34,641 bases of DNA from Clostridia bacterium. Its GTDB lineage: Bacteria > Bacillota > Clostridia > Saccharofermentanales > UBA5734. The stretch covers positions 1 through 34,641 of the forward strand of contig SABL01000014.1 of NCBI GenBank assembly GCA_009928985.1, in the 5' to 3' direction. This document shows positions 1 through 34,641 of the stretch, one piece after another (within the stretch, counting starts at the first letter, position 1; each line of letters opens with the position of its first letter). The translations under genes were made by a program, and so were the position numbers. Below the pieces are notes generated by a model. It was not told the origin of the DNA. It saw only the letters and a list, made by a program, of their open reading frames with translations, and made no database searches.

Positions 1-1014
1 GCCATTGCCCGTGCCGGTGCCGGTGTCAACAATATCCCGGTCGACCTGTGCGCCCAGAAAGGCATCGTGGTCTTCAATACACCGGGTGCCAATGCCAATG
101 CCGTCAAGGAGCTGGCCATTGCGGCACTTCTGTTGTCCTCTCGTGACCTGGTCGGTGGGGTCAACTGGGTGCGTACCCTGCCGGACACCCTCGACATTGC
201 CAAGGAAGTCGAGAGTGGCAAGAAGGCGTTCGTAGGACCGGAGATCTATGGCAAGAAGCTGGGTGTTTTCGGTCTCGGTGCCATCGGTGCCATGGTGGCC
301 AACACTGCCAATGAACTGGGCATGGATGTCTACGGCTATGATCCATATATCACCGTCGACAATGCCTGGATGCTCAGCCGCGGAGTCAAACGGGCCGCAG
401 ATCCCAAGGCGATCTATGAACACTGCGACTACATCTCACTGCATATGCCATCCACCCCTGAGACCAAGGGATTCATCAATGCTGCTGCCGTCGAGCAGAT
501 GAAACACGGCATGCGGATCATCAATTTGTCACGTGGAGACCTGGTCAACAACGCCGACCTGGCCGTGGCACTGGAAAATGGCAAAGTTGCCCGTTATCTG
601 ACAGACTTCCCGTCTGCTGAAATTCTCGGCATGAAGAATGTCATTGCCATCCCGCACCTGGGCGCTTCGACACCGGAAAGCGAAGATAATTGTGCTGTCA
701 TGGCTGTCGATGAACTGATCGACTATCTGGAAAATGGCAATATCAAGAATAGTGTCAATTTCCCGGATGTCAAGAATCCCAAGGGTGGCGACGAAAGCAT
801 TTGCGTCATCCATCAAAACATCCCCAACATTCTGGCCCAGATTTCTACCGCTCTATCGGGTGAAGGGATCAACATCGAAAACCTCTCCAGCCGCAGCAAA
901 AAGGAATACGCCTACGCGGTTTTTGAAATCAATGGCCATTGCCCCGACTCTGTCGTCGACAAACTCACGGCTGTGGATGGCATCATCCGAGTCAACCTGA
1001 TCCGCAACCGATAA
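1..1014 (+). CDS. serA: D-3-phosphoglycerate dehydrogenase, 5'-truncated by window edge
   Basis: Oxidises 3-phosphoglycerate to 3-phosphohydroxypyruvate with NAD, the first step of serine synthesis in the cytoplasm. The reading frame is open from base 1, so about 337 C-terminal residues are present and roughly 50 are missing. Visible landmarks (numbered in the fragment): the dinucleotide motif GLGAIG at about 91-96 with an acidic residue (YGYDP) at the end of the following strand, the SRGDLVNN segment carrying the catalytic Arg, and PHLGASTPESE with the catalytic His. A C-terminal ACT domain (about the last 73 residues, from ESICVIHQN) marks the short serA type with one regulatory domain, usually serine-responsive. 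In related Firmicutes serA often lies beside serC and a DUF1015 gene; here a DUF1015 gene sits 9.5 kb away. Identity is firm; the true start is outside the window. Confidence 0.95.
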   Translation, partial: AIARAGAGVNNIPVDLCAQKGIVVFNTPGANANAVKELAIAALLLSSRDLVGGVNWVRTLPDTLDIAKEVESGKKAFVGPEIYGKKLGVFGLGAIGAMVANTANELGMDVYGYDPYITVDNAWMLSRGVKRAADPKAIYEHCDYISLHMPSTPETKGFINAAAVEQMKHGMRIINLSRGDLVNNADLAVALENGKVARYLTDFPSAEILGMKNVIAIPHLGASTPESEDNCAVMAVDELIDYLENGNIKNSVNFPDVKNPKGGDESICVIHQNIPNILAQISTALSGEGINIENLSSRSKKEYAYAVFEINGHCPDSVVDKLTAVDGIIRVNLIRNR

Positions 1015-1035
1015 GAATTGGGCGCTCGCAGCCTG

Positions 1036-1044
1036 TGGTATAAT
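1036..1044 (+). promoter_or_regulatory. Extended -10 promoter for the DUF2207 gene
   Basis: TGGTATAAT (1036-1044) is a perfect -10 hexamer with the extended TGn element. A possible -35 (TTGGGC, 1018-1023) is poor and only 15 bp away. An mRNA starting near 1051 would have a leader of about 44 nt with AGGAGGAG at 1078-1085 before the ATG at 1095. Confidence 0.7.
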
Positions 1045-1094
1045 GTGGCAGAAGTCTGGTTTTCTGATCACACCTGCAGGAGGAGCACAACAAC

Positions 1095-2978
1095 ATGCGC
1101 CTTTTCCCTCACCGCTCTTGCATGATGACACCTCGGCCCGCCTTCAGATGGGCCGTGGTGTTTTTGCTATTACTGGGCATGGTCCTGTTGACTCCTGCTG
1201 GCCTGGCCCTGGTGAACCCTTGGTTACCTCAGGTGGCAGCGGTTGATGTTGCTGCCAGTATGTTATCTGATTACCGGATCGATTCTTACCGGATCGATTG
1301 CCAGATCACGGCTGATGGCAAGGTCACAGTCCAGGAGAAGCTGGATATCCTGTATCAGCAAGATTGCGAAGAGCTGGTTTTTGCGCTGGATGCAGGCAAG
1401 GCCAGGTCGCTCCAAGTCGTATCAGTCGCCATCTCGGCCGGCTCGATCGTGAAAGGTTCCCCCGTCCAGCTGGTGGAAGTCATGCCGGCAGAAGCCAAGA
1501 CACAAGCCAAGCTGCAGTCCTTGTCATACAAGTTGAGCAGCGATGACTCCGTCCAGCGGCTCAAGATCCGCACAGTCGGGACTGCTTCAGAAACACGCCA
1601 GATTGTCATCCGCTATGAGCTGGATGGTGCCCTTGTCCAGCTCAAGGATGCGGTCAAGTTCCGCCGGTCTTTCTTTGCCATGGCAGAAGGCAAGACCGTC
1701 GCCAGCCCCGTTTTGCTGATCCACTACCCCGTTGCGAAAGAAGCAGGATCAACCTGGTACCAGGCCATTAGTCTGGTCTCGTTTGTCACTGCCGAAGTCG
1801 ACCAGGACACGATCCAGATGAGCGCGCAGCAGCTTTCTGCCAGCCAGGACATGACAGCAGCAGTGATCCTGCCGGCAGCAGGTTTTGCCAGTGGCGCAGC
1901 CTTGCTGCCGCAAGGTATCGTCCAGGACAAGGCCACGGCGATTGCAGAAATCGAGGCAGAAATGGCCCGAATGATTCAGCGGACCTGGGTGGAAGGATTT
2001 TTGGCCCGTCTGACCTGGATTTTGCTGGTTGTTGCCCTTTTTGTCCTGACTTTTCTCGTCCTTGTTTTTGAGCGCGAGGGTTTGCTTGGACAGCCTCGAT
2101 CTCTCGGATCAACACAGGGTCACATCACTGCTCCTGCACATTCCCCTGCGATCTTGGCCAGGCTATCTCGTAACCATCACCCAGGCCAGATCCTGCTTGG
2201 AACCATGATGGACCTGGTTGTGCGCGGCAAATTACGCCTCGACGGTCATGTTTTCACCCTCCTGGCTTACAGTGTGCCGGATTACCAGGGCATGTCAGCC
2301 TTTGAAATTTTCCTGTTGCAGTGGTTTTTCGAACGCATCACGAGGGAAAATACCTTGTCGACAGCCCAGATCCGCAGATATGCCCTGGACAAGGGCACGG
2401 CGGCCGAATTTTCCGCTTATTATGAGCAATTCATCCACTTGATCCAGGAAGACATGGCCAAGGCTGGCTTAGTCGACCTGCACAAAAGACATCTCGGCAA
2501 AGTCATCGGCCTGACCTTAGCCGGGGCATATGCCCTTGCCGGACTGCTCATCACGGGGATAACGGGGGCACTGGCGGGGTTGATCCTCATCGTTCCCGCC
2601 CTGGTGTTTGCTGGATTCGGCCTGGGTCTGAAACATCTGACCCGACTGGGCAATATCGAAGCAGCCAAAGCCTGGGCATTCAGGCTGCTGCTCAAAAGCT
2701 ATGCCCGTCAGAAAAAACACGAGCCGGACAATCCAGTTCTGGATAGCACCTTGCTGGCCTCTGCCATTGCCCTGGGTGTTTCCAGACGGTATCTGCGCCA
2801 GCTTTCTGAGCTTTATGGCAGCAAGCGCCGACTGGTCAGCCAGTTCATGGCCGGATTGACAAAAAGCTTGACCGGGGATGTTGAAAACCTGGCGGGATTT
2901 GCGCGTGACCTGGACGCCATGGGATCCATGCTGTCAGCCAGCCTCTACCTCGCGCTCGGGATCCATTTCTACGACTGA
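1095..2978 (+). CDS. DUF2207 family membrane protein
   Basis: A 627-residue protein of the DUF2207 family, whose function is unknown. An N-terminal hydrophobic segment (about 20-41) acts as signal peptide or anchor. An outside beta-rich region follows, starting with the family-typical SDYRIDSYRIDCQITADGK (about 58-76). A second membrane segment at about 308-329 leads to a cytoplasmic part containing the typical block ILLGTMMDLVVRGKLRLDG, then a hydrophobic hairpin at about 469-512 and a soluble C-terminal tail. The start is set by AGGAGGAG 9-11 bases upstream. The last 45 bp overlap the 3' end of the opposite-strand RCC1 gene, and I see no terminator between them. It has its own promoter and is not obviously in an operon. 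Family membership is confident; role unassigned. Confidence 0.85.
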   Translation: MRLFPHRSCMMTPRPAFRWAVVFLLLLGMVLLTPAGLALVNPWLPQVAAVDVAASMLSDYRIDSYRIDCQITADGKVTVQEKLDILYQQDCEELVFALDAGKARSLQVVSVAISAGSIVKGSPVQLVEVMPAEAKTQAKLQSLSYKLSSDDSVQRLKIRTVGTASETRQIVIRYELDGALVQLKDAVKFRRSFFAMAEGKTVASPVLLIHYPVAKEAGSTWYQAISLVSFVTAEVDQDTIQMSAQQLSASQDMTAAVILPAAGFASGAALLPQGIVQDKATAIAEIEAEMARMIQRTWVEGFLARLTWILLVVALFVLTFLVLVFEREGLLGQPRSLGSTQGHITAPAHSPAILARLSRNHHPGQILLGTMMDLVVRGKLRLDGHVFTLLAYSVPDYQGMSAFEIFLLQWFFERITRENTLSTAQIRRYALDKGTAAEFSAYYEQFIHLIQEDMAKAGLVDLHKRHLGKVIGLTLAGAYALAGLLITGITGALAGLILIVPALVFAGFGLGLKHLTRLGNIEAAKAWAFRLLLKSYARQKKHEPDNPVLDSTLLASAIALGVSRRYLRQLSELYGSKRRLVSQFMAGLTKSLTGDVENLAGFARDLDAMGSMLSASLYLALGIHFYD

Positions 2979-4883
2979 CTGGTTTTTGCGCCGGATTTTG
3001 TAAACGACAAGCCAGAGACTGGCCAGCAGAACGAAAATCGCCCCGCCATAGATCCATCTGCTGTATGGGGGCAGAATCACCTGCAGGTTTTCGATGCCTG
3101 ACAAAGACCAGGGGACCTCATGCGGCTGGCGTTTGCCGGATGGGTGGGGCATCCAGTGATGAGCGATCGATTCTGCAGGAGCCTCGATGGATTTTCTTGT
3201 CAGGAAGTAAGAATCGCCCTGGGTGCCTTCTGGCAGGCGGTAGGCGGTGAGACGGGCCAGATCGGCTGGATTGGCACCCTGGTTGTTTTGATCATAGGCC
3301 ATGACACTGATCTGGACAGGTGTGGCCGCGTCAATTCCGGTTGCGTTCCATTCGAGGACCAGTCCGGCATCCTGGAGCACAGGGGCCTGTCCGGCTGCTG
3401 TGATTTCGACATAGTAACCAGCCACGGCTGTATTGTCCTGAGCCTCGGGCCATTTGATTTTGATCGCGTTGTCTTTTCCGGTATTGAGCCGGATGGACTG
3501 GCTGCTGGTCCAGCGGGGCAAGAACAAATCATTGGTCTCGATCTGTTCCAAAGTCACCCGTGCGGTCTCGTCGTCTTGTCCCAGTTGACCACGGTTGTTC
3601 GCACCAGCGGTCGCCAGCAACCCTTTGCTGCTTAGAACCAGGACATGCTCGGATCCAAAGGCGATGCTTTCAAAAGGCAAAAAGCCAGAACCCCAGTAGC
3701 CATCGAAAAAGCCTTGCAATCGCGAGGGGACATAGCGGCTGGCTTTGTCGGCAAGCCCCAGCTGATGGCTGGCGTTGAGTCCCCAGAGGTAGAGTTCGTT
3801 TGTCTGGACCGGCTGGCCAAATCTCGAGGTCGAGACATCTCGAACAGCTGCAGACTGAGCATATCCGGCCGCAACAGAGAGCAGGCGCTCATCGCTCGGA
3901 TCGAGATTGCCAGTGAGGTCGAGCAAGACTGGTTGGAGCTGTTGCTTGCTGGTCGCCTTCTGCCCCCCCAAACCCAGCTGGCCAAGTGAGTTATCCCCCC
4001 AGACATAGAGTTGGCGGTAACCTGAAACGGTACTCAGGGCCAGGATGTGATCTGAACCGGCGGACACGTCAATGACCTGGCTGATGCCGGAAACCAGGGC
4101 CGGGGCCCGGTGTGAGTCCGTTGTACCATCACCGAGCTGGCCATGGGTGTTGTCACCCCAGGCGAACAATTGACCTGTTTCATCGACATAAAGTGAGAAA
4201 TTGGCACCAGCACGCACCAAGGTGGCGCCTTTTTTGACGATCTGGACTGGCCGGGTATTGCGCAGGGCGAGCACCGCACCATCAATCCCGAGGACCTCCT
4301 CGGATGCAACATCGCCAACTTGCCCCTGGGTATTGTGACCCCAGGCCCAGACACTGCCGTCAACGCCCAGGGCCAGGGAGTGGTAGGCACCGGCGGCAAT
4401 GGCCTGGATTACTGGCAGACCGGTGATTTTGACCGGGGAATCGACATTGGCGACCCTGCCATCACCGACTTGCCCATATGCATTGCGGCCGAGGGCATAG
4501 ACGGTGCCGCTCCGGCCCAGGATCAGCGTATGGTAGGCCCCGGCACTGATAGCCTGGGCCGGTTCTGGCAATTCAAGCTGGACAGGTGAACTGGCATGGT
4601 CTGCGCCGGATGAACCGCTTTGACCATACACATTGTCCCCCCAGGCATAGACCAGCCCATCGTAATCAAGGAAAACGCTGTGGGCCATGCCAGCTGAAAC
4701 CTGGGCCATCGGCTGCAGTGCGACCAGTTCGGGATTGGCATCGGCCAGTCCCTGGCGTGGTGCGACCATGATGGGCAAGCTGATCATGACACTGATGAGA
4801 ATCGCCAGATAAAAGAAAACAGCAGTGAGACGGCGGTGCGTCAAATGGCGGACCGGCTGACTGGATTGATTTTTTTGCATCAT
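2934..4883 (-). CDS. RCC1-repeat beta-propeller protein, membrane anchored
   Basis: A 649-residue protein with seven RCC1-type repeats of the pattern 'SAG..H...L...G.vyaWGdN..GQlG' between about residues 55 and 450, enough for one complete seven-bladed propeller. A hydrophobic segment at about 19-41 is a signal peptide or anchor. After the propeller comes a roughly 90-residue fibronectin-III-like stretch (around KIKWPEAQDNTAVAGYYVEI), then a membrane segment at about 611-629 followed by a basic KIRRKNQ stop-transfer tail. I infer an outside propeller held by a C-terminal anchor, with binding partner unknown. Bacterial RCC1 proteins are diverse, so the name does not imply GTPase exchange activity. 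Two ATG codons lie in tandem at the start; only a weak GTGAAAG precedes them. It is divergent from cca and convergent with the DUF2207 gene. Confidence 0.8.
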   Translation of the reverse strand: MMQKNQSSQPVRHLTHRRLTAVFFYLAILISVMISLPIMVAPRQGLADANPELVALQPMAQVSAGMAHSVFLDYDGLVYAWGDNVYGQSGSSGADHASSPVQLELPEPAQAISAGAYHTLILGRSGTVYALGRNAYGQVGDGRVANVDSPVKITGLPVIQAIAAGAYHSLALGVDGSVWAWGHNTQGQVGDVASEEVLGIDGAVLALRNTRPVQIVKKGATLVRAGANFSLYVDETGQLFAWGDNTHGQLGDGTTDSHRAPALVSGISQVIDVSAGSDHILALSTVSGYRQLYVWGDNSLGQLGLGGQKATSKQQLQPVLLDLTGNLDPSDERLLSVAAGYAQSAAVRDVSTSRFGQPVQTNELYLWGLNASHQLGLADKASRYVPSRLQGFFDGYWGSGFLPFESIAFGSEHVLVLSSKGLLATAGANNRGQLGQDDETARVTLEQIETNDLFLPRWTSSQSIRLNTGKDNAIKIKWPEAQDNTAVAGYYVEITAAGQAPVLQDAGLVLEWNATGIDAATPVQISVMAYDQNNQGANPADLARLTAYRLPEGTQGDSYFLTRKSIEAPAESIAHHWMPHPSGKRQPHEVPWSLSGIENLQVILPPYSRWIYGGAIFVLLASLWLVVYKIRRKNQSVVEMDPEREVEAG

Positions 4884-4891
4884 CTTTCACT

Positions 4892-4919
4892 TTGCGCAAG
4901 TTGCGCGAACCGTTAAAAT
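4892..4919 (+). promoter_or_regulatory. Candidate promoter for cca, with a TTGCGC dyad
   Basis: TTGCGC (4892-4897), 16-bp spacer, TAAAAT (4914-4919) reads toward cca. The -35 lies in the palindrome TTGCGCAA (4892-4899), and the segment 4895-4905 (CGCAA-G-TTGCG) forms a second dyad, so an operator is possible. It faces the RCC1 promoter, and the two transcripts would overlap in this region. Confidence 0.5.
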
Positions 4920-4935
4920 AGGAATATGCTGCTCA

Positions 4936-4964
4936 ATGATACACGGTCCGACCACAATATGCAA
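4936..4964 (-). promoter_or_regulatory. Candidate promoter for the RCC1 gene
   Basis: Read on the minus strand: TTGCAT (4964-4959), a 17-bp spacer, and TATCAT (4941-4936), a good vegetative-type promoter. Transcription would start near 4929, giving a leader of about 46 nt to the ATG at 4883. It lies inside the region between cca's upstream ATG (4926) and its preferred start (4986). Confidence 0.55.
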
Positions 4965-4985
4965 ACAAAGCAGGGGAGACACGTC

Positions 4986-6404
4986 ATGGTCATGCCACTC
5001 GACTGGTCCTTGCGCATCCCGGGCCCGGTGCACACAGCCCTGGACCATCTCGAACAAGCCGGGTTTGAAGCCTGGCTGGTGGGTGGTTGTGTCCGTGACC
5101 TGGCGATCGGGCGCACACCCCTGGATTTTGATGTCTCGACCCGCGCCTTGCCCGATCAGGTCCTGCGGGTTTTCCCCCATGCCTTTGCTACCGGCCTGGC
5201 CCATGGTACGGTGACTGTCCTGGTAGAACACCATGCCATCGAAATCACGACCTATCGCAGTGAGAGTGACTATTCTGATGGGCGTCGCCCTGACAAGGTG
5301 CTGTTTGAATCTGATATAAATAAAGATTTGAGCCGGCGTGACTTCACAATCAACAGCATGGCCTATCATCCTGGCCGGGGCCTTCTCGATCCGTTCGGCG
5401 GCTGGACGGACTTGATGGAGAACCGGTTGCGGACCGTGGGTGACCCGGGGACACGCTTGCGTGAAGATGCGCTGCGCATGCTGCGAGCGTTGCGGTTCAC
5501 TCTGACATACCATTTGCAACCAGATCTTGATCTGGTCGCAGCCATTCACCGGGAACGGCAGCGCACCCTGATTCTTAGTGTAGAACGGATCACACACGAA
5601 CTGAGCCGCATGATGAATGCAGCGCATGGCCAGGCTTTGCTGCCTTTCGAATCCGGCGAGCTGCTGCCTGTCATTGCCCAGCGCCTGTTTGGTTTTGCAC
5701 CGGACAACCAAGGCCTGACCCGGCTGCTGGCGACCTGGATCAGACCGGCCTGGCATGCCGACCAGACGGTGCCTTTGTTTTACCTGGCTTGCCAACTCTG
5801 CCGACTGGACGCGTCCGGTGGCCAGCCGGCTGGCTTGAAACAGGAAACTGACGTCCAGGAAAAACAGTTGAGAAAAATCCTTGCCCCCGGATCCCTTCAG
5901 GATCTGCGCGGACTTTTCCAGCAAACCTGCCGCATGTCACGGACGGCTTCCCGCCATGGCCATGCGATGCTTTATGCTGCCGGGCTGCGCCTGCATCTGG
6001 ATTTGAACCGGGAACTGGATGCCCTGAGCCTGGCGATTGTCATCCGGGCTTTGGCCAAAACCCTGGCGCTTGATCCCCATGACGCCAGGCAATGTGCAGT
6101 CGATGGCTGGGCGTTGCTGGCCTTTATTTGCCCACAATGGCTGTGCCTTTTACCTGAACTCATCAACTTGCGCCAGCAAATCCAGCTGGAGGAGGAAACA
6201 GAGTCTGGTTTGGGGTTGCCGGTTTCCCTGGCTGAGCTGGCGATAACAGGACGTGACCTGTCCAGCCAATTACCGATCAAAGGCATCCAGCTGGGACTTT
6301 TTCTGGAACGGCTGCTGTCTTATGTCCAGAAAGAACCTTCAGACCATGCCCGGGATCAGCTTCTCAGACTGGCAGGCAACTGGCTCGGCACTGAATCGGC
6401 CTGA
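4986..6404 (+). CDS. cca: CCA tRNA nucleotidyltransferase
   Basis: Adds or repairs the 3'-CCA end of tRNAs using CTP and ATP; class II nucleotidyltransferase (poly(A) polymerase/CCA-adding family). With the start chosen here the protein has 472 residues. Head-domain motifs: LVGGCVRD (31-38), the metal-binding DFD (47-49), RRDFTINSMAYHP, and REDALRMLRALRF for nucleotide selection and tRNA contact. The C-terminal helical half is divergent, as usual; no obvious HD phosphohydrolase motif was seen. An in-frame ATG exists at 4926, but AGGGGAG (4972-4978) sits seven bases before the ATG at 4986, and the protein then begins like other family members, so 4986 is preferred. A poly(A) polymerase assignment cannot be excluded from sequence alone, but CCA addition is the usual role in Firmicutes. 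Confidence 0.9.
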   Translation: MVMPLDWSLRIPGPVHTALDHLEQAGFEAWLVGGCVRDLAIGRTPLDFDVSTRALPDQVLRVFPHAFATGLAHGTVTVLVEHHAIEITTYRSESDYSDGRRPDKVLFESDINKDLSRRDFTINSMAYHPGRGLLDPFGGWTDLMENRLRTVGDPGTRLREDALRMLRALRFTLTYHLQPDLDLVAAIHRERQRTLILSVERITHELSRMMNAAHGQALLPFESGELLPVIAQRLFGFAPDNQGLTRLLATWIRPAWHADQTVPLFYLACQLCRLDASGGQPAGLKQETDVQEKQLRKILAPGSLQDLRGLFQQTCRMSRTASRHGHAMLYAAGLRLHLDLNRELDALSLAIVIRALAKTLALDPHDARQCAVDGWALLAFICPQWLCLLPELINLRQQIQLEEETESGLGLPVSLAELAITGRDLSSQLPIKGIQLGLFLERLLSYVQKEPSDHARDQLLRLAGNWLGTESA

Positions 6405-6493
6405 TAAACGGCGGTCATCCTGCTTCGGATAACCTGGGTCAGACGTCGTTTGGTCAACTGCAACCGTACTGCAACATAGCACCTAAAGATCTG

Positions 6494-6502
6494 TGCTATA
6501 AT
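6494..6502 (+). promoter_or_regulatory. Extended -10 promoter for the LysM protein gene
   Basis: TGCTATAAT (6494-6502), a perfect extended -10 with no recognisable -35. Predicted start near 6509; AGGAGGA at 6520-6526 and ATG at 6536 follow. The 131 bp between cca and this gene show nothing else I can support, and no cca terminator. Confidence 0.75.
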
Positions 6503-6535
6503 TTAAAACTGCACCAAACAGGAGGACTTAAACGT

Positions 6536-8020
6536 ATGGCTAAATCGCCTCATCCGGCGCTGACCCGACTGGCAGCGACCGTTACTGCCCGATATTTCCC
6601 TGGCAATAGTATTTTCGATGGTTATTATCTGGATGGCCGCCTGACGGCCCGGCGCGAACACCGGGCCTGTGATGCGACCCTCGACCGGGAAGACCGCGGC
6701 TTTTTCTATGCCGCTTTTGCCCATCCATCCAGCCATGGCCAGGAGGAGCTGGTTTCATCCCGGGCGCACAAGGCTCTGGAACGAATCCTCAATGATGTCA
6801 AGCAGAATATCCGCAACATCGACGCAGAGATCAATGAGCTTGCTGAATGTGCGGTCGAAATTGCCGGTCGTGGTTCCCTGCAGCATGAAAACGCTCGCCA
6901 GCCCTATTTTGCCGGTGTCATGGTCAAAGACGCCGAACTGGCTGCCATCACCATGGGCCATGGCTGTGCCTATCTTTACCGTAATGATGCCCTGTACCCT
7001 CTGACTCACGACGACATCACCCTGGAACCGGTGGATTACCACGGTAAACCGGTCTTGGGCCAGGACATTTATTGCGCCGGCGTTGCCGGTACCGTCCGGT
7101 ATTCCAATATTGCCCAGCTGCAGCCTGACGACTGCGTGATCGTCTGCAATAAGGAAATCATCACCACGCTGGGCCAGCACGAGATTTTGCGCCTGCTGTA
7201 CGAGGCAGAAGACCAGTCTGATGCGGCGGGTCTGATCATCACCGCAGCTTCAGCCAAGCTGCCCGGTGTTCCGATGCAGATCATCGCCTGCTTTGTCGAG
7301 TCTATCCGGTCCACAGACAAGCCGGCCCGGCCCACACCTTCACGCGTTGCTGCAGAGGGTGGACTCTTTGGCCAAGTAACTGGCAAATTTAGCCAGCCGA
7401 CTGGCAAATTCAGCCAGCCGACTGGCAAACTTAGCCAGCCTGGCCAGCCGTCCAAGCCCGCTGCGATTAAAAGCCAGGATGACGTGGCCAGCGCAGCCCC
7501 TGTCGAGCCGATGCCGAATCTAATCCCGGATGAAGAAGAAACACCATATGACAAAGGCTACTTCGAACGCCCCCGGGATGAGAATGGCCGGATTCGCCGC
7601 CTCGCCTTGTACATGGTGATCACGGCAGTGACCATCGGGGCTGTTTTTGCCATTTTCAACATGATTTTCGGCAAAGACGGCGATACTACCTTGCCATCTG
7701 AGACGACCGTCCAGTCGGAGACAACCGAAGAAACAGACGAGATGACCATAACTGAACCGGAAGAAACTGAAGAGACCACACCGGAAGAAACAACCAGCGA
7801 GGAAACGACGGCTGAGACGACTCCCAAGCCGGCCGAAACCACGGCAGCCCCCGCCCAGGAGACTATCCATACCGTCAAATCCGGGGATACGTTCTATGCC
7901 ATTGCCGTCAAATATTTCGGCGATGGGTCCCAGGCGACCATCGACAAGATCAAGGATTACAATAGCTTGACGTCAGACAACCTGCAGCTGGGCCAGAAAA
8001 TCAAGATCCCGCCCCAGTAA
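6536..8020 (+). CDS. PP2C-like (degenerate) domain - TM - LysM protein
   Basis: A 494-residue protein with an unusual layout. Residues about 55-255 resemble a PP2C Ser/Thr phosphatase: GHGCAYLYRNDALYPLTHDD (141-160) matches the usual 'GDSRAYL.R.g.l..LT.DH' block, and LQPDDCVIVCNKEIIT (195-210) the 'L..GD.lLLCSDGLTD' block. All metal-binding aspartates seem replaced (HPSSH for DGMGG, GHG for GDS, CNKEI for CSDGL), so catalysis is unlikely. Next come a short repeat-bearing linker (about 281-303), one membrane segment (about 355-377), a long Thr/Glu-rich spacer, and a C-terminal LysM domain (about 445-493, HTVKSGDTFYAIA) that binds peptidoglycan. Inferred topology: PP2C-like part in the cytoplasm, LysM in the wall. 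Start fixed by AGGAGGA and a promoter. The LysM is certain; the PP2C relation is my inference from motif spacing. Confidence 0.8.
   Translation: MAKSPHPALTRLAATVTARYFPGNSIFDGYYLDGRLTARREHRACDATLDREDRGFFYAAFAHPSSHGQEELVSSRAHKALERILNDVKQNIRNIDAEINELAECAVEIAGRGSLQHENARQPYFAGVMVKDAELAAITMGHGCAYLYRNDALYPLTHDDITLEPVDYHGKPVLGQDIYCAGVAGTVRYSNIAQLQPDDCVIVCNKEIITTLGQHEILRLLYEAEDQSDAAGLIITAASAKLPGVPMQIIACFVESIRSTDKPARPTPSRVAAEGGLFGQVTGKFSQPTGKFSQPTGKLSQPGQPSKPAAIKSQDDVASAAPVEPMPNLIPDEEETPYDKGYFERPRDENGRIRRLALYMVITAVTIGAVFAIFNMIFGKDGDTTLPSETTVQSETTEETDEMTITEPEETEETTPEETTSEETTAETTPKPAETTAAPAQETIHTVKSGDTFYAIAVKYFGDGSQATIDKIKDYNSLTSDNLQLGQKIKIPPQ
7379..7441 (+). repeat. Three tandem 21-bp in-frame repeats
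   Basis: Copies at 7379-7399, 7400-7420 and 7421-7441, differing at one to three bases. Each encodes a seven-residue unit like TGKFSQP in the linker between the PP2C-like part and the membrane segment. Copy number could vary by slippage without breaking the frame. Confidence 0.9.
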
Positions 8021-8056
8021 ACAGCTGGGACTCTGAACAATAGAACAGCGTGAAAC

Positions 8057-8090
8057 AAGGAGAGCTGCCAGGCGATGGCAGCTCTCCTTT
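8057..8090. terminator. Bidirectional rho-independent terminator
   Basis: Perfect 14-bp stem (8057-8070 with 8076-8089) and a 5-base loop, with short T-runs on both sides. It sits between the LysM gene (plus) and the YYY gene (minus), whose stop codon is at 8094-8092, just outside the stem, so it can end both transcripts. Confidence 0.85.
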
Positions 8091-8091
8091 G

Positions 8092-10527
8092 TCAAGGTGT
8101 TCCTGTGCGGATGATTTTGAGCGTCTCCGAATCAAAGACGACCGAGCCGCAGCTGACCAGCATCTCTTCTTGCAATTCATCGCCATACGTGGACCGTTCA
8201 ATGGCGCCAATCACGATGTAAGCAACCTGGTAATGTGTCATAAGGTCCAGTCTTTGTGCCTGGTCCGTGGTGGTGTATATCCAGCGTACGTCATCTTGGC
8301 GTGGTTTGACGAGATCGCCATAGGCACTGGGCTGGCTTTGACTGGTTCGCCACAGCCATTCATGGGTTTCCCAGCCGATGACAGTCGGCAAGCCAGTAAA
8401 GGTGGCGATCCGTCCAGTGTCGGTGTAGCTGGGACCTGCAGCTTCCAGGATGACCGGCTGACCTTGGATGTTGGTGTTCAGCCAGTTGATGGCCAGGAGG
8501 TCATCGCTCAGTTCATTGGCTGCTTCGCCTGCGACCTGGGGCGAATTTTTCTTGCCCAGCGGTGCCAAGCCATCGAGACCCTGCTGGTTGGCACGGGCCA
8601 GGTCTCCATACCATTGCCGGGTGGCCAGACCGGGAAACCAGCCAGGCATGACGAGAAGGCCTGACAAAAGAAGGATGACCAGGCTGCGCCAGGACCGTGC
8701 CTGTGCCAGTCGGACCAGGAAATAAGCCCAGGCCAGGCCTAGGAGGACGAAGGCCTGGTAGGTGAATTTGAACATGGTGTTGGCTCGTTTGTAGTCGCCC
8801 GAATAGATGTCAACCACGTAAAAGAGTTCCGGGGCCAGGATCAGCACGCCTCCATAGACGAAAAGAGCGATGGCCAGTCCGTCAACTGGCCGAAAATCTG
8901 CCCGGGCTTTTCGGCTGACGACCAGGGCTGTGCTGCCGGCCAGACCGGCCAGAAGATGCGGTCCCCACAGGACCAGCACTTGCCAGAGCGGTGTTCGTGC
9001 AGCACTGAAGGCAATCTGGCTGCTCATGGGTTCAAAATAAGCCTGGAAGGGGGCCGTCAGAATAAAGGCAAGGGCCAGGAGGAGGAGGATCTGGAACGCT
9101 GTCCGGCGTATGGTCACCAGCAGGACGGTACCTTGACCTCGGTTTGACAGATCCAAAGCGTTACCAGCCAGTAACACAACGACAGATACCGGCAGGTAAA
9201 TGATGAAATCCCAGTAGTTTTGCATCATGAAAATGGCCAGGCAAACGCCCAGTGCCCAGATTTCCGGCTGACTCAGAGCAGCGCGCCCTTCCTGGCCCAT
9301 GTTTTGGAGCAAAAACGGATTGGCACCAGATATTGGGTTCCCGCGGCTGATTTTTCCTGCTGCAGTAGCCCGGGCAAACAGGTTTAAAAGCAGCAGCAAG
9401 AAGAGGAGGACAATCGTCAAATTGATGACGTGGGCATGCAAATCGGAAACCAGATAGGAATAAACCGGGAATTCATGGATGGTCTTGTCGGCTGTTTCAG
9501 GATTGTAGCCGATGAAGCGGGTGGCATTGGGAAACCAATAGGCCTGGCTGAAATTCCCGACTGGCCATTCATGAGCTGAAAGCCAAGCGAGGACTGGTTG
9601 GCCTGGCCCATGGTCGCTGTAGAAAAAGGCATGGCCGTTGCCCCCGACATTAACCAGCAGGAAGGACAACAGCCCCCCGGCAGCCTTCAGCAGCCACGCT
9701 GCGTGTGAACCTGGATGGAGCCTTGCAGAGTTTGATCCGGCTGCGCGCTGAAAGGCTGCATCCAGCGCCAGATGGATCATCCCTGCGCCCAGGACCAGAC
9801 TGAGACTGGCTCCGAAAGCCCATAACGTCGCCATCCCCAGGTTGTAGGCAACCGGAGTCGAAAGTCCTGTGAGCCGGGTCAGCAGGGCGTAGGTGTACTG
9901 TCCAAAATAATAGTAGTTGATCGTTTCGCCCGCAAGCCAGGGATCTGCGGCCGGCAAACCTGGACTGCGCAAGATGCTGTTGATGAAGGCGACATTCATG
10001 AATTTTTCCAGACTGTCGAGGGCTGGTTTGAATGAGCGCAGGTATGCCCCACCCAGGAGCAGGCTGCCAAAAAAGAGTTCAGCCAGGGCGGCAGAAAACA
10101 GCCGGTTGCCCAGACCATGCGGGACAGATCGTCTGAAAAATGTCTTGAATCCCCAGACCCAGCACAAGGAAAAAAGCAACAAAAAGAGCATGAGCAGTGA
10201 AGTTCGAGTCAAGCCGAAATGAAAAAGATAGCCACTTTCCCAGTGGAGCAAGCTCATCAGGAACAAGCCGATTGCCTTGGCTGGCAAATAAGCCAGGTTT
10301 AGTGACACACGGCCAAACAATTGCTGTGACAGCGGCCAGGCCAGGAGTCCCAGTGCCAGCAGCGCGAACCACCAGCGCAAAAATGCGACCGCATCAGAGC
10401 CCAGTGCCACATAAGAAGCGCCTGGAACCAGAAGTAAAACACCGGTCCAGGCGATCAGGATCCGAAAAGAGCGGCTGAATCGGCCTGTATCCAACGGACC
10501 GGCAGTCAATCCCGGTGCGCCGGACAT
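8092..10527 (-). CDS. DUF2298 (Chlor_Arch_YYY) polytopic membrane protein
   Basis: An 811-residue, very hydrophobic protein with many membrane segments. It carries the family signature: ADPWLAGETINYYYFGQYTY (about 194-213) with the three Tyr that name the family, preceded by EKFMNVAFINSILRS, and later SDLHAHV and GDYKRANTMFKFTYQA. The family resembles GT-C type glycosyltransferases that use lipid-linked sugars; the substrate is unknown and a glycosyl-transfer role here is inference. It is best known from Chloroflexi and Archaea, so its presence beside clostridial-type genes is noteworthy. It begins two bases after the DUF1015 stop, so the two are almost certainly co-transcribed. The site before the ATG is weak, which fits translational coupling. 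The true start could differ by a few codons. Confidence 0.85.
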   Translation of the reverse strand: MSGAPGLTAGPLDTGRFSRSFRILIAWTGVLLLVPGASYVALGSDAVAFLRWWFALLALGLLAWPLSQQLFGRVSLNLAYLPAKAIGLFLMSLLHWESGYLFHFGLTRTSLLMLFLLLFSLCWVWGFKTFFRRSVPHGLGNRLFSAALAELFFGSLLLGGAYLRSFKPALDSLEKFMNVAFINSILRSPGLPAADPWLAGETINYYYFGQYTYALLTRLTGLSTPVAYNLGMATLWAFGASLSLVLGAGMIHLALDAAFQRAAGSNSARLHPGSHAAWLLKAAGGLLSFLLVNVGGNGHAFFYSDHGPGQPVLAWLSAHEWPVGNFSQAYWFPNATRFIGYNPETADKTIHEFPVYSYLVSDLHAHVINLTIVLLFLLLLLNLFARATAAGKISRGNPISGANPFLLQNMGQEGRAALSQPEIWALGVCLAIFMMQNYWDFIIYLPVSVVVLLAGNALDLSNRGQGTVLLVTIRRTAFQILLLLALAFILTAPFQAYFEPMSSQIAFSAARTPLWQVLVLWGPHLLAGLAGSTALVVSRKARADFRPVDGLAIALFVYGGVLILAPELFYVVDIYSGDYKRANTMFKFTYQAFVLLGLAWAYFLVRLAQARSWRSLVILLLSGLLVMPGWFPGLATRQWYGDLARANQQGLDGLAPLGKKNSPQVAGEAANELSDDLLAINWLNTNIQGQPVILEAAGPSYTDTGRIATFTGLPTVIGWETHEWLWRTSQSQPSAYGDLVKPRQDDVRWIYTTTDQAQRLDLMTHYQVAYIVIGAIERSTYGDELQEEMLVSCGSVVFDSETLKIIRTGTP

Positions 10528-10529
10528 GG

Positions 10530-11834
10530 TCAGCGGATCCGCCGGCTTTCGAAATAATAACGCTTTTCGAAGGCCTCACCCATGGAGAACGTTTTGCGCG
10601 GCAAAATGCCATCCCGGGCGATGATGCCGAAGAAATCGGATTTTTCAAGCGACGGCAGTACAAGTCCGACTGCACCTTTGCCAGAGAGCTCCTGCACGAC
10701 CTCTTCACCATGGATGTAATCGAGCCGGACATCGGGATGCCGTGCCAAAAGGTCGTCCAGCATGGCTTGGATCGCTCCGACGACCAGGTCGCCTGGCTGG
10801 AGCGGCACTGCCAAGTCAGTCTTGAAACCAGGCCCATATACTGGCACAGGCAGCGACATGGCATGCTCCGGCCTGACCATGGCAGCCAGCTGTTTTGTGA
10901 AGAATCGTTCGGCATGATCGAGGAACAATTCGAAATCGATATTGAACACAGCCCGGTGGATCGGTTCAAAATCAAGGCCACTGTCATGGATGTTGATGAC
11001 TTCAGCCAGGGCATATCGGGCTGGATGGTCCGGTGAAACGTCGGACTTGATGCTGTTCCAGTGAGCTTTGGCTGTGGCCAGTGAATGATTGCCGTCACCA
11101 ACGGCAAAAAGCAATCCATAGTCTTTCAGTGAAGCCAGCTGGCCCAGGGCTGTCAAAGCATTTGCCAGCAGCTTGCTGTCAGATGACACGTGCCATCCTT
11201 TGACAAAACCGCCTTCTTGCGCCAAATCCGTTGCATACAAGGGCGTCTGGGGGGACAGGGCGGCGTGGAGGGGTTCGATCACGGTTCTTCCTGGATCGTC
11301 AATCAGGAGCTGGACATGAGGCAGTTCCAGCAAAGCATCCTTGCGGATGGCCTGGCGCGGCGGGATACGGTCGAGAACAGTTCCTTCCGTCGCCCGGGTC
11401 AGTTCCCGGTTGCCAGGTGTGAAATCATATCGCTCAAGATCGATGGCGATCAATAATCCAATGCGGCTCGGATGCAGGCGAGTCGAACGGTCAATGACCA
11501 TGCAGCCAGGCGCCAGGGGCACCAGGATATCCTGGTCCAAATAATCATCCATGGCTTGATTGATCCGGGCGATCCGGTTTTCGACCGGATTGTCCCCGGG
11601 TTGTTCCAGATAGATCTCTGGCAAGACCAGGCGCAGCGTAGAGGGGACGTCGCCAACGAGAGTTTCTGTTTGCTGCCAGTACTCAGGCTGGGAGGTGTAC
11701 TGGTCACAGGCGACAACGGCCCATCGCGATAGATCGATGCCCGCATGGGGAATATAGAGTTCCGGAATGGCAACACCGAGAGTGTTCGCCAGCGTTTGGA
11801 GTGTTGCATTCGAATCTTTCTGGTTCAGAGACAT
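10530..11834 (-). CDS. DUF1015 family protein
   Basis: A 434-residue soluble protein of the DUF1015 family; biochemical function unknown. Recognised by IPHAGIDLSRWAVVACDQYT near the N-terminus, the QLLIDDPGRTVIEPLHA region, the hallmark VGDGNHSLATAKAHW, and a C-terminal HGEEVVQELSGKGAVGLVLP segment. Length is normal for the family. In many Firmicutes this family is found next to serA/serC, suggesting a link to serine metabolism; in this window serA lies at the 5' edge and is separated by unrelated genes. AGGAAAGGG precedes the ATG. First gene of a two-gene minus-strand operon with the YYY gene. Confidence 0.85.
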   Translation of the reverse strand: MSLNQKDSNATLQTLANTLGVAIPELYIPHAGIDLSRWAVVACDQYTSQPEYWQQTETLVGDVPSTLRLVLPEIYLEQPGDNPVENRIARINQAMDDYLDQDILVPLAPGCMVIDRSTRLHPSRIGLLIAIDLERYDFTPGNRELTRATEGTVLDRIPPRQAIRKDALLELPHVQLLIDDPGRTVIEPLHAALSPQTPLYATDLAQEGGFVKGWHVSSDSKLLANALTALGQLASLKDYGLLFAVGDGNHSLATAKAHWNSIKSDVSPDHPARYALAEVINIHDSGLDFEPIHRAVFNIDFELFLDHAERFFTKQLAAMVRPEHAMSLPVPVYGPGFKTDLAVPLQPGDLVVGAIQAMLDDLLARHPDVRLDYIHGEEVVQELSGKGAVGLVLPSLEKSDFFGIIARDGILPRKTFSMGEAFEKRYYFESRRIR

Positions 11835-11885
11835 TTCAAGAAACCCTTTCCTGACTGAAGAATGGCTGATTTCAGATTCAAACCG

Positions 11886-11894
11886 ATTCTATCA
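11886..11894 (-). promoter_or_regulatory. Extended -10 promoter for the DUF1015-YYY operon
   Basis: On the minus strand, TGATAGAAT (11894-11886), a -10 with TGn extension and no clear -35. The leader to the ATG at 11834 would be about 45 nt. Confidence 0.5.
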
Positions 11895-11941
11895 CAGATC
11901 CGTTCCAGATTCTGCCTGTTCGGTCCGCACTATTTGGCCTG

Positions 11942-11970
11942 TTGCCCGTCCTTGCTGATTCGTGTAAACT
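11942..11970 (+). promoter_or_regulatory. Possible alaS promoter
   Basis: TTGCCC (11942-11947), 17-bp spacer, TAAACT (11965-11970). A second option uses GATAAT at 11977-11982. No T-box leader is present: the conserved T-box sequence and a long leader are both absent, which fits alaS not being under T-box control here. Confidence 0.4.
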
Positions 11971-12033
11971 ATTTCGGATAATGTATGGCCCTATTGTGAA
12001 GGACCAAACATCCGGCAAGGAGACGTGACCACC

Positions 12034-14697
12034 ATGCAACCACTCGGTCTGAATGACATCCGGGAGAAATTCCTGGCTTTCTTTGAATCCAAAGAACACC
12101 TGCGCCTGCCCAGTTTCCCGCTGGTGCCCAAGAATGACCCCTCGATCCTCTTGATCAATGCAGGCATGACGCCTTTGAAACCGTATTTTACCGGGGCGGA
12201 AACGCCACCGGCGCCGCGAGTGACAACCTGCCAGAAATGCATTCGCACCCCGGATATCGAGCGGGTCGGCAAGACGAGCCGTCATGGCACGTATTTCGAG
12301 ATGCTGGGCAATTTCTCGTTTGGCGATTATTTCAAAAAGGAAATCATCCCCTGGGCTTGGGAATTCTGCACGAAAGTCATGGAAATTCCGCAAGATCGCC
12401 TGTTCGTGACCGTCTACCTGGAAGATGACGAGGCTTACGATATCTGGCATCAGGATGTCGGCCTGCCGGAATCGAAGATTTTCCGCCTTGGCAAGGCCGA
12501 CAATTTCTGGGAACACGGCACCGGTCCCTGCGGTCCCTGCTCGGAGATCTATTTCGACCGGGGCGAGGAATATGGCTGTGACAGCCCGACGTGCCAGGTC
12601 GGCTGCGATTGCGACCGCTATGTCGAATTCTGGAACCTGGTCTTCACCCAGTTTAATAAAGAAGAGGATGGCACCTATACCCCTCTGGCCAAGAAAAACA
12701 TCGACACCGGTGCCGGTCTCGAACGTTTTGCGGTCATCATGCAGGGTGTGGGCAATCTGTTCGAAGTTGACACGGTCCGGGCGATCCTCGACTATGTCTG
12801 TGCCAAGACCTCGGTCCACTATGGCCAGGATGAGAAAACCGATGTTGCAATCCGCGTCATCACCGACCACATCCGCAGCACAACGATGATGATTGCCGAC
12901 GGCATCATCCCGTCCAACGAGGGCCGCGGCTATGTCCTGCGCCGCCTGCTGCGCCGAGCCGCCCGTTTTGGCCGCTTGCTCGGGATCGACAAACCGTTCC
13001 TGCATGACGTCTGCGCAATTGTCGTGCGTGAGTCCAAGTCCGCTTATCCAGAACTTGTTGCCAGACAGGACTACATCACCAAGGTCATCCGCACCGAGGA
13101 GGAGCGTTTTGCCGAGACCATCGCCCAGGGCACAGCCATCCTCGAGCAGATGCTGGAGAAATCCCGTGCAGATGGCCAGCGTCGCCTGTCCGGGGAAGAT
13201 GTCTTCAAGCTCCATGACACCTATGGGTTCCCGCTCGACCTGACCCGGGAAATGGCTGCAGAACAAGGCCTTGAGATCGATGAAGACGGATTTCGCGTCG
13301 AGATGAACCGGCAAAAAGACATGGCCCGCAAAGCTTTGCGCGAGAAAGTTGGTTCTGCCTGGGGGCAGGGCAGCCTGCCGGAAGGTGTCGACCGCACGGT
13401 GGCAACTTTGTTTACAGGCTATGAAACGCTGGCAGATGAAGGGGTGATCAAGGCCATCCTGGTCGCTGATGAAGCCAGTGAAACCCCAAACCTTTCGGAC
13501 TTGGCTGTAGAAAACCAGAAAATCACCCTGATTATGGACCGCACACCTTTCTATGGCGCTTCCGGCGGACAGACGGGTGATGTTGGCCAGATTTCCGGCC
13601 CCAGTGGCACTGCGCGTGTGCTCGATACGACCAAGACCGCAGAGGGCATTTACTTGCACAGCGCCATGGTCGAAACGGGCAGCCTGGCGCTTGGGGAAAC
13701 CGTGACGCTGACGGTGGACCGCACGACCCGCCTGTCGACCGCCCGCAATCACACCACGACCCATATCCTGCACAAAGCCTTGCGCCAGGTCCTGGGTGAC
13801 CATGTTGCCCAGGCAGGATCGGCTGTTTCGGCCGATCGTCTGCGTTTCGATTTCAACCATTTCCAGCCGATGACCGCCGCCGAAAAAGCCCAGGTTGAGC
13901 AAATTGTCAACGGTGTGATCCTGGAAAACCTGGCTGTAAAGACTGAAGTGATGTCGCTCGATGAGGCTCGCAAATCAGGTGCCATGGCTCTGTTTGATGA
14001 AAAGTACGGGGACCAGGTCCGCGTCGTCCGCGTGGGCGATTTCAGCCAGGAATTGTGTGGCGGCACCCACCTGAAGCAGTCCTCTGAAGCGTGCCTCTTC
14101 CGTCTGGTGTCCGAGAGCGGTGTCGCAGCGGGTGTGCGCCGGATCGAAGGCATCACTGGCCAGGCCGCTCTGGCCTGGGTGCGTGAGCAGGATGACCTGT
14201 TGCTCAAGATGGGCCAGATGGTCAAGGCTCCCGCCAATGAAGTCCCTCACCGGGTCGAAGTCCTTCTGAACCGGACCAAAGAACTCGAAAAACAGATCGA
14301 ATCCGAACAGGCTCGCCGGACGGCCGGTGCAGCCGATGAACTCGCTGCCCAGGCTATTGTGGCTGGTTCGTTCAAGATCCTCACCGCGCGTCTCGATACA
14401 CCGGATGCCGACCAGTTGCGCCAGGCTGCCGACCGCCTGCGTGACAAGATTGCTCCGGCTGTTGTCGTTTTGGCCAGCAGCCAGGAAGGGAAAGTTGCCC
14501 TGGTCGCCATGGCCAGTCCTGAAGCGGTCAAAGCGGGTGCCAATGCAGGAGGCCTCGTCCGCGAAGCTGCCAGGATCACGGGCGGTGGCGGAGGCGGTCG
14601 TCCCGACATGGCCCAGGCCGGTGGCAAAGACATCACAGCTATTGACAAGGCTCTCGCCGCGGCTGCTGAGCTGGCACACAAGCAATTGGGTCACTGA
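12034..14697 (+). CDS. alaS: Alanine-tRNA ligase
   Basis: Charges tRNA(Ala) with alanine and edits Ser/Gly-mischarged tRNA. 887 residues, full length. The class II core begins with the FFESKEHLRLPSFPLVPKND block and continues through RHGTYFEMLGNFSFGDYF and FWEHGTGPCGPCSEIYFDRG. The editing domain has the zinc site HxxxH (H573, H577 in HTTTHILH) and CGGTH (C675, H679). A C-terminal DHHA1/C-Ala domain ends with the glycine-rich ITGGGGGGRPDMAQAGG. A GTG at 12025 is in frame, but it lies only two or three bases after AAGGAGA (12017-12023); the ATG at 12034 has a normal 10-base spacing and gives the usual N-terminus, so it is preferred. Followed 27 bp later by the HIT gene. Confidence 0.97.
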   Translation: MQPLGLNDIREKFLAFFESKEHLRLPSFPLVPKNDPSILLINAGMTPLKPYFTGAETPPAPRVTTCQKCIRTPDIERVGKTSRHGTYFEMLGNFSFGDYFKKEIIPWAWEFCTKVMEIPQDRLFVTVYLEDDEAYDIWHQDVGLPESKIFRLGKADNFWEHGTGPCGPCSEIYFDRGEEYGCDSPTCQVGCDCDRYVEFWNLVFTQFNKEEDGTYTPLAKKNIDTGAGLERFAVIMQGVGNLFEVDTVRAILDYVCAKTSVHYGQDEKTDVAIRVITDHIRSTTMMIADGIIPSNEGRGYVLRRLLRRAARFGRLLGIDKPFLHDVCAIVVRESKSAYPELVARQDYITKVIRTEEERFAETIAQGTAILEQMLEKSRADGQRRLSGEDVFKLHDTYGFPLDLTREMAAEQGLEIDEDGFRVEMNRQKDMARKALREKVGSAWGQGSLPEGVDRTVATLFTGYETLADEGVIKAILVADEASETPNLSDLAVENQKITLIMDRTPFYGASGGQTGDVGQISGPSGTARVLDTTKTAEGIYLHSAMVETGSLALGETVTLTVDRTTRLSTARNHTTTHILHKALRQVLGDHVAQAGSAVSADRLRFDFNHFQPMTAAEKAQVEQIVNGVILENLAVKTEVMSLDEARKSGAMALFDEKYGDQVRVVRVGDFSQELCGGTHLKQSSEACLFRLVSESGVAAGVRRIEGITGQAALAWVREQDDLLLKMGQMVKAPANEVPHRVEVLLNRTKELEKQIESEQARRTAGAADELAAQAIVAGSFKILTARLDTPDADQLRQAADRLRDKIAPAVVVLASSQEGKVALVAMASPEAVKAGANAGGLVREAARITGGGGGGRPDMAQAGGKDITAIDKALAAAAELAHKQLGH

Positions 14698-14724
14698 CCC
14701 AGCTGTTATCACAGGAGGAAGAAC

Positions 14725-15075
14725 ATGCCTGACTGCATTTTCTGCAAATTGGCCAACGGTGAGATTCCGGTACCGTTCATCTATGAAGATGAAGCGGTCG
14801 TAGCGTTTCAGGACATGCATCCCCAGGCCCCAGTCCATGTCCTGATTGTGCCCAAAACACATGTTGCGGATATTGATGCACTCGCCAGCCACCAGGATGG
14901 CGAACGGATCCTGGGTCAAGTGTTGCGTGCCATTCCCAAAGTGGCTGACAAGCTGGGCATCCGCCAGAACGGCTATCGCCTGATCAACAACTGCGGTGCC
15001 GATGCGGGCCAGACCATAGCCCATGTCCATTTTCACCTGCTAGGTGGCAAGGTCCTGGGCGACAAAATCGTCTGA
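14725..15075 (+). CDS. HIT family (HINT-type) nucleotide-binding protein
   Basis: 116 residues. Small purine-nucleotide phosphoramidase/hydrolase of the histidine-triad superfamily. The triad is H100-V-H102-F-H104 (HVHFHLLGG), with the typical PDCIFCKLANGEIP opening whose Cys4/Cys7 pair can bind zinc in family members, and HVLIVPKTH in the middle. A strong AGGAGG lies nine or more bases before the ATG. Close downstream of alaS, so probably co-transcribed; HINT proteins are known to act on aminoacyl-adenylates, a plausible but unproven link to alaS. Confidence 0.92.
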   Translation: MPDCIFCKLANGEIPVPFIYEDEAVVAFQDMHPQAPVHVLIVPKTHVADIDALASHQDGERILGQVLRAIPKVADKLGIRQNGYRLINNCGADAGQTIAHVHFHLLGGKVLGDKIV

Positions 15076-15115
15076 AGATCTGCGATCAACTGACCGGTCT
15101 CAAACCACCGTTTCG

Positions 15116-15145
15116 TTGACTAAACACCCGGCCTGCACGTATAAT
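15116..15145 (+). promoter_or_regulatory. rpsU-yqeY promoter
   Basis: TTGACT (15116-15121), 18-bp spacer, TATAAT (15140-15145). One of the strongest sigma-A-type promoters in the window. Leader about 82 nt, with a possible weak hairpin (GCAGC...GCTGC arms around 15155-15180). Confidence 0.82.
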
Positions 15146-15233
15146 GCTACTGCTGCAGCCTGTTTGCGAAAACTTGCTGCACCTGTCATCATCACGAGGA
15201 CAAAGATTGCGATGTTGAGGGGGTGAGAACAAC

Positions 15234-15407
15234 GTGTCAGAAATTCGAGTGAAAGAAAACGAAACTCTTGACAGCGCCCTGCGTCGTTTCAAGCGATCTT
15301 GCTCCCGCTCCGGCGTCTTCGCCGAAGTCCGCAAGCATGAACATTATGATAAACCAAGTGTCCGCCGCAAAAAGAAAACTGAAGCAGCCCGGAAAAGGAA
15401 ACACTAA
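15234..15407 (+). CDS. rpsU: Small ribosomal subunit protein bS21
   Basis: 57-residue basic protein of the 30S subunit, binding near the 3' end of 16S rRNA and helping initiation. It reads [20 protein letters not shown] at the N-terminus, the typical bS21 opening, and ends in the Arg/Lys-rich [14 protein letters not shown]. The start is GTG, preceded by GAGGGGGTGAG (15216-15226), an excellent ribosome binding site. Strong upstream promoter; yqeY starts seven bases after the stop, the conserved Firmicutes order. Confidence 0.95.
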
Positions 15408-15413
15408 ACACTT

Positions 15414-15857
15414 ATGAACATTAAAGAAAAATTGCTGGAAGATCTCAAGGAAGCCATGAAGGCCAAGGACACCCTGCGCAAGGACCTGCTGCAGATTGTC
15501 CGGGCTGCTGTCCTGCAAATCGAAAAAGACCAGCAGGTCACTCTGGAAGAGTCAGGTGTGTTCGAGATTCTGGCCAAGGAATACAAGAAGCGTTCGGAGA
15601 CCGTCCAGGAACTGGCCGGATCTGACCGCACCGATATCATCGAGAAAAACCAGGCCGAGATGGCCCTGATCGAGGCCTATCTGCCGGCTCAGCTCAGTGA
15701 AGCACAGATCGAGGAACTGGTCCGGGCCGCCATTGCCAAGGCCAATGCCCATTCCGCCCGCGACATGGGTGCCGTGATGAAAGTTCTCATGCCGGATGTC
15801 AAGGGCAAGGCAGACGGCAAGCTGGTCAATACGATCGTCAAACGTCTGCTCGGTTAA
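15414..15857 (+). CDS. yqeY: GatB/YqeY domain protein
   Basis: 147 residues, the free-standing YqeY form of the GatB C-terminal tRNA-binding-like domain. Typical features: the opening NIKEKLLEDLKEAMKAKD, EKNQAEMALIEAYLPAQLSE in the middle, and the ending DMGAVMKVLMPDVKGKADGK. Precise role unknown; the domain in GatB binds tRNA. Co-transcribed with rpsU; the purine-rich AAAGGAAA within the rpsU tail likely serves as its ribosome binding site. Confidence 0.92.
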   Translation: MNIKEKLLEDLKEAMKAKDTLRKDLLQIVRAAVLQIEKDQQVTLEESGVFEILAKEYKKRSETVQELAGSDRTDIIEKNQAEMALIEAYLPAQLSEAQIEELVRAAIAKANAHSARDMGAVMKVLMPDVKGKADGKLVNTIVKRLLG

Positions 15858-15875
15858 TCCTGTTGCACGTATGAA

Positions 15876-15913
15876 AAAAGGGACTTGGTATCACGCGGTA
15901 TCGAGTCTCTTTT
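15876..15913 (+). terminator. rpsU-yqeY terminator
   Basis: RNA stem of 17 pairs (15876-15892 with 15897-15913) with a 4-base loop (acgc); several pairs are G-U. A-rich on the 5' side and TTTT on the 3' side, as in intrinsic terminators. The recJ -10 element begins at its very end. Confidence 0.72.
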
Positions 15914-15921
15914 GCTATACT
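15913..15921 (+). promoter_or_regulatory. Extended -10 promoter for recJ
   Basis: TGCTATACT (15913-15921), directly after the yqeY terminator stem; no -35. Start near 15928; AAGGAGGG at 15949-15956. Confidence 0.65.
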
Positions 15922-15962
15922 GGTACTACTTAAGCCAATGCTGTGAGGAAGGAGGGCAAACC

Positions 15963-18050
15963 ATGCTGATCCAGAAAGAATGGAAAATCCTGGACGAACA
16001 GCCGGGGTCTGCCCCTTTGCCTGAACGCATTCTGCAAAGCCGCCATCTGGGTGACGGGAACGCACGCGAACGGTTCCTGTCACCCCGGCTCGAGGATCTT
16101 CATGATCCCTTCCTGTTGCCGGACATGAGGGAGGCTTGCACATCCATCCAGGCTGCAATCGATGACGGACGCACCATTGTCATCCACGGCGACTACGATG
16201 TCGACGGACTGACGGCCACCGCGCTGCTGACCCGGTTTTTTCGCCAGAATGGCATCCCCTGCGAGCCCATGATCCCGGATCGCCTGGTGGATGGCTATGG
16301 TTTGAGTGAGTCGAGTGTGGAGCGAGCCCTGGACCTGGGAGCAGGGCTGTTGATTACAGTCGACTGTGGGGTGACCAGCGTCCATTCCGTCGACCAGCTG
16401 GAAGCTGCCGGCGTCGCAGTTGTCATCACCGACCATCATGAATGTCCGGATATTCTGCCGCGAGCCCAGGCGGTCGTCAATCCCAAGCGGCCGGATTCAT
16501 TGTATCCGACGACCAGCCTGTCTGGCGTTGGCGTCACCTTCAAACTGATCCAGGCCTTGTGCCAGGTCCTGCATGTACCTCTGCCTGATCTGACGGAATA
16601 TGCCCTGGTTGCGCTCGGCACGGTCGCAGATGTGGTGCCCTTGCTGGATGAAAACCGGATCCTGGTGCACCAAGGCCTGGGTGCATTGAATCGTCATCTG
16701 CACACCGGCCTGACTGAATTACTGTCTGTGTGTGTCCAGAACGACCGCAGCATCGATGCCAGTACGATCGGCTACACGCTCGCACCCCGCCTGAATGCTG
16801 CTGGCCGTCTGGGCGCTGCCATGCCTGCACTGGAACTCCTGCTGACCGATGATCGCTCAAGGGCGCGGGAACTGGCACTGGAGCTGCAGGAACAAAACAG
16901 CCAGCGCCAGGCGCTGGAGGCCGCCATCCTGGCGGAGGCGACCGCCGAAATCGAGTCATCCTTTGATTTTGCCTCACCGGACCTGATCGTGCTGGCCCGT
17001 GCGGGCTGGCATACCGGCGTGGTCGGCATTGTCTGCTCACGCCTGGTCGATTTGTATCACCGTCCCGTCATTGTCCTGGGTGGGGAGGGTGGACGTTTTA
17101 AAGGATCGGCCCGCACCTGCGGCGATTTTGACATCCTGGAAGCGATCCGGGCCGGTTCTGAGCACACGGTCAAATTCGGCGGCCATCGCAAGGCGGCCGG
17201 CATCGAGGTGGATGAAGCTTCCCTGGCTTCGTTCCGCCAAGCGGTCAATGCCTATGCTGCTGGCCAGGTTGACAGGCTAGCCTTCCGCCCCGAAATGGTT
17301 GCGGATGCCTTGGTTACCCTTGCTGACCTCAATGAAAGCAATGCCATCGCCTTGCAGCAGCTGGCTCCCTTTGGTGAGGGTAACCGGCAACCCTTGCTGG
17401 TCTGCCGCAACCTGACCCTCACTGAATGGCGCCTGGTGGGAAATGGCAAGCATGTCCGCATTGCGGTCGATGATGGCAAGGGCCGTTCTCTTTCCGGAAT
17501 TGCGTTCAATTTCAGCCAGGCAGACGATTTGTTTTCTGCCGGCGACCAGGTGGATCTCCTGTTTGCACTGGAACTGAATCAATTCAATGGCCGGCGCACG
17601 GTGCAGCTTCAGATCCGGGACATCCATCCCAGCATCATTTCTGAATTGGGCCGCATCTGGCCTTTGCAGCCTGATGCATTTGCCTTGCAACCTGACCTGA
17701 ATAGCCTGGCCAGGATCTGCCAGCTGCCGCTGGATCACTTGCTCCCGGATCGGGACGATTATGTCATGGCTTTCCAGTACTTGCGCACAGCCTATGCAGA
17801 GCATCCAGTCCAGACCGACCTGACCTTGCTGGCCCGCCGAATCGCCCGCAGTTACAACCGGACCTTGAATGCCTGCAAACTGGCCCAGATCCTGCGTGTG
17901 TTTGCTGAAAGCGGTTTGCTCACCCTCCAGTATCTGGGTCATGACCGCGTCCGGATTGCTTTATTGCCAGCAAGGGAAAACCAAGCCAAGATCCGCCTGT
18001 CTGATTCCCCGACCTACCAATTCCTGAAAACTCAGGGAGGCCTTGCATGA
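15963..18050 (+). CDS. recJ: Single-stranded-DNA-specific exonuclease RecJ
   Basis: 5'-3' ssDNA exonuclease of the DHH superfamily, acting in recombination and mismatch/base repair. 695 residues. Motifs: HGDYDVDGLTA (D77, D79, D81), VDCG, TDHHE (D157-H158-H159), ALGTVADVVPL, LAPRLNAAGRLG, and in the DHHA1 domain FGGHRKAAGIEV (from about 405). OB-fold and an additional C-terminal region follow. The frame is open back to a TTG at 15885, but AAGGAGGG six bases before the ATG at 15963 and the family N-terminus favour 15963. It ends in a 4-bp ATGA overlap with relA. In many Firmicutes apt lies between recJ and relA; here it is absent. Confidence 0.94.
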   Translation: MLIQKEWKILDEQPGSAPLPERILQSRHLGDGNARERFLSPRLEDLHDPFLLPDMREACTSIQAAIDDGRTIVIHGDYDVDGLTATALLTRFFRQNGIPCEPMIPDRLVDGYGLSESSVERALDLGAGLLITVDCGVTSVHSVDQLEAAGVAVVITDHHECPDILPRAQAVVNPKRPDSLYPTTSLSGVGVTFKLIQALCQVLHVPLPDLTEYALVALGTVADVVPLLDENRILVHQGLGALNRHLHTGLTELLSVCVQNDRSIDASTIGYTLAPRLNAAGRLGAAMPALELLLTDDRSRARELALELQEQNSQRQALEAAILAEATAEIESSFDFASPDLIVLARAGWHTGVVGIVCSRLVDLYHRPVIVLGGEGGRFKGSARTCGDFDILEAIRAGSEHTVKFGGHRKAAGIEVDEASLASFRQAVNAYAAGQVDRLAFRPEMVADALVTLADLNESNAIALQQLAPFGEGNRQPLLVCRNLTLTEWRLVGNGKHVRIAVDDGKGRSLSGIAFNFSQADDLFSAGDQVDLLFALELNQFNGRRTVQLQIRDIHPSIISELGRIWPLQPDAFALQPDLNSLARICQLPLDHLLPDRDDYVMAFQYLRTAYAEHPVQTDLTLLARRIARSYNRTLNACKLAQILRVFAESGLLTLQYLGHDRVRIALLPARENQAKIRLSDSPTYQFLKTQGGLA

Positions 18051-20353
18051 GCCATCACGACAACAGCAACGAGATTTTGCAGCGGATCATCCGCTTGTAT
18101 GAGGAATATTCCGGCCAGCACGATGGTCAGCGGATCGTTGAAGCATATGAATTTGCCCGCACCGCCCACGAGCAGCAGCGGCGCGTCACCGGCGAACCTT
18201 ACATCATCCACCCGCTGGCCACCGCTGAGATCCTGACGGAGCTGGAAGTTGACGCCGACACTTTGATCGCAGCCTTGCTGCACGACACCATCGAGGACAC
18301 AGGTATCTCCTATGAGGAACTGGCTGAGCGTTTCGGCGAGGACGTGGCGTCCCTCGTCGATGGCGTAACCAAACTCGGCCGGATTCCGTATTCCTCCAAG
18401 GAAGAGATCCAGGCCGAAAATTTCCGCAAAATGTTTTTAGCCATGGCCAAGGATATCCGGGTCGTCCTGATCAAGCTGGCCGACCGGCTGCACAATATGC
18501 GGACGATGAAACACATGACTCCGGAAAAACAGCTGGAAAAGGCACGCGAAACCCTGGATATCTATGCTCCCCTGGCACACCGCCTTGGTATCTACAAGGT
18601 CAAGTGGGAACTCGAAGATCTCTGCCTGCGCTACATCGACCGCAATGCCTATTATGAATTGGTCGGAGCGATCTCACAAAAAAGGTCAGAGCGTGAGCAG
18701 TACCTGGAGGATGTGGTCGTCCAGCTGCAAAGCAAGATTCGGGAGATGGGGATCGAGGCCGATATCGAAGGCCGGCCCAAGCATTTTTACAGCATTTACC
18801 GCAAGATGAAGTCGCAGGGCAAGGAACTCGAGCAGATCTATGACTTGTTTGCGACCCGGATCATTGTCAATACAGTTGCCGACTGTTATGCGGTCCTGGG
18901 GCTGGTCCACGAATTGTACAAACCGATGCCCGGCCGGTTCAAGGACTACATCGCCATGCCCAAGCCCAATATGTACCAGTCGTTGCACACCACGGTGATT
19001 GGCCCGAAAGGAATTCCCTTCGAAGTCCAGATCCGGACCCTGGCCATGCATCGCACGGCCGAATACGGCATCGCGGCCCACTGGCGCTACAAGGAAGGTG
19101 CGCCCAAGACAACTGGCAATTCGGATAATTTCGAAGGCAAGATGACCTGGCTGCGCCAGCTGCTCGAGTGGCAGAAAGACATGCGCGATGCCGGCGAATT
19201 CATGGAGACCCTCAGAAGTGGCCTGGTAGCGGATGAGGTCTTTGTTTTCACGCCGAAGGGGGAAGTCCGTTCCCTGCCAGCCGGATCCTGCCCGATCGAT
19301 TTTGCCTACAACATCCACAGCGGCATCGGCAACCGCATGTATGGAGCCAAAGTCAATGGCCGGATCGTACCCCTGACCTATGAACTGAAAAACGGGGACA
19401 TTGTCGAAGTCCTGACCTCGGAAAAAGTCCATGGCCCGAGCCGGGACTGGCTCAAGATCGTCAAATCCACATCCGCACGCAACAAGATCAGCCAGTGGTT
19501 CAAAAAGGAGATGCGCGAGGAAAATGTCCTGCGTGGCAAGGAAATCGTTGAAAGGGAAATCAAGAAAACTGGATTTGCCCACGCCCAGCTTTTGAAACCA
19601 GATTTCCTGGAGGCGTTGTATCGTCGCTACACCCTGAGCACGTTGGATGATTTGTACGCAGCCATCGGCTATGGTGGCTTGTCTGCAGGCAAGATTGTGC
19701 CGCGGTTGAGAGATGAATACATCCGCAGCCTGCCGGAAGATGAACGAATCCGGCTCGGCTACCGGATCAGCCCATCAGGCCAGGTGGTTTATAGCCCCCT
19801 GTCCAATCCGCTCGAAGATGAGGACGGGACCCAGACCATTTCCCGCCCAGCCAGCAAGCACAAGGTGTCGCGCTACGACCAGGGTGTTGTCGTCAAAGGC
19901 ATCGACAATTGCCTGGTCCGCCTGTCGCGCTGCTGCAGTCCTGTCCCGGGCGACCCGATCATCGGTTTTGTCACCCGTGGCAAGGGCGTCGCGGTCCATC
20001 GCACGGACTGCAGCAATATCCGCCAGCTCATGGAAAATTCATCGGGGTCAGCGACCAATGCCGAAAAGGCATCCCGCCTGATCGATGTCGCCTGGGCCAA
20101 GGATGGTGGCAATTCGACTTATCAGGTCGAACTCAAAATTGTTGCCCGAGACCGGCGCCACTTGCTGGCTGACGTCTCGAATGCCATCGCCGAGGAAAAA
20201 GTGTCCATACTTTCCGGCAAGCTGACTGCGATGAAAGACGTGACAGCCACTTTGGTCATGACCATCGAAGTGTCCAGCCAGAACCAGTTCGACCGGGTCA
20301 TGGGACGGATCAAGGCCATCCGGGACATCATTGAAGTCCATCGCGGCCGCTGA
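18047..20353 (+). CDS. relA: Bifunctional (p)ppGpp synthetase/hydrolase
   Basis: Makes and degrades the alarmone (p)ppGpp (RelA/SpoT or Rel). 768 residues, full length. Hydrolase HD domain: H55, HDTIED (79-84), and IKLADRLHNMRT, so hydrolysis should be active. Synthetase domain: GRFKDYIAMPKPNMYQSLHT from about 296, EVQIRT, and AAHWRYKEG. Then TGS (about 397-460), a helical part, the Cys-containing SRCCSPVPGD (about 626) and a C-terminal ACT/RRM domain. AGGGAGG lies before the ATG, which overlaps the recJ stop, indicating translational coupling. As the only long Rel in view it is likely the housekeeping stringent-response enzyme. Confidence 0.95.
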   Translation: MSHHDNSNEILQRIIRLYEEYSGQHDGQRIVEAYEFARTAHEQQRRVTGEPYIIHPLATAEILTELEVDADTLIAALLHDTIEDTGISYEELAERFGEDVASLVDGVTKLGRIPYSSKEEIQAENFRKMFLAMAKDIRVVLIKLADRLHNMRTMKHMTPEKQLEKARETLDIYAPLAHRLGIYKVKWELEDLCLRYIDRNAYYELVGAISQKRSEREQYLEDVVVQLQSKIREMGIEADIEGRPKHFYSIYRKMKSQGKELEQIYDLFATRIIVNTVADCYAVLGLVHELYKPMPGRFKDYIAMPKPNMYQSLHTTVIGPKGIPFEVQIRTLAMHRTAEYGIAAHWRYKEGAPKTTGNSDNFEGKMTWLRQLLEWQKDMRDAGEFMETLRSGLVADEVFVFTPKGEVRSLPAGSCPIDFAYNIHSGIGNRMYGAKVNGRIVPLTYELKNGDIVEVLTSEKVHGPSRDWLKIVKSTSARNKISQWFKKEMREENVLRGKEIVEREIKKTGFAHAQLLKPDFLEALYRRYTLSTLDDLYAAIGYGGLSAGKIVPRLRDEYIRSLPEDERIRLGYRISPSGQVVYSPLSNPLEDEDGTQTISRPASKHKVSRYDQGVVVKGIDNCLVRLSRCCSPVPGDPIIGFVTRGKGVAVHRTDCSNIRQLMENSSGSATNAEKASRLIDVAWAKDGGNSTYQVELKIVARDRRHLLADVSNAIAEEKVSILSGKLTAMKDVTATLVMTIEVSSQNQFDRVMGRIKAIRDIIEVHRGR

Positions 20354-20370
20354 CCAGAGAGGATCGCAGC

Positions 20371-21756
20371 ATGGATGAGAGAAACACCGATGCAAACCAG
20401 CAGAAAAATGAGAACGTGCCCCAGATCGACCTGGAACAGGCGCGCATGGCCGCTGATCATTTCAGCCGGGCTTGCCAGATCGGCTGCCGGGTGATCGATG
20501 CTGCCGGCAAGACCCTGTACGAAACCAGCCCAATCCCTGCCCAGGGAGCCATTTGCGATCTGGCCAGCCAGCTGGGTCCGGATTGGCAGCACACCCATCC
20601 GGATCGCCCGCAACAAGATGGGGGAACTTCCAGCCCGGTCTCTCTCTGCAGCAATGCCCATCTCTATGGGTGCTACCAGGCCGAGCGCTTCGGCGGCATG
20701 TATGTCTATTTTTGCCCGCTGGGCCTCACGCATTGGGCCAGCCCGGTGATTCAGAAGGGGCAGGTTGTGGGCGCCTTGATCGGTGGGCCCGTCCACTTGA
20801 TTGACCCGGAAGATCTCTTGTTTGACGACCTGGCTGAAAGGCTCGACTGGCCAGAACAGGCCAGGGAGACTTTGTGGCAAAAACTCAAAGTGATCCCGGT
20901 GGTCTCGACCGAACGGGTCAATAGCCTCAGTGAACTGCTCTGCTGGACGGCTGCAGGCTTGTCCGACCACACCTTTGCCAAGCTGGAGGAAAAGCGCCAG
21001 TCCGGGGAACTGCAGGCAGAACTCTGGGAACAGATCAGTTTTTTGAAAAATTACGCGTATGTCGATCCGGCACTGCTCGATTACCCGATGGCCAAAGAAG
21101 AGCAGCTGCTGGAACGGATTGAAGCGGGGGACAAGGCAGGAGCCAGGCAGATCCTCAATGAGATTCTGGGCCATATCTTTTTTTCCAGCAGCGGCAGCAT
21201 TGAAGTCATGCGGGCCCGAGTTGTCGAACTGGTCGTGCTCTTGTCACGTGCGGCCATCCGGGGAGGTGCAGACACTGCCCAGATTTTCGGGCTGAATTAC
21301 ACCTATCTTGGCAAAATCTATTCTTTCCGCAATGTCGATGAGATAGCCTTCTGGTTGTCCGGCATCATGAACCGCTTCAGTGAACAAGTTTTCAACTTGG
21401 CTCATGTCAAGCATGCCGATGTGATCTACCGGGCTGTTGATTATGTCCGGAAAAACTACACGCGCAAGGTGACACTCGAAGAGACCGCAGCGCTGGTCTA
21501 TCTCAGCCCTGCCTATTTCAGCCGGATTTTCAAAGATGAAATGAAGGTCAATTTCAACAGCTACGTCAACCAGGTCCGAGTGGAAGCAGCTAAAAAGCTC
21601 CTGCTCAACGACAGCGTGCCGCTGGTTGACATCGCATCCCAGGCTGGCTTTGACGGACAGAGCTATTTTTCGAAAGTTTTCAAGAAAATGACCGGCGTGA
21701 CCCCCGGGAAATTCCGGGAGTCACGCGGCCGCAAGGGATCAGACAATCAGCACTGA
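20371..21756 (+). CDS. PocR-domain AraC family transcriptional regulator
   Basis: 461 residues. N-terminal PocR-type sensory domain (about 20-180), with Cys-rich landmarks CQIGCR, ICDLA, LCSNAHLYGCYQ and FCPLGLTHWASPV, followed by GALIGGPVHL. The domain is thought to bind small organic ligands, as in the propanediol regulator PocR. A helical middle region leads to a C-terminal AraC-type double HTH (about 350-452) containing EETAALVYLSPAYFSRIFK and VDIASQAGFDGQSYFSKVFK. Start 17 bp after relA with a purine-rich AGAGAGGA, so probably in the recJ-relA transcript. No obvious target operon is adjacent, so ligand and regulon are unknown. Its 3' end overlaps the rnj 3' end by 18 bp. Confidence 0.87.
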   Translation: MDERNTDANQQKNENVPQIDLEQARMAADHFSRACQIGCRVIDAAGKTLYETSPIPAQGAICDLASQLGPDWQHTHPDRPQQDGGTSSPVSLCSNAHLYGCYQAERFGGMYVYFCPLGLTHWASPVIQKGQVVGALIGGPVHLIDPEDLLFDDLAERLDWPEQARETLWQKLKVIPVVSTERVNSLSELLCWTAAGLSDHTFAKLEEKRQSGELQAELWEQISFLKNYAYVDPALLDYPMAKEEQLLERIEAGDKAGARQILNEILGHIFFSSSGSIEVMRARVVELVVLLSRAAIRGGADTAQIFGLNYTYLGKIYSFRNVDEIAFWLSGIMNRFSEQVFNLAHVKHADVIYRAVDYVRKNYTRKVTLEETAALVYLSPAYFSRIFKDEMKVNFNSYVNQVRVEAAKKLLLNDSVPLVDIASQAGFDGQSYFSKVFKKMTGVTPGKFRESRGRKGSDNQH

Positions 21757-23739
21757 AACCAGGATCACAGGGCGACGGCGGGTCCGCTCAAAGAGCAAGT
21801 CCCGGAGCTGGTCCTTGAGCTGGTTGCTCGCCAGCATGGTGGCCAAAGGTTTGCTGCCCTGATCTGCTTTGTGGGCAAAGACCGCAATTTTCTTCTGGGT
21901 TTCCAAGATGATGCGTTCACTTTCGCTTTCATACATGAAACCACGGGTCTGGATGTCCGGCTGGCCGACCAGGCTGTTGGCCTTGTCATCGACAGCAATG
22001 AAAATGGCCACAACACCATCATCCGACAGCAGGCGGCGGTCCTTGAGGACGAGGTTGTCAATGAAGCCGGCGCTCGAGCCATCGATCAGGACCCCTTCGG
22101 CTTGGACAAATCCACTGATGTCAGCCTTCTGCTCGCCAGGTGCGAACTCGAAGATGTCTCCATTGCCCAGGACAAAAATGCTCTCCCAAGGGCTGCCCAG
22201 CTGGTTGGCCAGTTCGGCATGCCGGTACAGATGCCTGTATTCGCCATGAGCTGGTATGAAGAAACGGGGACGGACCAGGTTGTGCAGCAGTTTGAGTTCT
22301 TCCTGGTAGGCATGGCCGGAAACGTGGATTTCGGACAGGGATTCGTAAATGACGTGGGCACCGCGGCGATACAGCTCATTGATGACCCGGTAGACTGATT
22401 TTTCATTGCCGGGAATCGCCGACGAGGACAAAATCACCGTGTCCCCCGGAACGATTTCGACGGTGCGATGCTCGGAGAAAGCCATCCGGGTCAGGGCTGA
22501 CATCGGTTCACCCTGGCTGCCGGTCGTGATCAGGACCAGCTTGTCGGCCGGATAGCGGTCGATCTGGTTGACATCGATCAGCGTGTCGGGCTGCATGTCG
22601 ATATAACCGAGCGAATTGGCCGCGTCAAAGACATTGACCATGCTGCGGCCAATCAGGGCAACTTTGCGGTTGTACCGCTCGGCAGCTGTGAAGATCTGCT
22701 GGACGCGCGAAACATTGGAAGAGAAGGTGGTGACAAAAATGCGGCCCTCCGCTTTGCCGAAAAGCTCAGCCAGCGAATCGCCGACCTTGCGCTCGGACGG
22801 CGTGTAGCCTTTTTTCTCGACATTGGTGCTCTCACAGACCATCAGCAGGACCCCTTCGTCGCCGATGGCACCGATCCGGGTCAAGTCCATGGGTTTGCCA
22901 TGGATCGGGGTATGATCGATCTTGAAGTCGCCGGAATGGTAGATAATGCCGGCCGGTGTCCGGATGACCAGGGCATTGGCATCCTCGATGCTGTGGTTGA
23001 CATGGATGAATTCAACCGAGAAATTGCCCACCCCGACCACATCGCCGTCGCTGACTTTGATCAGCTGGGCATTTTTGACTCCGGTGCCGCGATCTTCGAT
23101 CTTGCGGCTGATTAGCTCGATGGTCAGGTGATTGGCATAGACCGGGACTTTGATGTCCTTCAGAAGATAGGGCAAGGCGCCGATGTGGTCCTCGTGACCA
23201 TGGGTGATGAAGATGCCCCTGAGTTTCTGGCGATTATTGATGACATAAGAGAAATCCGGGATGACGACATCGATACCGGGCATGTCTTCGGCAGGGAAGG
23301 CGATGCCGCAATCGACGATGATCATGTCGTCGCCGTACTCATAGACGGTCATGTTCTTGCCGATTTCGCGCATGCCACCCAGGGGGATGACTTTCAGGCG
23401 CGGAGTGGCAGAACGCTGGTGGGCGGTGGGCTGATGCCCTGTTGCCGGCCGGGGCTTGTGGGAGGTGGCAGGTGTGCTCGGGCTGGCAGCTGGACGCGGG
23501 GTGCATTGCTGCTGCCCGGATACGTGCTTGCCGACTGATCGTGGCTGAGGCGCTGCAGCCCCGGTAACCGAGGGCTTGGGAGCGCTTTTTGGCCGGACTT
23601 GTCCCTGGACCGGTGGTGTTTTCTTGCTGGGGCGCTGGTTTTGGGCCTCGGCAGACTGTTTGACGTGAGGCTCAGCTTTAACAGATCCGGGGGCGTTTTG
23701 CGCCGGCCGGCTGGATTTCGGTTTGGAATTTTCGGGCAT
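21739..23739 (-). CDS. rnj: Ribonuclease J
   Basis: Metallo-beta-lactamase/beta-CASP ribonuclease with 5'-3' exo- and endonuclease activity in mRNA decay and rRNA maturation. 666 residues from the start chosen here. The catalytic HGHEDH (H180, H182, D184, H185) follows VDCGIAFP; further landmarks are TGSQGEPMSALTRMA, HVSGHAYQEELK and PRFFIPAHGEYRHL. The first 114 residues are an unusual Pro/Lys/Gln/Ala-rich tail without predicted fold before KVIPLGGMREIGKN, making this longer than the roughly 555-residue B. subtilis enzymes. The frame is open to 23793, but GGAGGAAG lies ten bases before the ATG at 23739, which is preferred. Whether it is J1- or J2-like cannot be told here. Confidence 0.93.
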   Translation of the reverse strand: MPENSKPKSSRPAQNAPGSVKAEPHVKQSAEAQNQRPSKKTPPVQGQVRPKSAPKPSVTGAAAPQPRSVGKHVSGQQQCTPRPAASPSTPATSHKPRPATGHQPTAHQRSATPRLKVIPLGGMREIGKNMTVYEYGDDMIIVDCGIAFPAEDMPGIDVVIPDFSYVINNRQKLRGIFITHGHEDHIGALPYLLKDIKVPVYANHLTIELISRKIEDRGTGVKNAQLIKVSDGDVVGVGNFSVEFIHVNHSIEDANALVIRTPAGIIYHSGDFKIDHTPIHGKPMDLTRIGAIGDEGVLLMVCESTNVEKKGYTPSERKVGDSLAELFGKAEGRIFVTTFSSNVSRVQQIFTAAERYNRKVALIGRSMVNVFDAANSLGYIDMQPDTLIDVNQIDRYPADKLVLITTGSQGEPMSALTRMAFSEHRTVEIVPGDTVILSSSAIPGNEKSVYRVINELYRRGAHVIYESLSEIHVSGHAYQEELKLLHNLVRPRFFIPAHGEYRHLYRHAELANQLGSPWESIFVLGNGDIFEFAPGEQKADISGFVQAEGVLIDGSSAGFIDNLVLKDRRLLSDDGVVAIFIAVDDKANSLVGQPDIQTRGFMYESESERIILETQKKIAVFAHKADQGSKPLATMLASNQLKDQLRDLLFERTRRRPVILVSVLIV

Positions 23740-23783
23740 AAATGTGTTACTTCCTCCATATAAATAGATTTTCATCTGTTCCC

Positions 23784-23792
23784 ATCTTAACA
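23784..23792 (-). promoter_or_regulatory. Extended -10 promoter for rnj
   Basis: Minus strand TGTTAAGAT (23792-23784), TGn plus TAAGAT; no good -35. Leader to the ATG at 23739 about 38 nt. Confidence 0.5.
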
Positions 23793-23834
23793 CGGCTTTT
23801 CTGTTATGTGTATCTTTTTATGTTACGGATAGTC

Positions 23835-23863
23835 TTGCCAAGGCGGAATCAGCATGCTAAAAT
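23835..23863 (+). promoter_or_regulatory. rpsT promoter
   Basis: TTGCCA (23835-23840), 17-bp spacer, TAAAAT (23858-23863) with TGC extension (23855-23857): all three promoter elements present. Divergent from the rnj promoter about 43 bp away. Confidence 0.82.
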
Positions 23864-23919
23864 ACATCAGTGCAAAAAACGAAACGCAATCATTGCGTCT
23901 TCCCGGGAGGTGAAAAGAC

Positions 23920-24183
23920 ATGCCGAATATCAAGTCAGCCATCAAGCGCGTCAAGGTTATCGCCAAAAAGACCGCTGCCAACAAGATCAAGAAAAGCGAG
24001 ATTCGCACAGCCGTCAAGAAGACCAAAGCCGCTGTGGCCTCTTCTGTGGAAGGTGCTGCCGATATGATCCAATCGACCCAGGCCACACTCGACAAAGCTG
24101 CGGCCAAAGGCTACCTGCACAAGAATACAGTAGCCCGCAAGAAATCCCGTCTGGCCAAAGCCCTGAACAATCTGGGCAAGTAA
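23920..24183 (+). CDS. rpsT: Small ribosomal subunit protein bS20
   Basis: 87-residue basic primary 16S rRNA-binding protein. Begins PNIKSAIKRVKVIAKKTAAN and ends NTVARKKSRLAKALNNLGK, both typical for bS20. GGGAGGTGA lies eight or so bases before the ATG. Single-gene transcript with its own promoter and terminator. Lies between rnj and tyrS, both on the other strand. Confidence 0.96.
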   Translation: MPNIKSAIKRVKVIAKKTAANKIKKSEIRTAVKKTKAAVASSVEGAADMIQSTQATLDKAAAKGYLHKNTVARKKSRLAKALNNLGK

Positions 24184-24211
24184 GTCCGGACCACACACCT
24201 GAGCATAACAA

Positions 24212-24248
24212 GGAAGGGTTGCTTCAGCAAAGAAGCAGCTCTTTTTTT
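24212..24248 (+). terminator. rpsT terminator
   Basis: Stem of 12 pairs (24214-24225 with 24232-24243, two G-U), 6-base loop, then a run of T to 24248. Confidence 0.9.
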
Positions 24249-24294
24249 GCGCAACGAACAAGACGGGCGGGCCAACATCCGAACCCTCTCTGGT

Positions 24295-24326
24295 GAAAAA
24301 AGGGCCGAGGCAGTGACCTCGACCCT
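24295..24326 (-). terminator. tyrS terminator
   Basis: On the minus strand: AGGGTCGAGG and CCTCGGCCCT arms (24326-24317 with 24310-24301, one mismatch), 6-base loop, then six T (24301-24296). It lies 38 bp past the tyrS stop. Confidence 0.85.
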
Positions 24327-24363
24327 CAGTCCGGGCATTTGATTCAAGACCATCCTCCTATCG

Positions 24364-25596
24364 TCAGGCGATGGTCAGGCGATGGTAGGTTTTCTTGCCC
24401 TTGCGCACAATGACGTCTCCATTGTTGAAATCGTCTGGCGTCAGAAGGCGGGTGAAATCGGTGATCACAGCATCGTTGAGGGTGATACCGCCCTGGGCGA
24501 CGAGTCGTCTTCCTTCGCCTTTGGACGGGATGAGTCTGGCAGACAACAGCGCATCCAGCAAGGGGATGCCTTTTTCCAGGTCGGCCTGGGAAAAAGAAGT
24601 GCTGGCCATCTGCTCAGAACGGCCACCTTTTTCAAACAGGTCTTCGGCCTGGGCGCGGGCAGCAGCTGCAGCCTCAGCCCCGTGGACAATCGTCGTCACT
24701 TCCAGGGCGAGCCGTTTTTTGGCTTCGTTGATCGCGGCATCCTGGAGTGCGGCATATTCGGCGATCTCCGGTAGTGGCAGGAAGGTCAGAAGTTTGAGGC
24801 AATTGATGACATCGGCGTCATCGATGTTGCGCCAGTACTGGTAGAATTCGTACGGGCTGGTCTTGTCTTTATCGAGCCAGACGGCGCCTTTGGCTGTCTT
24901 GCCCATCTTGGTGCCGGCGCTGGTGGTCAGGAGGCGGAAGGTCATGCCAAACGCAGCGCCCTGGTCTTTCCTGCGGATCAGGTCGACGCCGCCGAGGATA
25001 TTGGACCACTGGTCATCCCCGCCCAGTTGCATCTGGCACTGGTTCTGGCGGTAAAGGACCAGGAAATCATAAGACTGCATCAGCATGTAGTTGAATTCGA
25101 GGAATGTCAGGCCCTGTTCCATGCGGTTCTTGTAGCATTCGGCCGTGAGCATGCGGTTGACCGAGAAATGGGGCCCGATGTCACGGATAAAATCAACATA
25201 GTTGAGCTTCAACAGCCAGTCGGCATTATTGATCATCAAGGCCTTGCCGTCGGTAAAATCGATCAGGATCTTCATCTGCTCTTTGAAACGGTCGCCATTG
25301 TGCTGGATGGTTTCTGCCGTCATGATCTGGCGCAAATCCGAGCGTCCGGAAGGATCGCCGATCATGGCCGTGCCGCCGCCGATCAGGGCGATCGGGCGAT
25401 GGCCGGCTTTTTGCATGTGGGCCATGACCATCATCTGGACAAAATGGCCGACATGAAGACTGTCTGCAGTCGGATCAAAGCCTATATAGAATGTAACCCC
25501 CGGCTTGCCCAGCAAATCGCGGACTTCCGTCTCATGTGTGACCTGGGCCAGGTAGCCGCGGTCCTTAAGCAGATCATAGACATTCTGGTTTGACAT
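24364..25596 (-). CDS. tyrS: Tyrosine-tRNA ligase
   Basis: Charges tRNA(Tyr) with tyrosine; class I synthetase. 410 residues. The HIGH-equivalent is HVGH (48-51) after [11 protein letters not shown], followed by [13 protein letters not shown]. Later [12 protein letters not shown], and KMGKT (230-234) as the KMSKS-equivalent. A C-terminal S4 RNA-binding domain (about 345-410) contains [14 protein letters not shown]. No T-box leader is seen in the 74 bp upstream. Probably co-transcribed with tmcAL upstream on the same strand; a terminator follows the gene. Confidence 0.96.
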
Positions 25597-25670
25597 GGGG
25601 TAACACTCTCTTTCTGATGGGGTGATTGATTGGTATCGGGCCGGAATTGAATCATGGGCACGTGTGGATT

Positions 25671-26942
25671 TTAGCGAATGACAACGGGCCTGTCAAAATC
25701 GGTGCCGGCATTTGATCCGGCCAGGATCGACCAGAGGTCGGTGCCGGCCAGGTCAAACTGGGACTGATGCTGCAGATTGGGGTCCTTCAGGTGCTCGTGG
25801 AAATCAGAGCCGCGGGTGATGACCGGCAGACTCGCCTTCTGGCGCATCAGTTTCAATAGATAGCGGCCGTTTTTATCGAATCCCAGAACCCGGATGTAGG
25901 CAGGCCCTCCTGCGGCATCGATTTGTTCGAGATCAGAGGTTTTCAGGTTCAAAAGCATGTGCAGGAGTGCGCGCTGGACTCGGGTTCGCGGCAATCGCCG
26001 GCTCATGGCAGATTCGACCAGCTGACGGAGTCTTGCATCCCGGCTATCTTGTTCTGCTGGCCGGCGAGCAAACTCGTGCAGGCGTTGGGCAAGGCCTTCG
26101 CCCATGCCTGGATAAGGCAAGAGATCCTCGGACTTTCGTGTCCTGAGATGGGTAAGGACCGGGACTGCCAGGTCTTCATACAGCACCACACCCTCTTTTC
26201 TGGCAACCGCCGCCAAAAGGATACCCAGGGCTTCTGGCGGCATGGTGTGGGCTAGTTGTTGCAGCAAAAGGGCCGGATTGTATCTGCCGCTGGCAATCAC
26301 CTGCCGGATGGCCGTGGCACTGGCAAAGTCAGATGCAGGGGAAGGGTCCAGATAACCCTGGCCCTGGCGCTGGAATGTAACCGGGTCGAGGCGTTTTCTG
26401 GCGGGCAGGCGCAAGATAGCTTTCAAATATTCAACCCCCAGAATGTTGTTGGAGCTTTTCAGCAGGGCTGCCTTCTGGCTGTCTCCCAGCAGGGCGGCAA
26501 CAGCCAGCTGCCTTGCTGCAGCAAAAGATAAGCCTGTCTCGAGGTACCCTTGCAGGGAGGCCTTGAACGCGGGCGTTTCACTGGATAAGAGGTTGGCCAG
26601 GTCGAGCAGATCCGGCAACATGCCATGCTCACTGCCAAAAACCAGTGTCTTCGTGATGCCGGTGGCAGCCAGGATCTGGACGCCTCCAGAAGCAAACCGT
26701 TCGGCGCTGGCCGTGGCATAGGGCAGGGGCAACTCCAGGACCAGGCTTGCTCCACAGGCCAGGGCCATGCTGGCCCGCGTCCATTTGTCGAGCACGGCTG
26801 GCTCGCCCCTCTGTGTGAAGGGCCCGCTCATGACGACGACAATGGCGGTGTCTTTGCCCAAGGTCTCCTTGACCTTTTGCAGCTGCCAGGCATGGCCGTT
26901 ATGCAGGGGATTGTATTCAACGATGATTCCAGCTGTTTTCAT
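25671..26942 (-). CDS. tmcAL: tRNA(Met) cytidine acetate ligase (TmcAL) family
   Basis: 423 residues. TmcAL (YlbM) forms N4-acetylcytidine at the wobble base of elongator tRNA(Met) from acetate and ATP. Opening [16 protein letters not shown] carries the HxGH nucleotidyl-transfer motif; [20 protein letters not shown] and [17 protein letters not shown] are strongly conserved, as is [16 protein letters not shown] near the C-terminus. The frame is open to 27011, but every family member starts at the MKTAGII position, so ATG 26942 is chosen. No ribosome binding site precedes it, and a perfect extended -10 lies only 9-18 bases upstream, suggesting a nearly leaderless mRNA. Near pta-ackA, which is common in clostridia and fits use of acetate. 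Confidence 0.9.
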
Positions 26943-26951
26943 ATGTGCACG

Positions 26952-26960
26952 ATTATAGCA
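26952..26960 (-). promoter_or_regulatory. Extended -10 promoter for tmcAL, close to the start codon
   Basis: Minus strand TGCTATAAT (26960-26952), perfect. Normal spacing puts the mRNA start at about 26945, three bases before the ATG at 26942. Confidence 0.7.
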
Positions 26961-26975
26961 GTGGCGGAGTGATTC

Positions 26976-26984
26976 TGCTATGAT
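26976..26984 (+). promoter_or_regulatory. Extended -10 promoter for the signal-anchored protein gene
   Basis: TGCTATGAT (26976-26984), an inverted near-copy of the tmcAL element, 15 bases away. The predicted mRNA start near 26991 is two bases before the ATG at 26993. Confidence 0.6.
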
Positions 26985-26992
26985 GGCGGCAT

Positions 26993-28318
26993 ATGGCAAC
27001 AATCGGATCAAACCATCACCCCAGAAAGGCCGGATGGCTGCTCATTGCCCTGTTCGTGCTGCTGGCTGCGGCTGGGGCTCTGTTGTGGTTTCAATTATCA
27101 GCGCCGCCGCACCGACCCTTTGCCGTACCTGGATCGCAAGATTCATCACCCTTTGCAGCAACCGTCCCGCCAGAAGAGATCGAAAAAATCGAAACCCGCC
27201 TGCGGGCCAACTTGATGAGTGGTGTGGGCCTCGTTTCCTGGTATCAGCAAGCCAATGAAGAACTGTCCACCCCGGCCCAATGGTCAGGAGAATGGATCGC
27301 GCAAGACCAGTTGCTTTATGGCTTCTGGCTGGCCGAGCAAGACAGGAAGTCCCTGTTTGATCAATGGCACGAGACATTCCGGACTTATTTCCTGAGTCCT
27401 CGAGGGCTGGTCTATCCTGTGCGGACCAGGGTGATGAATGACCCGCAGGCAGGTTTTTCTGGCGAGGACTCAAGCGCCCGGCTTGAACCTGTTGCAGGCG
27501 ATGGGGATTCATGGCCTGACTCGCTGCTCTATCTGAAAGTTCTGGCACTGGCCTATGCCAAGTGGCCCAGCGAGAAACTGGATGAACAGGAAACCGGGCT
27601 GGCAGCCAGCCTGTCCCTGGTGATCGGTTCCAGTCTGGCCCCTGACCAGCTGGTCGCTATTCCCACCTCTGCTCCGACTCAGGACCCGGCAGCCACGCCG
27701 ACCCCGCAGCCGGAACCAGCATCGGAGCTGGCAACAGAAGGCTATGCCGAGGACCCTGTGATCCGTTTGGCTGCACTGGACTTGCTCGCCCTGAAGACCC
27801 TGGCAGAACTGGATCCGGGATTTGAGAATCGTTTTACCGATGCCGTATCTCTGGTCCAGGGTGGCCTGATCAGTGACGCGCTGCCATTGTATGCGTATGG
27901 CTATGCGACCAGCCAGCAAGGCTATGTTCGATTCATCCGCTCGGCACCTGTGGTCGATTTGCCAGAATCCCTGGCTTCGGCGCTGCATCTGGCTGAAATC
28001 GGCCAGCTTGACCCACGGACCCAGAGCTGGCTGCTGGAACATGTGCTGAACGACGCTGTCCTGTACTCAACGTACCACATCGCCCAGGGCCAGCCCAGTA
28101 CAAACGATGAATCCCTGGCCGGTCTGGCGTTGACAGCCAGGATTGCCCGCATTACCGGGCACGAAACGCTCTACAGGCGCGCCGTGGAACGGCTCAGCTG
28201 GCATCGGGCCACCAGTCCGACCAGTTCGGTCCTCGACGCCATTTTCCGCCTGGACAGCCAGGGGGTGGTTACCATGACTGCCCGCGACAATATCCTGGCA
28301 CTGTTGGCAATGTCCTGA
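26993..28318 (+). CDS. Signal-anchored protein, possibly GH8-like
   Basis: 441 residues. A basic N-terminus and a hydrophobic segment (about 14-36) make a signal anchor, so the rest is outside. Two stretches recall family 8 glycoside hydrolases of the six-hairpin fold: SGEWIAQDQLLYGFWLAEQD with 'FD' following (compare 'SEGQ.YG...A...D...FD') and GDGDSWPDSLLYLKVLALAY (compare 'DGD..IA.AL..A'). The match is by eye and weak. A Pro/Thr-rich insert (about 222-246) splits the domain. Without a search, treat as uncharacterised. ATG at 26993 follows only a weak GGCGGC; a near-leaderless mRNA is likely. No further ATG lies nearby in frame. The stop is followed by the pta promoter region. Confidence 0.72.
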   Translation: MATIGSNHHPRKAGWLLIALFVLLAAAGALLWFQLSAPPHRPFAVPGSQDSSPFAATVPPEEIEKIETRLRANLMSGVGLVSWYQQANEELSTPAQWSGEWIAQDQLLYGFWLAEQDRKSLFDQWHETFRTYFLSPRGLVYPVRTRVMNDPQAGFSGEDSSARLEPVAGDGDSWPDSLLYLKVLALAYAKWPSEKLDEQETGLAASLSLVIGSSLAPDQLVAIPTSAPTQDPAATPTPQPEPASELATEGYAEDPVIRLAALDLLALKTLAELDPGFENRFTDAVSLVQGGLISDALPLYAYGYATSQQGYVRFIRSAPVVDLPESLASALHLAEIGQLDPRTQSWLLEHVLNDAVLYSTYHIAQGQPSTNDESLAGLALTARIARITGHETLYRRAVERLSWHRATSPTSSVLDAIFRLDSQGVVTMTARDNILALLAMS

Positions 28319-28371
28319 CATCATCATCGTAAAATGCAGCTGTATTTTGAACAGGCAAAGGTCAATTGCAG

Positions 28372-28400
28372 TTGGCAGCATGTAGCCTTTCGGCTATACT
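28372..28400 (+). promoter_or_regulatory. pta-ackA promoter
   Basis: TTGGCA (28372-28377), 17-bp spacer, TATACT (28395-28400). The predicted start is near 28407, where the dyad GTTCT-aag-AGAAC (28408-28420) could be an operator. Leader about 88 nt. Confidence 0.78.
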
Positions 28401-28494
28401 GTAGTGTGTTCTAAGAGAACAAACGGTCTTTTCGGTTGCAGGTACAGTCCAGCCATTGGCATCCAGGGCCGGTACGAAAAAAGGGGTATTAAAC

Positions 28495-29487
28495 ATGGGA
28501 TTCATTGACAAGATTTTTGACAAAGCCAGAAGCGACAAAAAAACCATTGTATTGCCGGAGGCATCGGACCCGCGGACCATCGAAGCTTGCGCCAAGATAC
28601 TGGAAAAAGGCATCGCCAACATCGTCCTGATCGGTGATCCTGCGAACGTGAAAGCAGTCGCACCGCAGTGGGACATCTCAGGTGCCACCATCATCGACCC
28701 GGCTACGAGCAAAGATTACGCCGCCTATGTGGATGCATTCTATGAAATGCGCAAATCCAAGGGCGTGACACCGGAGCAAGCCCAGAAGACCATGCTTGAC
28801 CCACTCTTCTTTGGTGTCATGATGGTCAAGATGCAGGTAGCCGATGGCATGGTCGCCGGCGCGATCAATTCAACGGCCAACACCCTGCGCCCCGCCCTGC
28901 AGATCCTCAAAACCGCGCCTGGCACCAAGCTGGTCTCCTCGTTCTTCATCATGGACGTGCCGGATTGCGAATTTGGCGCTGACGGCCTGTTCCTGTTCTC
29001 CGATGCCGGCCTGATGGAAAATCCGGACGCCGACCAGCTCTCCGAAATCGCCCTGTCCTCGGCCAAATCATTCAAAATCCTGACTGGCATCGAACCGACG
29101 GTGGCCATGCTGTCCTATTCCACCTATGGCTCGGCCAAGAATCCGCTGGTCGACAAAGTCGTTGAAGCCACCCGCCTGGCCAAGGAAAAAGCACCGGATC
29201 TGGCCCTCGACGGCGAACTGCAGCTCGACGCTGCGATCGTCCCCTCGGTCGGCAAGAGCAAGGCTCCCCAGAGCCCGGTCGCCGGCAAAGCCAATGTCCT
29301 GATCTTCCCGGACCTCAATGCTGGCAACATCGGCTACAAGCTGGTCCAGCGCCTGGCCAAGGCCGAGGCTTACGGCCCGGTTACCCAGGGCATCGCCCGT
29401 CCCGTCAATGATCTTTCCCGCGGCTGCTCTGCTGACGACATCGTCGGCGTCGTCGCCATCACGGCCGTTCAGGCCCAGGAGGCTTAA
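28495..29487 (+). CDS. pta: Phosphate acetyltransferase
   Basis: Converts acetyl-CoA and phosphate to acetyl-phosphate; with AckA it yields acetate and ATP in fermentation. 330 residues, the short form without the N-terminal DRTGG/CobB-like region. Landmarks: TIVLPEASDPRT at the N-terminus, DGMVAGAINSTANTLRPALQ, SYSTYGSAKNPLVDKV, DGELQLDAAIVPSVGKSKA and NVLIFPDLNAGNIGYKLVQR. A TTG at 28456 is in frame, but AAGGGG before the ATG at 28495 and the typical MGFIDKI start favour 28495. ackA begins three bases after the stop. Codons in this pair lean strongly to C-ending forms, fitting high expression. Confidence 0.96.
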   Translation: MGFIDKIFDKARSDKKTIVLPEASDPRTIEACAKILEKGIANIVLIGDPANVKAVAPQWDISGATIIDPATSKDYAAYVDAFYEMRKSKGVTPEQAQKTMLDPLFFGVMMVKMQVADGMVAGAINSTANTLRPALQILKTAPGTKLVSSFFIMDVPDCEFGADGLFLFSDAGLMENPDADQLSEIALSSAKSFKILTGIEPTVAMLSYSTYGSAKNPLVDKVVEATRLAKEKAPDLALDGELQLDAAIVPSVGKSKAPQSPVAGKANVLIFPDLNAGNIGYKLVQRLAKAEAYGPVTQGIARPVNDLSRGCSADDIVGVVAITAVQAQEA

Positions 29488-29490
29488 GCC

Positions 29491-30696
29491 ATGAATGTAC
29501 TTGTCATCAATGCCGGCAGCTCTTCCCTCAAATACCAGCTCATGAATGCCCAGAATGGCGATGTCCTGGCCAAGGGCGGTGCTGAGCGAATCGGCCTCGA
29601 TCATGCCATGATCAAGCACAACAGCAAAGGCTGCGACTCGGTCACCCTGCCGATGGACCTGCCCAATCACAAAGTGGCTGTCCAAGCAGTCCTCTCTGTC
29701 CTTACCTCTGAGGAACACGGGATCATCAAGGGCATGGACGAAATTGACGCCGTTGGCCATCGTGTCGTCCACGGCGGCGAAAAATTTGCCTCTTCAGCCT
29801 TGATCACCCCGGAAGTCAAGCGCGCCATCCGTGCCTGCTTCGACCTGGCCCCGCTGCACAATCCGCCGAACATGACCGGCATCGAAGCCTGCGAAGAAGC
29901 CATGCCCGGTGTGCCCCAGGTGGCTGTTTTCGACACTGCTTTCCACCAGACCATGCCGGCCAAGGCCTACATGTATGCCCTGCCCTACGAAATGTATGAA
30001 AAGCATGGCGTCCGCAAATATGGCTTCCATGGCACATCCCACGGCTATGTCGCCCGTCGCGCGGCCGAGATGATGGGCAAGCCATTTGAATCGATCAACA
30101 TCATCACCTGTCATCTGGGCAATGGTTCTTCCATCGCCGCGATCGAGAAGGGCAAATGCGTCGACACCACCATGGGCCTGACGCCCCTTTCCGGTATTTG
30201 CATGGGCACCCGCAGTGGTGACATTGATCCGGCGATCGTGACCTTCCTGATGGAAAAAGAGAAACTCGACACCAAAGGCGTTGACAGCCTGATGAACAAG
30301 CAGTCCGGTGTCCTTGGCATTTCCGGTGTCAGCAGCGATTTCCGCGACCTGTATGCCGCTGCTGGCGAGGGTAACAAACGCGCCCGCCTGGCTCTCGACA
30401 TCTTCAAGTACCAGTGCCGCAAGTACATCGGCATGTATGCAGCTGCCATGGGTGGCGTCGATGCCGTCATCTTTACCGCCGGCATCGGAGAAAACACCGC
30501 TGATGTCCGCCAGGGTGCCTGCGAAGGCCTGACCTACATGGGCTGCGAGATCGACCCCTATCGCAATGCTTCAGTCCGTGGCCGCGAAGCCGTCGTCTCG
30601 ACCGATGAGTCCAAGGTCAAAGTGCTCGTCGTCCCGACCAATGAAGAGTTGGCCATCGCCCGCGAAACAGCCCGGATCTGCGGTTTTTCGCTCTAA
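29491..30696 (+). CDS. ackA: Acetate kinase
   Basis: Transfers phosphate from acetyl-phosphate to ADP, giving acetate and ATP. 401 residues, normal length. Landmarks: [16 protein letters not shown] (ASKHA family phosphate-1), [51 protein letters not shown] and [20 protein letters not shown] inside the pta 3' end serves as its ribosome binding site, so the two are translationally linked. Confidence 0.97.
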
Positions 30697-30730
30697 GGAT
30701 CTGACAGCTCCATCCTGACCATGGATCCAT

Positions 30731-30762
30731 GAGGCTGCTTCCGACCGGTTCGGGGCAGCCTC
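30731..30762 (+). terminator. Hairpin between ackA and proS
   Basis: Arms GAGGCTGC (30731-30738) and GCAGCCTC (30755-30762) with an inner CCGA/TCGG stem. No T-run follows, so it may be a weak or factor-assisted terminator, an mRNA end stabiliser, or part of the proS leader rather than a classic terminator. Confidence 0.4.
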
Positions 30763-30807
30763 TGACCATACCTTCACATTTGACAGCCCTAAAGGAGAAA
30801 GAGCCTC

Positions 30808-32244
30808 ATGGCCAAGCAAGACAAGCAAGTAGAAGCCATCACTGCGATGGACCAGGATTTCGCCCAGTGGTATACCGACGTTGTTCTCAAGGCTGAACTG
30901 ACGGATTATTCCTCAGTCAAGGGCTGCATGATCCTGCGCCCCTATGGCTATGCCATCTGGGAAAATATCATGCACAACCTGGACCGGATGTTCAAGAAAA
31001 CCGGCCACGAGAATGTCGCCATGCCGATGTTCATCCCGGAAAGCCTCCTGCAGAAAGAAAAAGACCACGTTGAGGGTTTCGCTCCGGAGGTCGCCTGGGT
31101 CACACATGGCGGCAGTGACAAGCTGACCGAGCGTCTCTGTGTCCGTCCAACTTCTGAAACCTTGTTTTGCGACCACTATGCCAATGTGATCCAATCCTGG
31201 CGCGATTTGCCCAAGCTGTACAATCAGTGGGTTTCGGTTGTCCGCTGGGAGAAGACCACCCGGCCGTTCCTGCGCACGACCGAGTTCTACTGGCAGGAGG
31301 GGCATACCGCTCATGCCACAGCCGAGGAGGCCCAGGAAGAAACCCTGCGCATGCTCGAAACCTATGCAACCTTCTACCGTGACTATCTGGCGATTCCTGT
31401 CGTCCGCGGCCAGAAAACGGACAAGGAGAAGTTTGCCGGTGCCGTTTCGACCTATACCGTCGAAGCCATGATGCATGATGGCAAGGCGCTGCAATCCGCC
31501 ACCAGCCATTATTTTGGCGATGGCTTTGCCCAGGCCTTTGGCATCCAGTTCACTGACAAAAGCAACAAGCTATCCTATGTTCACCAGACCTCCTGGGGCC
31601 TGTCGACCCGCTCGATCGGGGCCATCATCATGGTTCACGGTGACGACAACGGCCTCGTCCTGCCGCCACGCATCGCGCCGATCCAGGTTGTGATCGTGCC
31701 GATTGCCGCGCACAAACCCGGCGTCCTCGACAAAGCCCGAGCAATCGCTGCAGCCCTGGGCGAACACGTCCGCGTCAAACTGGACGAGTCCGACAAGATG
31801 CCGGGCTGGAAATTTGCCGAGTACGAAATGAAGGGTGTGCCGCTGCGCCTCGAAATCGGCCCGCGCGACCTGGAAAACAACCAGTGCGTCGCTGTCCGGC
31901 GCGACAATGGCGAGAAAAACATCATCTCGCTCGACCAATTGGACCAGTCGGTGGCTCAATTACTCGATGCTGTCCATGACGGACTCTACGCGAAAGCCGA
32001 GCAAAGCCTCCATTCCCGGATTTATGACGCAACAGACTGGGATACATTCACCAGCCTGATCGCCCAGAAACCCGGTTTTGTCCGGGCCATGTGGTGTGGC
32101 GATCTTGATTGTGAATTAAAGATCAAGGAACAGACCACTGCCACTTCGCGCTGCTTGCCTTTTGGCCATGAATCCATCGGTGAAACTTGTGTCTGCTGCG
32201 GCAAACCGGCCGACAAGCTGGTCATTTGGGGCAAAGCCTACTAA
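30808..32244 (+). CDS. proS: Proline-tRNA ligase, archaeal/eukaryotic type
   Basis: Charges tRNA(Pro) with proline. 478 residues, the short type lacking the bacterial INS editing domain between motifs 2 and 3. Class II motif 2 region: [20 protein letters not shown]; motif 3: [19 protein letters not shown]. An anticodon-binding domain (about 285-385) is followed by the C-terminal zinc-binding domain typical of this type, with C430, C435, C461 and C464 plus extra Cys, and the closing GKAY whose terminal Tyr is conserved. AAGGAGA lies 11 bases before the ATG. No T-box leader. The antiporter remnant begins ten bases after its stop. Confidence 0.96.
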
Positions 32245-32254
32245 AGGAGGACAC

Positions 32255-32821
32255 TTGCGCCAACGCTATTCATTCTATGTCACCTATACCCTGGTCTTGA
32301 CCGGGGTGTGGATTGTGCTTCATGACAAGCCATCCTGGCCCGTTTTTGCGGCCGGGGTGGCTGTTTCTGTTCTGGCGCTCGTTTTCACGACCCGAGTCTT
32401 GCAACCGGACCCTCCGCTGGCGGTGCATGCGTTAGATCCGGCCATTCTGATTTGCTATCTGGCTGTCCTGTTGGTCCAGATTTATCAATCCGGTTTCATG
32501 GCAATCTGGAAAATCATCCGCAGGGAAGAGACGGTCCGGATTGAACGTTTTGATTCCACCCTTGAAGAAGAACTGCCCCTGGCCTGGAAAGCAGGAGGAG
32601 AGACACACAACGGACTTGCTTGCAGAAGGAGTCGTTTTGTTCATGGGTGGCCTGTGTTTACTGGGTGGTGTGTTCAGCGAACCCATGACCACCTTGCTGT
32701 TTGGCTTGCCGATGTCGATCGGTGCCGCCAGTTACTCAGCCAAAGCATGGACTTACCTTCTGCTGGTTCTTACCGCTGTTGCCCTGTATTTCGGCCTGCT
32801 GAAAAAACGCGCCTGGCTTAA
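32255..32821 (+). pseudogene. Truncated Mrp/Mnh antiporter subunit E
   Basis: TTG start with AAAGGAGG (32243-32250) upstream. The first about 112 residues resemble MnhE/MrpE, a small subunit of Mrp-type Na+/H+ antiporters: two hydrophobic segments (about 9-46) and a third (about 60-82), then MAIWKIIRREETVRIERFDS and STLEEELPLA. In intact MnhE that point is followed by an ANSITLTPGT-like motif; here it is missing in all frames. From about 32590 the frame reads a Cys/Arg/His-rich tail overlapping, and out of frame with, a hydrophobic protein that is clearly the coding frame. I infer a deletion that removed the E C-terminus. Whether the chimeric 189-residue product is made is unknown. Family call is by eye. 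Confidence 0.55.
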
Positions 32822-32921
32822 ATCCTCAGGCCGCTTTGAATTGACTTTCAATGGCATCGTGGCCAGCCAGGCCGGCTTTTTTGCCTTCCTGCTGCTCTAT
32901 GTGATCTGGCAAGTCCGGTAG
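32616..32921 (+). CDS. Small polytopic membrane protein or antiporter-subunit fragment
   Basis: About 101 residues in a +1 frame relative to the MnhE-like reading. Three hydrophobic segments (starting AEGVVLFMGGLCLLGG, then AWTYLLLVLTAVALYFGLL, then SQAGFFAFLLLYVIW). The arrangement resembles the C-terminal end of NuoL/MrpA/MrpD-type proton-pumping subunits, but it is too short for a full one. Possible starts: TTG 32616, TTG 32637 or ATG 32643, the last two after AAGGAG (32626-32631). It may be the surviving 3' end of the last gene of an Mrp operon. Its stop lies three bases from the rluA-type gene on the other strand. Confidence 0.5.
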   Translation: MLAEGVVLFMGGLCLLGGVFSEPMTTLLFGLPMSIGAASYSAKAWTYLLLVLTAVALYFGLLKKRAWLKSSGRFELTFNGIVASQAGFFAFLLLYVIWQVR

Positions 32922-32924
32922 GCG

Positions 32925-33959
32925 TTAAAATCCCTGCAGTCTGGTCTCTGGCCCGGGCAGGTCCAGATCATACGCTGGCTTGACCTGAAACGCCTTGCCA
33001 GCTAGCCGGGCGAGTCTTCCCGCGCGAATGTCTGGCGAAAAGACCAGCTGGCAGGCAAAAAGCTGCTGGCGATTCAGGGGCCCCTGGCGTCCTTTAAAAA
33101 AGCGGTTATAGCTATTTCGCCCATATTTGCCATCGCCCAGGAGGGGATGGCCGATATGGGCCAGATGGGCCCGGATCTGGTGCGTCCGTCCGGTGACCAG
33201 CTCCACCTCAAGCTCACAAACCGTTTCGCCTTCCGGACCAAACCCCGGAAAGCGGTGCAAAATGCGGTAGCGGGTGATGACGGGAACATCGCCAGGCCTT
33301 TTTTCATCGTGGATGTAGACCTCGTTCTGGCGGGCCTGTTTTTCCAGAAAGGCTTCAATCTGGTAAAACTCGAGTCCGTCAGATGTCCGGATTTTTTGGC
33401 CAGCCTGTGGCTCGCCCCGGACCAGGCACCGGTACCGTTTCGCGATCTTGCCCAGCTGCATCAGCTCCACGACCACGTTCTGGATGTCCCTGGTACGGGC
33501 CAGGATGATCAACCCACCTGTGTTGCGGTCGAGGCGATGGCACAGGACCAGTCCAGGATCTTTTTGGTCAGACCTGACCTTGTCGATCAGGGTGCCTTCA
33601 TCATCTTCCTGGGCTTTGGCAGTACCATGGACAACGATGCCGGCCATTTTGTTGAGAATGAGCAAGGCATCGTCCTGATACACGACATGGTAAGCGGATT
33701 TGCTTTCTGATGACACAGCCTCGCTCGAGTCGCCCCATTGTCCTTCTGGGTTTGCTTGTTCAGGCAGATACACATCCAGGATATCCCCGGCGAATACTGC
33801 CTGGTCGGCCTGGATCCGGCGCCCATTGAGCCGTACATCCTTGCGGCGCAGCGCTTTGTAGACCTGCGCCGATTTCAGTCCTGGCACTGATCCAGTCAGA
33901 GCAGGGATAACCCGCTTGGTGACCAATTGATCTGTAATGACAATCTGGTGGTGGATCAT
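32925..33959 (-). CDS. RluA-family pseudouridine synthase
   Basis: Isomerises uridines in rRNA (RluC/RluD-like). 344 residues. An N-terminal S4 domain (about 20-75, SAQVYKALRRKDVRLNGRRI) is followed by the catalytic domain: LCHRLDRNTGGLIILARTRD holds the catalytic Asp, and TGRTHQIRAHLAHIGHPLLGDGKYG the C-terminal motif. The frame is open to 34061, but the ATG at 33959 overlaps the upstream gene's stop (ATGA), has AAGGGG just upstream, and gives the normal N-terminus. Target uridine cannot be told from sequence. Confidence 0.93.
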   Translation of the reverse strand: MIHHQIVITDQLVTKRVIPALTGSVPGLKSAQVYKALRRKDVRLNGRRIQADQAVFAGDILDVYLPEQANPEGQWGDSSEAVSSESKSAYHVVYQDDALLILNKMAGIVVHGTAKAQEDDEGTLIDKVRSDQKDPGLVLCHRLDRNTGGLIILARTRDIQNVVVELMQLGKIAKRYRCLVRGEPQAGQKIRTSDGLEFYQIEAFLEKQARQNEVYIHDEKRPGDVPVITRYRILHRFPGFGPEGETVCELEVELVTGRTHQIRAHLAHIGHPLLGDGKYGRNSYNRFFKGRQGPLNRQQLFACQLVFSPDIRAGRLARLAGKAFQVKPAYDLDLPGPETRLQGF

Positions 33960-34381
33960 GGACACCCCTTGCCCTTGAAAACCTGGTCCAGCAACCATTC
34001 GACAAGGCCTGCTGCGACCAGTACCAGCCAAGCCAGGGACCAGCCTCCAGCCAGACCCCAAAGCAGGAAAAACAGGATGGCCACCAGCCAGATGATCAAG
34101 CGCACGATTTCACACGGTAACGTCCGGTGATAGCGAACGGCAATCGACTCCGGAACAGTTCGACCAGAAAGAAGCCGCCAGCGCCGCCAGAATGCTACGG
34201 CGACTGCTGGCAGGAAAATGACCAGCGGCAACAAGGCTACACTCCAGTTGGTGATGAATGCAGTTGAAAGGACTGCAACCAATCCAGTAGCCGCCAGCGC
34301 CAGGCCGGCGACGGTCCAAAGCCTGGCCGCGTAAGCCAGGATGAATGGATCGATGGAATCAGGTGAAAGACGACGCGCCAT
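33956..34381 (-). CDS. Small membrane protein of unknown function
   Basis: 141 residues with about four hydrophobic segments in two hairpins: roughly 20-38, 45-63, 92-110 and 114-132, with a basic RRWRLLSGR loop between. I do not recognise a family. A 4-bp overlap with the rluA-type gene and a -10 element upstream indicate a two-gene operon. AAGGATC precedes the ATG by about ten bases. Confidence 0.75.
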   Translation of the reverse strand: MARRLSPDSIDPFILAYAARLWTVAGLALAATGLVAVLSTAFITNWSVALLPLVIFLPAVAVAFWRRWRLLSGRTVPESIAVRYHRTLPCEIVRLIIWLVAILFFLLWGLAGGWSLAWLVLVAAGLVEWLLDQVFKGKGCP

Positions 34382-34416
34382 GGCTATTTGATCCTTAACT
34401 TGCGATTTTGACGTCC

Positions 34417-34445
34417 ATTATACAGCTGGAAGGAGTCTTTATCCA
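34417..34445 (-). promoter_or_regulatory. Promoter for the membrane protein-rluA pair
   Basis: Minus strand TGGATA (34445-34440), 17-bp spacer, TATAAT (34422-34417). The -35 is weak, the -10 perfect. Predicted leader about 29 nt. It starts just beside the structured repeat pair. Confidence 0.55.
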
Positions 34446-34451
34446 TTCAGA

Positions 34452-34517
34452 GGGAGCATCCGGCGGCGAGTTCCTAGAGCCGCGCCAGCGGCGAGGATGT
34501 CTGAGCAAGCCGGATAC
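34452..34517. repeat. Structured GC-rich repeat, copy 1
   Basis: A 66-bp unit, nearly identical to copy 2 (34570-34636); the difference is near the end (gagcaagcc against gagcgtagcc). Inner hairpin GCCGC-gcca-GCGGC and outer arms GCATCCGGC / GCCGGATAC. No coding frame is evident. The 52 bp between copies (34518-34569) show nothing I can name. Confidence 0.85.
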
Positions 34518-34569
34518 CACTCAGGGGGTCCCATCCACCAAGCCCCAATCGTGCCAGAACCGTGGCAGG

Positions 34570-34641
34570 GGGAGCATCCGGCGGCGAGTTCCTAGAGCCG
34601 CGCCAGCGGCGAGGATGTCTGAGCGTAGCCGGATACTCCCC
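34570..34641. repeat. Structured GC-rich repeat, copy 2, at the window edge
   Basis: Second copy at 118-bp offset. Its ends form a 13-bp inverted repeat (34570-34582 with 34628-34640) with one mismatch, enclosing the same inner hairpin. The window ends here, so further copies cannot be excluded. No similar sequence was noticed elsewhere in the window. Confidence 0.85.

Follow-up and report, generated by a model that had tools for sequence, protein, structure and literature searches.

What are the two nearly identical palindromes that lie at the very end of this contig, beside the promoter of an operon, and how did they come to be there? The window, which is the whole stretch of 34,641 nucleotides that we analyzed, is contig C391 in a 433-contig, 3.0-Mb assembly (genome G000). 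Its two 59-nt units, at positions 34448–34506 and 34566–34624, showed 98% identity with a start-to-start offset of 118 bp, as the original prediction had described, and a match as good as that between them was never obtained in shuffled sequences, so that none was expected by chance. On the forward strand, copy 1 of the palindromic element spans positions 34448–34517 and copy 2 positions 34566–34641, where it is truncated by the contig end. The nested stems that had been proposed, namely outer arms, a weak middle stem and a GCCGC/GCGGC hairpin with a GCCA loop, were all present. In copy 1, ATCCGGC (34458–34464) paired with GCCGGAT (34509–34515) in the outer stem, and GCCGC (34479–34483) and GCGGC (34488–34492) formed the apical stem around the loop; the outer 3' arm was incomplete, like those of the internal copies of an array on contig C87. 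The weak middle stem was kept across the family as TCC/GGA. The arms of copy 2, GGGGAG-C-ATCCGGC and GCCGGAT-A-CTCCCC, were longer, contained the single mismatch noted previously and were cut by the contig end. The conserved core occupied positions 34471–34497 in copy 1 (TTCC-TAGA-[GCCGC GCCA GCGGC]-GA-GGA) and 34589–34615 in copy 2, both on the forward strand. RNA folding compared with dinucleotide shuffles gave z = -3.5 and -3.7 for the two window units, and z of -6 to -10 for better-paired copies elsewhere. The spacer between the copies (34518–34565, forward strand) contained CCACCAAGCCCCAATCGTGC at 34535–34554, and a segment resembling it was found immediately 5' of the full copies at C87 and C198 of G000 and at C99 and C252 of the sister genome G003; it was absent next to the copies of G002.

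The position of copy 2 at the window edge had been taken as a sign that a dispersed repeat broke the assembly. Consistent with this, the last 25 bases of the window were identical to the end of contig C297, in which the 3' arm of copy 2 runs on as CTGCCACTCC and is followed by the -35 box TTGACC of ddl. Contig C297 begins with this gene, a D-Ala-D-Ala ligase identified by Pfam, preceded by the promoter TTGACC-17-TAAACT. In G003 both flanks were joined across one copy in a single contig; together with the C297 overlap, this indicated that copy 2 is a real place. An assembly duplication or terminal artefact was ruled out as the source of copy 2, the flanks and the copies recurring in sister genomes. 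How many tandem units the window really has is uncertain and cannot be certified in a 433-contig assembly.

On the window side of the pair, a sigma-70-like promoter (TGGATA-17-TATAAT) was located at 34417–34445 on the reverse strand, and copy 1 starts 3 bp upstream of its -35 box. This promoter serves an operon whose first gene (33956–34381, reverse strand) encodes a 141-aa predicted membrane protein with no Pfam match, and which continues with an RluA-type RNA pseudouridine synthase (PF00849; 32925–34061, reverse strand), the true start of which probably lies downstream of that listed for the ORF. Since the ddl promoter lies on the C297 side and the operon promoter on the window side, the hairpin pair fills the gap between divergent promoters, one for the membrane-protein/pseudouridine-synthase operon and the other for the D-Ala-D-Ala ligase. 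The units were thus intergenic and adjacent to an operon promoter, as anticipated, and in fact two promoters flanked them.

A search of the unit against this genome and its relatives, the check that had been suggested, recovered dispersed copies in both. BLAST matches numbered 8 in the own genome and 3–4 each in G002 and G003, and there were none in G001 or G004. Besides the window, the copies in G000 were located at C87 (three tandem copies and a 3' half copy), at C198 and at the end of C297, and copies also occupied orthologous places in the two sister species. The ddl locus bears a copy in G000, G002 and G003, which indicated that the copies are mainly inherited vertically; in G002 this copy lies on the operon side and is separated from ddl by other repeats. 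The C198 locus was empty in G001, and the L21 locus in both G001 and G002, so that gains or losses do occur. The element is thus dispersed in the genus and retained at orthologous loci, with empty sites, and the case for its mobility rests on this copy distribution and on presence or absence at orthologous sites. The 3' arm stopped just before a TTGAC -35 box at C87, at the L21 locus of G003 and at the window/ddl locus, and before a similar box, ATGACA, at C198. In the C87 array and in a feo array of G426 (L299), only the last copy had a full 3' arm, and copy 1 of the window likewise had an incomplete one.

The 3' half copy at C87 supplies the terminal codons (RASGEDV*) of a 4HBT thioesterase gene (36 identical nt). 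This ORF (L016:2554–2985 in C87 of G000, and also C107 of G002 and C125 of G003) has the same palindrome-derived end in the three species, and the 3' half of a palindrome seems to have become the C-terminus and stop codon of the protein. GED[VA]* gene ends were also considered as a sign of stop codons donated by the core: the thioesterase example was real, and a similar gene end at the L21 locus of G001 looked like chance. Just downstream of the C87 array, the ribosomal protein L20 leader of Rfam was matched below threshold (L016:3406–3528; 50.8 bits, cut-off 58.7). Two more core matches in the own genome, at C252 (11488–11519) and C324 (9090–9118), had different arms; the one at C252 comes after an EF4/LepA-like gene and before a T-run, and differs from the window type.

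The palindromic form, the dispersal and the alike boundaries of the copies in the window genus are also features of a MITE, that is, a non-autonomous DNA transposon with terminal inverted repeats and target-site duplications, which had been among the initial suggestions. Against this, the arms serving as terminal repeats were not conserved over the family, filled and empty sites compared in pairs revealed no direct duplication of the target, and a cognate transposase was not found. We therefore regard a MITE as highly improbable. As separate observations, G002 contains another repeat family, MITE-like and with termini resembling GG[TC]TCTTTGCTTNTTNCCGTGAAA (L055, L056, L057 and L309), which adjoins the palindromes and seems to have displaced their flanks at the ddl and C198 loci. 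In G004, two unlike palindrome types are paired about 300 bp apart at several sites (L051 on C5 and L052 on C32) and adjoin tandem AACGGATGGG-type repeats, which suggests a composite repeat unit.

Dispersed imperfect palindromes at gene ends could also be GTAG-type REPs or REPINs moved in trans by a host RAYT, an IS200-like tyrosine transposase, and G000 does have two Y1_Tnp genes of RAYT-like length. However, no copy adjoined either gene, and Y1_Tnp matches, present in 13 of the 41 element-bearing genomes and 18 of the 77 others, showed no clear association with the element; they were absent from the element-rich genomes G031, G045, G053, G058, G064, G100, G110 and G004. On these counts dependence on a RAYT is unlikely, and another IS200-type transposase as partner is unsupported; the original prediction had proposed to look for a RAYT-like or other transposase. 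Nor did the aligned copies have a GTAG tag at a fixed place: GTAGCCGG, which window copy 2 shares with one of the C87 copies, sits inside the 3' arm, where the other copies read AAGCCGG. A RAYT-driven REP is, in our judgment, very improbable. At C235 of G000 (L019, 2290–2420), tandem GGGGTCAGTGGTCGGACATCGTTCGACACTCATTCCGGAACC-like repeats were found directly after an IS200-like transposase gene.

A covariance model built from ten full copies (R1) picked up diverged relatives in other species and genera, in which the core was the same and the arms were different. A second model, of the core (R2), was the basis for order- and class-wide counts. The core is 25–30 nt long, TTCC-RCA-[stem of 5 bp or more]-GA-GGA, and lies at the tip of a long hairpin; the order-wide consensus was TTCCGCAG-stem-CGAGGA, and the window copies read TAGA in place of GCA. 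Of the 118 genomes of the order, 41 had R2 matches (E <= 0.01; rough E-values), with 1–16 copies each and at least 62 in G098; some single weak matches may be false. In a class-wide sample, 7 of 291 genomes matched (E <= 0.001); five belonged to this order and the remaining two to a single other family, the family and genus groupings being tool-assigned labels. The window cores themselves were weak against the order-wide model (28.5 bits, E 7e-4). Covariation was evident in the core model, the relatives sharing the core together with a covarying apical stem: 15 cells had both sides changed, compared with 4.1 expected, which was above all 500 shuffles and all slid controls. The compensatory changes that the original prediction had suggested looking for were present in a strongly palindromic element. 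At the tested loci no Rfam family matched the element at gathering or permissive E-values (only tRNAs, the sub-threshold L20 leader and chance matches appeared), and we found no published name for the core in the open-licence literature. Searches for similar DNA in phages or plasmids found none, and an origin from a virus or plasmid was rejected; the sole pattern match in a viral contig (L305) was stemless and due to chance. A degenerate pattern search for the family was also abandoned, yielding mostly stemless chance matches in two high-GC genomes.

To place the hairpins relative to genes, 115 copies with outer arms were compared with gene calls from a simple home-made codon-usage finder and ARAGORN. 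Among the f2 and f5 copies, 53 had a gene 3' end within 40 nt solely on the 3' side of the core, compared with 8 that had one solely on the opposite side (p = 3e-9); 18 of the f2 neighbours were tRNAs of several kinds. The median gap between hairpin and gene end was about -5 nt, which means that the hairpins often overlap the gene end. This preference held in f2 and f5, and not in the window subfamily, whose copies are located upstream of promoters. Gene-sense U-tracts (at least 7 of 8) followed 19 of the 54 f2 copies that abut a gene end, compared with 7.7% in shuffles. Being enriched though not universal, they suggested that part of the f2 copies are probably terminators. In the window's family (f1), a U-tract occurred at 1 of 25 copies. 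Since the window-genus copies are nearly without U-tracts and lie upstream of promoters, a terminator role in relatives is not simply transferable to the window, and the window copies are probably no ordinary terminators.

Could the whole family consist of ordinary intrinsic terminators, with arms evolved locally and a shared tip from a common ancestor? The position just past stop codons and tRNA 3' ends, the A-rich 5' and T-rich 3' arms, the U-tracts in about a third of cases, and the ordinary terminators carried by some orthologous tRNA loci without the core would all agree with this. However, the arms average about 22 aligned pairs, longer than in usual terminators, the pairing at 21 of 54 loci takes in 4 nt or more of the gene or tRNA, and both the promoter-upstream dispersal in the window genus and the tandem arrays would be left unexplained. 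We consider this reading quite improbable. The element resembles intrinsic terminators in its hairpin directly after a gene and in the U-tract of part of the f2 copies, and differs from them in its longer arms, in a conserved core with an asymmetric internal loop and in the lack of a U-tract in the window genus.

The arms vary by locus and yet remain self-complementary, the pairing score having a median of 34 within a locus and 12 across loci. At feoA/feoB loci without the element (L280–L283), which are empty in several genomes, the two genes almost abut; at filled loci the native hairpin arm holds the feoA stop codon, the other arm is an inverted copy, and the arms covary across species. At the tRNA-Pro locus of G400 (L290), similar arms are kept and the core is missing. 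At C198 and ddl both arms are rich in G or C, so that these two loci by themselves do not reveal the native arm. This pattern fits inverted copying of a flank followed by quasipalindrome homogenisation, template switching at quasipalindromes being a known process that homogenises arms (PMC8604942, PMC7202029); the fit is no proof, because a terminator stem selected gradually could produce some of the same features. In its strongest form, the core would be a self-propagating hairpin tip of 25–30 nt. It would reach gene ends by moving or being copied there, and would make its long arms as inverted copies of the flanking DNA through fold-back template switching; each locus would obtain its specific, potential-terminator hairpin, and the window copies would go back to a single such event, the product of which was dispersed in its entirety afterwards. 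We hold this extended version to be doubtful.

The conserved unpaired core and the covarying stems may instead reflect a functional structured RNA, in which the TCC-RCA/GA-GGA internal loop and a variable apical stem form a motif recognized by a protein or nuclease at the 3' ends of mRNAs and tRNA operons, the element being selected and not mobile. The orientation bias toward gene ends would favor it, as would the retention at feoA and tRNA loci, where the arms changed in a compensatory manner, and the excess of G.T over A.C arm mismatches in the window's family (20 vs 7). In f2, in contrast, this bias was small (23 vs 15) and did not favor the transcript strand, so that the mismatches as a test of the strand under selection were suggestive in f1 only. 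Closely related genomes differed in whether they had the element, and the almost identical arms that recur at several places in G098 and in the window genus point to copying. None of the window copies sits at a gene 3' end, and Rfam gave no match. For the structured-RNA role raised in the original prediction, covariation is suggestive only, as homogenisation of DNA arms could also give covariation. A selected, immobile RNA motif seems to us unlikely.

Among described elements, the closest kind is the REP class, especially the CGTC REPs, which include dRS3 of Neisseria and RPE-4 and RPE-6 of Rickettsia and were found in five phyla, Firmicutes not among them (Di Nocera et al. 2013, PMC3733652). 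Like the present element, CGTC REPs are small dispersed palindromes, located mostly no more than about 20 bp from ORF 3' ends in unidirectional or convergent gaps and sometimes over ORF ends, with no link to a transposase. CGTC REPs alone have an unpaired CGTC-type tag, stems of 8–9 bp, loops of 4–5 nt and a CCA-type tail, whereas the element here has no tag, a TTCC-RCA/GA-GGA core within a long hairpin, and locus-specific arms; the CGTC tag (or TGTC/CCTC), the 8–9 bp stem and the CCA-type tail were absent in the aligned copies. GTAG REPs and REPINs with a RAYT, known from Pseudomonas and E. coli, are likewise dispersed palindromes near gene 3' ends and sometimes supply stop codons (PMC3733652), but the present element is without the GTAG tag and without association with a Y1 transposase. 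Mitochondrial double-hairpin and repetitive hairpin-forming elements (PMC2800124, PMC4478555) are also short hairpin-forming intergenic repeats that have been proposed to be mobile; they are set apart by being organellar and, as far as is known, unrelated in sequence. Multiple dispersed intergenic palindromes per genome, which define REP-like elements in the broad sense, were found here, with the core matches of G098 as an example. The family is unlisted and is filed as a REP-like variant belonging to neither tagged REP super-family, because the tags defining both are missing.

Taken together, the REP-like reading of the original prediction was largely right for an intergenic, assembly-breaking palindrome dispersed in the genome and its relatives. 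With moderate confidence, we interpret the window as two tandem copies of an untagged REP-like palindrome whose related families, kept vertically at gene and tRNA ends, probably serve in part as terminators. In those families the hairpin mostly sits directly after the gene or tRNA 3' end, with the gene end facing the core's 3' side, and would act partly as an intrinsic, often two-way, terminator or as a 3'-end barrier. One GC-rich version, arms included, spread in the window genus to a few intergenic sites immediately 5' of -35 boxes, with tandem duplication at two of them and mainly vertical inheritance thereafter. If the window copies work at all, they most likely form a passive structured boundary, an RNA hairpin or DNA cruciform, between the divergent promoters. 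The mechanism of copying, the termination and this boundary role are what we infer from the sequences.

CGTC REPs had raised the question of how palindromes spread without a dedicated transposase (PMC3733652). The present family, from anaerobic Eubacteriales, has a core that is fixed, arms that are specific to each locus, and orthologous sites both with and without a copy; it makes this question testable, and if the arms are inverted copies of the flank, the process would be a route by which bacteria gain new terminators.
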